Shown: piece after piece, positions 1 to 62,489 of the stretch
Layout: every line of letters starts with the position of its first letter
Position numbering within the stretch: the stretch's first letter is position 1
Assembly: GCF_029233945.1 (NCBI RefSeq)
Contig: NZ_JARGOQ010000018.1
Location: 1-62,489 of the forward strand
Source of the DNA: Sneathiella sp.
GTDB taxonomy: Bacteria > Pseudomonadota > Alphaproteobacteria > Sneathiellales > Sneathiellaceae
Length of the DNA stretch: 62,489 nt
Direction of reading: 5' to 3'
The notes under the pieces: model-generated
The model's input: only the letters and a program-made list of their open reading frames with translations
Told to the model about the DNA's origin: nothing
Database searches by the model: none
Made by a program: the position numbers and the translations under genes

Positions 1-1
1 G

Positions 2-466
2 GCCAGCATGGAGGCGGCCTATGACGCGCTGTCCGATGGTATGAAGGAGTTGCTGGACGGGCTGGTCGCCGTGCATTCGGCAAGCGTTGCCTTTGATCCG
101 CGCATCACCCGCGAGAAATACGAAGGCAAACACAGCCTCAAATATAAATATTCCGAGGCTGTCGAGGTGGAAGTCGAGCATCCACTCATCCGCACCCATG
201 AAATTTCCGGTCGCAAGGGGATTTTTGTCAATCCCATGTTCACCCTCCGGATCAAGGGCATGACGGACGCGGAAAGTGCGCCGCTGCTCAAATATCTCTA
301 TGAATTCGCGACCAAGCCGGAGTTTGTCTGTCGTTTCCGCTGGCAGCCGAAATCCGTCGCCATGTGGGATAATCGCTGCACACAGCATTATGCCATGAAT
401 GATTATGTGCAGTACCGGCGATTGATGCGCCGGGTCACCATCGGCGGCGACACCCGGCCCGTTTAA
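2..466 (+). CDS. TauD/TfdA-family 2-oxoglutarate/Fe(II) dioxygenase, 3' part
   Basis: The 5' end lies outside the window; only the C-terminal ~154 residues are present and the frame is open from base 2. The family hydroxylates a substrate using Fe(II), O2 and 2-oxoglutarate; TauD itself releases sulfite from taurine. Seen here are the family's C-terminal blocks: HPLIRTHEISGRKGIF, then WDNRCTQHYAMNDY (the distal iron-binding His), then RRLMRRVTIGG with the Arg that binds 2-oxoglutarate. The substrate cannot be read from this fragment. The stop overlaps the Shine-Dalgarno sequence (taaggagg) of the amidotransferase that starts 12 bases later, so the two are probably one transcript. Confidence 0.88.
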   Translation, partial: ASMEAAYDALSDGMKELLDGLVAVHSASVAFDPRITREKYEGKHSLKYKYSEAVEVEVEHPLIRTHEISGRKGIFVNPMFTLRIKGMTDAESAPLLKYLYEFATKPEFVCRFRWQPKSVAMWDNRCTQHYAMNDYVQYRRLMRRVTIGGDTRPV

Positions 467-477
467 GGAGGTCGGCA

Positions 478-1341
478 ATGGCGGGCAAGACAGCTCGATT
501 TCTGGTGCTTGACGGCTACCCCAAAGATCATCGCGGCCCCCTCGCGGAGAATGGCGGGACGCTGGCAGGCGATCTCTATGCGCGGATGCTGAAGGAATGC
601 GAGCCCGGATGTGAGGTGGATATCATCTTCCCCGCGGATGCGGACTGCGCGCTACCCACAGGGGCAGGCCTTGAGGCCTATCACGGGATCTGCTGGACGG
701 GATCGAGCCTGACCATCCATGACGAAGCGGATGGGCGCGTGACCCGCCAGATCGAGTTCGCCAAGGCGGCGTATGAGGCGCAGGTGCCGATGTTCGGAAG
801 CTGCTGGGCGGCGCAGATGGCCGTGACGGCGGCGGGCGGTAAATGCGCAAAAAACCCGAAGGGCCGGGAGTTTGGCCTTGCCCGCAAGATCAGCCTCAAT
901 GACGCGGGGCGCGTCCACCCGATGTATGAGGGGAAAAAGGCGGTCTTTGACGGGTTCACCAGCCATGAGGATGAAGTATCAGAACTGCCCGAGGGGGCCG
1001 TCCTGCTTGCCGGCAATGATTTCTCCCGCGTGCAGGCCGTCGATGTCACCCATAAGGGCGGCAGTTTCTGGGCCGTGCAGTATCATCCCGAATATGACTT
1101 TAACGAGGTTGCGAGCCTTTGCCGCTGGCGCCGGGAAGCGCTCACCAAGCAGGGAAATTTCGCCTCGCTCGCGGATGCGGATCAGTTTATCGACAAGATG
1201 CAGGCGCTGCATGAGGCCCCGGAGACGAGCCATCTTCGCTGGCAGTTGGGCGTGGATGATGATGTGCTGGCGACCAGCGTCAAGCAGCAGGAGGTGCGCA
1301 ACTGGCTGGCGGTGAAAATCCATCCCCGGCTCAATGGCTAG
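478..1341 (+). CDS. Stand-alone class I glutamine amidotransferase-like protein
   Basis: 287 residues with a class I (triad-type) glutamine amidotransferase fold. The nucleophile elbow GSCWAAQ places the catalytic Cys at residue 109, and QYHPEY supplies His203 and Glu205. Such domains hydrolyse glutamine or a gamma-glutamyl compound; fused or partnered synthetases use the ammonia, but no synthetase is adjacent. The start is supported by a strong aaggagg at 464-470. It follows the TauD-type gene by 11 bases and converges on the DeoR gene with a 20-base gap. The natural substrate is unknown; a role in breaking down a gamma-glutamylated intermediate is conceivable but not shown. Confidence 0.85.
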   Translation: MAGKTARFLVLDGYPKDHRGPLAENGGTLAGDLYARMLKECEPGCEVDIIFPADADCALPTGAGLEAYHGICWTGSSLTIHDEADGRVTRQIEFAKAAYEAQVPMFGSCWAAQMAVTAAGGKCAKNPKGREFGLARKISLNDAGRVHPMYEGKKAVFDGFTSHEDEVSELPEGAVLLAGNDFSRVQAVDVTHKGGSFWAVQYHPEYDFNEVASLCRWRREALTKQGNFASLADADQFIDKMQALHEAPETSHLRWQLGVDDDVLATSVKQQEVRNWLAVKIHPRLNG

Positions 1342-1361
1342 GGATGCCGTGTGCCCGCATT

Positions 1362-2114
1362 TCAGGCGATCATGATCCGGTCGCGGCCAATTTTATCAAT
1401 TATACTCTGCGGGGGCAGCTGATCGGTCAGGAGCAGGTCAATGGCGTCAAAATCGCATACTTTGACCACTCCTGGCCGATTGAATTTCGTGTGATCGGCG
1501 ACTACGATCACGCTGGCGGCCTGCGGCAGGATTGCCCGCTTGAATTCCGCCTCCCCAAGATCGCAATCCAGAAACCCTTGCTCGGCGCTGATCGCCGCGA
1601 TCGAGAGAATGGCCCGCTCCGTCGCAAACTGTTTCGCAAAATTGACCGCCGTCGGCCCATAGGCGGCACTATCGTCGGCGCGAATTTCCCCGCCAGCCAT
1701 AAACACCTTGTTGCTGTTCCGGGCACAGAGATCGCGCGCAACCTCGGTCGAGTTGGTCACCACCGTCAAGTCCCGGCGGGCACTCAACGCTTTCGCGACA
1801 TAGCAGGAGGTGCTGCCATTGTCGATCAGCAGGGTCTCGCCATCCACGATGAGGGAGGCGGCAAGCTCCGCAATTTTCTGTTTGACGGTCCGCTGCGTTT
1901 CAAGACGGCGCAGGAACGGCGCCTCCAGCGCGGTGTTGGGCAGCATCACCCCGCCATGGATTTTCTCAACCGCGCCGAATTTTGCCATTTCCTTGATGTC
2001 GCGGCGAATCGTTTCATCCGAGACCTCCAATCGCTTCGCCAGATCGATAATTCCGCAGGATCTTTCGATCTGCAGCATATTCATGATGGCGAGCTGCCGT
2101 TTGGTTTGTTTCAT
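1362..2114 (-). CDS. DeoR-family transcriptional regulator
   Basis: 250 residues. Residues 1-57 form the DeoR winged helix-turn-helix, with the signature DLAKRLEVSDETIRRDIKEM near 24-43. The rest is the DeoRC sensor domain (ribose-phosphate-isomerase-like fold), with the DNGST and VVTNS loops that bind a phosphorylated sugar or similar effector in known members. The gene is divergent from the aldehyde dehydrogenase gene across a 210-base spacer containing repeated AT-rich motifs, so it probably represses that operon and itself. The effector is unknown. Confidence 0.92.
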   Translation of the reverse strand: MKQTKRQLAIMNMLQIERSCGIIDLAKRLEVSDETIRRDIKEMAKFGAVEKIHGGVMLPNTALEAPFLRRLETQRTVKQKIAELAASLIVDGETLLIDNGSTSCYVAKALSARRDLTVVTNSTEVARDLCARNSNKVFMAGGEIRADDSAAYGPTAVNFAKQFATERAILSIAAISAEQGFLDCDLGEAEFKRAILPQAASVIVVADHTKFNRPGVVKVCDFDAIDLLLTDQLPPQSIIDKIGRDRIMIA

Positions 2115-2190
2115 TTTTCCCCGCTTGCAGCCTGTATTCGACGGCTATTTTATCAATTACGTAGCATGTTTTGGGAAAAATTGAAACAGG

Positions 2191-2206
2191 ATGTGGAAAT
2201 CCACAT
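2191..2206. promoter_or_regulatory. Inverted repeat, candidate regulator site
   Basis: ATGTGGA-AA-TCCACAT is a perfect 7-bp inverted repeat with a 2-base centre. It sits between the divergent DeoR and aldehyde dehydrogenase genes. Its left ten bases (ATGTGGAAAT) recur at 4929-4938, upstream of the Na/phosphate transporter. It may be an operator; the binding protein is inferred, not shown. Confidence 0.45.
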
Positions 2207-2267
2207 TTTTCACATTCTCAAAACACAAATCAGCTTCTCAAAAAATCCGGGCTGTTAAAAAATCCCT

Positions 2268-2298
2268 GTTAGAAATTTGTGGAAAAATGTTAGAAATC
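2268..2298. promoter_or_regulatory. Direct repeats TGTTAGAAAT spaced 21 bp, candidate DeoR operator
   Basis: TGTTAGAAAT occurs at 2268-2277 and 2289-2298, exactly 21 bases (two helical turns) apart, with a TGTGGA motif between them. The repeats lie 27 bases upstream of the aldehyde dehydrogenase ATG. DeoR-family repressors commonly bind repeated sites in phase on the helix, so this is the best operator candidate for the regulator encoded at 1362-2114. Confidence 0.45.
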
Positions 2299-2324
2299 TC
2301 GAACGTCAAAATTGGAGAGTGTAG

Positions 2325-3716
2325 ATGTCGGAAAGTTTGAAAACGATCAGCCCGGTGGATGGCAGCCTCTATGTGGAACGCGCCTATACGCCTCTCTCAA
2401 CCCTTGACGATATGCTGGATGCGGCCCGTGTGGCGCAAGTCGGCTGGAGCCGGCGGCCGGTATCGGAGCGGGCGGCGATTTTAGAAAAATGCGTCGATAA
2501 TTTTGTCTCTAAAAAGGACATGATCGTGGAGGAACTGGCCTGGCAGATGGGTCGGCCGGTCAAGTTTGGCGCGGGCGAGGTTGGCGGCTTCGAGGAGCGC
2601 TCCCGTCATATGATTTCCATTGCCGAGGATGCCCTGAAAGATATCGAGGTTCCCGAGAAAAGCGGCTTTACCCGCTATATCAAGCGGGAGCCCGTGGGCG
2701 TTGTCTTCACCATTGCGCCCTGGAACTTTCCCTATATGACGGCGGTCAACTCCATCGTGCCGGCCTTGATGTCGGGCAATGCGGTGATCCTGAAACATGC
2801 GACGCAGACCCATCTCTGCGGGGAGCGGATGGTCGAGAGTTTCGTCGAGGCGGGCTTGCCGAAAGACCTTTTCCAGATTGTCGTCGCCAGTCATCAGATG
2901 GCGGCGTCCATCATTCAGTCCGACAAGGTGAATTATGTCTGCTTCACCGGCTCCGTTCCGGCAGGCAAGGCGATTGAAGAAGCGGCGGTCGGTCATTTCC
3001 TCGGCGTCGGGCTGGAGCTTGGCGGGAAGGATCCGGCCTATGTGCGAAGCGACGCCGATGTCGCCTATGCCGCGGAAAATCTCGTTGATGGCGCAATGTT
3101 CAATTCCGGTCAGTCCTGCTGCGGGATCGAGCGGATTTATGTGCATGCCGATGTCTATGACGATTTCGTTGCGAAATTCGTTGAGGTGGTGAAGGACTAC
3201 AAGCTCGGCTCTCCCGTTGATCCGGAAACAACGCTCGGCCCGCTTGTCAATGCGGCGGCGGCGGATTTTGTGCGGGGGCAGGTCGCCGATGCGGTGAAGG
3301 CGGGGGCGAAGTCGCTCATCGACCCTGCGCTCTTCCCCGAAGATAAGCCGGGCACAGCCTATATGGCACCGGATGTGGTCGTCGATGCCGATCACAGCAT
3401 GCGGATCATGACGGAGGAGAGCTTCGGCCCCGTGGTTGGTATCATGAAGGTCGCCTCGGATGAGGAGGCGATCCGGCTAATGAATGACAGCGAGTTCGGC
3501 CTGACAGCTTCCGTCTGGACCAATGACGAGGCGGCGGCCATCCGTATCGGCGATCAGGTCGAGACCGGCACCTGGTTCATGAACCGATGTGACTATCTCG
3601 ATCCGGCGCTCGCCTGGACCGGGGTTAAGAATTCCGGCCGGGGCTGCACTTTGTCGTCGGTGGGCTATGAAAGCCTGACCCGTCCGAAATCCTATCATCT
3701 ACGCACAAAAATCTAA
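2325..3716 (+). CDS. NAD(P)+-dependent aldehyde dehydrogenase
   Basis: 463 residues, a typical ALDH-superfamily length. It oxidises an aldehyde to the acid. Visible motifs are PWNFPY (132-137), FTGS (207-210) in the cofactor fold, the general base in ELGGKDP (Glu231) and the nucleophile in GQSCCG (Cys265). The ATG follows ggagagtgtag. The iron alcohol dehydrogenase begins 10 bases after the stop, so the pair probably oxidises an alcohol through its aldehyde to an acid. Regulation by the divergent DeoR protein is likely from position. The substrate is not determinable; the family resembles succinate-semialdehyde and medium-chain aldehyde dehydrogenases. Confidence 0.92.
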   Translation: MSESLKTISPVDGSLYVERAYTPLSTLDDMLDAARVAQVGWSRRPVSERAAILEKCVDNFVSKKDMIVEELAWQMGRPVKFGAGEVGGFEERSRHMISIAEDALKDIEVPEKSGFTRYIKREPVGVVFTIAPWNFPYMTAVNSIVPALMSGNAVILKHATQTHLCGERMVESFVEAGLPKDLFQIVVASHQMAASIIQSDKVNYVCFTGSVPAGKAIEEAAVGHFLGVGLELGGKDPAYVRSDADVAYAAENLVDGAMFNSGQSCCGIERIYVHADVYDDFVAKFVEVVKDYKLGSPVDPETTLGPLVNAAAADFVRGQVADAVKAGAKSLIDPALFPEDKPGTAYMAPDVVVDADHSMRIMTEESFGPVVGIMKVASDEEAIRLMNDSEFGLTASVWTNDEAAAIRIGDQVETGTWFMNRCDYLDPALAWTGVKNSGRGCTLSSVGYESLTRPKSYHLRTKI

Positions 3717-3726
3717 GGGGACATAT

Positions 3727-4908
3727 ATGCCAACAGACGCGAGCGCCCTCAGGGGGAACTGGAACTATCCGACCGCCATGCGATTTGGTGTCGGCCGGCT
3801 CTCAGAACTGGGAGAGACCTGCAAGGAAGTCGGGATGAAGAACCCGCTTCTGGTAACCGATCCAGGGCTCGCGGCGTTGCCGATGATTGCCGAGGCGATG
3901 GAAAGCTGCAAAAAGGCAGGAGTTGGATGTGGTCTGTTTAGTGATATCAAGGCGAACCCGGTAGGCAAAAACGTTGATGACGGGGTTGCGATTTATAAGG
4001 CGGGCGGTCATGACGGTGTCATCGCTTTTGGCGGTGGGTCCGGTATCGATGCGGCGAAGGCCGTTGCGGTGATGGCGCACCAGACGGAGACCGTATTCGG
4101 CTATCTTGAGGGCGGCCGCGATTGGGAGGAGATTCCTGCGCATGAGGTGCCCCCGATTATTGCCATCCCGACCACATCAGGTACCGGGTCCGAGGTGGGC
4201 CGCGCCTCCATCATCACTGATGAAGCGAACCATGTGAAACGGATCGTTTTCAATCCGAAGATGATGCCCTCTGTCGTGATTGCCGACCCGGCGCTGACCG
4301 TGGGTCTGCCGAAAATGATTACCGCGGCAACGGGTATGGACGCGCTCTCCCATAATCTGGAGGCGTTCTGCTCCCCGCATTTTCACCCGATGGCGGAAGG
4401 CATCGCCATTGAAGGCATCCGTCTGATGAAGGAATATCTGCCGACGGCGACCTTTGAGGGGAGTGATCTTGTTGCCCGTAGCCAGATGATGATTTCCTCC
4501 TCCATGGGAGCGACCGCGTTTCAACGGGGCCTCGGCGGAATGCACGCGCTCGCCCATCCGCTGGGCGCGCTGTATGATGCACATCATGGCATGCTGAATG
4601 CGATCCTGATGCCTTATGTGCTGATCCGGAACCGGGAGGTGATTGCCGACCGGCTCGCGCGGCTTTCCGCCTATCTAGGGCTCGCTGATCCCTCGTTCGA
4701 ATCATTCCTGAACTGGGTGTTGGCGATCCGTGAAGAGCTGGGCATCCCGAATGATCTCTCCGCCCTCGATATCGACACAAAGCAGTCAGATCTCGTCGGG
4801 CGCATGGCGATTGAGGATCCGTCCGCGGGCGGCAATCCGATTCCCCTCACATCCGACGACTACAGCCGTCTATTTGAGAAGGCCGTGACCGGCGATTTAT
4901 CGGGTTAG
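3727..4908 (+). CDS. Iron-containing (group III) alcohol dehydrogenase
   Basis: 393 residues. It interconverts an alcohol and an aldehyde with NAD(P)+. The nucleotide-binding GGGSGIDAAK is at 102-111. The four metal ligands expected from FucO-type enzymes are present: Asp205 and His209 (GMDALSH), His273 (MHALAH) and His287 (AHHG); His277 corresponds to the conserved active-site His. It lies 10 bases downstream of the aldehyde dehydrogenase and is surely co-transcribed. Substrate unknown; the pairing suggests an alcohol-to-acid pathway under DeoR control. Confidence 0.92.
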   Translation: MPTDASALRGNWNYPTAMRFGVGRLSELGETCKEVGMKNPLLVTDPGLAALPMIAEAMESCKKAGVGCGLFSDIKANPVGKNVDDGVAIYKAGGHDGVIAFGGGSGIDAAKAVAVMAHQTETVFGYLEGGRDWEEIPAHEVPPIIAIPTTSGTGSEVGRASIITDEANHVKRIVFNPKMMPSVVIADPALTVGLPKMITAATGMDALSHNLEAFCSPHFHPMAEGIAIEGIRLMKEYLPTATFEGSDLVARSQMMISSSMGATAFQRGLGGMHALAHPLGALYDAHHGMLNAILMPYVLIRNREVIADRLARLSAYLGLADPSFESFLNWVLAIREELGIPNDLSALDIDTKQSDLVGRMAIEDPSAGGNPIPLTSDDYSRLFEKAVTGDLSG

Positions 4909-4920
4909 TTGCCACCAATC

Positions 4921-4954
4921 AGAAATTTATGTGGAAATTTTGCAGGAAAATGTT
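4921..4954. promoter_or_regulatory. Copy of the DeoR-region motif upstream of the Na/phosphate transporter
   Basis: This stretch reads AGAAATTTATGTGGAAATTT followed by TGCAGGAAAATGTT. It shares AGAAATTT, TGTGGAAA and AAAATGTT, in the same order, with 2271-2291, and the 10-mer ATGTGGAAAT with 2191-2200. It lies about 90 bases before the TTG start at 5044. It may extend the DeoR regulon to the next gene, or act at the end of the alcohol dehydrogenase operon. Sequence similarity only. Confidence 0.35.
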
Positions 4955-5043
4955 GATTTTCTTGGGGGTTTGCGCGCAACTAAGGCGGTCGCAAGGCATA
5001 AAGATAAATCTGGTCGAGATGGCCAGGCAAAAAGGCGAACGTT

Positions 5044-6669
5044 TTGGACGGAACAATAGTTCTCATCAATCTGTTGGGCGGTGTCGCACTCCTGCTGTGG
5101 GGCTTGCGCATGGTCAGCACGGGGGTCATGCGCGCCTTCGGGCGTGAACTTGGCCTGTTCCTGAAATTCTGCCTCAAAAACCGGTTTCGGGCGTTCTTCG
5201 GCGGCCTGACCGTGACAATGATGCTGCAAAGCAGTACGGCGACAGCGCTGCTGACGGCGACCTTCGCGGGGAGAGGCTTGCTGCCTGCCACTGCGGCCAT
5301 CGCCATTATCCTCGGCGCAGATGTGGGAACAACCCTCGTTGCTCAGGTGCTGAGCCTTGATCTCTCCCTCCTTGCGCCGGTCTTTCTGTTCGCCGGTTTT
5401 GTCCGCCATGCCACGGCGAATGCGACGCGGGCGAAAAATCTCGGGCGGATCATGCTGGGTCTGGGCATAATGCTCACCGCCCTGAAATTGCTGTCCCTTG
5501 CATCGGAACCGATCCGCGATTCTCCCGTCTCGCAGTTTGTGCTGAGTTCTCTTTCGGGGGAGCCGGTGCTGGTCGTGCTGATCGCGGCCATCATCACCCT
5601 GATCGCGCATTCCTCGTTGGCGACAGTTCTGTTCGCGCTGTCGCTCTCGCTGAGCGGTCATTTCCCGATCGATGTTGCCTATGCCATTGTTCTGGGGGCT
5701 AATCTTGGCGGCGCTGTCCCGCCCATCATGGCGACATTAAAAGCCGAGAGAGCGGCCCGCCGCGCACCGCTCGCCAATCTTATCTGCCGCCTGATTATCG
5801 TTATTATGATTATACCGTTCATTGGGCTGATAGAGCCGCAACTTGCCGCTTTTGAGGCTGACCCCGCGCGGCAGATCGTCAATTTGCATACCCTGATCAA
5901 TCTTGCCTGTGCAGTGGTTTTCCTGCCCTTTGTCGGGCCGCTTGGCCGCCTGACGGAACGGTTGCTCCCCGATGAGATGGAGGAGGATACCAACACACCG
6001 CAGCCGCAATATCTTGACAAGGCCGCGCTTGAAAGCCCGCAGCTTGCCATGGCAAATGCGGTGCGCGAAACACTTCGAATGGGGGATGTGCTGGAGAAAA
6101 TGTGCCGCTCGCTGCGCCAGACATTTGGCGGAAAGGAGCCGCATATATTCCGGCAAATCCGTGACGACAACAATGTCATCAAGGAATTCGACGGGGCAAT
6201 CAAGGCCTATCTGACGCAGCTGGGCCGGGAATCGCTCGATGAGCAGGACGAAAAGCGCTGCACCGAGATTTTGAATTTCACCACCGCCATCGACCATATC
6301 AGTAATATCGTCGTGATGAATATGCTTGAGCTGGTGGAGACGGTCCATAAAAACCAGACCGCCCTCTCGGAGGAGGATTTGCGCGATGAGGTGCGCCTGC
6401 TCGATATGGTGCTCGGTAATCTGCGTATGTCCTTCAGCGTGTTGATGACGGAAAATGCGGTCACGGCCAATAACCTCATTCAACATAAGCAGACATTCCG
6501 GATGGCGGAACGGCGGGCGGTCGATGAACATTTGCGCCGCCTTCGCAGTGATCAGATGCTCGATCAGGAGGCCAGCGCCATTCACCTGAGCCTGCTCGGG
6601 GATATGCGGCGTATCAATTCGCTTCTGTCATCAATCGCTTATCTGGTTGCGGGGCAGAAGGAACAGTGA
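5044..6669 (+). CDS. Na+/phosphate cotransporter family protein with PhoU-like C-terminus
   Basis: 541 residues. The N-terminal ~300 residues are membrane segments containing the duplicated Na/Pi cotransporter signature: QSSTATALL at 62-70 and HSSLAT at 189-194. The C-terminal ~200 residues are soluble, helical and PhoU-like (two helical bundles from about 335). Members import inorganic phosphate with sodium, or may export it. The start is a TTG; no ATG is in frame nearby and the protein then begins exactly where homologues do. It converges on the glycerophosphodiesterase gene with only 6 bases between stops. A phosphate-related pairing is possible. Confidence 0.88.
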   Translation: MDGTIVLINLLGGVALLLWGLRMVSTGVMRAFGRELGLFLKFCLKNRFRAFFGGLTVTMMLQSSTATALLTATFAGRGLLPATAAIAIILGADVGTTLVAQVLSLDLSLLAPVFLFAGFVRHATANATRAKNLGRIMLGLGIMLTALKLLSLASEPIRDSPVSQFVLSSLSGEPVLVVLIAAIITLIAHSSLATVLFALSLSLSGHFPIDVAYAIVLGANLGGAVPPIMATLKAERAARRAPLANLICRLIIVIMIIPFIGLIEPQLAAFEADPARQIVNLHTLINLACAVVFLPFVGPLGRLTERLLPDEMEEDTNTPQPQYLDKAALESPQLAMANAVRETLRMGDVLEKMCRSLRQTFGGKEPHIFRQIRDDNNVIKEFDGAIKAYLTQLGRESLDEQDEKRCTEILNFTTAIDHISNIVVMNMLELVETVHKNQTALSEEDLRDEVRLLDMVLGNLRMSFSVLMTENAVTANNLIQHKQTFRMAERRAVDEHLRRLRSDQMLDQEASAIHLSLLGDMRRINSLLSSIAYLVAGQKEQ

Positions 6670-6675
6670 CCCGTG

Positions 6676-7431
6676 CTAGCTTCCGATCAGGGGAAGCATT
6701 CGGTCGGGAAAATCCGTAATCACCGCATCGACCCCCCAGTCGAGCAGTTTCTTTGCTTCCTCCGGATCATTCACCGTATAGACCAGCAGGTGATATCCCG
6801 CGCCCCTGATGGCGGCGATATGATCCTTCGTCACATAATGCCGCTCGCAATGGAGGGAGGCGCAGTCATATTCCGCCATTCGCCGTTCCCAATCGGGTGG
6901 AATGGCCGAGGTAAGATAACCGAGCGGCACATCGGGCAGGGTTTTTCTGGCTTCGATCAGGCATTCCACCTGGAAGGAGGAAATAAGGAGCGGTATTTCC
7001 TCTGGCCAATGTTGTTTTAACTCCGCCGTGACATGTACCGCCGTCGGGACCTGCCAGCCGGTAGTGGGCTTGATTTCCAGATTGAGGCCAAGGCCAAGCT
7101 TTTGCACGGTATCGGTTGCCTCTTTCAGGGTCGGGATGCGCTCGCCCGTGAATTCCGGCGCGAACCAGCTCCCGGCATCAAGCGCGCGTACCTCCTCCAG
7201 AGATTTCAACAAGATCGGCCCGCTGCCGTTAGTGCAGCGACGGACATCGCTGTCATGCTGGATGACCGCCGCGTTGTCGCGGGTAAGCGTCACATCGATT
7301 TCTATGAAGGAGGTGCCAAGCGCCGCCGCCTTGCGAAGCGAGGCGAGCGTATTCTCCGGCGTATGTCCGCAGGCCCCGCGATGGCCGACGATTTTCGGCA
7401 TCTGCCCAAACAGTTTTTCCGCGCTTATCAT
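6676..7431 (-). CDS. Glycerophosphodiester phosphodiesterase, cytoplasmic (UgpQ-type)
   Basis: 251 residues with the GDPD TIM barrel. It hydrolyses glycerophosphodiesters to glycerol-3-phosphate and an alcohol. Catalytic elements are visible: His17-Arg18 (GHRGA), Glu26-Asn27 (PENT), Glu44 and Asp46 (EIDV) and His59-Asp60 (QHD). No signal peptide, so it acts in the cytoplasm. The ATG overlaps the ung stop by four bases (ATGA), giving translational coupling. The convergent neighbour is a phosphate transporter, which fits phosphate scavenging, although the gene is transcribed with ung. Confidence 0.92.
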
Positions 7432-8114
7432 CCCGTCTCCCTTAACGACCAGTCGATCGGCGTTTGCCCGCTCTGGCGAAGATATTCATTGGCCTTTGAA
7501 AAATGACCATTGCCGATAAAGCCCCGATGCGCCGACAGCGGGGATGGGTGTGGACTCTGAAGGACGAGATGCCGCTGCCGGTCAATGAAGCCACCTTTTT
7601 TCTGTGCGTAGCTGCCCCAGAGCAGAAAGACGAGATGCTCCCGTTTTCCATTAAGGGCGGCAATGGCCGCGTCGGTAAACTGTTCCCAGCCGCGCCCCTG
7701 ATGGGCGCCGGCCTTTGCCTGTTCCACGGTAAGCACGGCGTTCAAGAGCAGCACGCCCTGATCGGCCCAGCGTTCCAGATTTCCATGATTGGGAGTGGGA
7801 AGGCCAAGGTCGCGGTTCAGTTCCTGATAGATATTCCGAAGAGACGGTGGAATTCGTACCCCTGGCGGGACCGAGAAGCTGAGACCATGTGCCTGTCCGG
7901 GGCCGTGGTAGGGGTCTTGCCCGAGGATCACCAGCTTGACCTTGTCGAAGGGCGTGTGGTTGAGCGCCGCAAAAATATTTGCGCCAGCGGGATAGATAAC
8001 TTTCCCCGCGGCCTTTTCCGCCACCAGAAACGCGCGTAAATCGCGCATATAGGGCTTGTCGAACTCCGGGCGTAACTGCTCGAGCCAGCTTTTTTCCAGC
8101 TTTATGTCGCTCAA
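7428..8114 (-). CDS. ung: Uracil-DNA glycosylase, family 1
   Basis: 228 residues. It excises uracil from DNA, starting base-excision repair. Motif A is GQDPYHG with the catalytic Asp67; [10 protein letters not shown] and [11 protein letters not shown] (the DNA-intercalation loop with the catalytic His) follow in family order. The start is TTG, preceded by gagggacggg; no better ATG is in frame. Coupled to the downstream glycerophosphodiesterase by an ATGA overlap. The gene stands about 100 bases downstream of the ABC transporter operon, with an imperfect hairpin in between, so it may have its own promoter. Confidence 0.96.
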
Positions 8115-8137
8115 ACCCGTCCCTCTTATTTGCTGGG

Positions 8138-8159
8138 AAGGGCCCGGAACCGGACCCTT
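8138..8159 (-). terminator. Imperfect hairpin between the ABC operon and ung
   Basis: AAGGGCCCGG-AA-CCGGACCCTT has 10-base arms with one mismatch. It lies between the stop of the LivM/UrtC-like permease (8220) and the TTG of ung (8114). There is no T-run after it on the minus strand, so it is a weak or factor-dependent terminator at best. Confidence 0.35.
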
Positions 8160-8219
8160 GGTTGCATCTTTTCCTGTTTTATTATGAATTCACTTCTTTG
8201 CAAAATAATTATGCCCGGA

Positions 8220-9194
8220 TTAGCGTGTCTTCTTGCGTTTTGATCCGGTCAGCTTTTCAAGCGGGGTGGCCAGCAACCCCTTCGGCAGCAGGACAACGCT
8301 GATCATGAAGGCAATGCCGAGAATCAGGATCCAGTAGTCCCCGAAGATTTCTGAGAGCCAGCTTTCCGCCGTTCGGGTCAGGATCGCGCCAAGAAACGCC
8401 GCGAGCAGCATCTCCTTGCCGCCGATGGCCACCCAGATCAACGCCTCCGTTGAGAGGGTGAAACCGATCAGGGTGGGGGAGGCAAACCCATCCAGTGTGA
8501 CGAAGATTGCCCCGGCGAGCCCGGCAATGGCCGCGCTTAGCGCGAAAACCGAGAGCCGGATCGTCAGCACGTTATAGCCAAGCGACGCCAGCCGGTCCGG
8601 ATGGGTGCGGATCGCTGTCAGCCTCAGGCCATAGGCGGAACTGAGCAGCCAGGTAACAAGGAAATAAACGAGAGCGACAACGGCAAGAACGGCATAGAAT
8701 GTCGGCATCCTGTCCCAAAGCTCAAAACTCGCCCCAAAGAAGTTGAGCTTGATCGGCGGAACATTGAGCAGGCCGTTATAGCCGCCGAGCGCGTACCAGT
8801 TATTCATCAGCCGTTCCAGCACCAGCGCCATGGCAAGGGTGATGATGGCAAGATAGGCGCCGCTGATGCCGCGGCCGGCAAACAGGAAATAACCAAGCGC
8901 GAGGGCAAAGAGTGCCGATCCCGCCATGGCGGCGATCAGGCCGAGATAGCTGCTGGTCAGCTCTGGCAGAATCATGCCCTTGGTCAGGACCGCCATGATA
9001 TAGCCCCCGATCCCGAAGAACATCGCCTGCCCAAAACAGAGGATGCCGCCATATCCCCAGACAAGCGAGAGAGACATGGCAAGCAGGCCATAGACGAGAT
9101 AGGCGGTGAGCTGTCCCGTCCAGTAACCGCCAATCGCGACCGGAGAGGCGGCGAGGACTGCAAAAACCAGAAGGGCGATCAGGTTATTTCGCAC
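8220..9194 (-). CDS. ABC transporter permease, LivM/UrtC type
   Basis: 324 residues of about ten hydrophobic segments, matching inner-membrane permeases of the branched-chain amino acid / urea / amide uptake family (LivM, UrtC). The family blocks YGGILCFGQAMFFGIGGY, SGAYLAIITLA and SLGYNVLTIRL are visible, and it ends in a basic tail. The start is a GTG overlapping the upstream permease gene by 11 bases. It is the last gene of the four-gene minus-strand transporter operon; the ATPases in the operon are Urt-like, so the cargo is more likely urea- or amide-like than a branched-chain amino acid. Confidence 0.9.
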   Translation of the reverse strand: MRNNLIALLVFAVLAASPVAIGGYWTGQLTAYLVYGLLAMSLSLVWGYGGILCFGQAMFFGIGGYIMAVLTKGMILPELTSSYLGLIAAMAGSALFALALGYFLFAGRGISGAYLAIITLAMALVLERLMNNWYALGGYNGLLNVPPIKLNFFGASFELWDRMPTFYAVLAVVALVYFLVTWLLSSAYGLRLTAIRTHPDRLASLGYNVLTIRLSVFALSAAIAGLAGAIFVTLDGFASPTLIGFTLSTEALIWVAIGGKEMLLAAFLGAILTRTAESWLSEIFGDYWILILGIAFMISVVLLPKGLLATPLEKLTGSKRKKTR

Positions 9195-10044
9195 GGCGCC
9201 CTCCCATGATGCCTTCGGGTTTCAGCCGGATGATCAGGATGGCAATGATATAGACTGTGATCAGGGCGGCGACCGGCGATATCCAGACCGCAAGCAGGTT
9301 ATTCACACCGCCAACGACGGCGCCGCCGACCAACACGCCCGCGAGCGGCCCGGCGCCGCCGACAAGGATGGAAAGGAACCCCGGCACCAGATAGCCAAGA
9401 CCCATCTGCGGATCGACACTGATAATCGGGGCGACAAGAGCCCCGGCAAGTCCCGCAAGCGCAGTGCCGATCACGAAGCTCCACCGATACATCCGCCGGG
9501 TGTCAATCCCGAGCGAGGCGGCGGTGTTTGGGCGGGCAATCACGGCGCGGGCCAACAGGCCGAAATCGGTGCGGGTAAAGAGCCAGAATGTACCGCCGAT
9601 TAGCAGGATGGATGCCGCCATCAGGATCAGCCGATAAAGCGGATAGCTGAACGCGCCTAGTTCAAGGCTGCCGTCAACGGGGAGGGCCACACTATGGGAT
9701 TCCGGCCCGAAAGTGAGCACCACAAGCTGTTTCAGCGCAATGGACAGGCCCCAGGTCGCCAAAATGGTATCGAGCGGTCTGAGATAGATATGGCGGATGA
9801 GCGCCGCCTCGATCAGCAGGCCGAGAAAGCCGACAATGATCGGCGCGAGGATGATCCCGGCCAGGAAAGGGAGTCCTAAGTTTTGCGCCGCGACCATCAC
9901 ATAGGCGCCGATCATGAACAGCTCCCCATGCGCCATATTGATGACCCCCATCATGCCGAAGACGATCATCAGCCCGAGCGCGACCAGAACGAGGATGAGG
10001 ATATATGAGCTGACATCAAGGATTATGGGGATAAGTTCACTCAT
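9184..10044 (-). CDS. ABC transporter permease, LivH/UrtB type
   Basis: 286 residues, the second permease of the importer. Family features seen are GLMIVFGMMGVINMAHGEL near the N-terminus and LGLPF/PLDTILATWG blocks, with eight or so membrane segments. It has no large extracytoplasmic extension such as some UrtB proteins carry. It is 12 bases downstream of the UrtE-like ATPase gene and overlaps the second permease gene by 11 bases, so all four are co-translated and the heterodimeric channel is made stoichiometrically. Confidence 0.91.
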   Translation of the reverse strand: MSELIPIILDVSSYILILVLVALGLMIVFGMMGVINMAHGELFMIGAYVMVAAQNLGLPFLAGIILAPIIVGFLGLLIEAALIRHIYLRPLDTILATWGLSIALKQLVVLTFGPESHSVALPVDGSLELGAFSYPLYRLILMAASILLIGGTFWLFTRTDFGLLARAVIARPNTAASLGIDTRRMYRWSFVIGTALAGLAGALVAPIISVDPQMGLGYLVPGFLSILVGGAGPLAGVLVGGAVVGGVNNLLAVWISPVAALITVYIIAILIIRLKPEGIMGGRRAK

Positions 10045-10056
10045 CAGATTAACATC

Positions 10057-10758
10057 CTAAACCGAGAGATAGCGATGCAGCAGGCTGTCATCCTGGCGCA
10101 ACGTCTCTATATCGCAGCGTTCCTGTATCGCCCCGTTTTCCATGAACAGCACTTCATCGGCGAGGGTGCGGACCATATCGACATTCTGTTCCACGATCAG
10201 AATACTGAGGCCGGTCTCACGCGCGATACGGCTAAGCTGAGCACCGATGTCATGGACGATACTGGGCTGTATCCCCTCCGTCGGCTCATCAAGGAGGAGC
10301 ATTTTCGGCCCGCCGATCAAGGCCCGTGCGATGGCAAGGATTTGCTGTTGTCCGCCCGAGAATGTTCCGGCGCGTTGCTCGGCCCGTTCTTTCAGGATCG
10401 GAAACCAGTCATATATCTGTTCAATCGGGAGAACATTTCCGCCTTCATGACCCAAGAGGCTAAGGCGCAGATTTTCCGCGACGGTGAAATCGGCGAAAAT
10501 CTCGCGGCCCTGCGGCACATATCCCATACCGATGCGGGAAATATGATGGGTCGGCAGCTTCTCGATGGCAGTTCCGTCAAACATGATCCGGCCCGATTTT
10601 ACCCGGATCAGCCCCATGATGGTTTTCATCAGGGTTGTTTTCCCCATGCCGTTCCGGCCCATCAGGGCGGTCACCTTGCCGGGCGCAATCCGGCAGGAAA
10701 AATCGCGAAGGACCAGAGCTTCCCCATAGCCGGCGGCGAGGTTTTCGATTTCAAGCAT
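10057..10758 (-). CDS. ABC transporter ATP-binding protein, UrtE/LivF type
   Basis: 233 residues. Walker A GRNGMGKTT is at 34-42, the ABC signature FSGGQQQILAIARAL and Walker B LLLDEPTEGIQP follow. The stretches TLMKTIMGL and YVPQGREIF resemble UrtE of urea importers more than LivF. It powers the inner-membrane importer together with the UrtD-like subunit. The start overlaps the upstream ATPase gene by 8 bases. Assignment to the family is firm; assignment to urea itself is not. Confidence 0.92.
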   Translation of the reverse strand: MLEIENLAAGYGEALVLRDFSCRIAPGKVTALMGRNGMGKTTLMKTIMGLIRVKSGRIMFDGTAIEKLPTHHISRIGMGYVPQGREIFADFTVAENLRLSLLGHEGGNVLPIEQIYDWFPILKERAEQRAGTFSGGQQQILAIARALIGGPKMLLLDEPTEGIQPSIVHDIGAQLSRIARETGLSILIVEQNVDMVRTLADEVLFMENGAIQERCDIETLRQDDSLLHRYLSV

Positions 10759-11470
10759 CGCTCAACGCCTCTGCCTGGCCGAAATAGAGGGCCTTCACCT
10801 CTGCGTCCTTGCGAATATCGGCAAAATGTCCGGATTTCAGGATCTGCCCCTTCGACATCACATGAAGCGGACAGGCGAGATGCTCAATAAAGCCCATGTC
10901 ATGCTCGATCACCAGTACGGTTATGCCCTGATCGCGGTTGATGCGGGTGATCAGGTCGGCTGTCGCGCGGGTTTCCGCCGCCGTCATGCCTGCCGTTGGC
11001 TCATCCAGCAAAATAAGGGACGGGGCCTGGGCCAGCAGGAGGCCGATCTCAAGCCATTGTTTCTGGCCATGGGCGAGTTCACCAGCGAGCATATGCTCCG
11101 CTTCGATCAGGTTAATCTGCGCGAGAATGCCGTTGATAGCCGCACGGTTCGCGGTGTTTCTGGCGGCGATAACCAGATTTTCGCGGATTGTGAGTTCCTC
11201 AAAAATGGCGGGCACCTGGAACTTGCGACCAACGCCAAGACGGGCAATTTTATGCGACGGCCAGCCTGTGATATTATGCTCTTTGAAGCAAACCTTGCCA
11301 GCATCCGGTTTCAGGACCCCGGTGATCAGATTGAAGAGCGTTGATTTCCCGCAGCCATTCGGTCCGACAAGAGCATTCAGGCTGCCTTCCTCAATCGTGA
11401 GCGTGAAATCATCGACGGCACGAAGACCGCCAAAATTTTTGCATAGCGACTTCAATTCAAGAAAAGACAT
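10751..11470 (-). CDS. ABC transporter ATP-binding protein, UrtD/LivG type
   Basis: 239 residues, first gene of the minus-strand transporter operon. Walker A GPNGCGKST is at 36-44 and Walker B LILLDEPTAGM is clear. The block GVGRKFQVPAIFEELTIRENL is the form found in UrtD; LivG proteins usually have RTFQ there. The signature motif LAHGQKQWLEIGLLLA also matches UrtD. Transcription starts in the palindrome-rich spacer shared with the divergent substrate-binding protein gene. Confidence 0.92.
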   Translation of the reverse strand: MSFLELKSLCKNFGGLRAVDDFTLTIEEGSLNALVGPNGCGKSTLFNLITGVLKPDAGKVCFKEHNITGWPSHKIARLGVGRKFQVPAIFEELTIRENLVIAARNTANRAAINGILAQINLIEAEHMLAGELAHGQKQWLEIGLLLAQAPSLILLDEPTAGMTAAETRATADLITRINRDQGITVLVIEHDMGFIEHLACPLHVMSKGQILKSGHFADIRKDAEVKALYFGQAEALSDA

Positions 11471-11521
11471 GCATGCTTCGCCGATTCAGTTTATTTTATA
11501 TGCATACGTACAAATTAAGAA

Positions 11522-11551
11522 CGTGCACATACAAAGTTTAATATGTGTACG
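11522..11551. promoter_or_regulatory. Inverted repeat in the transporter divergent promoter region
   Basis: CGTGCACATA (11522-11531) and TATGTGTACG (11542-11551) are inverted copies matching at 9 of 10 positions, with a 10-base spacer. They are 52 bases upstream of the UrtD-like gene. The 20-base centre-to-centre geometry suits a dimeric regulator, but no regulator gene is adjacent. Confidence 0.4.
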
Positions 11552-11593
11552 GTTGAATTTTTAGTATTTTTTCATCAAAAACCGGGCAATATG

Positions 11594-11607
11594 CCGATAT
11601 ATATCGG
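11594..11607. promoter_or_regulatory. Perfect 14-bp palindrome CCGATATATATCGG
   Basis: A perfect palindrome in the middle of the 250-base divergent spacer. It is preceded by a smaller inverted repeat GGCA-ATA-TGCC. Candidate operator shared by the two divergent promoters; the protein that would bind it is unknown. Confidence 0.4.
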
Positions 11608-11634
11608 TAATTATTTGATTCTTTTACGGTAACT

Positions 11635-11683
11635 GGCATAACCATGCACAATTCAATTTAACAAACAACTGTTTTGTTATGCC
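11635..11683. promoter_or_regulatory. Inverted repeat GGCATAAC...GTTATGCC upstream of the binding-protein gene
   Basis: Perfect 8-bp arms at 11635-11642 and 11676-11683 enclose a 33-base AT-rich loop. The right arm ends 37 bases before the ATG at 11721. It could be a pair of half-sites or form a stem in the leader transcript. Confidence 0.35.
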
Positions 11684-11720
11684 GGAACTTCGGTATTTTA
11701 ACGATTGCGAGGATAAAGCG

Positions 11721-12890
11721 ATGATCGAGATTTCCAGACGAAAATTCATGGGCGCGGTGGGTGCGACTGCGGTTGCATCAACATTTGGCATGCCGGCAAT
11801 TGCCGCAGGGAAGACCATCAAGATCGGCGCGGTGCAGCCTTTCTCCGGCGGTCTGGAACTGTTCGGTAATCAGGCGAAAATGGGCCTCGACCTCGCCGTT
11901 GCTGAAATCAACGCAGGCGGCGGCATCATGGGCCATCAGGTGGAAATGCTCTATGAAGATGGCAAGACGGATCCAAAAACCTCCGTTGAGAAGGCGAAAA
12001 AGCTGATCGAGCGCGATGAGGTTATGGCGATTTCCGGCCCGATCACGTCTGCCGGACGCGATGCGATGGCGGCCACGATGGAACGGGGCAAGACACCGCT
12101 TCTTTATGCAACCAACTATGAAGGTGGTATCTGCAACCGCTATCTCTTCTCCTTCAACACGGTGCCGAACCAGGATACAGCGCCACTCATTCCGTATCTG
12201 AAAGAAGAGGGGCTGGGGGACAGCTACTATATGTTCGGGGCGGATTATGTCTGGCCGCGTAACATGTTCAAGACGGCGAAGGGAATTATCGGCGGCGTCG
12301 GCGGCACGACCGTTGGCGAGGAATATACCCCCTTCGGCGTCAAGGACTTCTCCTCCATCATTCGTAAAATCGCGGATTCGGGGGCGAAAATACTGTTGTT
12401 TGCGCTGCCGGGCGCAGACGGCATCACCTTTATCAAGCAGGCGGAAGAATTCGGCCTGACCAAGAAAATGACCATTGCCTTCCTTGGCTTCGCGGAAACC
12501 TATCTCGGGGCGTTCGGTGAAGGCAAGGGCGAGGGGATGTATGCCGGGGTTCCGTTCGTGGCGAGGTCGCCTGAGCCGGGTGTGCAGGATTTTGTTGCCA
12601 AGATCCGCAAGGCAAATGGGGATGATGCGGTTGTTTCCTTCTATGTGATGACCCATTATAATTCCCTGATCGCGCTGAAGGGCGGGCTGGAGAAGGCCGG
12701 TAAGGTCGATAAGGAAGCCCTGATCGACGGGATGGCCGGACTGTCGTTTGAAATCCCGACGGGACCGGCGATGATCACCAAGGAGGATCATCACGTTGCC
12801 ATGAATATGTATATCGCCCGGACGAGCAACGGCACCTTGAACATCGCGAAAAAACTTGGTGTTATCGACCCCGCGCCACAATGCGGATAA
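11721..12890 (+). CDS. Tat-exported amide/urea-type ABC substrate-binding protein
   Basis: 389 residues. ATG at 11721 is chosen because gagga sits 7 bases before it and because it starts a Tat signal: SRRKFMG at 5-11, a short hydrophobic stretch, then PAIAAG. An ATG-like start further up (11679) would add an implausible tail. The mature protein is a Peripla_BP_6/5 two-lobed receptor resembling UrtA, AmiC and FmdD, with YATNYEGGICNRYLF and a C-terminal DHHVAMNMYI. It would deliver cargo to the divergent Urt-like importer. It is followed 13 bases later by a nicotinamidase-like hydrolase, which suggests an amide as cargo. Confidence 0.9.
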   Translation: MIEISRRKFMGAVGATAVASTFGMPAIAAGKTIKIGAVQPFSGGLELFGNQAKMGLDLAVAEINAGGGIMGHQVEMLYEDGKTDPKTSVEKAKKLIERDEVMAISGPITSAGRDAMAATMERGKTPLLYATNYEGGICNRYLFSFNTVPNQDTAPLIPYLKEEGLGDSYYMFGADYVWPRNMFKTAKGIIGGVGGTTVGEEYTPFGVKDFSSIIRKIADSGAKILLFALPGADGITFIKQAEEFGLTKKMTIAFLGFAETYLGAFGEGKGEGMYAGVPFVARSPEPGVQDFVAKIRKANGDDAVVSFYVMTHYNSLIALKGGLEKAGKVDKEALIDGMAGLSFEIPTGPAMITKEDHHVAMNMYIARTSNGTLNIAKKLGVIDPAPQCG

Positions 12891-12903
12891 GTTAGGAGAA
12901 CCC

Positions 12904-13641
12904 GTGACAACCCGTGACCTCACTGATGATCTGGAAGCGGCCATGCCGCTCGCCTTTACCGATTTCGATCCGTCGGTAGCCGGGCGCCGGGCCGGTCTTG
13001 TGATTGTGGATGAGGTCAACGGGTTTGCAACCGTCGGGGCCGGGGCGCTCGCGCCGCCGGAACCGAACGCGCAAGTCGCGACAATGGTATCGGAGACAGT
13101 CAGCCTTGCCCGGCATTTCACGGCGCAGGGCTGGCCGATCCTCGCTTTTCAGGATACCCATATTCCGGGTAAGCCCGAACCGCCCTATCCGCCGCATTGC
13201 GAGGCGGGTACCGGCGAAGAAGAGCTGGTGCCGGAGCTTAAATGGCTGGAAGAAGACGCGAACACCACGCTTGTCCGCAAAGACTGCATCAATGGCTTTA
13301 TCGGCGCGATGCGGTCCGATGGCAGTAATGCCGTGGCCGACTGGGTGAAAGAAAACGCCATTACCGACCTTCTTGTCGTCGGCATCTGCACCGATATCTG
13401 CGTGATGGATTTTGTCCTCACCAGTTTGAGCGCGCGCAATCATGACATGATGCCGGGCCTCATGGACATTTATGTCTATGACAAGGGCTGCTCGACCTAT
13501 GATCTGCCGCGCAGCGTCGCAGAAGATATCGGTTATGGCGCGACAGCGGCCCATCCGCAGGATGTAACTCACTATATGGGTCTTTATTTCATGGCGAGCC
13601 GTGGCGCGCAGCTTGTCAATGAGGTGGTACTTCCGACATAA
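12904..13641 (+). CDS. Isochorismatase-family amidohydrolase, nicotinamidase-like
   Basis: 245 residues. GTG at 12904 is preferred: taggagaa lies just upstream and an in-frame start at 12856 would overlap the binding-protein gene. The Asp-Lys-Cys triad of the family is visible as Asp36, Lys126 and Cys166 (GICTDICV). A nicotinamidase-type metal site is also suggested by QDTH (Asp84, His86) and PPHCEAGT (His98). It should hydrolyse an amide to ammonia and an acid; candidates include nicotinamide, maleamate or N-carbamoyl compounds. It is co-directional with the binding protein and an alpha/beta hydrolase, forming a putative amide catabolic unit. Confidence 0.85.
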   Translation: MTTRDLTDDLEAAMPLAFTDFDPSVAGRRAGLVIVDEVNGFATVGAGALAPPEPNAQVATMVSETVSLARHFTAQGWPILAFQDTHIPGKPEPPYPPHCEAGTGEEELVPELKWLEEDANTTLVRKDCINGFIGAMRSDGSNAVADWVKENAITDLLVVGICTDICVMDFVLTSLSARNHDMMPGLMDIYVYDKGCSTYDLPRSVAEDIGYGATAAHPQDVTHYMGLYFMASRGAQLVNEVVLPT

Positions 13642-13677
13642 TGATCTCACCCGCTAAATAATAACAAGGGAGGGATC

Positions 13678-14466
13678 ATGACAATCACGGCAAACGGCAC
13701 TGAATTTGAAACCAGCTTTGAAGGGCCGGAGGGCGCGCCTGTCGTCACGATGAGTCATTCGCTTTGTTGCGATCTGTCCGCCTGGGATGAACTGGCCGGG
13801 GATCTGAAAAAAGATCACCGCGTGCTTCGTTATTCGCTGCGCGGCCATGGAAAGAGCGCGCCGGTGCCGGGGCCTTATGATTTCAGGATGCTGGCGGCTG
13901 ATGTGGCGGCGATACAGGATGCTTACGGGGTGACGGAAAGTCATTTTGTCGGCCTGTCCATCGGCGGCATGATCGCGCAGGAATTTGCCCTTAACTATCC
14001 CGAACGGACATTGAACCTCGTGATTTCGAGCTCTCTCTGTGCGCTTCCCGATGGCGCGGCGGCGCTCTGGCCTGAACGGATCAGATTGGCGGCGGAAGAG
14101 GGGCTGGCCGCGACGGTTGATCCAACCATGTCCCGCTGGTTCGTCGAAGGCTCCCTTGGCGACCGGCCGGAACTTGATGCGCGGGTGCGCAAGATGATCG
14201 TCGAGACGTCCGTGGAGGGGTATATCGGCTGCTGCCATGCCATCGCGGGCATCGATCTCAAGGACCGCATCCCGGCGATACGGGCGAAAGCGCTCGTCAT
14301 TGTCGGACGGGAGGATATGGGCACACCGCTCAGCTCGTCCGAGTTGATCCACCGGCAGATCGAAGGATCAAAGCTGGTGGTCATTGATAATGCGGCGCAT
14401 CAGCTTGCCATCGACAAACCCGAAGAGTTCAACCGCCATGTCCGGACACATCTCGCGTCCGTCTAG
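13678..14466 (+). CDS. Alpha/beta hydrolase, 3-oxoadipate enol-lactonase-like
   Basis: 262 residues. The nucleophile elbow GLSIGG gives Ser94; GREDMGTP supplies the acid region and DNAAHQLAIDKPEEF the catalytic His, in PcaD order. PcaD-type enzymes open enol-lactones, and relatives such as NicD deformylate N-formylmaleamate, so a role after the nicotinamidase-like enzyme is plausible but unproven. A good aaggagggatc precedes the ATG. The stop overlaps by four bases the stop of the S-formylglutathione hydrolase on the other strand. Confidence 0.86.
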   Translation: MTITANGTEFETSFEGPEGAPVVTMSHSLCCDLSAWDELAGDLKKDHRVLRYSLRGHGKSAPVPGPYDFRMLAADVAAIQDAYGVTESHFVGLSIGGMIAQEFALNYPERTLNLVISSSLCALPDGAAALWPERIRLAAEEGLAATVDPTMSRWFVEGSLGDRPELDARVRKMIVETSVEGYIGCCHAIAGIDLKDRIPAIRAKALVIVGREDMGTPLSSSELIHRQIEGSKLVVIDNAAHQLAIDKPEEFNRHVRTHLASV

Positions 14467-15302
14467 CTTTTCTTCAGGATGGAGACATGATGGCGGATAT
14501 GATCTTCCATAAATGTCTGGATGAAGTAATAGCTGTGATCGTAACCGTCATGTAGCCGGAGGGTGAGGGGCTGTCCCGCTTCCTTGCAGGCGGCCTCGAA
14601 TATTTCCGGCTTTAACTGCTCGGTCAGGAACTGGTCGGCCTTGCCCTGATCGATCAGGATATGCGACGCGCGGTGACCGTTCTTCACAAGCTCGGTCGCG
14701 TCATATTCGATCCAGCTCGCCTTGTCCGTCCCGAGATATCCGGTGAAGGCCTTCTCCCCCCAGGGGCACTGCATCGGCGATGAAATCGGTGCGAAAGCGG
14801 AAACGGATTTATAGATTTCCGGATTTTTAAGCGCGATAGTGAGCGCACCATGCCCGCCCATGGAATGCCCGAAAATGCCGGTCAGGTCGACATCGGCGTT
14901 GAAATTTTCATTGATCAGGAGGCGAAGCTCGTCCCGGACATAGCTGTACATCCGGTAGCTTCCGGCCCATGGCTCCTTCACCGCATCAAGATAGAACCCC
15001 GCTCCGGTCCCGAAATCCCAGTCATCTTCCTCCCCCGGCAAACCATCCCCGCGCGGGCTGGTATCGGGCATCACGAGCATAACCCCAAGCTCCGATGCGA
15101 TCCGTTGCGCGCCTGCCTTGATAGTGGCGGTTTCCTCCGTGCAGGTGAGACCCGCAAGATAATAGAGAACGGGGACTTTCATCCCGTGCGCCTGTTGCGG
15201 CTGGAAGACGGCGAAGCGCATATTTGTCCCGGTTACCGAGGACTTATGCGCATAGAACCCTTGCGTGCCGCCGAAACAGGCCTGTTCTGAAATAGTTTCC
15301 AT
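14463..15302 (-). CDS. fghA: S-formylglutathione hydrolase
   Basis: 279 residues, the usual length. It hydrolyses S-formylglutathione to formate and glutathione, the second step of glutathione-dependent formaldehyde oxidation. Seen are the esterase-D family blocks PVLYYLAGLTCTEE, DTSPRG and the nucleophile GHSMGG (Ser147). It is 9 bases downstream of the class III alcohol dehydrogenase gene on the same strand, which is the classical pair. Cytoplasmic. Confidence 0.96.
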   Translation of the reverse strand: METISEQACFGGTQGFYAHKSSVTGTNMRFAVFQPQQAHGMKVPVLYYLAGLTCTEETATIKAGAQRIASELGVMLVMPDTSPRGDGLPGEEDDWDFGTGAGFYLDAVKEPWAGSYRMYSYVRDELRLLINENFNADVDLTGIFGHSMGGHGALTIALKNPEIYKSVSAFAPISSPMQCPWGEKAFTGYLGTDKASWIEYDATELVKNGHRASHILIDQGKADQFLTEQLKPEIFEAACKEAGQPLTLRLHDGYDHSYYFIQTFMEDHIRHHVSILKKS

Positions 15303-15311
15303 AATCTCGCT

Positions 15312-16421
15312 TTAAAAAGTAACGACGCCGCGGATGGACTTGCCTTCATGCATCAGGTCGAAGCCCTCGTTGATCTTTTCGATCGGCATGACATGGGTAA
15401 TCAGGTCATCGATATTGATTTTGCCATCCATATACCAGTCGACGATTTTCGGAACGTCCGTGCGCCCCTTCGCGCCACCGAAGGCCGTGCCTTTCCAGAC
15501 GCGCCCGGTCACCAACTGGAACGGCCGGGTGGAGATTTCCTGACCCGCACCCGCAACGCCGATAATGATACTCTCGCCCCAACCCTTGTGACAGCATTCG
15601 AGCGCCTGACGCATGACATTGACATTGCCGATGCATTCAAACGAATAATCCGCGCCGCCCTTGGTGAGATCGACAAGATAGGGAACGATATCGCCCTCGA
15701 CTTCTGTCGGGTTGACGAAATGGGTCATGCCGAACTTCTCGCCAAGCTCTTTCCGCGCCGGATTGAGATCGACGCCGACGATCATGTCCGCCCCGGCGAG
15801 CCGCGCGCCCTGAATGACATTAAGGCCGATGCCGCCAAGACCGAAGACGACGACATTATCGCCGGGTTTTACCTTCGCCGTATTGATGACCGCGCCGATC
15901 CCCGTGGTGACGCCGCAGCCGATGTAACAGACCTTGTCGAACGGCGCATCCTCGCGGATTTTGGCGAGCGCGATTTCCGGCACCACCGTATAGTTTGCGA
16001 AGGTGGAGCAGCCCATATAGTGAAAGACTTTCTCGCCATTGATCTTGAACCGGCTGGAGCCATCCGGCATCAGCCCCTGACCTTGCGTGACCCGGATTGC
16101 CTGACAGAGATTGGTCTTGCCGCTGGTGCAGTAATCGCATTGCCGGCATTCAGGGGTATAGAGCGGAATAACATGATCGCCTTTTTTGAGGGACGTCACG
16201 CCGGGTCCCACATCGACGACGATGCCTGCGCCTTCATGGCCGAGAATAGCCGGAAAAATACCTTCCGGATCCTCGCCGGAGAGGGTGAAGGCGTCCGTAT
16301 GGCACAGGCCGCTTGCCTTGATCTCGACCAGAACCTCGCCCTCGCGCGGGCCGTCGAGAGTGACCGTTTCGATGGTGAGAGGGGCTCCGGCTTTATGGGC
16401 GACCGCTGCTTTTACGTCCAT
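15312..16421 (-). CDS. adhC: S-(hydroxymethyl)glutathione dehydrogenase / class III alcohol dehydrogenase
   Basis: 369 residues. It oxidises S-hydroxymethylglutathione (from formaldehyde plus glutathione) to S-formylglutathione with NAD+; class III enzymes also reduce S-nitrosoglutathione. The catalytic zinc region is GLCHTD and GHEGAG, the structural zinc cysteines are [16 protein letters not shown], and GLGGIGL is the NAD-binding loop. It heads a two-gene formaldehyde-detoxification operon. A short spacer of 115 bases separates it from the divergent mtnA; I see no clear operator in it. Confidence 0.96.
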
Positions 16422-16536
16422 TTCTTATTCCCTTACTGCTATGCATGTTATTCGCCCGAGTGTGCAGATTTAGGACTGTCGAAGCAAGGCTTTTCCCGTT
16501 AAACTTCCCCCTCATTTCACGATCCGGGAGCAGCAA

Positions 16537-17643
16537 ATGAAAGTGGATGGAACGCCGTATCGCAGTATCTGGCTGGCGGAAGACGGCTGGTCCGTTGATA
16601 TCATCGACCAGACACGGTTGCCCCATGAATTTCTAATCGAAAAGCTGACGACACTTGATCAGGCGGCCCATGCAATCAGGGCGATGCTGGTGCGGGGCGC
16701 GCCGCTGATCGGGGCGACGGCGGCCTATGGTGTCTGCCTTGGATTGCGGGAAGATGCGAGCGACGCGGCGCTTCAAAAAATATGCGAAACTCTTATTGCG
16801 ACCCGACCAACAGCGGTCAATCTCAGATGGGCGATCCGGGCGATGCAGGAATTGCTCCTGCCGCTGCCGGAAAGCGAACGGGTCTCGGCGGCCTATGAGA
16901 AGGCGGCGCAAATCTGCGATGAGGATGTGGCAATCAACAGTGCCATCGGCGATCACGGCCTTGGCGTAATTGAGCGGATCTGGGAGGAAAAAGGCAAGAC
17001 AGGCATCCTCAATATCCTCACCCATTGCAATGCAGGCTGGCTCGCGACCGTGGATTGGGGCACCGCGCTCTCGCCAATCTATAAGGCGCATAATGCGGGC
17101 ATTCCCGTTCATGTCTGGGTCGATGAGACACGGCCCCGCAATCAGGGGGCACATCTCACCTGCTGGGAACTGGGCAAGCATGGCGTTGATCATACGCTCA
17201 TTGTCGATAATGTCGGCGGGCATCTGATGCAGCATGGGCAGGTCGATCTTTGTATCACCGGTACGGACCGGACGACAGCGGCGGGCGATGTCTGCAACAA
17301 GATTGGAACCTATTTGAAGGCGCTCGCGGCGAAGGATAACAATGTGCCCTTTTATGTGGCCTTGCCGGGCCCGACCATCGACTGGGAAATCGATGACGGG
17401 GTGACGGATATCCCGATCGAGGTTCGCGACAGCCATGAGGTCGACTATATTCAGGGAAAAGATGGAGCGGGTACTATCAAGGAGGTTCGCATCCTGCCGG
17501 ATGAGAGTGCGTCTGCCAACTATGCCTTTGATGTTACCCCGGCGCGGCTGGTGACCGGCTTGATCACCGAACGCGGCGTCGCGGAAGCGTCGAAAGAAGG
17601 CCTCGCACGGCTTTACGACCGGCTTGAATATAAGGCGAGCTGA
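16537..17643 (+). CDS. mtnA: S-methyl-5-thioribose-1-phosphate isomerase
   Basis: 368 residues. It converts methylthioribose-1-phosphate to methylthioribulose-1-phosphate in methionine salvage; relatives act on 5-deoxyribose-1-phosphate. Signature blocks: [21 protein letters not shown] with the catalytic Cys164 and [20 protein letters not shown] with Asp244. The ATG follows gggagcagcaa. No mtnK, mtnP or class II aldolase gene is adjacent, so the rest of the pathway must lie elsewhere. Its last 31 bases overlap the 3' end of the convergent dehydrogenase gene. Confidence 0.95.
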
Positions 17644-18614
17644 TCCTCAAGATCTTCCTCGATAAAGCCGCGCACCATATCATCGAGATTGTCGTCCTTC
17701 TGAAAACCGAGCTTTTCCGCGCGTGCTGATTGTGTTGCGCGGGGCCAGCCATCAACGATTTTCTGGATATCGGGATCAGGCTCCCAAACTATGCGGCCGA
17801 GTTGCCGGTTGCCTTTGTGTCGTTCTACCGCCGCCGCCATTTCGCCCGCCGTGATCGATATCCCGGTGAGGAGGAGGGACCGTGTCGCCCCGAACGCCTC
17901 GGCGGGGAGGTCATGGGCATGGATCAGGGCGGTGATAATCTTCGCCGGCGACATGCAGGCCATCGGCGTTGTCTCGCTCACCGGGCAGATGGCATCCCGC
18001 CCGCAGAGCGGCTCGCGGATGATCGAACTAGCCCAGGTGGAGGCCGCCTTGTTGGGCAGGCCGGTCCGTACGGAAATGGTCGGAAGGCGCAGTGACCGTC
18101 CGTCGATATATCCCTTGCGGCTATAGTCCTGAACGAGCAATTCTCCCATGACTTTTGCGGTTCCATAGGAGGTTTGCGGCATTTGCGCCGTCTCGTCAGC
18201 CACCACATCGGGAAGCGGTCCGCCATAAGTCGCGATGGAACTCGTAAACAGCAGCTTCGGGGTATGGGGGAGGGCGCGCGCGGCCTCCAGCACATGCCGG
18301 GTGCCATCGAGATTGATGCGAAAACCGAGATCAAAATCCTCCTCGGCCTGCGCGCTCACCACGGCGGCGAGATGAAAGATACTGGCGGTATTTTCGTCAA
18401 TCAGCTTTTTAACCGTCGCCTTGTCGGAGATGTCCCCAGAGATATAACGAACGCGGTCATCCGTTAATTCGCTGCTCGGCGCGATATCGAAGAGGACAAG
18501 CTCGGTTATTTCCGTTTTCACGTCATCCGGTCCGGTCAGATGTCCCTTCGCGAGCAAGGCTTTCGCAAGCCGTTTGCCCAGAAACCCTGCGCCGCCGGTG
18601 ATGACAACCTTCAT
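17613..18614 (-). CDS. NAD-dependent epimerase/dehydratase family, D-erythronate dehydrogenase-like (DenD)
   Basis: 333 residues of extended short-chain dehydrogenase. The dinucleotide loop GGAGFLG is at 7-13 and the active site TSSIATYGG plus QTSYGTAK gives Tyr150 and Lys154. Overall resemblance is to DenD, which oxidises D-erythronate at C2. ATG at 18614 is preferred: aaaggaa precedes it and the protein then starts directly with the Rossmann strand. Its start overlaps the stop of the upstream unrecognised gene by four bases, so the two are translationally coupled. No denC-type aldolase or denK kinase is seen nearby. Confidence 0.82.
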
Positions 18615-19675
18615 GCAGCTTTCCTTTCCCGGATACGCCACTCAAAACAGTCATCGCCATAATCCTGCCTTTGCAGTACTTCCAGCACGAGATAACGGTT
18701 ATGCACGGCAAGGGCACCCTGCCAGAGCTGGTTCCAGCTATCAAAGACGCTGGCGGGGTGGGGGCCTGTACCGCGCATCAGGCGCCAGCCTTTCTGACGG
18801 ACGAGGAACGCATCGCCGTCCTTCACCATTTCCACCTCGTCATCATGGCCATCGATCATTCCGGCAAGATAACGGGCGAATGCTTCGATGCTGTCGCCAG
18901 TGATGCCGAGGGTGTCGGCGGTCTGGCGATAGAACTGCTTGCCGATCAGCTGCGCGGTGATACCGCCGAAGGTTGTCGCCTCCATCGGGCCATACATATC
19001 GCCAAGAATAATGAAGGCGTTCTTTACATATTCCATAGAATAGTTTCGATTGGCTTTCTGCAATCGTTCTTCCGGCCAGGTCGACAAGTCCAATGTTGGC
19101 GCGGCAGAGGGATCGAACGGCGGCGCCAGTTCGCCCGGCGCAAATTGCAGCCGTTCTTCCGGCGTGAGGTCGTGATCGAAGACCTTGAAATAGCCGGCCA
19201 TGCCATACTGCCCGTCCATATCCTGCGAGGTGCAGACGAAACCAAGGCGCGGGTTTTTAAGGCTCACGCCATTCTGCGCGTACCAGCCCTTGAGATACCC
19301 GTGATTCACTTCCAGCGGGACGCCGCAGATCGCGGCGCCGTCATAGATCCAGCGGGGGTGGCAGAAATGCACCCAGGCCTTGTCATCGCTTTCATACATA
19401 TACTCCACCGGAACGCCGCCAACCCCGTTGGAGAGATAATGATACTGTGCGCAGGCGACGGCATCGGGAACATCGGATAGGCCCAGTTTTTCGAAACTTG
19501 AAAGAAATTTCTCGTGATGCTGGCGGCGGAAGACATGAAAACTGAGGTCGCCAGCTGCCGCATGGCTCTTGCGGAGGGCGAGGGTCAGGAGCAGTCCGGT
19601 AAAATAGGCGTGATAGAGGGAGGCGACGGCAGAGTATCTGTCTTGTTTTGTTGATGTTTCCAGCATGAGTTTCAT
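18611..19675 (-). CDS. Unrecognised protein, 354 residues, coupled to the DenD-like gene
   Basis: I do not recognise a family with confidence. The protein is soluble with no signal peptide or clear membrane segment, rich in aromatic residues, and has several His/Cys-containing segments (HVFRRQHHEKF near 47-57, HFCHPRW near 102). The last residues GDDCFEWRI resemble the closing strand of V4R-like and ATC-hydrolase-like ligand-binding domains, a weak hint only. Two domains are likely, divided by a proline-rich linker around 180-200. It is divergent from paaA, and its stop overlaps the ATG of the dehydrogenase. Codon use matches its neighbours, so it is a genuine gene. Confidence 0.75.
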   Translation of the reverse strand: MKLMLETSTKQDRYSAVASLYHAYFTGLLLTLALRKSHAAAGDLSFHVFRRQHHEKFLSSFEKLGLSDVPDAVACAQYHYLSNGVGGVPVEYMYESDDKAWVHFCHPRWIYDGAAICGVPLEVNHGYLKGWYAQNGVSLKNPRLGFVCTSQDMDGQYGMAGYFKVFDHDLTPEERLQFAPGELAPPFDPSAAPTLDLSTWPEERLQKANRNYSMEYVKNAFIILGDMYGPMEATTFGGITAQLIGKQFYRQTADTLGITGDSIEAFARYLAGMIDGHDDEVEMVKDGDAFLVRQKGWRLMRGTGPHPASVFDSWNQLWQGALAVHNRYLVLEVLQRQDYGDDCFEWRIRERKAA

Positions 19676-19759
19676 CCCGATCCGGTAAGTGTTTTTGTTG
19701 TTCTTATGTGCAGGAAGTATACATCGGCCAGCCCATTTCGCCAGCCCTGCTTACATAAA

Positions 19760-19808
19760 CATTATGATACAAATATTATTGAAAAATAATTTATAATGTA
19801 TCATAATG
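19760..19808. promoter_or_regulatory. Long inverted repeat upstream of paaA, candidate operator
   Basis: CATTATGATACA (19760-19771) and TGTATCATAATG (19797-19808) are perfect 12-bp inverted copies, 37 bases apart start to start, with a very AT-rich centre. The right arm ends 25 bases before the paaA ATG. It fits a repressor that senses phenylacetyl-CoA (PaaR or PaaX type) controlling paaA and possibly the divergent gene; no regulator gene is present in the window's paa cluster. Confidence 0.55.
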
Positions 19809-19833
19809 ACATCCTAGAGCTTGGGAGAGTTAC

Positions 19834-20793
19834 ATGGATTCGAGTGATTGGGAGTTGGAAGAGCTGGAAGCGGCTTTTCAGGAAAAGGTGGGAGCGGAAA
19901 AACGGATCGAGCCGAAAGACTGGATGCCGGATAAATACCGCCAGACCCTGATCCGCCAGATGTCGCAACATGCCCATTCGGAAGTGGTTGGGATGCTGCC
20001 GGAGGGGAACTGGTTGACCCGCGCGCCGAGCCTGAAACGCAAAACGATCCTGATGGCGAAAATCCAGGATGAGGGCGGTCATGGGCTCTATCTTTACAGC
20101 GCGACTGAAACCCTCGGTATTTCCCGTGATGAGATGTTCGAACAGCTCCATAGCGGCAAAGCGAAATATTCCTCCATCTTCAATTACCCGACGCTTAACT
20201 GGGCGGATATCGGCGCGATCGGCTGGCTTGTCGATGGCGCGGCAATCACCAACCAGATTGCGCTCTGTCGTTGTTCCTACGGCCCTTATGCACGGGCGAT
20301 GATCCGCATCTGCAAGGAAGAGAGTTTTCATCAGCGTCAGGGCTACGAGATTATGATGACCATGGCGCAAGGCACGGAAGAACAGCGAGAGATGGCGCAG
20401 GATGCGCTGAACCGCTGGTGGTGGCCGACCCTGATGATGTTCGGCCCGAATGATGCAAACTCCGCCAACAGCGCCCAATCGATGAAATGGAAGATCAAGC
20501 GCCAGTCGAATGATGATCTTCGCCAGAAATTTGTCGATGCGACGGTGCCGCAGGCTGAATTTTTGAATTTGCGCATTCCGGATGACAAACTCAAATGGAA
20601 TGAAGAACGCAAGCATTACGATTTCGGCGAGATTGACTGGGAGGAGTTTAAGGCCGTGGTAAAAGGCAACGGCCTGTGCAATCGGGAACGGCTTCAGGCA
20701 CGTGTTGAGGCCCATGACGGCGGAAAATGGGTGCGCGATGCGGCGCTTGCCTACGCTCGCAAAAAAGAATCCCGTAAGGCGAAAGCCGCATAA
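19834..20793 (+). CDS. paaA: 1,2-phenylacetyl-CoA epoxidase, catalytic subunit A
   Basis: 319 residues. PaaA carries the diiron centre of the multicomponent monooxygenase that epoxidises phenylacetyl-CoA. Ferritin-like helices with [17 protein letters not shown] and [15 protein letters not shown] supply the Glu/His iron ligands. The start has a clear gggaga 5 bases upstream. First gene of paaABCDE, behind a strong inverted repeat. Downstream paa steps (isomerase, ring hydrolase, beta-oxidation, ligase) are not in the window. Confidence 0.96.
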
Positions 20794-20806
20794 GGAGATT
20801 TTCGGC

Positions 20807-21103
20807 ATGAGTAAAGAGACAACAAACGAACTTCCGCTCTATGAGGTTTTTATCCGCAGCAAGAACGGTCTCGATCACAAGCATGTGGGTAGTCTGCATG
20901 CGGCGGATGCAGAAATGGCACTCACGGCGGCGCGGGATGTCTATACCCGGCGCAGCGAAGGGGTCAGCATCTGGGTGGTGAAATCGACGGATATTGTTGC
21001 CTCCTCCCCGGAGGATCGGGGCAGTTTCTATGAGCCTTCCGATGACAAGCTTTACCGCCATCCGACCTTTTTCGATCTGCCCGATGAAGTCGGCCATATG
21101 TGA
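20807..21103 (+). CDS. paaB: 1,2-phenylacetyl-CoA epoxidase, subunit B
   Basis: 98 residues, the normal small size of PaaB. It is a structural subunit that bridges PaaA-PaaC heterodimers. The ATG at 20807 has taaggag upstream (the tail of the paaA stop is part of it); an earlier in-frame start at 20702 would lie inside paaA and is rejected. The protein contains the family block YEVFIRSKNGLDHKHVGSLHA and ends in FFDLPDEVGHM. The gap to paaA is 13 bases. Confidence 0.94.
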   Translation: MSKETTNELPLYEVFIRSKNGLDHKHVGSLHAADAEMALTAARDVYTRRSEGVSIWVVKSTDIVASSPEDRGSFYEPSDDKLYRHPTFFDLPDEVGHM

Positions 21104-21111
21104 GGCGCATG

Positions 21112-21870
21112 ATGACCGATAACGATATGCTTTTCGACTATCTCCTGCGTCTTGGGGACAACAGCCTGATCCTCGGGCAGCGGCTTGCCGAATGGTGCGG
21201 CCATGCGCCGATGCTGGAAGAAGACCTTGCGCTCACCAATATCGGCCTCGATCTATTGGGGCAGGCGCGGATGTTCCTCTCCTACGCTGGCGAGGTGGAA
21301 GGCAAGGGGCGGGATGAAGACCGGCTTGCCTATTTCCGCGATACCAAAGACTGGCGCAACCTTCTCCTGCTGGAACAGCCCAATGGCGACTTTGCCGCGA
21401 CCATGGCGCGGCAGTTTTTCTTTGATAGCTTTCAGTATCTCCAGTTCGAGGCATTGGCGCGGTCATCGGATGAACGGCTTGCCGGAATTGCCGCCAAATC
21501 CTTGAAAGAGACGACCTATCACCGGCGTCACAGCACGGACTGGATCATCCGTCTCGGCGATGGGACGGACGAAAGCCATGAGAAGATGCAGCGCGCCATT
21601 GATGCGATCTGGGGCTATCTTCCGGAGATGTTCGACATGGACGCGGTGGATGATGCGATGGTTGCGGACGGGATTGGCGTCGATGTGACGGCGCTCCGCA
21701 CGGCATGGGACGGGTATGTCAACGATGTTCTGGCGGAGGCGACGCTTATCCGGCCCGAAGACAGCTGGTCTGTCCGCGGGAGCCGGGACGGCAAGCATTC
21801 GGAGCATCTGGGCTATATTCTCGCCGAGATGCAATTCCTGCCGCGCGCCTATCCGGATGCGAAATGGTAG
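21112..21870 (+). CDS. paaC: 1,2-phenylacetyl-CoA epoxidase, structural subunit C
   Basis: 252 residues. PaaC is the ferritin-like partner of PaaA without its own catalytic iron. LLRLGDNSLILGQRLAEWCGHAP at the N-terminus and the helical TTYHRRHSTDWIIRLGDGT are typical. The start is ambiguous among GTG 21100, ATG 21109 and ATG 21112; 21112 is best spaced (6 bases) from gagg. The last four bases of its reading frame overlap the paaD start. Confidence 0.94.
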   Translation: MTDNDMLFDYLLRLGDNSLILGQRLAEWCGHAPMLEEDLALTNIGLDLLGQARMFLSYAGEVEGKGRDEDRLAYFRDTKDWRNLLLLEQPNGDFAATMARQFFFDSFQYLQFEALARSSDERLAGIAAKSLKETTYHRRHSTDWIIRLGDGTDESHEKMQRAIDAIWGYLPEMFDMDAVDDAMVADGIGVDVTALRTAWDGYVNDVLAEATLIRPEDSWSVRGSRDGKHSEHLGYILAEMQFLPRAYPDAKW

Positions 21871-22352
21871 CCCTTGCCGCCCATGAGGATATCGAGAGTA
21901 TTCTGGCCCTCGTGAAGGACCCGGAAATCCCGGTGTTGAGCATCGCTGATCTCGGCATTATTCGCCGCATCGAGGAAGGTGAGGACGGCCGGGTTGCCGT
22001 CGTGATCACACCCACCTATTCAGGCTGTCCGGCGACGGAGGTGATCGAGGCGGATATCGCCGATATGCTGAAACTCCATGGCGTATCGGATTTCGAGATC
22101 AGATCAGAAATCTCCCCCGCCTGGACGACGGACTGGATCACGGCGGAGGGACGGCGAAAACTTGAGGAATATGGCATTGCGCCCCCCGCAAGCAAGGGGA
22201 AGGCGGCACTTCTCGGTCATGAGGGCGTCATTTGTCCGCAGTGTAAATCCACAAATACGGACCGGGTAAGCGAATTCGGTTCGACCGCCTGCAAGGCGCA
22301 ATACAAGTGCCTCGATTGCCTGGAACCCTTCGATTACTTCAAATGTGTATAG
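21864..22352 (+). CDS. paaD: Phenylacetate degradation protein PaaD (MIP18/SufT-like)
   Basis: 162 residues. PaaD belongs to the MIP18/DUF59 family and is thought to help mature the epoxidase metal centre. The N-terminal domain shows VKDPEIPVLSIADLGII; the C-terminus has two CxxC pairs (CPQC and CLDC) plus another Cys, likely a zinc site. ATG at 21864 overlaps the paaC stop (atggtag), indicating coupling. A longer frame upstream would lie inside paaC and is rejected. Confidence 0.94.
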   Translation: MVALAAHEDIESILALVKDPEIPVLSIADLGIIRRIEEGEDGRVAVVITPTYSGCPATEVIEADIADMLKLHGVSDFEIRSEISPAWTTDWITAEGRRKLEEYGIAPPASKGKAALLGHEGVICPQCKSTNTDRVSEFGSTACKAQYKCLDCLEPFDYFKCV

Positions 22353-22362
22353 GCCCCCAAAA

Positions 22363-23433
22363 ATGACGATTTTCCATCCCCTCATAATCAAGGACGTGGT
22401 GCGGGAGACAAAGGACGCTGTCTCTGTCTCTTTCGATGTGCCGGATGAGTTGAAGGAAGCGTACTCTTTCACGCAAGGCCAGCATCTGACGCTGAAAGAG
22501 ATGCTGGAGGGAGAGGAAGTGCGCCGATCCTACTCGATTTGCAGCGCGGTGGGGGAGCCTGATTTACGCATCGCCGTCAAAAAAATTGCCGGGGGTAAAT
22601 TCTCCAATCACGCGAATGAAAACTTCCGGCCCGGTGCAGTCATTGAGGTGATGGAGCCGCAGGGGCGCTTTTTCACGCCTCTCTTGCCGGAGAACGCCAA
22701 GCATTATCTCGCCGTCGCGGCGGGCAGCGGCATCACGCCGATTATGTCGATCATCAAGACGATCTTGAAGACGGAGCCGAGTTCCCGCATTACGCTGGTC
22801 TATGGAAATCGCAATGTTTCGGGGATCATTTTTCTTGAGGCGCTTGAGGACTTAAAGAATGTCTATCCGGACCGGTTGAATATCATGCATATCCTGAGCC
22901 GGGAGCATCAGGATGTGGAACTGTTCAACGGCCGGATAGATGCGGAAAAATGCGCGGCGCTCTTCGGGAGCGTGATCGATGTGGCAAAGCTGGATGAGGC
23001 ATTCCTCTGTGGGCCCGAACAGATGATCCATGCGGCGGAAGCCGCGCTTGAAGCGCAAGGGATGGATAAATCGCATATCCATTTCGAGCTTTTTATCACC
23101 AAGGCCGCGAAGAATGCGGGACTGGCACCGCCTGCTATCGAAGATATCGGCCCGACACGACAGGTTGCGGTTGTTCTGAATGGTCGCCGTTCTGATGTTG
23201 AGATGACAGAGGAGGGGAAATCCATCCTCGATGCGGCCCTTATGCAGGGCCTTGACCTGCCTTACGCCTGTAAGGGAGGGGTTTGTTCCACCTGCCGTGC
23301 GAAGGTAGTAACGGGAGAGGTGCGGATGGATATCAATTACGCGTTGGAGGACGATGAAGTGGCGGAAGGCTTCGTGCTCACCTGCCAGTCGCATCCGCTC
23401 AGCGATGATGTAGTCGTTGATTACGACGCGTGA
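22363..23433 (+). CDS. paaE: 1,2-phenylacetyl-CoA epoxidase reductase subunit E
   Basis: 356 residues. PaaE passes electrons from NADPH through FAD and a [2Fe-2S] cluster to PaaA. FAD-binding RSYSIC is at 55-60, the NAD(P) domain shows AAGSGITPIMSI, and the C-terminal plant-type ferredoxin domain has the cluster cysteines C303, C308, C311 and C341. ATG 22363 gives the expected N-terminus; an in-frame GTG at 22345 is an alternative and neither has a strong ribosome site. The stop is 3 bases from that of a convergent gene. Confidence 0.95.
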   Translation: MTIFHPLIIKDVVRETKDAVSVSFDVPDELKEAYSFTQGQHLTLKEMLEGEEVRRSYSICSAVGEPDLRIAVKKIAGGKFSNHANENFRPGAVIEVMEPQGRFFTPLLPENAKHYLAVAAGSGITPIMSIIKTILKTEPSSRITLVYGNRNVSGIIFLEALEDLKNVYPDRLNIMHILSREHQDVELFNGRIDAEKCAALFGSVIDVAKLDEAFLCGPEQMIHAAEAALEAQGMDKSHIHFELFITKAAKNAGLAPPAIEDIGPTRQVAVVLNGRRSDVEMTEEGKSILDAALMQGLDLPYACKGGVCSTCRAKVVTGEVRMDINYALEDDEVAEGFVLTCQSHPLSDDVVVDYDA

Positions 23434-23436
23434 CGA

Positions 23437-23769
23437 TCAGTAACTCTTGACGCCCGGCACCCGGCATTCATAGGTCGTATAGACCTGCTCCAGAAGGCAT
23501 GCGTTATTTACGCTTATAACAAGATTGCCCTTGCAGTCATTGAAGGATACCCATCCTTCAATATGATCGATGCGCCCGCCACCGACACCATTGCCGTCAT
23601 AAATATTGAGGATTGAGACGTCCTTGATCCGTTCTTTCAGGATAGCGAGACTGGCGATTTCATTCTCGATCTCATTTTGACAACGTCCGCTGACAAGATC
23701 GGCGGAAGCCACAGTGACGAAGGCTACGGAAAGGCATAAGGCGACAAGCGGGGTAAACAGGTGGCGCAT
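23437..23769 (-). CDS. Small secreted four-cysteine protein, unknown function
   Basis: 110 residues. ATG at 23769 is chosen because ccggag lies 7 bases before it and it opens a standard signal peptide (MRHLFTPLVALCLSVAF, ending VASA). The mature ~88 residues contain four cysteines (RCQNE, NDCKG, NACLL, YECR), fit for two disulfides in the periplasm. I recognise no family. It stands alone between paaE and the methyltransferase gene, oriented like the latter. Confidence 0.7.
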   Translation of the reverse strand: MRHLFTPLVALCLSVAFVTVASADLVSGRCQNEIENEIASLAILKERIKDVSILNIYDGNGVGGGRIDHIEGWVSFNDCKGNLVISVNNACLLEQVYTTYECRVPGVKSY

Positions 23770-23856
23770 GATAAACTCCGGAAAAGGCTCATATCTTACA
23801 GCTAGGCCGAAACCGCGCCCAGACAATATGTCTATGGTAATATTTTCTGAGCAGTC

Positions 23857-25404
23857 CTAGAAATCCGTTTTGACGCCACCCGCCGCAATCCGCTTGTCGA
23901 TGAATTCGTTCAGTTCCTCCAACCGGGCCGGATCATGGGCGGGCGGCTCATATTCCGCGAGGATGGATTTATAGATGGTGTTCGCGCGCTTCATGGCATC
24001 GGGGGCGCCCGCCTCGACCCAGCTTTCATAATTTCGCCAATCGGAGAGGATCGGTTCGTAAAAGGCGGTCTGGTATCGCTCCTGCGTATGCTGGGTGCCA
24101 AAGAAATGCCCGCCATGACCGGCCTCCCGCATGGCATCAAGGCCAAGGGACTCAGGCGAGGTATCAATAGGCTTCATCATCTCGATCATCATCTGGATCA
24201 TCTCCACATCCATGATCACCTTCTCGAAACTGGCACTGAGGCCGCCTTCCAGCCAGCCCGCAGAATGCTTGACGAAATTGGCGCCGCCAAGGACGAGGGA
24301 CCAGAGCGACATCTCGGATTCGTAAGCCGCTTGTGCATCCGGGGCGTTTGAGGCGTTCACGTTGGAGGACCGAAAGGGAATGCCATAGCGGCGGATCAAC
24401 TGACCGCTGGCCATGGTCGCCTTGGCATATTCCGGTGTGCCGAAGGCGGGTGCGCCGGACTTCATATCGACATTGGAGGTAAAGCCGCCATAGACGACCG
24501 GCGCGCCGGGCCGCACGGTCTGCGCAAGGCTCATCCCGGCGAGGGCTTCCGCATTCTGCTGGGCGAGCGCCCCCGCCAGCGTGACCGGCGCCATCGCGCC
24601 CGAAAGTGTGAAAGGGGTCAGCATCACCACCTGGCCATGCTTCGCCATCTCGATAATACCTTCCAGCATGGGTTGATCCAGCATCAGGGGGGAATTGGAA
24701 TTGATGATGGTAAAGAGGCTTGGCTGCGTTAGCATCTCTTCATGGCTGATGCCGCGCATGATGCGCGCCATCTCGATCCCGTCGAGATTGCGGTCGCGCC
24801 CGAGGGAATAGATATAAGGCACTTTCTCGGTTAAGGTCGCATAGTCCCGTCCGCATTCCAGATGCCGGATGGAGGCGTGGATATCAACCGGCTCGACCGG
24901 ATAGCCGCCGCTGGACCCAAGGATATTAAGGCTCTGGGTCAGTTTCAGGAAGTTTCGGAAATCCTTCCGGTTGCCGGTTCGCCGGCCGCCATCCATATCC
25001 ATGGCATTGGGCGTGCTGGCCACCATCGAGAAGACGAGGTTTCGGCCGCCGATGTCTAGGTCGCATTCCGGGTTTGGGGCATGCAGCGTAAATTCTGACG
25101 GGGCATGGGACATCGCCTCCATCACGAAATCCCGGTCGAAATAGACGATATGCGTCTCCTCGTCGACTTTCTGCCCTGCTTTTTTCAGGATATCCCGCGC
25201 TTCGGGCAGGCGCACCATGATGCCGATATTTTCCAGGATATCCATGGAGGCGTTATGGATGTCCTCCACCTGATCTTCGGAGAGGAGTTCGACAGGCTTA
25301 AAAGTATTCACCACTTTTTGGCGGGGAAGTTGGGTGAAGCTCGCCTTGACCCGATGGCCGCGCCGGGAGCGTCGTCCGGAAGACCGTTCATTTCCTGCTG
25401 CCAT
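23857..25404 (-). CDS. Trimethylamine methyltransferase (MttB) superfamily protein, non-pyrrolysine
   Basis: 515 residues of the COG5598/MttB superfamily. Archaeal MttB uses an in-frame amber codon read as pyrrolysine; here the reading frame is uninterrupted, so this is the pyrrolysine-free type. Characterised members of that type demethylate quaternary amines such as glycine betaine, proline betaine or carnitine, passing the methyl group to a corrinoid protein. A basic N-terminal tail (Arg-rich, about 18 residues) precedes the barrel. It is last in a likely three-gene unit after two flavin oxidoreductases. No corrinoid protein is visible nearby. Confidence 0.88.
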   Translation of the reverse strand: MAAGNERSSGRRSRRGHRVKASFTQLPRQKVVNTFKPVELLSEDQVEDIHNASMDILENIGIMVRLPEARDILKKAGQKVDEETHIVYFDRDFVMEAMSHAPSEFTLHAPNPECDLDIGGRNLVFSMVASTPNAMDMDGGRRTGNRKDFRNFLKLTQSLNILGSSGGYPVEPVDIHASIRHLECGRDYATLTEKVPYIYSLGRDRNLDGIEMARIMRGISHEEMLTQPSLFTIINSNSPLMLDQPMLEGIIEMAKHGQVVMLTPFTLSGAMAPVTLAGALAQQNAEALAGMSLAQTVRPGAPVVYGGFTSNVDMKSGAPAFGTPEYAKATMASGQLIRRYGIPFRSSNVNASNAPDAQAAYESEMSLWSLVLGGANFVKHSAGWLEGGLSASFEKVIMDVEMIQMMIEMMKPIDTSPESLGLDAMREAGHGGHFFGTQHTQERYQTAFYEPILSDWRNYESWVEAGAPDAMKRANTIYKSILAEYEPPAHDPARLEELNEFIDKRIAAGGVKTDF

Positions 25405-25428
25405 GGTTATTTCCTTTCGGGGCTAAGA

Positions 25429-27846
25429 CTATCCTCGCATCCGCGACGCGGTGGGGTCGAGCAGGGGGTCCAGCACCATTTTTGCGGGTCGCATTTCCCC
25501 TAGGATTTCAATCTCGAAGTCACCGCCGTCTTCAATCATTTCAGGCGGAGTGAAGCCGATGGCGACGGATTTTTCGACATAATGGGCAAAACCGCCGGAG
25601 GTCACGAAGCCGACAATCTTGCCATTTTTCCAGATCGGCTCATCCCCATGCACATCGGCATCGAGCGCCTCAATGACGAAGGTGGAGAGTTTGCGTTTAA
25701 CACCCTCCGCCTTTTCTTTCAGGACGGCCGCCTTGCCGATAAAATCGGCGGGCTTGTTATAGGAAACAAAACGATCGAGTCCGGTTTCCTCCGCCGTGTA
25801 GTCGGGCTTGAACTCGCTGAGCCAGGAACCGAAGGATTTCTCCAATCTAAGGCTCATCATCGCGCGCATGCCGAACGGGGTGAGGCCGAATTCCACGCCC
25901 GCCTCGGCCAGCACTTCATAAAGGCCGATCTGCTCATCTGCGGGCACATAAATCTCATAGCCGAGATCGCCGGTATAGGTCACCCGCTGGACAATGGCGT
26001 CTGACAGGCCAACGCCCATGCGTTTCACCGCCATGAAAGGAAAGGCCTCTGTCGAGACATCCTCATAGGTGACTTTGGCGAGGAGATCGCGCGCGCGGGG
26101 CCCTGCAATCTGAAACCCGATCCGTTTGAGGCTGACATTCTCGATCTCGACGCCCTCTTCCGGCAGGTGGTCCCAGAACCAGCGAAGGTGATATCCTTGC
26201 GCCCCGAAGGAGGCGGTAAGCTGGAACTCTTCTTCGGCCAGCCGGGCAATGGTAAAATCGCCAATCAATCGCCCCTTCGGGCTCAGCATGGGGCTCAGGC
26301 TCATGCGCCCAACCTTGGGCACGCGCCCCGCCATGATCATATCGATCCAGTCCGCCGCCTTGGGGCCGGTCACCTTGTATTTGCCGAAGTTATGGATTTC
26401 GGTGATGCCGACTTTCTCCCGCACGGCCTTGCATTCGGCGGCAACCGCACCAAAGGCGTTGGAGCGACGGAAGGAGGGTGTTTCAAGTAACGGCTCCCCT
26501 TCCGGGGCGAAGTAATTGACCGCCTCCATCCCGTAGCCCTGCCCAAAGACAGCGCGCTGTTCTTTCCAGATGGAATAGGCAGGCGTCGTCTGGAAGGGGC
26601 GCGCGGCGGGCAGCTCCTCATTGGGGTAGGAGATGCTGAAGCGCCGCTGGTAATTTTCGGTGACTTTTTTCCGCGCATAAGGACGGGAGCAATAGTCGCC
26701 ATAGCGCGCGACATCCATGGCGAAGACATCGCGCGACGGTTCGCCCTCGATCATCCATTCGGCAAGCGTCAGCCCGACACCGCCACCCTGACTAAAGCCC
26801 GCCATCACGGCGCAAGCCGACCAGTAATTCTTGAGCCCCGGCACCGGTCCGACCAGCGGGTTGCCATCGGGGGCAAAGGTGAAGGGGCCATTGATGACAT
26901 TCTTGACGCCCGCCGTCTCCAGCACGGGGAAGCGGTTGAAGGCAAACTCCATGCTGTCGCCGATGCGGTCCAGCTTGTTCGGCAGCAGTTCATGGCCGAA
27001 ATCAAGCGGGGTGCCGTTGACCGCCCAGGGATCGCATTCCTGCTCGTAAAAGCCGATGACGAGGCCGCGCCCCTCCTGCCTTAAATAACTTTCCCCCTCC
27101 GGATCCATGACATGGGGGTGCTCCCGCCCGAGTTCATAGATTTCCGGGATATCCTCGGTCACCAGATATTGATGCTCCATCGGATGCAGCGGCAGGAAGA
27201 TGCCGACCATCTCGCCCAGCTCCCGCGCCCAGAGGCCGCCCGCATTGACCACATATTCCGCATGGATCGTGCCGTCCTTGGTGACAACCTGCCAGCTACC
27301 GTCCGTTTGAGGGTTGAGTTCCAGCACCGGATTGCGAAGGTAAATCTCCGCGCCGAGCTTGCGGGCGCACATGGCGTAGGCATGGGTGGTGCCGGACGGA
27401 TCGAGATGGCCGTCCAGCGGATCATAAAGCCCGCCGATCACACCCTCGATATTGGTGATCGGCGCGAGTTTCTTGATCTCCTCAGGTCCCACAAGATGGG
27501 TATCAAGGCCCATATAGCGATGTTTCGCCCGTTCGGTCTTGAGGTAATCCATCCGGTCGGGCGTCCCCGCAAGCGTAATGCCGCCGACATGATGCAAACC
27601 GCAGGATTGACCCGACAGTTCCTCCAGCTCTTTATAGAGCTTGATGGTGTACCCTTGCAGGGCCGAGATATTGGTATCGGAGTTGATGGTGTGAAACCCG
27701 CCGGCGGCGTGCCAGGTGGAGCCCGACGTCAGTTCGGAGCGTTCAATCAGTGCGATGTCGGTCCAGCCGAGCTTGGCAAGATGATAGAGGACGGAACAGC
27801 CGACAACGCCCCCACCGATGACGGCGACCTTAACATGGGATTTCAT
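25429..27846 (-). CDS. Dimethylglycine/sarcosine dehydrogenase-like flavoprotein with GcvT domain
   Basis: 805 residues, the full length of the DMGDH/sarcosine dehydrogenase family. The N-terminal DAO domain begins with IGGGVVGCS (9-17) and has the TWHAAG motif (His46), where family members bind FAD covalently. A central FAO domain is followed, from about 430, by a GcvT-type folate-binding barrel that traps formaldehyde as 5,10-methylene-tetrahydrofolate. It should oxidatively demethylate an N-methyl amino acid. The gene is 24 bases upstream of the MttB-like gene and 30 bases downstream of the other oxidoreductase. Confidence 0.9.
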   Translation of the reverse strand: MKSHVKVAVIGGGVVGCSVLYHLAKLGWTDIALIERSELTSGSTWHAAGGFHTINSDTNISALQGYTIKLYKELEELSGQSCGLHHVGGITLAGTPDRMDYLKTERAKHRYMGLDTHLVGPEEIKKLAPITNIEGVIGGLYDPLDGHLDPSGTTHAYAMCARKLGAEIYLRNPVLELNPQTDGSWQVVTKDGTIHAEYVVNAGGLWARELGEMVGIFLPLHPMEHQYLVTEDIPEIYELGREHPHVMDPEGESYLRQEGRGLVIGFYEQECDPWAVNGTPLDFGHELLPNKLDRIGDSMEFAFNRFPVLETAGVKNVINGPFTFAPDGNPLVGPVPGLKNYWSACAVMAGFSQGGGVGLTLAEWMIEGEPSRDVFAMDVARYGDYCSRPYARKKVTENYQRRFSISYPNEELPAARPFQTTPAYSIWKEQRAVFGQGYGMEAVNYFAPEGEPLLETPSFRRSNAFGAVAAECKAVREKVGITEIHNFGKYKVTGPKAADWIDMIMAGRVPKVGRMSLSPMLSPKGRLIGDFTIARLAEEEFQLTASFGAQGYHLRWFWDHLPEEGVEIENVSLKRIGFQIAGPRARDLLAKVTYEDVSTEAFPFMAVKRMGVGLSDAIVQRVTYTGDLGYEIYVPADEQIGLYEVLAEAGVEFGLTPFGMRAMMSLRLEKSFGSWLSEFKPDYTAEETGLDRFVSYNKPADFIGKAAVLKEKAEGVKRKLSTFVIEALDADVHGDEPIWKNGKIVGFVTSGGFAHYVEKSVAIGFTPPEMIEDGGDFEIEILGEMRPAKMVLDPLLDPTASRMRG

Positions 27847-27876
27847 GATCTCTCCCCCTTCTTTAGTTCATTTCTT

Positions 27877-29181
27877 CTATCCAAGGACAGTAAAGCTGCT
27901 GTCCTGGCTGACCTCCCGGTTGCGCGAAAAAGTACCCATGGAAAGGTCATAATCGATATTTTCAAGATGAAAATGGACCGGATCAATATCATGGTCGCGG
28001 CCCGCCTCGCATTCACGGATCAGCTTTTCCATCATTCGCCCGGCGACCGGCGCGTTCTTGAACTGGTTGCCGCTGGTCCCGATGGCGAGGTAATATCCGC
28101 CCAGGCTCGATTTATCGTAGATCGGCACCCAGTCCCGGGTCACATCATAGAGCGCGACAACGCCCTTGGTTTGGCGCGGGACGCCCATCTCCGGGAAGCG
28201 CTGCGCAAGGCGCAATACTTGCGCGTTCCATTGCTCGGTAAAGTCCTCGTTGAAATTATCGGGATCGACCCATTCCTGCGTGTCGCATTTCGGATCCTCC
28301 GATCCGATCAGGATATGATTGCCAAGCTCCGGCCGACAGTAAATTCCGGCATCGCTGTCAGACAAGACCACGCCATCGGTCTCGAAATCAAACCCTGCGG
28401 GAGAGGGGACATGCGCGACCTCATGACGAAGAGCGCGGGTGGTCATCTTCATATCCTCCAGCACACCCGCCATTTCATTGATTTTGCCCGAGTGCGGCCC
28501 GGCGACATTGACCACGATTTCCGCATCAATCTCGGTGCCGTCCTTTAACGTAACGCCAGTGACATGGCCCTCTTCCTGCCGGATCGCCACGACTTCGGCG
28601 TTGAATTTGAAAGTCGCGCCATGAGCCTCCGCTGCAACTTGCGCATTATGGGCGGCAAGCTGCGGGTCACTGACATAGCCCCCCCGCGGGAAAAAGACGC
28701 CGCCCGGCACACTTTCGCCTGTCGGCTCGCCAAAGGCGGGATCATCGGGCCGTTTTACCGGCGCAAACTGATGTGTATCAATAATCGGCAGCTTTTCATG
28801 CATCTGTTCCGGCGTCAGATCTTCATAAGGACAGCCGATCTTGTCCATCAGGGCGCAGATTTTCCGCATATAGTCGTTATGCGGGGTCTTCACGATCAGC
28901 GCGCCGGTATCATGATATTTAATCAGGCCCTTTTCATCCTCCACCCCGACATAGTCGGCCCAGTTCTTCCAGTAGAACCAGCCCTCATAGGCGAGGGCGC
29001 AGGTATCCAGCGCGGAATAATAGGTGCGGATGATGGCGCAGGAGGCGGAAGTGGAACCAAAACCGGAGGCAGGCAGGCGGTCGATGGACAGAACCTTGCG
29101 TCCGGCCTTTGAGAGTTCATAGGCAATGCAGGCTCCGATAACCCCGGCGCCGATTATGACGGCATCAAATTTATCGCTCAT
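27877..29181 (-). CDS. FAD-dependent oxidoreductase, DAO family
   Basis: 434 residues. The start at 29181 gives MSDKFDAVIIGAGVIG, placing the Rossmann GAGVIGA at 11-17, and is backed by a gggaga upstream; an earlier start at 29265 lacks support. The DAO fold oxidises amino acids, sarcosine-like amines or glycerol-3-phosphate. The motif GFGSTSASCAIIRTYYS resembles the flavin-linking region of sarcosine oxidase beta subunits. It is first in the operon with the DMGDH-like and MttB-like genes, so it likely acts on a methylated amine intermediate. Confidence 0.86.
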   Translation of the reverse strand: MSDKFDAVIIGAGVIGACIAYELSKAGRKVLSIDRLPASGFGSTSASCAIIRTYYSALDTCALAYEGWFYWKNWADYVGVEDEKGLIKYHDTGALIVKTPHNDYMRKICALMDKIGCPYEDLTPEQMHEKLPIIDTHQFAPVKRPDDPAFGEPTGESVPGGVFFPRGGYVSDPQLAAHNAQVAAEAHGATFKFNAEVVAIRQEEGHVTGVTLKDGTEIDAEIVVNVAGPHSGKINEMAGVLEDMKMTTRALRHEVAHVPSPAGFDFETDGVVLSDSDAGIYCRPELGNHILIGSEDPKCDTQEWVDPDNFNEDFTEQWNAQVLRLAQRFPEMGVPRQTKGVVALYDVTRDWVPIYDKSSLGGYYLAIGTSGNQFKNAPVAGRMMEKLIRECEAGRDHDIDPVHFHLENIDYDLSMGTFSRNREVSQDSSFTVLG

Positions 29182-29495
29182 CGGCTGTATCTCCCATACC
29201 GCTTGCCTTGTGATTTCCTCAACTATTTCCCTGTGGAAGAGCCCATGCAAGCGGAAACTGCTCAAGTTAAGAACATCGGTATGAAAAAATTAATGTCATG
29301 TCGTTTTCATAAAAAAGCGGGTCGGCAGGGTGTAAATTGTCATGGCTGCAGATCAAAGGCAGGGGCCGAAATTTTCGCGATTTTGACATTTTGATGACAG
29401 AGTCGCAGAGAGAATAATCCTAAACAGGCTCCCGGCGGGCTTTAATTCATGGCATAATAATTTCAAATATCAGAAGTGCGGGGGAGTATCGAGTT
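29182..29495. other. Intergenic spacer, divergent promoters with TGTCA half-sites
   Basis: No convincing gene. It holds repeated TGTCAT (29294-29299, 29338-29343) and the inverse ATGACA (29394-29399) with TGACA at 29384-29388. It must contain the promoter of the methylated-amine operon on the left and that of the glucosaminidase gene on the right. A short open frame (29203-29394) has no ribosome site and atypical composition. Confidence 0.5.
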
Positions 29496-30410
29496 ATGAA
29501 GAGGATGAGTATGTTGAAACGGCTGGTCTGCGGGGCCATTGCCAGTGCCCTTTTGCTTGGGACGGCGGTGCCGCTTCGGGCGGAGACGATCACGATCCGG
29601 AATTTCGATGATTTTGCCAGCTTCTTCAAGCGGAACGGCTATTCAATCCCGGAATGGAAATCGGGAACGCAAGAGGTTCCGCCCTATGCCATCCTCGATA
29701 TCCCGGAGGAATGGCGGAAAAAAGTGGCGCCGGATATGCCCGTGGCGGAGAAAAAGCGCACCTTCTTCCGCCTCTCCATTCCACTCGCTTTTGTCGCCAA
29801 TCATGGCCTTCGTGAAGACCGAAAGAAACTGACATCCGTTGAGAAAGATCACACGGCGGGGCAGACGCTTTCCTCCCATGACCAGAAATGGCTCGCAGAG
29901 CAGGCGGAAGAATATGGTCTTGCTGGAGGCCAGTATGACGCGGCGTTCTGGCGGGAGATCAAGAAACGGATGGATATTGTTCCGCCGTCCCTGATTGTCG
30001 CGCAAATGGTGGATGAAAGCGGTTGGGGCACGTCACGCTTTGCGGCGGAGGGAAACGCGCTCTTCGGGCAGTGGAGCTATAAGGGCGGGATCAAGCCGAA
30101 AGAGCAGCGCAAGAGCAAGGGCAACTATAGTGTCGCGGCCTTCAAGACACCGCTCGATTCAGTGCGGGCCTATATGCTTAATCTGAATTCCCATGACTCC
30201 TATGCCGGCTTCCGGGACCGACGGGCAGCGCTGCGGGCGGACGGTAAAGCCGTAACAGGCCCCGATCTGGTCGGCACGCTGATCAAATACTCCGAGCGGG
30301 GGGAAGCTTATGTCAGAAATATCGAGGGGATTATGTCCAGCAATAATTTGTCGCCACTTGATCAGGCCAAGCTCGCGGACGGGAAAATCATGTATCTGGT
30401 TCTTAAATAA
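29496..30410 (+). CDS. Secreted Bax-like glucosaminidase (peptidoglycan hydrolase)
   Basis: 304 residues. Signal peptide 1-29 (LVCGAIASALLLGTAVPLRA). The C-terminal half is a glucosaminidase domain: VAQMVDESGWGTSRFAAEGNALFGQW, with the expected catalytic Glu174, and LNSHDSYAGFRDRRA. It would cleave the glycan chain of peptidoglycan in the periplasm, like E. coli Bax. The segment 30-130 is family-specific and unassigned. Upstream gggggag is 10 bases from the ATG. It converges on the glycosyltransferase gene with an 11-base gap. Confidence 0.88.
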   Translation: MKRMSMLKRLVCGAIASALLLGTAVPLRAETITIRNFDDFASFFKRNGYSIPEWKSGTQEVPPYAILDIPEEWRKKVAPDMPVAEKKRTFFRLSIPLAFVANHGLREDRKKLTSVEKDHTAGQTLSSHDQKWLAEQAEEYGLAGGQYDAAFWREIKKRMDIVPPSLIVAQMVDESGWGTSRFAAEGNALFGQWSYKGGIKPKEQRKSKGNYSVAAFKTPLDSVRAYMLNLNSHDSYAGFRDRRAALRADGKAVTGPDLVGTLIKYSERGEAYVRNIEGIMSSNNLSPLDQAKLADGKIMYLVLK

Positions 30411-30421
30411 GCCGCAGCCGA

Positions 30422-31654
30422 TCAATCGGAGGCAATGGCCTGTCCCGAGGACATGTCCGCCCGCCGCTTGTCAACGGCCTTGAAACGCAAGCTCACCAGC
30501 CGGTTTAAATTGGTCAGCCCGTCCAGCAGTCCCGGAATAACCACTTCCGACGGTTTTTTCTGCTGGGAGAGATGGCGCAGCGCCGTCAGCATGGTGTCGC
30601 TCGCCCGTTCATCGTCATCGACGAGAACCCCGATCAGTCCGGCCTCGGCCGCGCGGGTCGCCCGGATATATTGTTCCAGCCGCGGCACGGTCCGCGGGAT
30701 GATAAGGGCACGCTTGTTCATCGAGAGAACTTCGCAGAAAGTATTATATCCGCCCATCGCCACAACGGCGGAGGCTTCCTGCATCAGGCTTTCCAGATGG
30801 CTGTCGAACGTCACGGCCCGAACGCGCGGCAATTGCTGTATCCGGTCGCGGAAGCTGGCGCGGGTATCGGGCGGCATGAAGGGACCGAGGACAAACAAGG
30901 CGCTAAGCGGTGGTTGCCTGTTTCCTTCATAGGCGCGAAGGACCCAGTCCGTCAGGACATCGCCATCACCGCCACCGCCGACGGTCACGAGCACATAGGG
31001 CTCCGTCATCTCATCAAGAATGGCCGGTTGCGATACGGCGGGGGCCGAGCGTCGCAGATATCCAGTATAGGTGATTTTCCGTTTAACGCTGGCCGGAATA
31101 TCGAGGCCGGTTAGCGGATTGTAGATCTGCTTGACGCCGAAAATCCAGACATCATCATAAAGATCCTCTAGCGCGGGCATGACATTTTTACGCTCCCACT
31201 CCGGCTCCAGCAGGGATGGGTCATCGAGAACATCGCGTAGCCCGAGCACGAGATGGGTCCCCGATGCCTTCAGCATCTCAAGCGTATCAGCGACCTCACC
31301 TTTCAGGCCATAGGGTTCCTTGTCGACAATGAATATGTCCGGATCGAACGTCTCCGCCGTGTGCTGGATGATGGAGGCGCGCATGGCCAGCGTTTGTTCT
31401 GTGTCGATATGGAGGCTGAGAGACGTGTATTCCCCATTGCGCAGCTTGATGATGCCGGGGATGCGGACGAAATCGACGCGGGCCTTGAAATCGAAGCTGC
31501 CGATGATGGGAGAGCCGGAAAGAATAAGAACCGACAGGTTCTGGTTCTGCTCGACCAGCGAGTTGGCCATCACCATGCAACGCCTTAAATGGCCGAGACC
31601 AAATGAGTCGTGGCTATAGATCAAGATACGTCTCGCGCTTTCGATCTTGTTCAT
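30422..31654 (-). CDS. Glycosyltransferase, GT-B (family 28-like)
   Basis: 410 residues. ATG at 31654 has ggagg six bases upstream; an in-frame start at 31738 is rejected. The N-terminal YSHDSFGLGHLRRC and the C-terminal GGGGDGDVLTDW and VAMGGYNTFCEVLSM blocks are those of GT-B enzymes related to MurG and to UDP-glycosyltransferases. No signal peptide or membrane segment, so it works at the cytoplasmic face. Acceptor unknown. It is transcribed away from the tad pilus operon across an AT-rich spacer; a role in glycosylating pilin or a surface polymer is only an inference. Confidence 0.82.
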   Translation of the reverse strand: MNKIESARRILIYSHDSFGLGHLRRCMVMANSLVEQNQNLSVLILSGSPIIGSFDFKARVDFVRIPGIIKLRNGEYTSLSLHIDTEQTLAMRASIIQHTAETFDPDIFIVDKEPYGLKGEVADTLEMLKASGTHLVLGLRDVLDDPSLLEPEWERKNVMPALEDLYDDVWIFGVKQIYNPLTGLDIPASVKRKITYTGYLRRSAPAVSQPAILDEMTEPYVLVTVGGGGDGDVLTDWVLRAYEGNRQPPLSALFVLGPFMPPDTRASFRDRIQQLPRVRAVTFDSHLESLMQEASAVVAMGGYNTFCEVLSMNKRALIIPRTVPRLEQYIRATRAAEAGLIGVLVDDDERASDTMLTALRHLSQQKKPSEVVIPGLLDGLTNLNRLVSLRFKAVDKRRADMSSGQAIASD

Positions 31655-32264
31655 GTTGGCCTCCGCTTGTTCTGCTTCGCGTATACGGGGTTCCGGCGGA
31701 TAGTTCAACTTTATATGTGCGAACCGGGATAATTGCACGAAAGAATAGCGGCTTCAGCGCCAACAGGATGGATTGCCTTACGAGAATTGACATATCCAGA
31801 AATTGGCTCTTTGAGTAGGAGGCGATTCTTTAAAACTAGTTAAGCGAGCGGGAATTTAATATATAAATACACTATAAAAGTGCTGAAATATTACTTCAAA
31901 ACTCGCTAATATATTTTTTACGAGTATTAATTCTCATTAAATACGCTATTAACTATAAATAAGAGAAAAAATTACTGACAAATCGATTAAAAATTTTAAT
32001 ATCAAAATCGACGTACATTGAAAAATATCAACAAAAATAAGATACTATAAACTTTATATTTATTAGTATCAAAACCAAGAGTTTTGTCGCGTATTTTGTA
32101 AAAATTTAAGATGAAACTGAGCGTCGCTGGCAAAGGATGATTTTGCCGGTTCCCAATAATGTGATCTTTTTCTGATGATTTCAGGAGAATAACAATCAAT
32201 AAGGGTGTCTATCTGCATGAAATAAGTTTGGCGCGCCCAAATTTTTAACAGGAGGGTTGAGAGA
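31655..32264. other. AT-rich 610-bp leader between the glycosyltransferase and flp
   Basis: No gene of normal codon use is visible. The centre, roughly 31840-32110, is strikingly AT-rich compared with the rest of the window and contains a 15-bp perfect palindrome (ATTAAAAATTTTAAT, 31986-32000) and an ACTCG...CGAGT inverted repeat near 31902-31925. The 3' part holds the flp ribosome site (aggaggg). It probably houses the tad promoter and binding sites for an AT-seeking regulator such as a MucR- or H-NS-like protein (inference). Confidence 0.6.
32127..32149 (+). promoter_or_regulatory. Hairpin in the flp leader
   Basis: CTGGCAAA-ggatgat-TTTGCCGG forms an 8-bp stem with one G-T pair, 116 bases upstream of the flp ATG. 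It could be an operator or a leader stem. It does not fit a sigma-54 promoter because the GG-to-GC distance is wrong. Confidence 0.3.
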
Positions 32265-32447
32265 ATGAGAAAAATCCTGAGTAACCTTTTAAAGGATGAA
32301 AGCGGCGTCACGGCCGTTGAGTACGCCCTGATGGCGGCGGCGGCGGCGGCAGTGGTCGGTGTTGCTGGAACGGCTTTTTATACCAAGCTTCAAACTGCCT
32401 TTAACGATATCGATCTTTCCGGATCAGGCGGTGGTAGCACGAACTAG
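32265..32447 (+). CDS. flp: Flp/Fap-type pilin subunit
   Basis: 60 residues. Classic Flp prepilin: basic leader MRKILSNLLKDESG, cleavage after Gly14, then VTAVEYALMAAAAAAV with the conserved Glu19 and Tyr20 at mature positions 5 and 6. It would be cut by the CpaA/TadV peptidase encoded next and assembled into adhesive Flp pili. The ribosome site aggaggg is strong, fitting a highly expressed subunit. A small stem (32479-32491) in the gap before cpaA may limit read-through. Confidence 0.95.
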   Translation: MRKILSNLLKDESGVTAVEYALMAAAAAAVVGVAGTAFYTKLQTAFNDIDLSGSGGGSTN

Positions 32448-32504
32448 TTTTGTAACTTCTTAGCTTCCGTCCAGGGCGTCCCGCGTCGGGAGAGGTAAGG
32501 CAGC

Positions 32505-33005
32505 ATGGCACCCATTTATCCTATTCTGGCAATTATAATGCTCTGGTTGGCCGCCTATACCGATCTCACGCGCCGCCTGATCCGTAACTGGGTATCCCTG
32601 ACGTTGCTGCTGCTCTTTATTCTGTACGCGGTGTTTCCGGTTCAGCCACTTCATATACGGGATCATATGCTGTGGGCGGGCGGATTGTTTGTCCTGTTAT
32701 TGACCGGTTTTATTTTCGGCAAGGTCGGTGGGGGCGATGTCAAGCTGGCAACCGCAGTCATGCTCTGGGTCGGGCCGAAGGCGGGACCTGAATTCCTTAT
32801 TATAACAGCGCTTTGCGGCGGCCTTCTCGCTCTCTTTATCATAATGCCGACCTTAAGGTTGATGCGCGAATGGGCGCTCACGCCATTTTTGAAACATGGC
32901 ATGATAACGGATGAGGGAGCCGCGCCGACTGTGCCCTACGGCGTCGCCATCGCGGCGGGTGGCACGGTGGCGCTTTATAGTACTTACCTGAAGGGTATGG
33001 GGTGA
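32505..33005 (+). CDS. cpaA: Prepilin peptidase CpaA/TadV
   Basis: 166 residues, a short membrane aspartyl protease of the A24 family lacking the methylase domain of PilD. The catalytic aspartates fall in YTDLTRR (Asp20) and GGGDVKL (Asp78). It cleaves Flp and the TadE/F pseudopilins at the inner membrane. Its stop overlaps the start region of cpaB. Confidence 0.92.
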   Translation: MAPIYPILAIIMLWLAAYTDLTRRLIRNWVSLTLLLLFILYAVFPVQPLHIRDHMLWAGGLFVLLLTGFIFGKVGGGDVKLATAVMLWVGPKAGPEFLIITALCGGLLALFIIMPTLRLMREWALTPFLKHGMITDEGAAPTVPYGVAIAAGGTVALYSTYLKGMG

Positions 33006-33868
33006 TCGCGATGAGAAGTTTTGTCTTCATCCTTCTCGCCGCCCTGTTTTTGGGGTCCGCCTTCTACCTTGGGAACAAATATCTCTTTCACCTCGCGGAA
33101 AGCACCAATCCGGCATCACCAGCTGTTGCGCAAGCCCCCGAGATATGGGCGCTCAGGCTCGAAAGGAACGTGGAGCGGGGTGATATCCTTGATAAGGGTC
33201 AGGTGGCATGGCATCTGGTGCCGCGCGGCCGGACGGGAGATCATTTGTTGATCCGCGAAAACACTGACCTTGCCGACTGGCAGGGGGCGGCTTTTACGCG
33301 ATCCTTGCAAAAGGGCGCCTATCTTCAGGATATCTATTTTGTCCGGCCATCCGAAGCAGAATATCTCAAAACATTGTTGGCGGACGGGATGCGCGCCCGC
33401 CCCGTTGCAATTCACAATCTTAGCGACTTTGAAAAATTGCGCCCCGGTGATCATGTCGATCTGATCCTCACCTATGTCACGCCCGCCCATGCCGTGCGGG
33501 CGGGCGAGACAGTTGTCAAAACCATACTGGAGAATAGTCGTATTGTTGCCGTGGAGACGGCTCTTGAGAGGAAGGCAATCAACGCCACAAGGTCATCTGA
33601 GACCCTGACGCTTGCGCTGTCCCCAGATGACGTTGAACTTGTCTCCATGGCCGAGGCAATCGGCAAACTGCGGATTTCCTTGCGGAGGGGCAATGATACC
33701 GGAAAGCTTGCCTCTCCGTCTGAAAAGACCGCCTTTTCAGCGGGCGAGCTATTCCCCGACCTGAAGCCAGCTCCGGCGGCACTTACGCAGGATCATTCAC
33801 GCGACATACGGATAATGCGCGGCGGGGACATTTCCGTTGTTACCCTGTCACTACCGGCAGGAAAATAG
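33002..33868 (+). CDS. cpaB: Flp pilus assembly protein CpaB/RcpC
   Basis: 288 residues. N-terminal membrane anchor (FVFILLAALFLGSAFYLGN) followed by SAF/beta-clip-like repeats (RNVERGDILDKGQVAWHLV and RPVAIHNLSDFEKLRPGDHVDLI), the usual RcpC/CpaB architecture. It is thought to stabilise or gate the secretin in the periplasm. The start is either GTG 33002, overlapping the cpaA stop, or ATG 33011; aaggg at about 32992 supports the former. It is 5 bases from cpaC. Confidence 0.9.
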   Translation: MIAMRSFVFILLAALFLGSAFYLGNKYLFHLAESTNPASPAVAQAPEIWALRLERNVERGDILDKGQVAWHLVPRGRTGDHLLIRENTDLADWQGAAFTRSLQKGAYLQDIYFVRPSEAEYLKTLLADGMRARPVAIHNLSDFEKLRPGDHVDLILTYVTPAHAVRAGETVVKTILENSRIVAVETALERKAINATRSSETLTLALSPDDVELVSMAEAIGKLRISLRRGNDTGKLASPSEKTAFSAGELFPDLKPAPAALTQDHSRDIRIMRGGDISVVTLSLPAGK

Positions 33869-33873
33869 GGGGC

Positions 33874-35280
33874 ATGATGAGAAACAGCCTGCAAAAAATC
33901 GGCTACTTACTCCTGATGCTGGCGGTTCTTCTCTTGCTTTCTCCCCCCTCCGGCTTTGCGCGCACCGCCGGAGACAAGCCGCCTCTGTCGCTCGATGTGA
34001 ACCAGGGTCATCTCGTTCCGCTTAATGTTCCCATCGCCGAGGTTCTGGTGACAAATCCGGCGATCGCGGATATCCAGATTACCGCCTCCAACGGCCTCTT
34101 CGTGTTCGGCAAGGCGCCGGGGCGGACCCATGTGATGGCGATCGGGGCGGGTGGCGCGGTGCTGTTCGATCAATATGTTACGGTTACGCGCGATCTTGTG
34201 ACGCTCTCAACTCTTCTTTCTGAGCAATTTCCGATGAGCAATCTTGCTGTTCAGTCCAGCCCGGGGCGCATTCTTCTCTCAGGCATAGCGCGCACCCCCT
34301 TGCAGGCGGAGCAGATCGCCTCCGTCGTTCGCGGATTTCTGGGCGAGGGGGAGGAGATCGTCAACCGGATGGAGGTTATGGCCCCGTCGCAGGTGAATAT
34401 CCGGGTGCGTATTGTCGAGATGAATCGGGAAGCCACCAAAAACCTTGGCATTAACTGGGATGTGTTATTGAACCCGGGATCGCTCGCTATCGGGCTGATC
34501 ACCAATCGCTGGCCCGCCGTGCTTGGCGATAGCCTGATCCCGAGTTCCGCGAACTCCGACATCGGCGGGAGCGGGTTGCTTGGGTATCGCGGTAGTCAAG
34601 GGTCTGTTTCCGCCGTAATCGATGCTCTGGCCGAGGAAAATCTCATCACCATTCTGGCGGAACCTAATCTCACCTCTCGCTCCGGCGAAACCGCGAGTTT
34701 CTTTGCGGGCGGGGAATTTCCGATCCCGGTCTCCGCGAATGAGGATCAGGTGACATTCGAGTTCAAGAAATTCGGTGTTATCCTTGATATCACCCCGACG
34801 GTGCTGTCGGATCAGCGGATCGGCATTCATATTCGGCCCGAGGTGAGCGAGATTTCCGAAGTTGGCGCGGTTGTCGTCAATAATTTCCAGATACCCGGCA
34901 TTGCCGTCCGCCGGACAGAGGCGACAATTGAGCTTGCCAGCGGCCAGAGTTTCGCGGTGGCGGGCCTGCTGCAAAACCAGACGAGAAATCTTGTCAATGA
35001 AGTTCCCTGGCTCGCTGATCTCGCGATCCTGGGTCCGCTGTTCCGCTCCAGCCGGTATCAGAAGATGGAAACCGAGCTTGTGATCATTGCGACGGCGAAT
35101 ATCGTTACGCCGCGAAATAACGCCCTGTTCGCAAGCCCGGCGGATAAGTATCACCCGACAGGTCTTGCGGAGAAGATGACGACAGGCAAGCTGGCACTCC
35201 CGACGCTGGCGCCGGAAATACCACAAGGCATGGGGCAGGACGGCCTGACCCTGAAGGGGCCAGCGGGCTATATCTATTGA
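33874..35280 (+). CDS. cpaC: Outer-membrane secretin CpaC/RcpA
   Basis: 468 residues. Signal peptide (LLLMLAVLLLLSPPSGFARTA), a BON-like N-terminal domain beginning LDVNQGHLVPLNVPIAEVLVTNP, and a C-terminal type II/III secretin domain with VNIRVRIVEMNREATKNLGINWD and EVPWLADLAILGPLFRS. It forms the outer-membrane pore for the Flp pilus. The start may be either of two adjacent ATGs (33874, 33877). It is 19 bases upstream of cpaD. Confidence 0.93.
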   Translation: MMRNSLQKIGYLLLMLAVLLLLSPPSGFARTAGDKPPLSLDVNQGHLVPLNVPIAEVLVTNPAIADIQITASNGLFVFGKAPGRTHVMAIGAGGAVLFDQYVTVTRDLVTLSTLLSEQFPMSNLAVQSSPGRILLSGIARTPLQAEQIASVVRGFLGEGEEIVNRMEVMAPSQVNIRVRIVEMNREATKNLGINWDVLLNPGSLAIGLITNRWPAVLGDSLIPSSANSDIGGSGLLGYRGSQGSVSAVIDALAEENLITILAEPNLTSRSGETASFFAGGEFPIPVSANEDQVTFEFKKFGVILDITPTVLSDQRIGIHIRPEVSEISEVGAVVVNNFQIPGIAVRRTEATIELASGQSFAVAGLLQNQTRNLVNEVPWLADLAILGPLFRSSRYQKMETELVIIATANIVTPRNNALFASPADKYHPTGLAEKMTTGKLALPTLAPEIPQGMGQDGLTLKGPAGYIY

Positions 35281-35299
35281 GGAAGAGAAAGGCACCAGA

Positions 35300-35932
35300 A
35301 TGCGACGTTTTATAACGGCGGGTCTTCTTATTCTATCTGCGTTCGGCCTGTTGACTGGCTGCGGCGGGTATGAAGAATCCGGTCAACTTCCCCAAAGTCT
35401 AGCGAAATCCTCCGTTCAAAGTCAAAGCTACCGCATTTCCTTCTTTGAGGACGGCATGGATCGCTCGCTTAAGGCGCGGGACGGACAGGCGTTGTCCGAA
35501 TTCCTGCAGAAACTGACTCTCGATCCGCCCGGATATATGCGCCTCCAAGCGCGCGGCATGCATTTCACGGAGGAGGAGATTTTCCATCTGCTGGAGCAGT
35601 CGGGCCTCTATCGCTTTAGCGCTGTGGAAGTGTCGCCTGCCGCCCCGGCAACAGCGGAGGAGGGCCCTGTTCTCGATGTGGAGCTAACATACTATACCTA
35701 TACACTTGAGGACTGTGGCGCTCATCTGGACCGTCGGTTGGTTGATCATGTGGCGTGGGAAACACCGGGCTTCGGGTGCGCGGTCAACCGCAACCGGCTG
35801 GTCAGTCTGGTGCGTCCGGGAAATACGGGGCCGGATGGATATCTCGTTCCGCCGCTCGCCCGCTCAGAGGCGAAGGCCATCGCAACATACCAATCCCTTC
35901 CGCCGAGGCCCTTTCCACCCGCTGAAAATTAA
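35300..35932 (+). CDS. cpaD: Tad pilus lipoprotein CpaD-like
   Basis: 210 residues. A lipobox LLTGC puts the lipidated Cys at residue 21, so it is anchored in the outer membrane. The C-terminal half contains the CpaD-type FGCAVNRNRLVSLVRPGNTGP, which in other CpaD proteins reads GCATQRNLAAQVANP. CpaD assists secretin assembly. Low overall conservation makes this assignment rest on that block and on gene order. Confidence 0.83.
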   Translation: MRRFITAGLLILSAFGLLTGCGGYEESGQLPQSLAKSSVQSQSYRISFFEDGMDRSLKARDGQALSEFLQKLTLDPPGYMRLQARGMHFTEEEIFHLLEQSGLYRFSAVEVSPAAPATAEEGPVLDVELTYYTYTLEDCGAHLDRRLVDHVAWETPGFGCAVNRNRLVSLVRPGNTGPDGYLVPPLARSEAKAIATYQSLPPRPFPPAEN

Positions 35933-35945
35933 ACAGGAACAGGAT

Positions 35946-37163
35946 ATGACGGTACGGAATACACCAGAGATTGTCACCTTTCCCAATGCGGACGGCGCGG
36001 TGCCGACGGCGGCCTATGTCGCGGATAAAGAGACGGAAAAACAGCTAAAGGACCTGTTGCCTAAATGGGGGTATGAGGCGGCACATATCCGGCGGGGCTC
36101 TCTCCGTGAAGTGATCCGGGATTACGGAGAAAAGCCCATGCCGACGGTGCTGATCGTCGATATCTCGAAGGTTGCGCTGCCTCTCTCCGATTTGCAGGCG
36201 CTTGCGGATATCTGCCCTCCACGGGTGAATGTGGTGGTGCTCGGGACCGAGGATAACGTCGGCCTTTATCGCGACCTGATGGAAATCGGCGTTACGGACT
36301 ATCTGGTCAAGCCGGTACCGAGCGATCTTCTCTTTCGGGCCGTCGCGCGGGCAAGTGGACGGATCGCCGCCCGCAGCCCCGAACCGCGCGCAGGGAAAAC
36401 CGTTGCGGTTTATGGGGCGCGGGGCGGGGTCGGGGCGACAACGGCCGTGCTTAACACCGGTTGGCTGCTCGCCAATCATCACAACCGCCATGTCATGCTC
36501 GCTGATCTGAACCTCACCTCCGGTACACTCGCTCTAGAATTGGGGCTGGAGCCGACCCCCGGCCTTGCGGGACTGCTCACCGATCCGGACCGGATCGACA
36601 CTGTCTTTGTTGATCGCGCCACGCTGGAGGTGGAGGAACGGCTGAAACTACTCGCCTCTGATGCGGATCTTGCCGGCGCACCTGCCTATGACGCGGGCGC
36701 CGTCGCGCAGTTGATGCAGCATTTGCGCAGCCGTTATCATTTTATTCTCCAGGATGTGGATCGCGGAAAGCCCGATGTCGCGATGGCATTGCTGCAAAAT
36801 GCGGATATCCGTGTTTTGGTAATGGATCAGACACTGGCATCGGTGCGGGACGGCGCGAGAGCATTAAAAACCCTGAAAACAGAGCTGCCGGAGAAAAGGA
36901 TACTTCTGGTGCTTAACCAGGCGCGGCCGCGTCATGGCGGGGATGTGCCGGTCGAGAAAATCAGGCGTTTTATGGATCGAGAGATCAATGTCATTATCCC
37001 GTTCGACAAGAAAAAGCTTGCGATCGCCAGTCTGAACGGCAAGCCCGCCGCCCGAGAAAAGGCGCCGATCACAGAGGCCTATCGGAGACTGGCGTCGAAC
37101 CTCATCGATCAGAAGGAAGCACCAACGCGACGTGGGTGGTTCCCGGGCTTAAGGGGAAGGTAA
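35946..37163 (+). CDS. cpaE: Pilus localisation ATPase-like protein CpaE/TadZ
   Basis: 405 residues. ATG 35946 has ggaacagg upstream; an in-frame start at 35706 would run through cpaD and is rejected. An N-terminal atypical receiver-like domain (VLIVDIS, Asp72) is followed by a MinD/ParA-type domain. The deviant Walker A reads GARGGVGATT (157-166), lacking both lysines of a canonical site, as in many TadZ proteins. CpaE localises the pilus machine, usually at a pole. Confidence 0.92.
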   Translation: MTVRNTPEIVTFPNADGAVPTAAYVADKETEKQLKDLLPKWGYEAAHIRRGSLREVIRDYGEKPMPTVLIVDISKVALPLSDLQALADICPPRVNVVVLGTEDNVGLYRDLMEIGVTDYLVKPVPSDLLFRAVARASGRIAARSPEPRAGKTVAVYGARGGVGATTAVLNTGWLLANHHNRHVMLADLNLTSGTLALELGLEPTPGLAGLLTDPDRIDTVFVDRATLEVEERLKLLASDADLAGAPAYDAGAVAQLMQHLRSRYHFILQDVDRGKPDVAMALLQNADIRVLVMDQTLASVRDGARALKTLKTELPEKRILLVLNQARPRHGGDVPVEKIRRFMDREINVIIPFDKKKLAIASLNGKPAAREKAPITEAYRRLASNLIDQKEAPTRRGWFPGLRGR

Positions 37164-37164
37164 A

Positions 37165-38514
37165 ATGTTTGGCCGACGACCCGAAAGCGATCCGCTCCAG
37201 AGCCTGGCCGAGCCGGGTGAAGAGTTTGTCGGTATTGCAAAAAAGAAGGAGGAATTTCCCGTGCCACCGGAACTGGTGGGACGCGTCAGAAAGCAGTTTT
37301 TTAACCGGATCGACCCGACCGCCGCCTCCACCATGCCGCCCGAGCAGCTCTCCCTCCGGATTGCCGAGGCAGTCTCCAAAATTGTTGATGAGGAAAAGCT
37401 CCAAGTCAACTGGCTGGAACAGAGCGCCATTGCGCGGGAGCTGTTTGACGATATTGTCGGCATCGGCCCGATCGAAAATCTGCTCTCCGATCCGAAGGTG
37501 ACGGATATCCTCGTCAACGGGCCCGATACGGTCTATGTGGAACGGGACGGGCGGCTGGAGCTTACGAGCTACAGATTTCGTGATGAGGATCATGTGCTGG
37601 AGGTTGCGCGGCGAATTGCAGCCTCCGTCGGCCGTCGGGTGGATGAGGCAAACCCAATGGTCGATGCGCGGCTGAAAGACGGCAGCCGCGTCAATGTGAT
37701 CGCACCGCCGTTATCCGTTTATGGCACGATTATCTCGATCCGCAAATTCTCCAAGGAGTTCATGAGCCTGAGTGATCTTGGCGCGGGCGGATCCTGCTCC
37801 GTCGCGATGGCAAGATTCCTCGAGATTGCGGCGCGCTGTCGCCTCAATGTCCTGATTTCCGGCGGGACCGGTTCGGGCAAGACAACGCTGCTCAATGCGC
37901 TTTCCGGCCTGATCGATGAGAATGAGCGGATCGTCACCATAGAGGATGCGGCGGAAATTGCGCTGCAACGCCCCCATGTGGTGAGCCTGGAGACCCGCCA
38001 GCGCAACACGGAGGGGACCGGCGAAGTCTCGCAGCGCGATCTCCTGCGCAACAGTCTGCGGATGCGGCCCGACCGCATCATCATCGGGGAGGTGCGGGGC
38101 GCGGAAGTCTATGACATGTTGCAGGCGATGAATACGGGGCATGATGGCTCCATGTCGACGATCCATGCCAACAGCGCGCGCGATGCGCTTTTGCGCCTTG
38201 AAAACCTGATGCTCTCAACCCTTACCAATTATCAGAGCCGCGGCGCCCGTCAGCAGATTGCCAGCGCGCTCGATCTCGTCATCCATGTGGAGCGGGGGGC
38301 AAGCGGTCGGCGCTTTATCCGCGAAATATCAGAGATCGTCAGTCTGGAAGCGGATGTGATCACCAGCCAGACCCTCTTTACCTATGTGGAGGAAGGGAGC
38401 GGCGCGACAACAGGTGGAGCCGCCTTTCGCTATTCCGGCGGCCGACCTCATTTCGAGGAAAAAATTGCCAAATTCGGTCTGCTGGAGGAATTGCAGGAGG
38501 TGCTGCGCCCATGA
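37165..38514 (+). CDS. cpaF: Secretion ATPase CpaF/TadA
   Basis: 449 residues, a type II/IV secretion hexameric ATPase that powers both extension and retraction of Tad pili in known systems. Walker [10 protein letters not shown] begins near residue 233, Walker B-like RIIIGEVRG and the His box ([12 protein letters not shown]) follow. The N-terminal domain has the [14 protein letters not shown] block. The ATG is 2 bases after the cpaE stop; its end overlaps the tadB start by four bases. Confidence 0.96.
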
Positions 38515-39467
38515 TGCCGGATGTCACGATCGAAAGCCTCCCCTTTCCAGTGGAATATGTGGCCTTCGTCCTCTTCGTGATGAGTGGCCTTGCGCTCATC
38601 TTTCTTGCTTACCGCAAACTCGGGGAGGGGGAGAGACGGCTTGCCGCGCGCCTTGCGGAGTTGGAGCCTACGCAAAGCGACAGCGAAACGCTTCCCGTAA
38701 TCTCCCCGCAGGAGGTGACGGCGCTGTATCGGGAGGATAGCGCCGTCACCGGATGGCAGCGTCTTTCCCGCCGGGCAATCCCTCTGGGTGTCGGGTTGCT
38801 TGTTCTGCTCACTCTCATGGCTGCGGCATTGACGGAATTCCCCCTCATCACCGTTGCTGTTGCCGGGTCTGCCCTTCTTCTGGCGGGAAGCTATGGCGGC
38901 TTTCATCTCTACCGGCGGAATATGCTGCGCAGGCGGTTTATCGATCAGCTGCCGGAAGCGATTGACATTATCATTCGCGGCGCCCGCGTCGGCATGTCCC
39001 TGCCGGAGAATTTTCAGGTGATCGCCCGTGAAATGCCTGATCCGGTGGGTGATCAGTTCCGTACCCTCGCGGAAAAGCTCAGCATCGGAATTGATCTTGA
39101 AACGGCGCTTACCTCGGCGGTTAAGGAAATCGGGGTAAAGGAGTTGCAGTTTATGGCGACAACCCTGATCTTGCAGCGGCGGACAGGGGGGCAATATGCG
39201 GAAGTGCTTGAAAACCTCGCCCGGGTGCTGCGGGATCGCCGTGCGCAATATCTGAAGGCCAAGGCCCTGACATCGGAATCGCGTGTCTCCGCCCGGATTG
39301 TGACCGTTGTGACGGGCGTTATCCTGCTCATTCTTGCGGCAACGAACAAGGCGCAGTTCGATTTCCTGTTTGATGATCCTATTGGCCATAACCTGCTGAT
39401 CTATGCCGGGGTCAGTATTTTTATCGGTTTTTTCACTCTTTCCCGATTGCTGAGGACACTGCAATGA
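38511..39467 (+). CDS. tadB: Tad inner-membrane platform protein TadB
   Basis: 318 residues with hydrophobic segments near the N-terminus, the middle and the C-terminus, and a GspF-like cytoplasmic domain (FIDQLPEAIDIIIRGARVGMSLPENFQVIA and RTGGQYAEVLENLARVLRDR). It forms the inner-membrane platform with TadC and contacts CpaF. ATGA overlaps on both sides show translational coupling. Confidence 0.95.
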   Translation: MMPDVTIESLPFPVEYVAFVLFVMSGLALIFLAYRKLGEGERRLAARLAELEPTQSDSETLPVISPQEVTALYREDSAVTGWQRLSRRAIPLGVGLLVLLTLMAAALTEFPLITVAVAGSALLLAGSYGGFHLYRRNMLRRRFIDQLPEAIDIIIRGARVGMSLPENFQVIAREMPDPVGDQFRTLAEKLSIGIDLETALTSAVKEIGVKELQFMATTLILQRRTGGQYAEVLENLARVLRDRRAQYLKAKALTSESRVSARIVTVVTGVILLILAATNKAQFDFLFDDPIGHNLLIYAGVSIFIGFFTLSRLLRTLQ

Positions 39468-40441
39468 GCGGGTTCTGGTACGCCTCAATGGACGGGAAGC
39501 TGCTTCTGATGGCAACCGGCCTTTGCGTTAGTCTCGCGCTCACCTTTTTTATAATTGCCCTCCGTGCGAGAAAATCAGAACGTCTCGACAAGAGGCTTAT
39601 GCTTTTTGCGGATGACGGCGGCGGGGGATCATCTAAACCAGTGTCGCTGGTCAGGATCGATTTGGAGCGGGAGGAGGCGAAAAGCGGTAACTCGGCGAAA
39701 TGGCTCCGGCCTCTTTCCTTTGGAAAAACGGCCAAGGAAAAGCAGAGCCTTAACCGGCGCTTTATCCGGGCGGGGATTGATCCCGTACGTTGGAAAAAGC
39801 TCTTTATTCACGCGCGTATTGTCCTTTTTATTTTGGCCGCCCTTATCACGGCCTTTTTGCAGAACAGCCAGCTTTTTTCGCCCCTGAATGCGTTTACTGT
39901 TGCTGTCCTCGTCATCTCTGCTGGTATCGCGGGGAGCTTCCTGCCGCATTTTCTCCTGAATTATTATATCCGAGAGCGGCAACGGCGGATCGAGCGGGCC
40001 ATGCCGGACATGATCGATCTGCTGATCCTCTGTGTGGAGGCCGGGCTGACACTGGAAGTGGCACTCGCCCGCGCGATTGAGGGATTGGAACCTTTTGCGC
40101 CAGATGTCGCGGCGGAGATGAAAACCACCTTGAGCGAGCTCCGTATTCTGCCCGATAAATCCATGGCGCTCACCAATCTGGAGGAACGCACCGCCTCCAG
40201 GAGCCTGAAATATCTCGTATTGTCCCTGCGGCAGTCAGAGCGCTATGGCACCTCGATCAGCGGAGCGCTGAAGGTGGTTGCGACGGAAAATCGCAAACAC
40301 GCCATGCTGGAGCTTGAGAATAACGCGGCGCGAATGCCGGCGCTCCTGAGTATCCCACTTATCCTGTTTATCTTACCGCCCGTCGTAGCGCTGTCCACCG
40401 GACCCGGATTTGTGCTGATGATGCGCGCGATCGGAGGATGA
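39464..40441 (+). CDS. tadC: Tad inner-membrane platform protein TadC
   Basis: 325 residues. GspF-family protein: RAMPDMIDLLILCVEAGLTLEVALARA and SLRQSERYGTSISGALKVVA are the signature blocks, and membrane segments lie at the start, near 115-165 and at the end. Second half of the platform with TadB. The gene overlaps tadB and the next lipoprotein gene by four bases each. Confidence 0.95.
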   Translation: MSGFWYASMDGKLLLMATGLCVSLALTFFIIALRARKSERLDKRLMLFADDGGGGSSKPVSLVRIDLEREEAKSGNSAKWLRPLSFGKTAKEKQSLNRRFIRAGIDPVRWKKLFIHARIVLFILAALITAFLQNSQLFSPLNAFTVAVLVISAGIAGSFLPHFLLNYYIRERQRRIERAMPDMIDLLILCVEAGLTLEVALARAIEGLEPFAPDVAAEMKTTLSELRILPDKSMALTNLEERTASRSLKYLVLSLRQSERYGTSISGALKVVATENRKHAMLELENNAARMPALLSIPLILFILPPVVALSTGPGFVLMMRAIGG

Positions 40442-41268
40442 CGATTATGACATTGCGAATATTGATCCTGGCGGGTTTTGTCCTTCTGTTGGCGGGCTGC
40501 GCCTTGCCGGGCCAAGGGCTGGAGACGCAAAATCTGTTCGCCGATGAAGCCGCGCGGGAGCGCGCATTGAAAATCGCCGATGTCTCCGTGAAATCGGGTA
40601 ATTATCTCTCGGCAATTGAGATATATCAGAAGCTGCTATCGAAGAATAAGTTCGATGAGGATGTCCTCTATGCGCTTGGCATGACCTACCTCAAAGCGGG
40701 CGCCCCGCAGGAGGCAGTCGCCGTTTTCGAGAATATGGAGGCGGCGGCGCAAGAGGATATCCGCCCCCTTCTCGGGCTTGGGCGCGCCAATCTCTATCTT
40801 TACCGACCAGAGGCGGCGGCGATTTATTTTTCCAAAGCGAGGGAGTTGAAGCCAGAGAACATTGAGATACTGAGCGGACTTGCCATCGCGGAGGATATGG
40901 CCGGAAATCATGACGGCGCGCGCAAACTTTATGCGGCGGCATTAAAGATCGCGCCGGAGAATATGGGTATCCGCAACAATGCGGCACTTTCCTACCTGAT
41001 GGCGGGGGAATATGAAACCGCGGTGGAGACTCTCTCCAAGCTGGCGTTCACGCCGAAATCGACGCCGCAGATCCGTCAGAACTTGGCGATGGCCTATGGT
41101 CTTGCGGGGGATGAGGCGGCGGCGGTCCGCATCGCGCGGCTCGATCTCGATGCGGAAACCGCGCGTAATAATCTCAAATTCTATAACCTGATCCGGCGGA
41201 TGAAGGACCGCGATTTGCTGAGACGCTATCTCTTGGGTCCGAGACCGGGGGGCATCGGCGCCACATGA
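40438..41268 (+). CDS. tadD: TPR lipoprotein, TadD-like
   Basis: 276 residues. Lipobox LLAGC gives lipidated Cys21. The rest is tetratricopeptide repeats (for example NYLSAIEIYQKLLSKNKFDEDVLYALGMTYLKAG). TadD is an outer-membrane-associated scaffold needed for pilus assembly, by analogy to PilF. Coupled to tadC by ATGA and to the following tadE gene by a four-base overlap. Confidence 0.88.
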   Translation: MTIMTLRILILAGFVLLLAGCALPGQGLETQNLFADEAARERALKIADVSVKSGNYLSAIEIYQKLLSKNKFDEDVLYALGMTYLKAGAPQEAVAVFENMEAAAQEDIRPLLGLGRANLYLYRPEAAAIYFSKARELKPENIEILSGLAIAEDMAGNHDGARKLYAAALKIAPENMGIRNNAALSYLMAGEYETAVETLSKLAFTPKSTPQIRQNLAMAYGLAGDEAAAVRIARLDLDAETARNNLKFYNLIRRMKDRDLLRRYLLGPRPGGIGAT

Positions 41269-41735
41269 GCCAGTCCATCCGAAAAATCCAGCGCCTGGCC
41301 CGGGACAATCGGGCGTCGCTCCCCGTGGAGCTGACGATTATCTTGCCATTGGTTTTTGCGCTTGTTTTTGGCGTGATTGATGTGAGCCGCGTTCTGCTGG
41401 CCCGCAGCTTGGTCGATCATCTCGCCGTCTCGCTATCTGAACAAATTAAATTTGAAGGGGGGAGCCCCGCCACCCAAGCCGCGGCGCAGGCAAAACTTGT
41501 CACCGCCGCCCCCAATCTTGTGGGGGGATTGGTCGATGTTTCCCGTCTCAGCGTTACGGTCAGCAATTTTGGCAGCCTTGCGGATTTCGTGGACGATAGC
41601 CCGTCCGCCGATGGGCCGCTGACGGCCTATCGCCTTGACTATGTCGTCACCCTGATAACCCCTTTCGTGAATTATCTCTATAGTTCCGCCGATGTGACGG
41701 AGAGTGCTCTGGTGCTCGTTAAAAATGGCGCGTAA
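41265..41735 (+). CDS. tadE: TadE-like pseudopilin 1
   Basis: 156 residues. The N-terminus RDNRASLPVELTIILPLVFALVFGVIDVSRVL is the TadE signature: a short basic leader, a Glu, then a long hydrophobic helix. CpaA/TadV would process it. TadE-like minor pilins are thought to prime pilus assembly. Overlaps tadD and the next TadE-like gene. Confidence 0.87.
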   Translation: MSQSIRKIQRLARDNRASLPVELTIILPLVFALVFGVIDVSRVLLARSLVDHLAVSLSEQIKFEGGSPATQAAAQAKLVTAAPNLVGGLVDVSRLSVTVSNFGSLADFVDDSPSADGPLTAYRLDYVVTLITPFVNYLYSSADVTESALVLVKNGA

Positions 41736-42285
41736 GACTCCCGCATATCGACTGGCGCGTGATTGCCGGGGCAGCGTGATGGTGGAGGTCGCGCTTATTG
41801 TGCCGGCGATCATGTTCCTGCTGCTGGCCGGGGTAACCCTCGCCCATGTGGTGCAGTTATCGCGCGCCGCGGACCGGGCCGCCGCCGTCCTCGCCGGTGA
41901 TCTCTCTGGAAGAACGGCGCTTGCGGAAGCGGATTTTGATACGGCGTTGACGGCCGCCGCCACCCTGACAGACACGGGCGGATATGAGGTGGCGCCCTGG
42001 CTTTCCGTGAAGGTGATGGAGCTTCATCCTGCGAATGGCGGCAGTATCCTCTGGAGCCGGAGCCGCGATGGTGGCGGCGGGGATTGCACGGGCACGGATC
42101 CAGCTTATACAACGCCCGCAGGCATCGTCAGCGGCGCAGGTATAGCCTATCTTCTTCAGGTCGATCTCTGTGCCACACCGGGTGCCGGCTTCTTCCTCTT
42201 GAGTGCCTTAAGCAACCTTGATTTCTCCGTCCATGCCCGTGCGACGGCTCCCGCCCGTCAGGCGCGGCTGCGCGGGTTAGAATAG
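41725..42285 (+). CDS. TadE/TadF-like pseudopilin 2
   Basis: 186 residues. ATG 41725 gives the short leader MARKTPAYRLARDCRGSVMVEVALIVPAIMFLLLAGV typical of TadE/TadF; GTG 41704 upstream is less likely. A region of glycines and cysteines (CTGTDPAY, DLCATPG) lies in the C-terminal half. The gene overlaps tadE by 11 bases. It fills the TadF position of the operon. Confidence 0.85.
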   Translation: MARKTPAYRLARDCRGSVMVEVALIVPAIMFLLLAGVTLAHVVQLSRAADRAAAVLAGDLSGRTALAEADFDTALTAAATLTDTGGYEVAPWLSVKVMELHPANGGSILWSRSRDGGGGDCTGTDPAYTTPAGIVSGAGIAYLLQVDLCATPGAGFFLLSALSNLDFSVHARATAPARQARLRGLE

Positions 42286-42296
42286 GACCTTGTGCG

Positions 42297-43610
42297 ATGC
42301 AAAGAAAGATCAGGGATTTCCATGCGGCGGAGGAGGGAGCGGCGCTGCTAATCTTTGCGCTGGCGATTTTTATTGTTATCGGCGGCGTGGCCTTTGCGAT
42401 TGATGTCTCCCGCTTTTTCGCGGCGAAGTCGCGGCTCGGCATTGCCAGCGAAATGGCCGTATTGGCGGCGGCGCAGAATTTCCGTTTTTTGAGCACGGCG
42501 GAGCTGAACCAGCTGGCGACGGAAATGCTGCAGGCAAATTTCCATGGGGCGCATCTGTTGACTTTTTCCGATGAGATCCTCGCGCCTCCGTCTGTCAATC
42601 TGCTGACCGATGCGGAAACCGGGGAGATGACGCTCCGCGCCTCCGCCATCATCCCGACCATGCTGCTGCGGGCGCTTAATTTCCTCGATCCGGTTACGGT
42701 GGCGAGTGAGATCACGGTGGTCCAACAGAAGCCGGAGGCGGAGATAATCCTCGTTATCGAGGCATCGGAGATTTTCGAGACGGCAGGCCGCCTTGCGGAG
42801 GTAAGGGCAGCCGCACAGGGCTTGATCACCGCGCTGGAGGCCGAGACCACCCAGGAAGAGGGCATTAAATGGTCGCTCGTTCCCTTCGGCAATAACATCG
42901 TGAATGTCGCACCGCATAAGGGCTGGGTGGCGGCGGGAATGTGGCCTCTCAATATACCGCCGCTTGTGCCGGGCACGACGGAATGGGTGGGCGACCTCGC
43001 GGAAGATCGATGGTGCATCGCACCGCGCTTGGGTTCCACAGGGGAGGATGATACACCGCCCGCAACGACGGGTTTTCCCCTTGTCCTGACCTTGGGCGCT
43101 GAAATCGACGCAGGAACGGGCCTGCCGCATTTCACCAATGTCACAACGGCGGACTGTCGAGAGGATCGGATAGTGGGCCTCACCGACAGCCTCACCCTTT
43201 CGATGGCACTTGCGTCCGTTCGCGGGAATGGCGGGACGGCGTATGGCCGGGCCATGCTCTGGGCGGAGCGGACAGTGTCTCCGCTCTGGCAGGGCGTGTG
43301 GAACGGCGATGCCGCCCGGCCCGTTGCCTATGACGATGAAGCGGTTGAGAAGGTCACCATTTTGGTTGTTGGTTCAGACGCGGAGGATGCGGCGGAAGAT
43401 AGTCGCCTTTCCAGCACCTGCGCGCGGATGAAGCAGAATAATATCACTCTTTATGTGATCGACTATCTCGCGCCCGCGGGCACGTCTACGCGGCTGGAGG
43501 CCTGCGCAACCACGACGGGGCATTATTTCCGCGTGACGGACGAGCCTTCCTTGCGGAGTGCCTTTTTCGCCATCGCGAAATTCATGACTGTGGTTCGTTT
43601 TGCTGGCTAA
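42297..43610 (+). CDS. tadG: TadG-like pilus assembly protein with von Willebrand A-like domain
   Basis: 437 residues. N-terminal pseudopilin-like helix (GAALLIFALAIFIVIGGVAFAIDVSRFFAAKSRLG) followed by a large vWA-like domain. The metal-binding DxSxS motif of vWA domains is replaced by IEASEIF near residue 151, so the site looks degenerate. TadG-like proteins are secreted or membrane-tethered and needed for adhesion by the pilus. Last gene of the tad operon; its stop overlaps by four bases the stop of the convergent DUF1853 gene. Confidence 0.87.
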   Translation: MQRKIRDFHAAEEGAALLIFALAIFIVIGGVAFAIDVSRFFAAKSRLGIASEMAVLAAAQNFRFLSTAELNQLATEMLQANFHGAHLLTFSDEILAPPSVNLLTDAETGEMTLRASAIIPTMLLRALNFLDPVTVASEITVVQQKPEAEIILVIEASEIFETAGRLAEVRAAAQGLITALEAETTQEEGIKWSLVPFGNNIVNVAPHKGWVAAGMWPLNIPPLVPGTTEWVGDLAEDRWCIAPRLGSTGEDDTPPATTGFPLVLTLGAEIDAGTGLPHFTNVTTADCREDRIVGLTDSLTLSMALASVRGNGGTAYGRAMLWAERTVSPLWQGVWNGDAARPVAYDDEAVEKVTILVVGSDAEDAAEDSRLSSTCARMKQNNITLYVIDYLAPAGTSTRLEACATTTGHYFRVTDEPSLRSAFFAIAKFMTVVRFAG

Positions 43611-44500
43611 TCCGGCCAGCCGCCGGGCGTGATAAAAATCTGACCGAGGGAAGTGAGCGTTTCCGGCCCCTCATCACGCATCAAATGAACGAGATAGGGC
43701 ATAGGCCGCCTCTCAAATGCTGTGTCGATTTCGGCCAGTAAATCCGGCGTCTTGCCAGCCGTCGTTTCACAGGGATAAAAATACGGGGTGATCCAGCGCT
43801 TCTTTTCAAGAATGAGGAAATGATCAAACTCCGGTAGCGGGGTATCCTCAAGGCTCTCCCGGCTGTGCCATCTACCGCTAAGGCCATTTTCTGAAATTCT
43901 GGCGGGCGGTTCGGGATGGGCATTCCCCACCGGATAGAAGAGGCAGCCTTTGACCCAGGGGTGGGATGTTACATCGCCGATGCCATATAAGCCGAGAACG
44001 GCGGCGGTTTCCGTGTGGGTCGGAAGCAGGAGCTGATGCCCATAGAGCCGGTCGAGCTTTCTTTTGAGGGTATCTTTCTGCATCGGCCCGACGAAATCCG
44101 CTTCCTCCGTCGGGAAGCCGATATTGAGATAGAATTTCACCGACAATTCCCAATGCCACGCCTGATCCGCATACAGAAAGGCGAGGTCGATCTCGCCGAG
44201 GGAGCGCTTTTCACGATATATGGGAATATTGCTGCCGATCATCCGGACGGACGGTAAATTGTCGAGCCAAAAGATAACCAGCTGCTCGAAATACCGGCCA
44301 AGATTAAGGCGTCGCGTCGCGACGAGATGAGAGAGCAGCGGTTCCGGGTCATCCTGTACCCTTGCAAGCAATGCCGCCGTCTCCGGATCGCTGGCGAGAT
44401 CGGGCGCGGGCGTGTCTTTGAGCAGGAAAGGGGACTTGATGACCCATTCCAGATCCCGAACGGCGAAGGGGATTTTATTCGCCAGCGCTGCCTCCCTCAT
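43607..44500 (-). CDS. DUF1853 family protein, unknown function
   Basis: 297 residues matching the DUF1853 pattern: LGRYFEQLVIFWLDNLP, EIDLAFLY, HWELSVKFYLN and GPMQKDTLKRKLDRLYGHQLLL. The arrangement of Glu/Asp/Lys (EID...E.SVK) resembles the PD-(D/E)XK nuclease core, as has been noted for related DUFs, but catalysis is unproven. Coupled to the upstream TauE gene by ATGA and last in the operon MoxR-VWA-TauE-DUF1853. Confidence 0.82.
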   Translation of the reverse strand: MREAALANKIPFAVRDLEWVIKSPFLLKDTPAPDLASDPETAALLARVQDDPEPLLSHLVATRRLNLGRYFEQLVIFWLDNLPSVRMIGSNIPIYREKRSLGEIDLAFLYADQAWHWELSVKFYLNIGFPTEEADFVGPMQKDTLKRKLDRLYGHQLLLPTHTETAAVLGLYGIGDVTSHPWVKGCLFYPVGNAHPEPPARISENGLSGRWHSRESLEDTPLPEFDHFLILEKKRWITPYFYPCETTAGKTPDLLAEIDTAFERRPMPYLVHLMRDEGPETLTSLGQIFITPGGWPD

Positions 44501-45327
44501 CCATACAGGCTATAGAACATACGCGCGGAGGTCAGAAACAGGAAGAAGGCAAAGGCTTTTTTGAGCAAGCTCGCGTTGATCTGATGGGCGATTTTCGCGC
44601 CAAGCGGAGCGAAGAGGGCGGCCATCGGAAAAATCACCAGAAAGCCCAGAATATTGACATACCCGATATTTCCGGGGGGCAATTTTGCGGCATCAAGGCC
44701 GGAAATCAGGAAGCCGATCGTGCCCGGCACGGCAATGATCAGCCCGATGGCCGCGGCGGTGCCGACTGCTTTTCGGATCGGATAGTTGAAAAGGGTGAGG
44801 ATCGGCACCGTAAAAGTGCCGCCGCCGATGCCCATCATGGCGGAAAACCCCCCGATAAAGAGCGCGATCAGCTGCTTGAACGGTGTTTTCGGCAGGCTCT
44901 CGGAGATATGCACATTATCCGGTCGGAAGGCCATGTTTGCAGCCACAATGAGCGCGAGCGTCGCAAAGACAAGGGTCAACAAATGACCATTGGCATATCC
45001 GGCGATGATCGTTCCCACAATAACCCCGATAAAGATCACCGGTCCCCAGCTTTCCAAAAGGTCGATATCAATCGCGCCTTTCTTGTAATGGCTGCGCGCG
45101 GAGGAGATGGACGTCGGGATGATGGTTGCGAGCGACGTACCGATGGCCACATGAATGCGGATATCGTCATCGACACCGAAAAAAGGCAGGATGTTATATA
45201 GCACGGGCACAATAACGATGCCGCCGCCCACACCAAGCAACCCGGCGAGAATACCGCCAACAATGCCCGTTCCGGCAAGCGCCGCGATCAGGCCGATCAG
45301 AAGCGGCAGGGAAACATCAGCGAACAT
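44497..45327 (-). CDS. TauE/SafE-family membrane protein (putative sulfite/organosulfonate exporter)
   Basis: 276 residues with about eight membrane segments and two copies of the family glycine-rich motif: GLLGVGGGIVIVP and MMGIGGGTFTVP. TauE/SafE proteins export sulfite, sulfoacetate or related anions in known cases. The TauD-type gene at the window start offers a thematic link but is 44 kb away. It follows the VWA gene by 31 bases and overlaps DUF1853 by four. Confidence 0.9.
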   Translation of the reverse strand: MFADVSLPLLIGLIAALAGTGIVGGILAGLLGVGGGIVIVPVLYNILPFFGVDDDIRIHVAIGTSLATIIPTSISSARSHYKKGAIDIDLLESWGPVIFIGVIVGTIIAGYANGHLLTLVFATLALIVAANMAFRPDNVHISESLPKTPFKQLIALFIGGFSAMMGIGGGTFTVPILTLFNYPIRKAVGTAAAIGLIIAVPGTIGFLISGLDAAKLPPGNIGYVNILGFLVIFPMAALFAPLGAKIAHQINASLLKKAFAFFLFLTSARMFYSLYG

Positions 45328-45358
45328 TCAAAGATACTCCAGTTGACGGGAAAACGCC

Positions 45359-46801
45359 TTAGCTGCTTTTTAGCAGATCGCGCAGGATAAGTTCCAGCTT
45401 GTTCAGCGAATTGCAGGTTTCAGCGGTGGAGCAATAGGGCGCAATACGGAGCATTTCAGAATCGCCAGAGCCCCAGATCGATTTGCGTTCGGGGTTGAGC
45501 CAGATAACCCGCTTCGCCCGGAGCTTGATTTCTTTCAGAATATCGATGCGCGGGTCTGCGCCGTTGGAACGGCCGTCACCCAGAAAAATAACCGTCGTCC
45601 GGTTGTCGATCTCATCAAGGCAGAGCTCCTTGAAATCCTCAAGCGACCGGCCGTAATCGGTGGATCGCCCGCCATATTTCTCAATGGCGAAGGGAATGGC
45701 CTCCTCCGGTCCGAGCCGGTCAAATTCACCGGTAATCTCGCCAAGATCGCCGGAAAAGGCGAAAGAGCGCACCTTTGGCAGCACTTCATTGAGGCTGTAG
45801 AGGAACAGGAGCAAAAACCGCGCAACCGATGCGACGGAGCCGGAGACATCGCAGACAGCGAGTACTTTTGGTCGGTCTTTATGCTTCTGCTTCCAATGGG
45901 TTTCAAACAGGATGCCGTCATAGGCCACATTGCGCCGCATGGTCTTGCGAATGTCAAGATGACCCCGGTTCTTCACCTTTTTTACGCGCGAGTTCATGTC
46001 CGTCAGGCGCTTTGCCATGCGCTGAACCAACTGGCGCATATATTTGAAGTCGCGATGTTCGACATTTGAGAGACGGACATTTTTGAGGATATCCTGGCGG
46101 AACTGCTTGGCCTTGCCGCTGCTGGTGAGGGCGAGCTGGCGCTCCACCATATCGCGGACCGCATCGAAGAGAAGCTCCAGCCGACCGGAGAGCCGATCCG
46201 CGCCCTCTGCGTCGCCGTCCTTGTTGCGCTTAGAAATCTCCCGATTGACCTCATCAAGGCCCATACCTTCCATAATCCGGCGGGTAAAAAGCCCCCGCTG
46301 GGTCATCAGGACGATATTGCGAAGATTGGCGGCACTCGCGGCCGCGGTCATGGCCATGGTAAGCTCGGTCCGGTCATTGCGCTCCAGCATATCAAGAAGC
46401 GGGGCCGCAGAGCCGCTCTCGCTTTGCTCGCCGGAAAAGCCACCCCCGCCTTCACCGCCGCCGGAGGCCGGATTGGGCGAGTTTTCATCATCATTCGCAG
46501 GCGTCATTTCAGGCGATGTGTCTGTGTTTTCGTCGGTCTCCTCGCCCTCCTCATCAAGCGTCTCTTCCGGCGCGAGATCAGGGTTGATCTGGTAGCTGAA
46601 AAACTCGTCGAAGCAACGCTCGAAAGTTTCCTGTTCTTCAATCGTTTTCGCCATTACCTGCGCGAGCGCGGTCTTTAGGAGGCCCCGATCCTGATATCCG
46701 AACAGGCGCACGGTTTCGGCGGCATCGACACTTTCGCTGATCGACACCGGCACATCCGAGTAGCGCAGCATCTCGACAAAATCTGCGAGTGCCCGGTCCA
46801 T
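45359..46801 (-). CDS. VWA domain protein, CoxE/DUF3520-like
   Basis: 480 residues. N-terminal helical region (residues 1-90), an acidic low-complexity stretch near 90-135, then a C-terminal vWA domain with an intact metal site CDVSGSV and VIFLGDGRSNGADPR. Such proteins pair with MoxR ATPases to insert cofactors or remodel metalloenzymes, as CoxDE do for CO dehydrogenase. The start overlaps the MoxR stop by one base (TGATG). Cytoplasmic. The client is unknown; a molybdenum hydroxylase lies at the far end of the window. Confidence 0.9.
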   Translation of the reverse strand: MDRALADFVEMLRYSDVPVSISESVDAAETVRLFGYQDRGLLKTALAQVMAKTIEEQETFERCFDEFFSYQINPDLAPEETLDEEGEETDENTDTSPEMTPANDDENSPNPASGGGEGGGGFSGEQSESGSAAPLLDMLERNDRTELTMAMTAAASAANLRNIVLMTQRGLFTRRIMEGMGLDEVNREISKRNKDGDAEGADRLSGRLELLFDAVRDMVERQLALTSSGKAKQFRQDILKNVRLSNVEHRDFKYMRQLVQRMAKRLTDMNSRVKKVKNRGHLDIRKTMRRNVAYDGILFETHWKQKHKDRPKVLAVCDVSGSVASVARFLLLFLYSLNEVLPKVRSFAFSGDLGEITGEFDRLGPEEAIPFAIEKYGGRSTDYGRSLEDFKELCLDEIDNRTTVIFLGDGRSNGADPRIDILKEIKLRAKRVIWLNPERKSIWGSGDSEMLRIAPYCSTAETCNSLNKLELILRDLLKSS

Positions 46802-47748
46802 CAGCGTACTTCTTTTTGTGCCACCGAGATAAATTTCGGGACTTCGCTATGCATGTTGTCGATATCTTCTTCGAATTTTAGCAGCATATTGAGAGTGTTG
46901 CGCACCAGATCAACCTCCAGCTTGTCTGCATGCAGCAATAGAAGCGTGCGTGCCCAGTCGATTGTCTCGCTGACCGCCGGGAGTTTCTTCAAATCCTGCG
47001 TGCGAAGCTGCTGCACGAAGGAGACAAGCTGATTACGCAAATTCTCCTCCAGCTCCGGCACCCGCGTCTGGATAATCCGTCGCTCCAGCGAGGCATCGGG
47101 GAAAGGAATATAAAGATGCAGGCAGCGGCGTTTCAGGGCATCGCTCATCTCGCGGGTGTTGTTGCTGGTCAGGAAGACGAGCGGCTTGGTTTTCGCCTTG
47201 ATCGTCCCGATTTCGGGGACAGAAATCTGATAATCGGAGAGTATTTCCAGCAAATAAGCCTCGAACTCATGATCCGATTTGTCGATCTCGTCAATCAGCA
47301 GGACGGTTTTAACCTCTGATTTCAGCGCCTGTAGAAGCGGTCGCGGTTCCAGAAACCTTTCCGAATAGAAACTGTCTCCGAACTGATGCAGCTTGTCCAT
47401 GGATTGTTCTATTCCGACCGCATCCTCCAAAAGATCCCCGAGTTTTTCCTTCAGGATCTGGGTATAGAGAAGCTGCTTGCCGTATTTCCACTCATAGAGC
47501 GCCTTTGATTCATCCAACCCCTCATAGCATTGCAGGCGGATCAGCGGTGCCGCGAGAATTTCGGAGGCTGCTTTTGCAAGTTCTGTCTTGCCGACGCCGG
47601 GCGGTCCCTCGACCAGGATTGGTTTATCGAGCTTTTGCGATAAATAGATAGAGGTGGCGATATGGCGATCGCAGATATATCCCGCCTTCTCAAATCCGTC
47701 TTTGATCAGGTCGATGGCGTTTGCGGGGTCTTTATCAATGAATGTCAC
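46801..47748 (-). CDS. MoxR-family AAA+ ATPase
   Basis: 315 residues. Walker A GPPGVGKT (48-55), Walker B LLIDEIDKS, sensor 1 LTSNNTREMSDAL and arginine-finger region LKRRCLHLYIPFPD. MoxR ATPases act as chaperones with VWA partners. The start is GTG at 47748 (ggaacc upstream). First gene of the four-gene minus-strand operon, divergent from alaS. Resembles CoxD. Confidence 0.93.
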   Translation of the reverse strand: MTFIDKDPANAIDLIKDGFEKAGYICDRHIATSIYLSQKLDKPILVEGPPGVGKTELAKAASEILAAPLIRLQCYEGLDESKALYEWKYGKQLLYTQILKEKLGDLLEDAVGIEQSMDKLHQFGDSFYSERFLEPRPLLQALKSEVKTVLLIDEIDKSDHEFEAYLLEILSDYQISVPEIGTIKAKTKPLVFLTSNNTREMSDALKRRCLHLYIPFPDASLERRIIQTRVPELEENLRNQLVSFVQQLRTQDLKKLPAVSETIDWARTLLLLHADKLEVDLVRNTLNMLLKFEEDIDNMHSEVPKFISVAQKEVR

Positions 47749-47878
47749 GTATCGGTTCCATGTTATTATTATTGTTCACTGGTTAAAAAAGATTACCTAT
47801 TCAATAGCAGGCTCGTCCGCGCTTTGCTAGGGCAATCCAACTGGACAGCGGATGCAGGGCGGGTTAAAAAGCGGCAAC

Positions 47879-47900
47879 AATGCGGCCTATATGCCGCATT
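47879..47900 (+). promoter_or_regulatory. Palindrome in the alaS leader, candidate autoregulatory site
   Basis: AATGCGGC-CTATAT-GCCGCATT is a perfect 8-bp inverted repeat followed by TTTT, ending 29 bases before the alaS ATG. E. coli AlaRS binds a palindrome flanking its own transcription start. The hairpin could also act as a leader attenuator. Function inferred from position only. Confidence 0.45.
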
Positions 47901-47929
47901 TTACGGCTTAGGTGAACGGAAATAGCAAT

Positions 47930-50614
47930 ATGAGTACGACAAAAGAAATACGCAGCTCCTTTCTGGACTATTTTGCAAAGAATGGTCATGAAAAGGTGGA
48001 GAGCTCGCCGCTGGTGCCGCGAAACGATCCGACCTTGCTGTTCACCAACGCGGGCATGGTGCAATTCAAGAATGTTTTTACCGGTCAGGAGAAGCGGCCG
48101 TATAACCGCGCCGTGACAACGCAGAAATGCGTCCGCGCGGGCGGTAAGCATAACGACCTTGAGAATGTCGGCTATACGGCGCGCCATCACACCTTTTTCG
48201 AGATGCTGGGGAATTTCTCCTTTGGCGACTATTTCAAGGATCAGGCGATTGAGCTTGCCTGGAACCTGCTGACAAAGGAATTCGGCCTGCCGGAGGAAAA
48301 GCTGCTCGTTACCGTCTATCATGACGATGACGAGGCTGCGGATCACTGGAAGAAAATCGCCGGTCTTTCCGACGACAGGATTATTCGCATCGCCACGTCC
48401 GATAACTTCTGGTCCATGGGCGATACCGGACCCTGCGGTCCCTGTTCGGAGATTTTCTTTGATCATGGGGAAGGCATTCCCGGCGGCCCGCCCGGCAGCC
48501 CCGATGAGGATGGCGATCGCTTTATCGAGATCTGGAATCTCGTCTTTATGCAGTTCGAGCAGCACGCCGGGGGCAATCGGGAAAACCTGCCGCGCCCCTC
48601 CATCGATACCGGCATGGGGCTGGAGCGGGTGACCGCCGTCCTGCAGGGCAAGCATGACAATTATGATATCGACCTGATGCGCCACATCATCGAGGCCTCG
48701 GCCGATATCTCCGGCATTGCGGCGGATGGGGAATTCAAGATGTCTCACCGCGTAATCGCCGATCATTTGCGCTCCTCCTCCTTCCTGGTCGCCGATGGCG
48801 TGTTGCCGTCGAACGAGGGACGGGGATATGTGCTCCGCCGCATCATGCGCCGCGCCATGCGCCATGCGCATATGCTGGGGGCGAAGGAGCCGATGGTCTA
48901 CAAACTGGTGCAAACACTGGTCGATGAAATGGGGGACGCGTTTCCGGAACTCGCCCGTGCCCAGTCGTTGATTTCCGAAACCTTGAAGCTGGAGGAAACC
49001 CGTTTCAAGGAAACACTGGATCGTGGCCTGAAGCTGCTGGGCGATGCCACCGAAAAACTGGGCGGCAGCGATCCGCTTCCGGGCGATGTGGCGTTCAAGC
49101 TGTATGATACTTTCGGCTTCCCGCTCGATCTCACGAAAGATATTCTTCGCGGCCAGAAACGCGAGCTGGATGAGGCCGGATTCGATGCGGCGATGAAAAA
49201 GCAGAAGGAAGCCGCCCGCGCCGCCTGGTCCGGCTCCGGGGAGGCCGCGACGGATACGCTTTGGTTCGATTTGCATGAAAAGGTCGGTGCGACGGAGTTT
49301 CTGGGCTATCAGACGGAAACCGCCGAGGGCAAGGTGCAGGCGATCATCAAGGATGGCAAGGAAGTGGACCGCGCCCGGCAGGGCGATGAAGTCATGGTCG
49401 TGCTCAACCAGACGTCTTTTTATGGCGAGAGCGGTGGTCAGGAAGGCGATCACGGCAGGCTGAAAACCGCCGACGGCTTTGCCATGACGGTGAAAGACAC
49501 CCAGAAGAAGCAGGACCTCTTTATCCATATGGGGCAGATCGCGAAGGGCGAGTTGAAAGTCGATGACGTGGTGGAAACCCATGTCGATCACAACCGCCGG
49601 AACCGCCTGCGCGCCCATCATTCGGCAACCCATTTGCTGCATGAGGCGCTGCGTCAGGTTCTGGGCGATCATGTGACGCAGAAGGGGTCTCTTGTGGCTG
49701 AAGACCGGTTGCGGTTCGATTTCGCGCATCAGAAGCCAATGACGGACGCGGAGATCGCCGAGGTCGAGAAAATGGTCAATGATCGTATTCGCGTAAATGC
49801 CGATGTCGATGTCCAATTATCCACACCAGAGGAAGCCATCAAAGCCGGCGCCATGGCGCTTTTCGGTGAAAAATATGGCGATGAAGTCCGTGTTGTCTCC
49901 ATGGGCGGTCTCGATGTGACAAAGGGCGCAGGGCGCAACTATTCAACGGAGCTTTGCGGCGGTACGCATGTTGCCCGCACGGGCGATATCGGATTCCTCA
50001 AGATCGTCAGTGAAGGCGGCCTTGCCGCCGGTGTCCGCCGGATTGAGGCCGTTGCCGGGGAGGCCGCGCTTGACTATGTCAATGAGCGGGAGAGAATTTT
50101 GGCCGATGCGGCCGCGACCCTTAAAATCGCACCGCATGACCTTGGGAACCGCATCCAAAGCCTGCTTGAGGATCGCAAGAAACTTGAACGTGAACTCGCC
50201 GATACCCGCAAGAAACTGGTAAGTGGCGGGGGCGGCGGCGCGACTGAGGCGCCGGAGAAGGTTGGCGATATCTCGCTGATGGCACGGCTGCTTTCCGATG
50301 TGCCGCCAAAGGACCTCAAACCCATGGCGGATGAGATCAAGAAGCAGCTGAAAAGCGGCGTGATCGTCCTGATCAGCAATAATGACGGCAAGGCCTCCAT
50401 CGTGGTCAGCGTAACGAATGACCTGACCAAGGAATTGAGTGCGGTGGATCTAGTCCGCGCCGGATCAGAGGCGCTTGGCGGTAAGGGCGGCGGTGGTCGT
50501 CCCGATATGGCGCAGGCCGGTGGCCCCGATGGCACAAAAGGCGAAGACGCCGTGGCCGCGATTAAAGGCTTGATCGCGAAAATGACCTCCGGTGAGGTTC
50601 TGGCGGGCTCGTAG
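47930..50614 (+). CDS. alaS: Alanine--tRNA ligase
   Basis: 894 residues, a full-length class II synthetase that charges tRNA-Ala and edits mischarged Ser/Gly. Catalytic blocks [19 protein letters not shown] and STG-type GMGLERV; editing-domain zinc ligands [12 protein letters not shown] and CGGTH; C-terminal Ala/Gly-rich domain [19 protein letters not shown] 47930 is chosen over in-frame GTG 47912 because it matches family N-termini. A palindrome lies upstream. Confidence 0.97.
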
Positions 50615-50624
50615 CCAGACCAAA

Positions 50625-50654
50625 AAGCCGGCAGGTCTGCCATCCTGCCGGCTT
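50625..50654 (+). terminator. Perfect hairpin after alaS
   Basis: AAGCCGGCAGG-tctgccat-CCTGCCGGCTT: 11-bp perfect stem, 8-base loop, starting 11 bases after the alaS stop. The A-run before it would make a T-run on the opposite strand, so it may terminate in either direction, although no minus-strand gene reads into it from the right. Confidence 0.75.
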
Positions 50655-50661
50655 GGTACGC

Positions 50662-50769
50662 TACTGGTTAATCGACTGTGCCGCCCCGGTCCAATCGGGG
50701 TAAAATTGGCAGGGACGGCACTTCCTCCCTGGACTTGCCGGCAGCCAGTTAATAACTGACTAACCGGTA
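50662..50769. other. Nested inverted repeats, possible structured RNA or element remnant
   Basis: TACTGGTTA (50662-50670) pairs with TAACCGGTA (50761-50769, one G-T). Inside, GTGCCG (50678-50683) pairs with CGGCAC (50716-50721), and CCCCG (50684-50688) with CGGGG (50696-50700). CAGTT-AAT-AACTG lies near the 3' end. The motif GGTAAA(A)TTGGCA occurs twice (50699-50711 and 50766-50777). No gene fits. It may be a folded leader of htpX, a small RNA, or a remnant of a mobile element. Confidence 0.35.
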
Positions 50770-50850
50770 AATTGGCATTTGGCGGTTGGTTGTGGCTAAA
50801 AAGCGGCCATTCCGGGGTTATTTCATGTCCGCCGTATTTTGCGCCGCTGC

Positions 50851-50878
50851 TTGATCTTTCGCCCATCTCCAATACATA
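50851..50878 (+). promoter_or_regulatory. Candidate promoter for htpX
   Basis: CTTGATC at 50850-50856 and TACATA at 50873-50878 with a 16-base spacer, 41 bases before the ATG. The CTTG -35 element resembles heat-shock (RpoH) promoters of alphaproteobacteria, which would suit htpX. Single-site evidence. Confidence 0.35.
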
Positions 50879-50918
50879 TAGAAGGCGCCTGCAAGGCGAT
50901 GTCTGCTGGATGAGGGAC

Positions 50919-51905
50919 ATGAATTATTTCAAGACCGGATTACTGATTGCTGCGATTACCGCGTTGTTTCTGGCCGTGGGATTTCTCCTCGGCGGGATGA
51001 CCGGGATGCTGATTGCGTTTGCCGTGGCGGTCGCGATGAACGGCTTCGCCTACTGGAATTCGGACAAGATGGTCCTCAAGATGTATGGCGCGCGTCAGGT
51101 GGGCCGGAGCGAGGCACAGGGCCTTTATCAGATGGTGGAGGATCTGGCGGCGCGGGCGGAACTTCCCATGCCGAAGGTCTTTATCATGGATAATCCGCAG
51201 CCCAACGCCTTTGCAACGGGCCGGAACCCGGAAAATGCCGCCGTTGCGGTGACGACCGGCCTCATGAAAATCCTGAATAAGGAGGAAACGGCGGGCGTTC
51301 TCGCGCATGAGCTGGCGCATATCAAGAACCGCGACACCCTGACCATGACGGTTACCGCGACGATTGCCGGTGCGATCAGTATGCTGGCGAATTTTGCGCT
51401 CTTCTTTGGCGGCAGCCGGGATAACCGGATTGGTATCGTTGGTACTATTGCCATCATGGTCCTCGCACCGCTCGGCGCGATGCTGGTACAGATGGCGATC
51501 AGCCGGACCCGTGAATATTCTGCCGATCATACCGGCGGTGAAATCTGCGGAAATCCGGAGTGGCTGGCGAGTGCGCTGCAAAAGCTCGAAAATTCGGCGC
51601 GGGGTATTGAAAATATCCCGGCGGAGAAAAATCCCGCCTCGGCCAGCCTGTTTATCGTCAACCCGCTACATGGTCAGCGGGCGGACAAGCTCTTCTCGAC
51701 CCATCCCTCGACAGCGAACCGTGTTGCAAGGCTTAAGGAACTGGCGAAATCACTGGTGCCGTCCGGCGGGCAGCGTGTGCGGGCGGACCGCGAAGACCGT
51801 TATTCCCATGAAGGGATGTTCAGGAAACCATCCTCGCGCGGCTCCACACCCTACACCGATTCCCCTGTCAACCGCCCACGTCCCAAGAAAGGGCCATGGG
51901 GCTGA
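50919..51905 (+). CDS. htpX: Inner-membrane zinc metalloprotease HtpX
   Basis: 328 residues. M48 protease for damaged membrane proteins. Two N-terminal membrane segments, HELAH with His130, Glu131 and His134, a further membrane pair and [14 protein letters not shown] for the third ligand. The start at 50919 matches homologues (MNYFKTGLL); ATG 50910 is a possible alternative. A basic, proline-rich C-terminal tail follows. The stop abuts the stop of the convergent TetR gene. Confidence 0.95.
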
Positions 51906-52538
51906 TTACGACAGGCTCTTCGGCGATTTGACGAGGGCGCGTGTCAGGAAACGGCTCAAATGGTCCACATATTCCTGACGGCTCTGCCCCTTGCGATAGG
52001 CCATCGGCGCGGAGAATTGGATCAGGCCCATCATGGCGTGGCCAATCAGGTCGGGATCGATATCCTCATAAAGCTCTCCATTGAGCTGTGCGCTCCTCAA
52101 CTGCGCAATAAAGCCCGAGGCAAACTTGCTGCGGACTTCCTTTGACGTTGAATCTGTCGGATCGAAAACTTTGGTATCGACAAGCGCCGAGCGAAGCAGG
52201 CCAGGGTTTTGTTCGGCGAATTCCTGAATGGTCGTCAGGCTATAGCGGATATATTCTTCGAAACTGTCGACTTTTGGAATGCGGGAATGCACATAGGAAT
52301 GCAAATCCTCCTGCGCGCCGCTGGCGAAAGCGAGAAATATCTCCCGCTTGTCCGTATAGTGGCTGTAGAAAGTCCCGTGAGCGACGTCTGCTTCCTTGGC
52401 AATATCCTGCGGTCTTGTCTCGTGATATCCCTTGCTGACGAAGAGTTTGCGGGCCGCCGCCAATAGCCGGTTGCGCTTTTCTTCTTTTCTTTTACTGGCT
52501 CTATCTGACGCCACTGTGACGGGTGTTGATTGATTCAT
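51906..52538 (-). CDS. TetR-family transcriptional regulator
   Basis: 210 residues. N-terminal HTH around 25-70: RLLAAARKLFVSKGYHETRPQDIAKEADVAHGTFYSHYTDKREIF. The remainder is the ligand-binding domain. It is divergent from the CoA-ligase operon with a near-perfect palindrome between them (52602-52619), so it likely represses that operon and responds to its substrate or CoA ester. Confidence 0.92.
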   Translation of the reverse strand: MNQSTPVTVASDRASKRKEEKRNRLLAAARKLFVSKGYHETRPQDIAKEADVAHGTFYSHYTDKREIFLAFASGAQEDLHSYVHSRIPKVDSFEEYIRYSLTTIQEFAEQNPGLLRSALVDTKVFDPTDSTSKEVRSKFASGFIAQLRSAQLNGELYEDIDPDLIGHAMMGLIQFSAPMAYRKGQSRQEYVDHLSRFLTRALVKSPKSLS

Positions 52539-52601
52539 CCGCCTCCCACCTTTTTATTTTTATATTTTTTCGCGTCTATTGCTGGCAATTATTACAACAA
52601 T

Positions 52602-52619
52602 TTGTCAGTATTCTTACAA
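52602..52619. promoter_or_regulatory. 18-bp near-palindrome, candidate TetR operator
   Basis: TTGTCAG-TATT-CTTACAA matches an inverted repeat at 6 of 7 positions per arm. It lies between the divergent TetR gene and the CoA-ligase gene, 54 bases from the latter's ATG. The size and position are typical of TetR operators. A second, smaller repeat ATTGC-TG-GCAAT is at 52578-52589. Confidence 0.6.
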
Positions 52620-52673
52620 TAACAGTCCGATGCCTAAAATAGAACAAAAAAATCAACGGAGTTTGTTCCCCAT

Positions 52674-54581
52674 ATGCCGTCTTCTATTCCATTTCGGCCA
52701 TTTATGCGGCCGACCCCAGATATTTCGATCGCTCAAAATGACGATGGAAGCTGGATTGTCAAGAGTAATATCTCGCTAGGCGAGTATTTGGCCAATATTG
52801 GCACCTATTTCCGGCGGGCGGCGACGGCGTATCCGGACCGTCCTTTTCTTGTGCAATGCCGGCCCGAAGGGGGTTGGCCTGAACTCACCTATCAGCGTCT
52901 TCAGGATGAGGCGGATCAGGTGAGCAGTTACTTGCTGGCGAACGGGTATGGACCGGAAAAATCCATTATGATCCTGTCGGGGAACAGCTTCTCTCATGCG
53001 ATCCTGAAAGTGGCGGCGCTTCAGGTTGGCGTGCCGGTCACGGCCTGCTCGCCGTCCTATTCATTGATGGGCTCGGATTTTTCAAGGTTACAATATGCCG
53101 TGGAATTGACCGAACCCGGCTTGATTTTCGCGGAAGACGGGGATGCCTATGCTGCCGCACTCACGGCGCTTGACCTTACAAATCTGGAGGTGGTGACGGT
53201 CCGCGGGGAAATTCACGGAGGCAAGCGGTTCTCTCATATGCTGGGTGCGGTGGATCAGCAGGCCGTCGAGGCGGCTTGTGCTGCCGTGACCGGTGAAACG
53301 CTCGCCATGATCCTGTTCACTTCGGGCTCGACCGGGATGCCGAAGGCGGTCCCGAATACGCAAAAAATGCTGTGTTCCGCGCAGAAAACGCTGGAGCTGA
53401 TTTCCGAGCAGCCGGATCCGGTGAATGACCCGACCCGCGTGCTCGATTGGCTGCCCTGGCATCACACCTATGGCGGAACCGTGAATTTCTTCGGCATTGC
53501 AAGGAGTTATGGCACGCTTTACATGGATGACGGAAAACCGACGCCGGGCCTCTTTGGGCGGACCATCGAGAATTTGAAGATCGTCTCACCGTCACGTTTC
53601 AGCACGGTCCCGGCGGCCTATAGCTTTCTGGCGGATCAGCTGGAGCAGGATGAAGAGCTGGGGCATGCTTTTTTCAAGAACCTTAAAATCTGCCAATATG
53701 GCGGCGCGGCTCTGTCGCAGGAAATGTTTGAACGGATGCAGCATCTTGCGATCAAATATACCGGCATGCGCATTCCTTTCGGCACCGGCTGGGGCGCGAC
53801 AGAGACCACCGGAACAGGCACGGCGGTTCATTGGGACAGCGAAAGGGTCGGCCTGATTGGGGTGCCGACGCCGGGCATCACGGTCAAAATCCTCCCCGTT
53901 GGCGAAAAGCTCGAAATCCGCATCAAGGGACCGAATGTCCATACGGGCTATTACAAGCGGCCCGACCTCACCGCGCAGTATTTCGATGAGGAGGGATATT
54001 ACTGCATCGGGGATGCGGTGAAATGGGTCGATCCTGACAATCCAAAGCTGGGCATGATCTTTGACGGTCGCGTCGCCGAGGATTTTAAACTCACGAGCGG
54101 AACCTGGGTCAGCACAGGGTCCCTCAGATTGTCATTGATCGATGCACTTGACCCGCTCGCCCGCGATGTGGTGATTGCCGGTCACGACCGGGAGGAAGTT
54201 GGCATTCTGATCCTCTTGACGGAGGCAATGCACGGGAAATATGCGGCGCAGGCGGAGGCGCTGTCGGCGGATGGCAAGCGGATAATCGCGCCATCGCTGA
54301 TTGAGGCTGTTCAGGAGAAGCTCAGCCGCTATAATCAGGACAATCCGTCACCAAGCCGACGGGTAGGGAGAGCGCTGATCATGGCGGAGCCATTGTCGGT
54401 GGATAAGAATGAAATAACGGATAAGCAATATATCAATCAGGGAGCCGTACTTTCCAATCGCGCTGATCTCGTCGTTCGCCTGTTTGACGGGGCCGTCGAT
54501 AGAGAAGTCATTAATCTGAATAACAACAAAGAGATGAAAGGCATTTCAAATGTCAGCAATGAACAAGCAGATACTGCTTAA
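52674..54581 (+). CDS. AMP-forming acyl/aryl-CoA ligase, feruloyl-CoA synthetase-like
   Basis: 635 residues of the ANL superfamily. The AMP-binding motif LFTSGSTGMPKAVP and GWGATETTGTG are clear; C-terminal EITDKQYINQGAVL resembles the catalytic-lysine region of feruloyl-CoA synthetases. It activates a carboxylic acid to its CoA ester with ATP. The exact acid is unknown. First gene of a three-gene unit with an MDR reductase and a FadB-like enzyme; its 3' end overlaps the reductase start by 32 bases. Confidence 0.85.
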   Translation: MPSSIPFRPFMRPTPDISIAQNDDGSWIVKSNISLGEYLANIGTYFRRAATAYPDRPFLVQCRPEGGWPELTYQRLQDEADQVSSYLLANGYGPEKSIMILSGNSFSHAILKVAALQVGVPVTACSPSYSLMGSDFSRLQYAVELTEPGLIFAEDGDAYAAALTALDLTNLEVVTVRGEIHGGKRFSHMLGAVDQQAVEAACAAVTGETLAMILFTSGSTGMPKAVPNTQKMLCSAQKTLELISEQPDPVNDPTRVLDWLPWHHTYGGTVNFFGIARSYGTLYMDDGKPTPGLFGRTIENLKIVSPSRFSTVPAAYSFLADQLEQDEELGHAFFKNLKICQYGGAALSQEMFERMQHLAIKYTGMRIPFGTGWGATETTGTGTAVHWDSERVGLIGVPTPGITVKILPVGEKLEIRIKGPNVHTGYYKRPDLTAQYFDEEGYYCIGDAVKWVDPDNPKLGMIFDGRVAEDFKLTSGTWVSTGSLRLSLIDALDPLARDVVIAGHDREEVGILILLTEAMHGKYAAQAEALSADGKRIIAPSLIEAVQEKLSRYNQDNPSPSRRVGRALIMAEPLSVDKNEITDKQYINQGAVLSNRADLVVRLFDGAVDREVINLNNNKEMKGISNVSNEQADTA

Positions 54582-55584
54582 ATCACGGCCTGTCGGGGAG
54601 CCGACCGCGGATAATTTCGATCTGGTGGAAACGCCGGTGCCAACACCCGGACCAAACCAGTTTCGCGTTAAGGTCATCTATATGTCCCTCGACCCCTATA
54701 TGCGCGGTCGGATGGGAGCCGAGAAAACCTATGCAGCGAATGCAGAGGTTGGCGAGCCTATGGTTGGTGGCGGCGTTGGGGTGGTCGAGGAATCGAATAA
54801 TGATCAGTTCAAGACCGGCGATTATGTGATGTGCGGAACCGGCTGGCAGAGCTATTGCCTGTCCGACGGGACCGGCGTGATGAAGCTTGATCCAAATCAG
54901 GCGCCGATCTCGACCGGTGTTGGCGTTCTCGGGATGCCTGGGCTTACTGCTTATTACGGACTGCTCGAAATCGGTAAGCCGAAAGCGGGGGAAACGGTTG
55001 TGGTTGCCGCAGCCTCCGGCGCGGTTGGCGGCGTTGTCGGCCAGATCGCCCGAATAAAAGGCTGTCGCGCCATCGGTATTGCTGGTTCACCAGATAAATG
55101 CGCCTTTGTGGTGGATGAACTCGGCTTCGACGCTTGCCTCAACTATAAGGACGCTGATTTTCCGGAACAACTCGCCAAGGCCTGTCCGGACGGGATCGAC
55201 GTTTATTTCGAGAATGTCGGCGGCAAGGTGTTTGAGGCGGTTCTGCCGCTTCTCAATGACGATTCCCGCGTGCCGCTCTGTGGTCTCATCTCGCAGTATA
55301 ATATGACGGAACTGCCGCAGGGCACGAACATGCTGCCCGCCCTCACGCGGGCGATGCTGACCCATCGTATCCTTATTCAGGGCTTTATCATCTCCTTTCA
55401 TTTCCATCACCTGCCGGCTTTTCTGAAAGATGTCAGCGGCTGGATCCGAAGCGGCGAGCTTAAATACCGCGAAGATATCGTGGAGGGGATCGAGAATGCA
55501 CCGGAGGCTTTTATGGGCCTCTTGAAGGGTAAGAATTTCGGGAAATTGCTGGTGCGTGTTGCCGACGATCCAACAAGAAACTAA
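54550..55584 (+). CDS. NADP-dependent MDR oxidoreductase, CurA/prostaglandin-reductase type
   Basis: 344 residues of the zinc-free medium-chain reductase family. YMSLDPYMRGRM and GAVGGVVGQIARIKGCRAIGIAGSPDKC (cofactor region) are typical; IGLISQYN-like GLISQYN near the end. Members reduce the double bond of alpha,beta-unsaturated ketones or aldehydes. The ATG sits 7 bases after aaaggc inside the end of the ligase gene, so it is coupled. Role in the pathway is inferred. Confidence 0.87.
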   Translation: MSAMNKQILLKSRPVGEPTADNFDLVETPVPTPGPNQFRVKVIYMSLDPYMRGRMGAEKTYAANAEVGEPMVGGGVGVVEESNNDQFKTGDYVMCGTGWQSYCLSDGTGVMKLDPNQAPISTGVGVLGMPGLTAYYGLLEIGKPKAGETVVVAAASGAVGGVVGQIARIKGCRAIGIAGSPDKCAFVVDELGFDACLNYKDADFPEQLAKACPDGIDVYFENVGGKVFEAVLPLLNDDSRVPLCGLISQYNMTELPQGTNMLPALTRAMLTHRILIQGFIISFHFHHLPAFLKDVSGWIRSGELKYREDIVEGIENAPEAFMGLLKGKNFGKLLVRVADDPTRN

Positions 55585-55631
55585 AAGAGACATACAGTCA
55601 AAAAAGAACTCCAGAAGGAAGGAAAAAGAAA

Positions 55632-57716
55632 ATGACTGCCATCACTGATTTTGTCAGCTACGAGGCACATGGGACCGTTGGTGTCATCACCGTCGACAGC
55701 CCACCCGTCAATGCCCTGAGCCAGGGCGTGCGCGCCGGTATCAAGGGCGGGATTGAGGCCGCCGTTGCTGATGATTCCGTTAATGCCATCGTGCTGGCCT
55801 GCGCCGGGCGGACCTTTATCGCCGGTGCGGATATCACGGAATTCGGCAAACCCCCGCAGGAGCCGGGGTTGAACGAGGTGATCTCTGCCATGGAAAACTC
55901 GACCAAGCCGGTCGTTGCCGCCATCCATGGCACGGCGCTTGGCGGCGGGCTGGAAACGGCCCTCGGTTGCCATTACCGGGTTGCGAATGCGGCCGCGAAA
56001 GTCGGCCTGCCCGAAGTGAAGCTGGGTCTCCTGCCGGGCGCAGGCGGGACGCAGCGACTGCCGCGTGTGGTCGGGGTGCCGATGGCGCTTGAAATGATTG
56101 CGTTCGGTAACCCGATCGGCGCGAAACAAGCTCTTGAAGTCGGCCTTGTCGATGAAGTGGTTGAGGGAGACCTGACGGAAGGCGCGATTGCCTTTGCCAA
56201 GAAAGTCGTCGTCGAGGGACGTCCGCTCGTAAAAATCAGCGATCAGAACGACAAGCTGGAACTGGCTAAGAAAACTCCGGCGATCTTTGGTGATTTCCGC
56301 AAAAAAAATGCCCGCAAGTTCCGGGGATTTGAGGCACCGGAAAATTGCATCAAGGCCATCGAGGGCGCGGTTAATCTTCCGTTCCCGGAAGGTCTTGTCC
56401 GCGAACGCGAGCTCTTCACCGAGTTAATGAGCGGCGAACAGGCCAAAGCGCAGCAGTATTTCTTCTTCTCCGAACGGCTTGCCAACAAGATCCCGGATGT
56501 GCCAAAAGACACGCCGCTGATTGATATCAACACGGCGGGCATCGTCGGGGCCGGAACCATGGGCGGCGGTATCGCGATGAACTTCCTGCAGGCGGGCATC
56601 CCCGTCACAATCGTGGAAACAACGCAGGAAGCCCTTGATAAGGGCCTCGGTATCATCAAGGCGAACTATGCGGCCACCGTCTCCAAGGGTCGGCTGTCGC
56701 AGGCGACGATGGACAAGAATATGTCCCTGCTGACCGGCTCCACCAATCTTGAGGATCTGAAAAACGTCGATATCGTCATCGAGGCGATCTTCGAGAATAT
56801 GGATGTGAAGAAGGATATCTTCGGCAAGCTCGACAAGGTCTGCAAGCAGGGAGCAATTCTCGCAACCAACACCTCAACGCTCGATATCGATGAGATCGGG
56901 GAGGCGACAAGCCGGCCTGAATATGTCATCGGGCTGCATTTCTTCTCTCCCGCCAATGTGATGCGGCTGCTGGAGGAAGTGCGGACGAAGAAAACCAGCG
57001 CCTCCGTCATGGCGACTTGTATGGCGCTTGCCAAAAGGATCGGCAAGGTTCCGGCCATGGTCGGTGTGTGCGATGGCTTCGTTGGCAACCGCATGTTGGC
57101 CCAGCGCGGCGAGCAGGCGGCGCAACTCATCCTTGAAGGGGCGAAGCTAGAGGATGTGGATCGCGTTCTTTTCGATTTTGGCTTCCCCATGGGACCCTTT
57201 GCCATGTCCGACCTTGCGGGCAATGACGTTGGCTGGCGCATTCGTCAGGGCAGGGGTGTAACTAGCCCGGTCGCCGACGGAATCTGCGAGCTGGGCCGCT
57301 TTGGCCAGAAGACCGGTGACGGCTATTACCATTATGAAAAGGGCAGTCGCACGCCACAGCCGGACCCGATTGTCGAGGAGATTATCGTCAAGGCCGCCCG
57401 CGATGCCGGAATTAACCGGCGGCAGGTGTCGGATGAGGAAATCCTCAAACGCTGTATCTATCCGATGATCAATGAAGCGGCGAAAATCCTCGAAGAGGGG
57501 ATTGCGACCCGCGCCAGCGACATCGATGTGATCTGGGTTTATGGCTATGGCTGGCCGATCTATCGCGGCGGGCCAATGCGTTATGCCGATCATATCGGGC
57601 TTGAAAATATCTATAACGATATGCTTAAATTCAAGGCCGAGCATGGGGACGAATGGACCCCGGCGCCGCTTCTTGAGAAGCTTGCCAAGGAAGGTAAGGG
57701 GTTCAAGGACCTCTAA
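55632..57716 (+). CDS. Bifunctional enoyl-CoA hydratase / 3-hydroxyacyl-CoA dehydrogenase (FadB/FadJ-like)
   Basis: 694 residues. The N-terminal crotonase domain has GADITEFG and [18 protein letters not shown]; the dehydrogenase domain starts with [14 protein letters not shown] and includes [15 protein letters not shown] and GFVGNRM, followed by the C-terminal dehydrogenase lobe with [13 protein letters not shown]. It performs two steps of beta-oxidation on a CoA ester. Good ggaaggaaa upstream. A strong terminator follows. Confidence 0.94.
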
Positions 57717-57730
57717 GCCGATATCAACAG

Positions 57731-57760
57731 AAAGCCCCGCGTTTTTGCGGGGCTTTTTTT
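57731..57760 (+). terminator. Rho-independent terminator after the FadB-like gene
   Basis: AAAGCCCCGC-gttttt-GCGGGGCTTT followed by a run of T to 57760: a perfect GC-rich stem with a T-tail. It ends the CoA-ligase operon on the plus strand and overlaps the end of the convergent MFS gene by two bases. Confidence 0.92.
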
Positions 57761-59216
57761 ATGTCTTCGCGTGACGGGCGAGATAGGTAACGGGGATCAG
57801 CGCAGCGGCAAAGACAAGGCAGGACACCAGAAAGCAGTCATGGAAGGTGAGGGTCATCATCTCGACAGTCTGATCGACATTGAGGGCCGCGCCGCCGTTT
57901 GTCGCCATAATCTCCGCCCCATAATGGGCGGAGCGGGCAGTGATCAGCACGGCAATGATATTCACCCCGATGGTGCCGCCCAGCATACGGCAGAAATTCA
58001 GCGCGCCGGAGGCTTGCGGCACCTGCGGCTGAGAGACGCTTGAAAGTGACAGGGTGCTGTTAGCGGGCAGGATCAGGCCAAGCGCCGCACGTCCGAGAAT
58101 GACCCAACCAGCGATCATCCAGAAACTGCTTCCCCGATCCGCAAATGTCAGGGCATAAATTGAGATAACGAACAGGATAATGCCGGTATAGAGCAATCGA
58201 TGTCCCGGAAGGCGATCGACCAGCCGTCCGGCAATTGGCGACACGAACGCGAGCGCGAGACCACCCGGAAGAAGAAGCAATCCTGCCTCCGTCGCGTCAC
58301 TCAATTGCACCGTTCGCGCAAAGAGCGGCAGCATATAGATGGTGGAGAACATGCCTGCGCTTGTTATGGCGCCCACGACGACGGTCGAGGTGAACTTGAG
58401 ATTGCGGAACATCTCAAGTCGCAGAAGCGGGGAGTTGCTGCGTCGTTCCCGGAGAAAAAACAGGATAAAACCGATCAGGGAAATGCCGAGGTAAAGAAAT
58501 ACTGCCGGATCGCTCACCGGATGAAACTGGCTGTTGGAAAGCCCAGTCAGTAACGTTCCGACGGTGAGCGCGATAAACAGGAAACTGAGCAGGTTAAACC
58601 GGCTCCCTTGCTGCGCGTCATCGCGGTCGGGCAGGAAAATCCATCCGGCAACTGCGGCAAAAAATGAAAGCGGCAGCGCGGCGGTAAAAGTGTAATGCCA
58701 GTCAAAGACATCGGTAATCACGCCGCCGATGGTCGGCCCGACCGCGGGCCCGAGAACCACGATCATGCTGAACACGCCGATGGCGGAGCCGCGCCGGTTT
58801 TCAGGAAACAGCATAAAGACGAGCGCCATGGAGAGCGGCTGGATAATCCCGGCGCCGGCGCCCTGCAGGATGCGCGCGAAAATCAGCAGATTAAATGCCG
58901 GGGCGAACTGGCCGATCATGCATCCCGTGAAAAACAGGCATGACGCGAACAAAAATGTTTTCCGCGCGCCGATGTTCTGCAACAACCAGGCGGAGGTCAG
59001 CATGCAGACGGCGTTGGCGCAAAGAAACCCGGTGGACATCCACTGCGCCGAGGCTTGCGTCACGCTGTAGTCGGCCATGATGTTGGTCAGCGCCACATTG
59101 ATCATGGTGGAGGAGAAAATACTCGCCAGCAGACCGAAAATAACGGCGAGAACCGCGAACCACTTAAAGCGCGTGCCGTATTTCTGTTCCAGGAGCTTTA
59201 GCCGTGTACTCGACAT
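57759..59216 (-). CDS. MFS transporter, DHA2 (EmrB/QacA) family
   Basis: 485 residues with about 14 membrane segments, the DHA2 size. The motif-A-like SPIAGRLVDRLPGHR and motif C GPAVGPTIGGVITD support a proton-driven drug/metabolite exporter in the inner membrane. It is 2 bases downstream of the CaiB-type gene on the same strand, so the two are co-transcribed. Cargo unknown; it might export the acid or a toxic intermediate handled by the adjacent CoA enzymes. Confidence 0.9.
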   Translation of the reverse strand: MSSTRLKLLEQKYGTRFKWFAVLAVIFGLLASIFSSTMINVALTNIMADYSVTQASAQWMSTGFLCANAVCMLTSAWLLQNIGARKTFLFASCLFFTGCMIGQFAPAFNLLIFARILQGAGAGIIQPLSMALVFMLFPENRRGSAIGVFSMIVVLGPAVGPTIGGVITDVFDWHYTFTAALPLSFFAAVAGWIFLPDRDDAQQGSRFNLLSFLFIALTVGTLLTGLSNSQFHPVSDPAVFLYLGISLIGFILFFLRERRSNSPLLRLEMFRNLKFTSTVVVGAITSAGMFSTIYMLPLFARTVQLSDATEAGLLLLPGGLALAFVSPIAGRLVDRLPGHRLLYTGIILFVISIYALTFADRGSSFWMIAGWVILGRAALGLILPANSTLSLSSVSQPQVPQASGALNFCRMLGGTIGVNIIAVLITARSAHYGAEIMATNGGAALNVDQTVEMMTLTFHDCFLVSCLVFAAALIPVTYLARHAKT

Positions 59217-59218
59217 AA

Positions 59219-60343
59219 TTAGCCTGAAAACTCGTTACGGATTTTCCGGTTATGTTCACCAAGGGCCGGAATGGCATTATACTGCCCGGTTTCACCGGTC
59301 AAATGAATGGGGGAGGCGATCAGGTTGACTGGACCGGCGCTGCTTTCCACCACGGTGCGTTCCAGCTGCGGATGATCGGAGAGATCGGCAACGGAATTCA
59401 GCGCGCCGAAGGCGATGCGTCCTTTTTGTAGCCGCTCGATTATTTCTGTCCGGGGCAGCTCTCCAAATATCTTGTCGATCTCCGCGTTGAGGGCGGGGCG
59501 ATTCGCGACACGCTGCTCATTGGTGGCAAAGCGCGGATCATCGGCAAGCGACGGATTATGAAGTGCATATTCACAGAGGTTCCGCCATTCCGTCTGGTTC
59601 TGGATGGAGATAACGACCGGCCCGCCTTCCTTGGTTTCATAGGCCTCATAGGGCGCGATGGACGGATGAGAAAGACCGCCGCGTCCCGGTGCTTTTCCGC
59701 CATATTCCTGATGCAGAAGGGGGACCGTCATCCAGTCCGCCATCCCGGCAAACAGCGTCGATTTGACGGCGCGGCCCCGGCCGGTGCGCTCGCGTTCATA
59801 CAATGCCTCCAGCACGCCGACGAGGCCATGCATCCCGGCGGCGATATCGCACACCGATACGCCGACACGGCCGGGTCCGTCCGGCGATCCGGTGACCATG
59901 GCAAGGCCTGTTTCGCTCTGTACCAGCATGTCATAGGCCTTCATCTTGGCATACGGCCCCTCCTCCCCATAACCGGAGATATCGACGGTGATCAGGCGGG
60001 GATTGCGCATCTGCAATGTCTCACAATCAAGGCCATAGCGTCCCACAACACCGGGCGCGAGGTTCTGGATAAAGACATCCGCCTTGTCGATCATGGTTTT
60101 TAGGAGCGCAAGGTCATCGGCTTTTTTAATGTCGATCTGGACCGATTCCTTGCCCCGATTGAGCCAGACGAAATAGGCGCTTTCCCCATTAACCACCGTG
60201 TCGTAGTTGCGGGCAAAATCCCCCTCCGGGCGTTCGATTTTAATCACGCGCGCGCCCGCATCGGCGAGGCGGCAGGAAAGATAGGGGGCGGCAACCGCCT
60301 GTTCGAGGGAGACGACGAGAATTCCGTCAAGAGGACCGGACAT
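59219..60343 (-). CDS. CaiB/BaiF-family CoA-transferase
   Basis: 374 residues of class III CoA-transferase. The N-terminus GILVVSLEQAVAAPYLSCRLADAGARVIKIERPEGD and WLNRGKESVQIDIK are typical. It moves CoA between acids, for example from a succinyl- or product-CoA to a new acid. Start 60343 is preferred over an in-frame ATG at 60373 on the basis of the family N-terminus; the ribosome site is weak. Pairs with the exporter gene. Confidence 0.9.
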   Translation of the reverse strand: MSGPLDGILVVSLEQAVAAPYLSCRLADAGARVIKIERPEGDFARNYDTVVNGESAYFVWLNRGKESVQIDIKKADDLALLKTMIDKADVFIQNLAPGVVGRYGLDCETLQMRNPRLITVDISGYGEEGPYAKMKAYDMLVQSETGLAMVTGSPDGPGRVGVSVCDIAAGMHGLVGVLEALYERERTGRGRAVKSTLFAGMADWMTVPLLHQEYGGKAPGRGGLSHPSIAPYEAYETKEGGPVVISIQNQTEWRNLCEYALHNPSLADDPRFATNEQRVANRPALNAEIDKIFGELPRTEIIERLQKGRIAFGALNSVADLSDHPQLERTVVESSAGPVNLIASPIHLTGETGQYNAIPALGEHNRKIRNEFSG

Positions 60344-60420
60344 ATTCTTCTTCTTTGTTTGATTTTGGGGCAAGCCTATCTATGCCCCGCAATTTGAATT
60401 TAATCAATAGGGGCCTGCCC

Positions 60421-61089
60421 CTATCCGATCCAGATGGCCAGCGTCCGGCTGATATCGGCATAGGACGCGCCGCTTTCCTCATGCCAGGTATTGAACGCCG
60501 CCTGCACCGCCGCCTGATCCTTTTTCGCCGTCAGCTTGCCGCTGGCGACCCCCAGCTTGTTGAGCGCGGCGACGACGTCATTGGTCAGGATAAAGCCGTC
60601 CTTGCCCATCATGCGGACGAAATAAGGACCCGAATTGCCGCCCAACTGCTTGAAGCGCTTCTTGATATCCGCATAGAGCCCGATCATGTCATTCGTCGGC
60701 CAATCGGCGAGATAATTCCCGACGGAGCCAAATTCCTTTTCCAGATCGACCAGGGCAAGCGCATTGTGATGGGTTGCCCGGATCTTGCCGAGATGTCGGA
60801 TAATGCCCGTGTTGTCCATGAGCGCAGCGATATCGTCCTCGGTCATGAAGGCGACTTTCGCAGGCTCGAACCCGTGGAACGCCGCCTCAAAGGCGGGCCA
60901 TTTCCCCCGGACCATTGCCTGATTGAGGCCGGTGGAGAAGATGCGGAAACTCATGTTTGAGAAGTACTCCGCGGCAGGAGTTTCGCGAATCTCCGCATCG
61001 CTTTTGAGTTCCGGCATCCGGGCGGCAAGCTCTGTCGCGCCGCCCGCATTGTCTTCCGCTTTGGCGCGGATTTCGGTAAATGAGATCAT
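60421..61089 (-). CDS. DNA-3-methyladenine glycosylase I-like protein
   Basis: 222 residues of the HhH-GPD Tag family. The blocks MSFRIFSTGLNQAMVRGKWPAFEAAF and IIRHLGKIRATHHNA are found in Tag-like proteins that remove N3-methyladenine. The C-terminal zinc motif of canonical Tag is not evident, so activity may differ. It sits between the CaiB-type gene and the molybdenum hydroxylase gene, all on the minus strand, with 62- and 77-base gaps. Confidence 0.82.
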   Translation of the reverse strand: MISFTEIRAKAEDNAGGATELAARMPELKSDAEIRETPAAEYFSNMSFRIFSTGLNQAMVRGKWPAFEAAFHGFEPAKVAFMTEDDIAALMDNTGIIRHLGKIRATHHNALALVDLEKEFGSVGNYLADWPTNDMIGLYADIKKRFKQLGGNSGPYFVRMMGKDGFILTNDVVAALNKLGVASGKLTAKKDQAAVQAAFNTWHEESGASYADISRTLAIWIG

Positions 61090-61151
61090 GGCGATATTTC
61101 TTCCCGTAAGAACGTGCCCCCGGGTAGAATACCGCCAGTTGATCCGGACCG

Positions 61152-62489
61152 CTATCCCATAAATCCGGATTTGGTGATCGGTAATTCCCGGATACGCTCC
61201 CCCGTTGCGGTAAAGATGGCGTTGGTGAGCGCGGGCGCGATGGGCGGTGTGCCCGGCTCTCCCACACCACCGAGCATCCTGCCGCTCGGCGCGAGATGAA
61301 CTTCAATCTCCGGGCAATTGGCAAGACGGACCATCTCATAGTCGGGGAAGTTGCTGTTGATGACTTCTCCATCCTCGATCTCGATCTCGCCGTAAAGCGC
61401 GGCGGTGAGGCCAAAGATAATGCCGCTTTCCATCTGCGCCTTAACGGTATCGGGATTGACGACGGCGCCGCAATCGATAACGCAATAGACTTTATCGACA
61501 GTGACTTCCTTGCTTTCGTTCACCGTGATCTCGACGACCTGACCAACGATGGAGGAAAAGGACTCATGGAGCGCCACACCGCGCGCGCGGCCGTCGCCAA
61601 GCGGTGCGGACCAGTTGCTCACCTGCGCAAGTTTCTTGAGAACATTGGCGAAATCAGGGTAATTCTCAAGATGGGCAAGGCGAAAGTCGATGGGGTCTTT
61701 GTCCGCCGCATGGGCCATCTCATCCATGAAGGATTCGGTAAAGAAAGCGTTGTAGGAATGGCCGACACTGCGCCAGAACCCCACCTGAATGGGCAGCTTC
61801 ACCGGCACATGATCGACGAGGCGGTCCGCGAACTCATACGGGATATTGGCCGCGCCTTCACTCGTGCTGTTATCGGGCGAATCCATTGTCGCCCAGGGAA
61901 GCAACCGCGCGGTGAAAGAGCCTGCCAACGACTGGCTGGCAATCCGGTTCACCCAGCCTGAAATCTTGCCGTCAGGCCCAAGCGCGCCTTCAAACCGGCT
62001 GACGGCGGCGGGACGGAAGATATCATGCTGAATATCATTCTCGCGGGTCCAGAGGAGCTTGACCGGGCGGTCCTTCATTTCCTTGGCGATGGAAACCGCC
62101 ATGACGACCAGATCAATTTCCGCCCGCCGCCCGAAGCCGCCGCCCAGCAGGGTTGTATGAACGATGACATTCTCCGCCGGAACGTCGGCGATTTTCTCGG
62201 CAAACCATTTGATCAAGGTCGGGGCCTGGTTCGGCATCCAGATTTCAACACCGGTTTCGGTTACCTTTGCCGTGCAATTCATCGGCTCCATGCAGGCATG
62301 GGCGAGGAACGGCACCTTATAGACCGCCTGAACCGGCGCCTGCGACGTGCGAATTGCGTCATAGGCATCGCCCTCTTCTGCATAGACGCGTGCGTCTTCG
62401 CTTTCGAGGTTTTCTTCCAGAAGAGTAAGAATACTTTCTGAGGAATATTCTTTTGCGGGTCCGTCGTTGAAAGTCGCGGGCAGCGCATC
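61152..62489 (-). CDS. Molybdopterin-binding large subunit of a xanthine-oxidase-family hydroxylase, 3' part
   Basis: 445 residues visible; the frame runs off the right edge, so the 5' part is missing. Aldehyde-oxidase/xanthine-dehydrogenase molybdopterin subunits of the isoquinoline-1-oxidoreductase beta (IorB) type are suggested by VPFLAHACMEPMNCTA, LLGGGFGRRAEID, WRSVGHSYNAFFTESFMDE and the C-terminal GGVGEPGTPPIAPALTNAIF, which contains the catalytic Glu (GVGEPGTPP). Partner [2Fe-2S] subunit would be upstream, outside the window. Substrate unknown. Confidence 0.9.
   Translation of the reverse strand, partial: DALPATFNDGPAKEYSSESILTLLEENLESEDARVYAEEGDAYDAIRTSQAPVQAVYKVPFLAHACMEPMNCTAKVTETGVEIWMPNQAPTLIKWFAEKIADVPAENVIVHTTLLGGGFGRRAEIDLVVMAVSIAKEMKDRPVKLLWTRENDIQHDIFRPAAVSRFEGALGPDGKISGWVNRIASQSLAGSFTARLLPWATMDSPDNSTSEGAANIPYEFADRLVDHVPVKLPIQVGFWRSVGHSYNAFFTESFMDEMAHAADKDPIDFRLAHLENYPDFANVLKKLAQVSNWSAPLGDGRARGVALHESFSSIVGQVVEITVNESKEVTVDKVYCVIDCGAVVNPDTVKAQMESGIIFGLTAALYGEIEIEDGEVINSNFPDYEMVRLANCPEIEVHLAPSGRMLGGVGEPGTPPIAPALTNAIFTATGERIRELPITKSGFMG

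Follow-up and report, generated by a model that had tools for sequence, protein, structure and literature searches.

The three-gene operon described here very probably belongs, as a peripheral cassette, to the MtgBCD system of aerobic, cobalamin-dependent demethylation, with the corrinoid protein MtgC supplied in trans. It lies in the window, the whole 62,489-nucleotide stretch of a Sneathiella sp. genome that was analyzed, and consists of the following genes:

23857..25404, minus strand: MttB-superfamily methyltransferase, non-pyrrolysine, 515 aa; proposed quaternary amine:MtgC methyltransferase
25429..27846, minus strand: DMGDH-like flavoprotein, 805 aa, with FAD oxidoreductase and GcvT folate domains; proposed tertiary-amine oxidative demethylase
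27877..29181, minus strand: DAO-superfamily FAD oxidoreductase, 434 aa from ATG; first gene of the operon

Judging from the encoded proteins, the three genes very probably demethylate a betaine-like compound, in keeping with the candidate role in quaternary-amine use suggested by the initial annotation, and the corrinoid acceptor of this MttB is very probably encoded in trans. Because the B12 protein is encoded elsewhere in the genome, the operon would be an extra branch of the described aerobic B12 pathway. The claimed anomaly of an MttB without a corrinoid partner is thus explained by a published system.

Gene content of the operon

All three frames are intact by open-frame calling and are separated by only 30 bp (DAO/DMGDH-like) and 24 bp (DMGDH-like/MttB). 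The initial description as an apparent operon holds. For the DAO gene, a longer TTG start at 29265 is also present in the open-frame list. Phenylacetyl-CoA epoxidase genes flank the operon on one side, and the genes on the other side are presumably Bax, GT438, CpaA, and CpaC.

The MttB gene is uninterrupted, as first described, with no in-frame stop. Its product matches PF06253 (MTTB) at 674.5 bits (cut-off 25) over profile positions 1–499 of 500, which places it in the MttB superfamily, and scores 312.3 bits against TIGR02369, the model of the pyrrolysine trimethylamine methyltransferase MttB, below the cut-off of 525. Val349 aligns with the pyrrolysine of MttB 7XCL, confirming that the enzyme is pyrrolysine-free. 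The 805-aa protein carries the Pfam domains DAO, FAO_M, GCV_T, and GCV_T_C between residues 6 and 797, so that the dimethylglycine dehydrogenase-type architecture extends over its full length and the description of a full DMGDH-like enzyme holds. Its best PDB match is the mitochondrial dimethylglycine dehydrogenase 5l46 (667 bits over residues 3–803), a full-length similarity at the sequence level. The motif SGSTWHAAG is present, and we take its histidine to be the carrier of covalent FAD.

The 434-aa protein matches PF01266 (DAO) at 173 bits, and the initial assignment as a DAO oxidoreductase stands at the superfamily level. No NCBIfam model exceeds its cut-off among the 25 matches listed, the best being N-methyl-L-tryptophan oxidase (87.4 versus 257), with soxA_mon at 73.7 versus 479.65; the equivalog and subfamily models do not place the protein among the sarcosine oxidase-type, demethylating DAO oxidases. 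A second demethylation or the oxidation of the product amine may be its role.

The corrinoid module elsewhere in the genome

Profile searches of the genome found no PF02607, PF02310, or PF00809 match on C63, the contig of the window. The initial observation that a corrinoid protein and its methyltransferase are missing is therefore correct near the operon and for this contig. It does not hold genome-wide, given that MtgC-like and MtgD-like proteins are encoded on other contigs. PF02607 is matched by two proteins of the genome, MetH and a free one encoded at the end of C81, and three proteins are pterin-binding (on C51, within MetH, and on C114). Along the 4.2-kb contig C114, the C-terminal end of a B12-binding protein is followed by DUF1638, a PF13769 protein, MetV (an MTHFR C-terminal protein), MetF2, the MtgD-like methyltransferase, and a RamA-like activase of which the start is present. 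The free MtgC-like protein is split by contig ends, with residues 2–104 on C81 and 169–232 on C114 (96 and 98% identical, respectively, to the protein of the congener G007), and the 64 middle residues, including the B12-binding motif, are missing from the assembly. From the arrangement in relatives, C81 and C114 appear to adjoin. In G007, the homologue is present in full at 232 aa and includes both B12 domains and a D-x-H-x-x-G motif (in GDIHDIGKNL) that is presumably corrinoid-binding; its best NCBIfam model is MtgC_2, at 207.7 below the cut-off of 370. The MtgD-like protein scores 103 bits against PF00809 and 377.6 bits against PRK07535 (cut-off 259). Among the accessory components, Pfam searches identified RACo_linker/Fer2 (in the RamA-like protein, which is cut by the contig end), DUF1638, and MTHFR. 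In G007, the RamA-like gene is complete with RACo domains and scores below the cut-offs of both AcsV (402.7 versus 800) and RamA (111.2 versus 500). The genome thus encodes a free MtgC-like protein (split across C81/C114), a free pterin-binding MtgD-like protein, and RamA-like, DUF1638, and MetF2 proteins. Of the two explanations first offered for the missing partner, its location elsewhere is the one upheld: the genome search for MtgC/MtbC-like proteins suggested at that time recovers one free MtgC-like corrinoid protein.

Two MttBs were found in the search of this genome, the window gene and MttB2 (C81:3161–4699), which adjoins MtgC and a second DMGDH-like gene. Among five same-genus or same-family stretches around MttB2 orthologues, four (L129, L133, L145, and L146; not L142) have the block MttB2-DMGDH2-MtgC-DUF1638-PF13769-MetV-MetF2-MtgD unbroken. 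The block from MttB2 to MtgD is unbroken in G007, G008, G002, and G006; in G001, which belongs to another genus, MttB2 is separated from the module. In six same-genus genomes (G004, G007, G008, G009, G020, and G022), the window-type MttB shares a contig with DUF1638 at a distance of 39–56 kb. Since a full MetH with an activation domain of its own is also encoded in the window's genome, the corrinoid module is not needed for methionine. As hut genes are located beside MttB2 on C81, hercynine was considered as the MttB2 substrate. This candidate was rejected because hut genes are not seen beside the MttB2/MtgC block in the stretch read for L146, and in L145 HutC is about 2.4 kb further off.

A separate MttB clade with a changed loop

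The window MttB is 41% identical to PDB 4YYC, 41% to MttB2, and 39% to the MtgB 2QNE, while MttB2 shares 68% identity with 4YYC and 45% with 2QNE. In a quick tree with SH-aLRT support only and a long outgroup row flagged, MttB2 and 4YYC belong to a clade of five rows and the window MttB to one of 43 rows (SH-aLRT 100 each). The window MttB thus falls outside the clade of the MtgB-like gene next to MtgC; its placement inside the 43-row clade is not resolved by this tree. The tree was built from 53 of 181 MttB sequences kept after a 72% redundancy cut, and frames outside 430–600 aa had been excluded beforehand. The loop at the pyrrolysine position mostly reads SSN(V/A/T)-(N/C)A(S/A)N in the 43-row clade and is one residue shorter than in MtgB, with the location of the gap depending on the alignment. 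Where a Lys stands in the MtgB 2QNE, in MttB 7XCL, and in the five MtgB-like rows, 95% of this clade has Asn, which is residue 353 of the window MttB. Such a remodelled loop could alter the chemistry. As far as the sequences can tell, the distinct clade with its changed active-site loop is the new part of these findings; a literature search restricted to certain licences, and mostly to listings, returned no paper that we recognised as naming this clade.

The neighbourhoods of related MttBs in GTDB genomes were compared in 80 loci, the best 80 of 594 confirmed, with gene calls from a codon-scored set. A DMGDH-like gene lies within 3.5 kb in 35 of the 71 loci that have at least 3.5 kb on both sides and in two of the nine short-flank loci. 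DAO relatives with more than 40% identity are near MttB in two of the 80, and DAO relatives are close to the MttB/DMGDH genes in loci L065 and L094. Other neighbours include genes for M24 peptidase, isochorismatase-family, mandelate-racemase-family, alpha/beta hydrolase, and ABC transporter proteins. Plasmid neighbourhoods vary, and the catabolic neighbours differ between species, such that no single common substrate emerges from these loci. A Shinella stretch was unannotated, and two further stretches that were read contain no annotated MttB.

The separate clade, the changed loop, and the varied neighbourhoods make a different substrate likely, and the substrate of the window MttB is probably not that of the MtgB-like MttB2. 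An alternative, in which the window gene encodes another glycine betaine methyltransferase (MtgB) working with dimethylglycine and sarcosine demethylases, overlaps with the cassette explanation and differs only in the substrate. It would suit a DMGDH-like partner that is closest to dimethylglycine dehydrogenase among solved structures, and two pfam06253 proteins of Ruegeria pomeroyi rose on N-osmolytes (PMC12478193). However, MttB2 already adjoins MtgC and its own DMGDH-like gene, the two DMGDH-like proteins of the genome share 330 of 803 aligned residues, and both the clade and loop residues of the window MttB and the varied catabolic neighbours of its relatives speak against a second MtgB, which we consider rather unlikely. 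Whether the window MttB represents a large aerobic demethylase subfamily apart from MtgB, with a remodelled loop, an amine new to MttBs, a shared MtgC, and many flavoprotein-paired copies, is an evenly balanced question.

Co-occurrence of MttB and DUF1638

DUF1638, which is only a proxy for MtgC in these scans, closely tracks MttB. In the order (25 genomes), MttB is present in 21 genomes and DUF1638 in 20; the four MttB-free genomes (G003, G012, G016, and G019) also lack DUF1638, and the sole mismatch is G017, which is 66% complete and has a 32.8-bit MttB fragment. Among 289 genomes of the class, 66 have MttB and 62 have DUF1638, with both in 61, MttB only in five, DUF1638 only in one, and neither in 222. 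DUF1638 is therefore present in 61 of 66 MttB-positive and one of 223 MttB-negative genomes (Fisher p ~2e-55, the genomes being related and not independent events). It is single-copy in 60 of the 62 genomes that have it, while many hold several MttBs (scored up to about five per class genome, each copy number meaning at least that many). Within the genus, all 11 genomes with MttB beside PaaE have DUF1638 (G000, G004, G007, G008, G009, G013, G015, G020, G021, G022, and G024; G015 and G021 were counted on MttB and PaaE, not the whole cassette). Partial MttB matches in G014 and G018 are left untyped.

Of the five genomes with MttB and no DUF1638, G116 is explained by a free corrinoid frame, 236 aa in length. 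The other four are not cleanly settled. G169 (93% complete, 120 contigs) has full-length MttBs, one of them about 50% identical to that of the window, and only a MetH-length corrinoid frame was found, no free one. In G030 (93% complete, 810 contigs, 7% contamination), two pieces that share 56% identity with the window MttB are each truncated by a contig end, and a third piece contains a frame change; no free corrinoid protein was found, the sole PF02607 frame of this genome being 984 aa long. The same search in G231 (99% complete) found only a PF02607 frame of 989 aa and no free corrinoid protein, and its 28–33% identical MttB is cut by a contig end. In G085 (95% complete), which has no PF02607 match, the main MttB is MtgB-like (46–52% identical to MttB2), an open frame of 450 aa in which some 77 positions of the profile are missing; a further copy is broken. 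None of these four is a clean case of MttB without a corrinoid protein, and none is fully explained. The one genome with DUF1638 only, G130, has four PF02607 frames.

These patterns bear on the other explanation first proposed, the use of another acceptor. In its full form, methyl groups would go straight to tetrahydrofolate, to free cobalamin, or to a different protein, and the enzyme could do without a corrinoid protein. This reading would account for the lack of a corrinoid gene in or near the operon, for the shorter loop with Asn in place of the Lys common to MtgB and MttB, and for such MttBs in G169 (and, in pieces, in G030) where neither DUF1638 nor a free corrinoid protein was found. 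However, the near-complete co-occurrence of MttB and DUF1638 across the class and within the genus, including all 11 congeners with MttB beside PaaE, and the free corrinoid protein in the same genome argue against it; G249, a congener of G169, has DUF1638, and G030 is a contaminated assembly in many contigs. Taking the trans partners, the co-occurrence, and the match to the R. pomeroyi MtgBCD system together, a new acceptor is improbable, although a few draft genomes stay unexplained. The genome's own MtgC/MtgD/RamA-like/DUF1638 set and the tracking of MttB by DUF1638 thus leave this proposal unsupported.

Conservation of the cassette

The order DAO/DMGDH-like/MttB is conserved in all eight other same-genus loci (G004, G007, G008, G009, G013, G020, G022, and G024), which argues that the three-gene arrangement is not due to chance. 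PaaE flanks the operon on one side in every case, and Bax does so on the opposite side in seven, the stretch from G013 starting at the operon itself. MttB is 78–95% identical and the DMGDH-like protein 86–96% identical across these loci. In eight other congeners (G002, G003, G005, G006, G010, G016, G019, and G023), the operon is missing at the PaaE site in all eight stretches, and PaaE and GT438 are about 1.8–3.2 kb apart. As these two genes are close together without the three genes, the unit gained or lost corresponds approximately to these three genes. These sequences do not distinguish gain from loss. The 129-aa protein encoded after MttB was considered as a fourth operon member and rejected because homologues (38–42% identity) occupy the site in cassette-free genomes (G003, G016, and G019; loci L214, L216, and L217); Bax is at the site in G002, and the gene maps of these sites omit matches below 38% identity. 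A decayed or unused copy, for which the absence of the operon at the same site in eight congeners might speak, is hardly credible in light of the three intact frames and the conserved order and high identities across the eight other loci.

Comparison with known systems and a proposed pathway

The MtgBCD pathway has been described from an aerobic bacterium (Mausz et al., PNAS 2025; PMC12478193), and the premise that corrinoid-passing non-pyrrolysine MttBs belong to anaerobes is hence outdated. In R. pomeroyi, both the use of glycine betaine and the synthesis of methionine depend on MtgC and MtgD, mutants in mtgC or mtgD fail to grow on glycine betaine even when methionine is supplied, and RamA, DUF1638, and MetF2 rise on N-osmolytes along with the two pfam06253 proteins (PMC12478193). 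Up to seven pfam06253 genes occur per genome, and the authors propose that other methylated compounds follow the same route (PMC12478193). The window cassette, by analogy, fits this proposal. The Sneathiella genome resembles the R. pomeroyi MtgBCD(E)/split methionine synthase system in its pfam06253, free MtgC, MtgD, RamA-like, DUF1638, and MetF2 proteins and in its aerobic setting, a likeness at the level of gene content. In contrast to that system, there is no linkage between the window operon and MtgC, a full MetH is present as well, and the window MttB is a second paralogue. The Desulfitobacterium hafniense glycine betaine:corrinoid methyltransferase MtgB (2QNE, 9YCE) belongs to the same superfamily, lacks pyrrolysine, and is 39% identical to the window MttB, but the latter lies in a separate clade, has the Gly-Gly and Lys of the loop replaced with one residue fewer, and comes from an aerobic setting, whereas D. 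hafniense is an anaerobe. In Eubacterium limosum, MtpB, MtcB, and MtyB have MtqC in common (PMC12155760). With MthB, likened here by its description, they set a precedent for one corrinoid protein serving several MttB paralogues that differ in substrate, albeit in an anaerobic acetogen, unlike the window host.

We propose that the window MttB would transfer one methyl group from a betaine-type quaternary amine to the Co(I) of the sole free MtgC. MtgD would then pass the methyl group to tetrahydrofolate, and MetF2/MetV would oxidise methyl-H4F to methylene-H4F. The DMGDH-like enzyme would oxidatively remove a methyl group from the resulting tertiary amine, also yielding methylene-H4F, and the next methyl group may be removed by the same enzyme or by the DAO protein, unless the latter oxidises the amine. 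RamA and DUF1638 would hold the cobalt in its reduced state. The domain make-up, the operon and cassette structure, the trans partners, the co-occurrence, and the separate clade are observed directly; the use of MtgC by the window MttB, the order of the steps, and the DAO role are what we infer.

These findings remove an apparent exception, an MttB lacking a corrinoid partner. In these bacteria, the partner must be sought genome-wide, and one hub can serve distant MttB cassettes. Price et al. (2018; PMC5764234) describe RamA-like and DUF1638 proteins as required with a split methionine synthase and leave unexplained their presence in some bacteria with a standard MetH, a puzzle that the link to MttB seen here would explain. 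Provided that the separate clade acts on substrates of its own, many aerobes would have B12-dependent routes for methylated nitrogen compounds that are now annotated as trimethylamine methyltransferase.

Genes flanking the cassette

Three features of the window lie outside the demethylation cassette:

8220-12890, ABC transporter of the urea/branched-chain-amino-acid type (top models UrtA-E, every one under its cut-off)
14463-16421, two genes, one for S-formylglutathione hydrolase and one for S-(hydroxymethyl)glutathione dehydrogenase (each above the NCBI cut-off)
23437-23826, small secreted-looking protein (no Pfam match)

Formaldehyde released by oxidative demethylation could be dealt with by the 14463-16421 gene pair. 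At locus L213, however, the same two genes are close to the phenylacetyl-CoA epoxidase genes in the absence of the cassette. The ABC transporter is retained close to the cassette in genome G007 (locus L128). Homologs of the small protein occur at the locus whether the cassette is present or absent, with two each in L132, L136, and L144.

Additional MttB homologs and DUF1638

Further MttB-family genes are found in other genomes:

L193:1052-2404 (genome G085), MtgB-like open frame of 450 aa lacking about 77 MTTB profile positions
L138:9160-13111 and L139:9159-13167 (same-genus genomes G008 and G022), additional MttB-DMGDH pair, its MttB about 50% identical to the MtgB-like MttB

The G085 frame is possibly undergoing decay, as another MttB copy in that genome carries an in-frame TAG. 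The PF02607 search found no match to this corrinoid-protein domain anywhere in G085.

A distant MttB clade (L056:2712, L082:2427, and L073:5471; 22–27% identity to the window MttB) is located close to window-type MttB in each of these records. Distant-clade members assigned by identity are also near window-type MttB in L051, L083, and L091. In L082, another DMGDH-like gene directly precedes the distant-clade MttB.

In the whole-genome class scan, DUF1638 (PF07796) is present in 61 of the 66 MttB-positive genomes, compared with one of the 223 MttB-negative genomes. In the host genome, it coexists with a complete MetH. DUF1638 looks like a helper of corrinoid methyltransferases.
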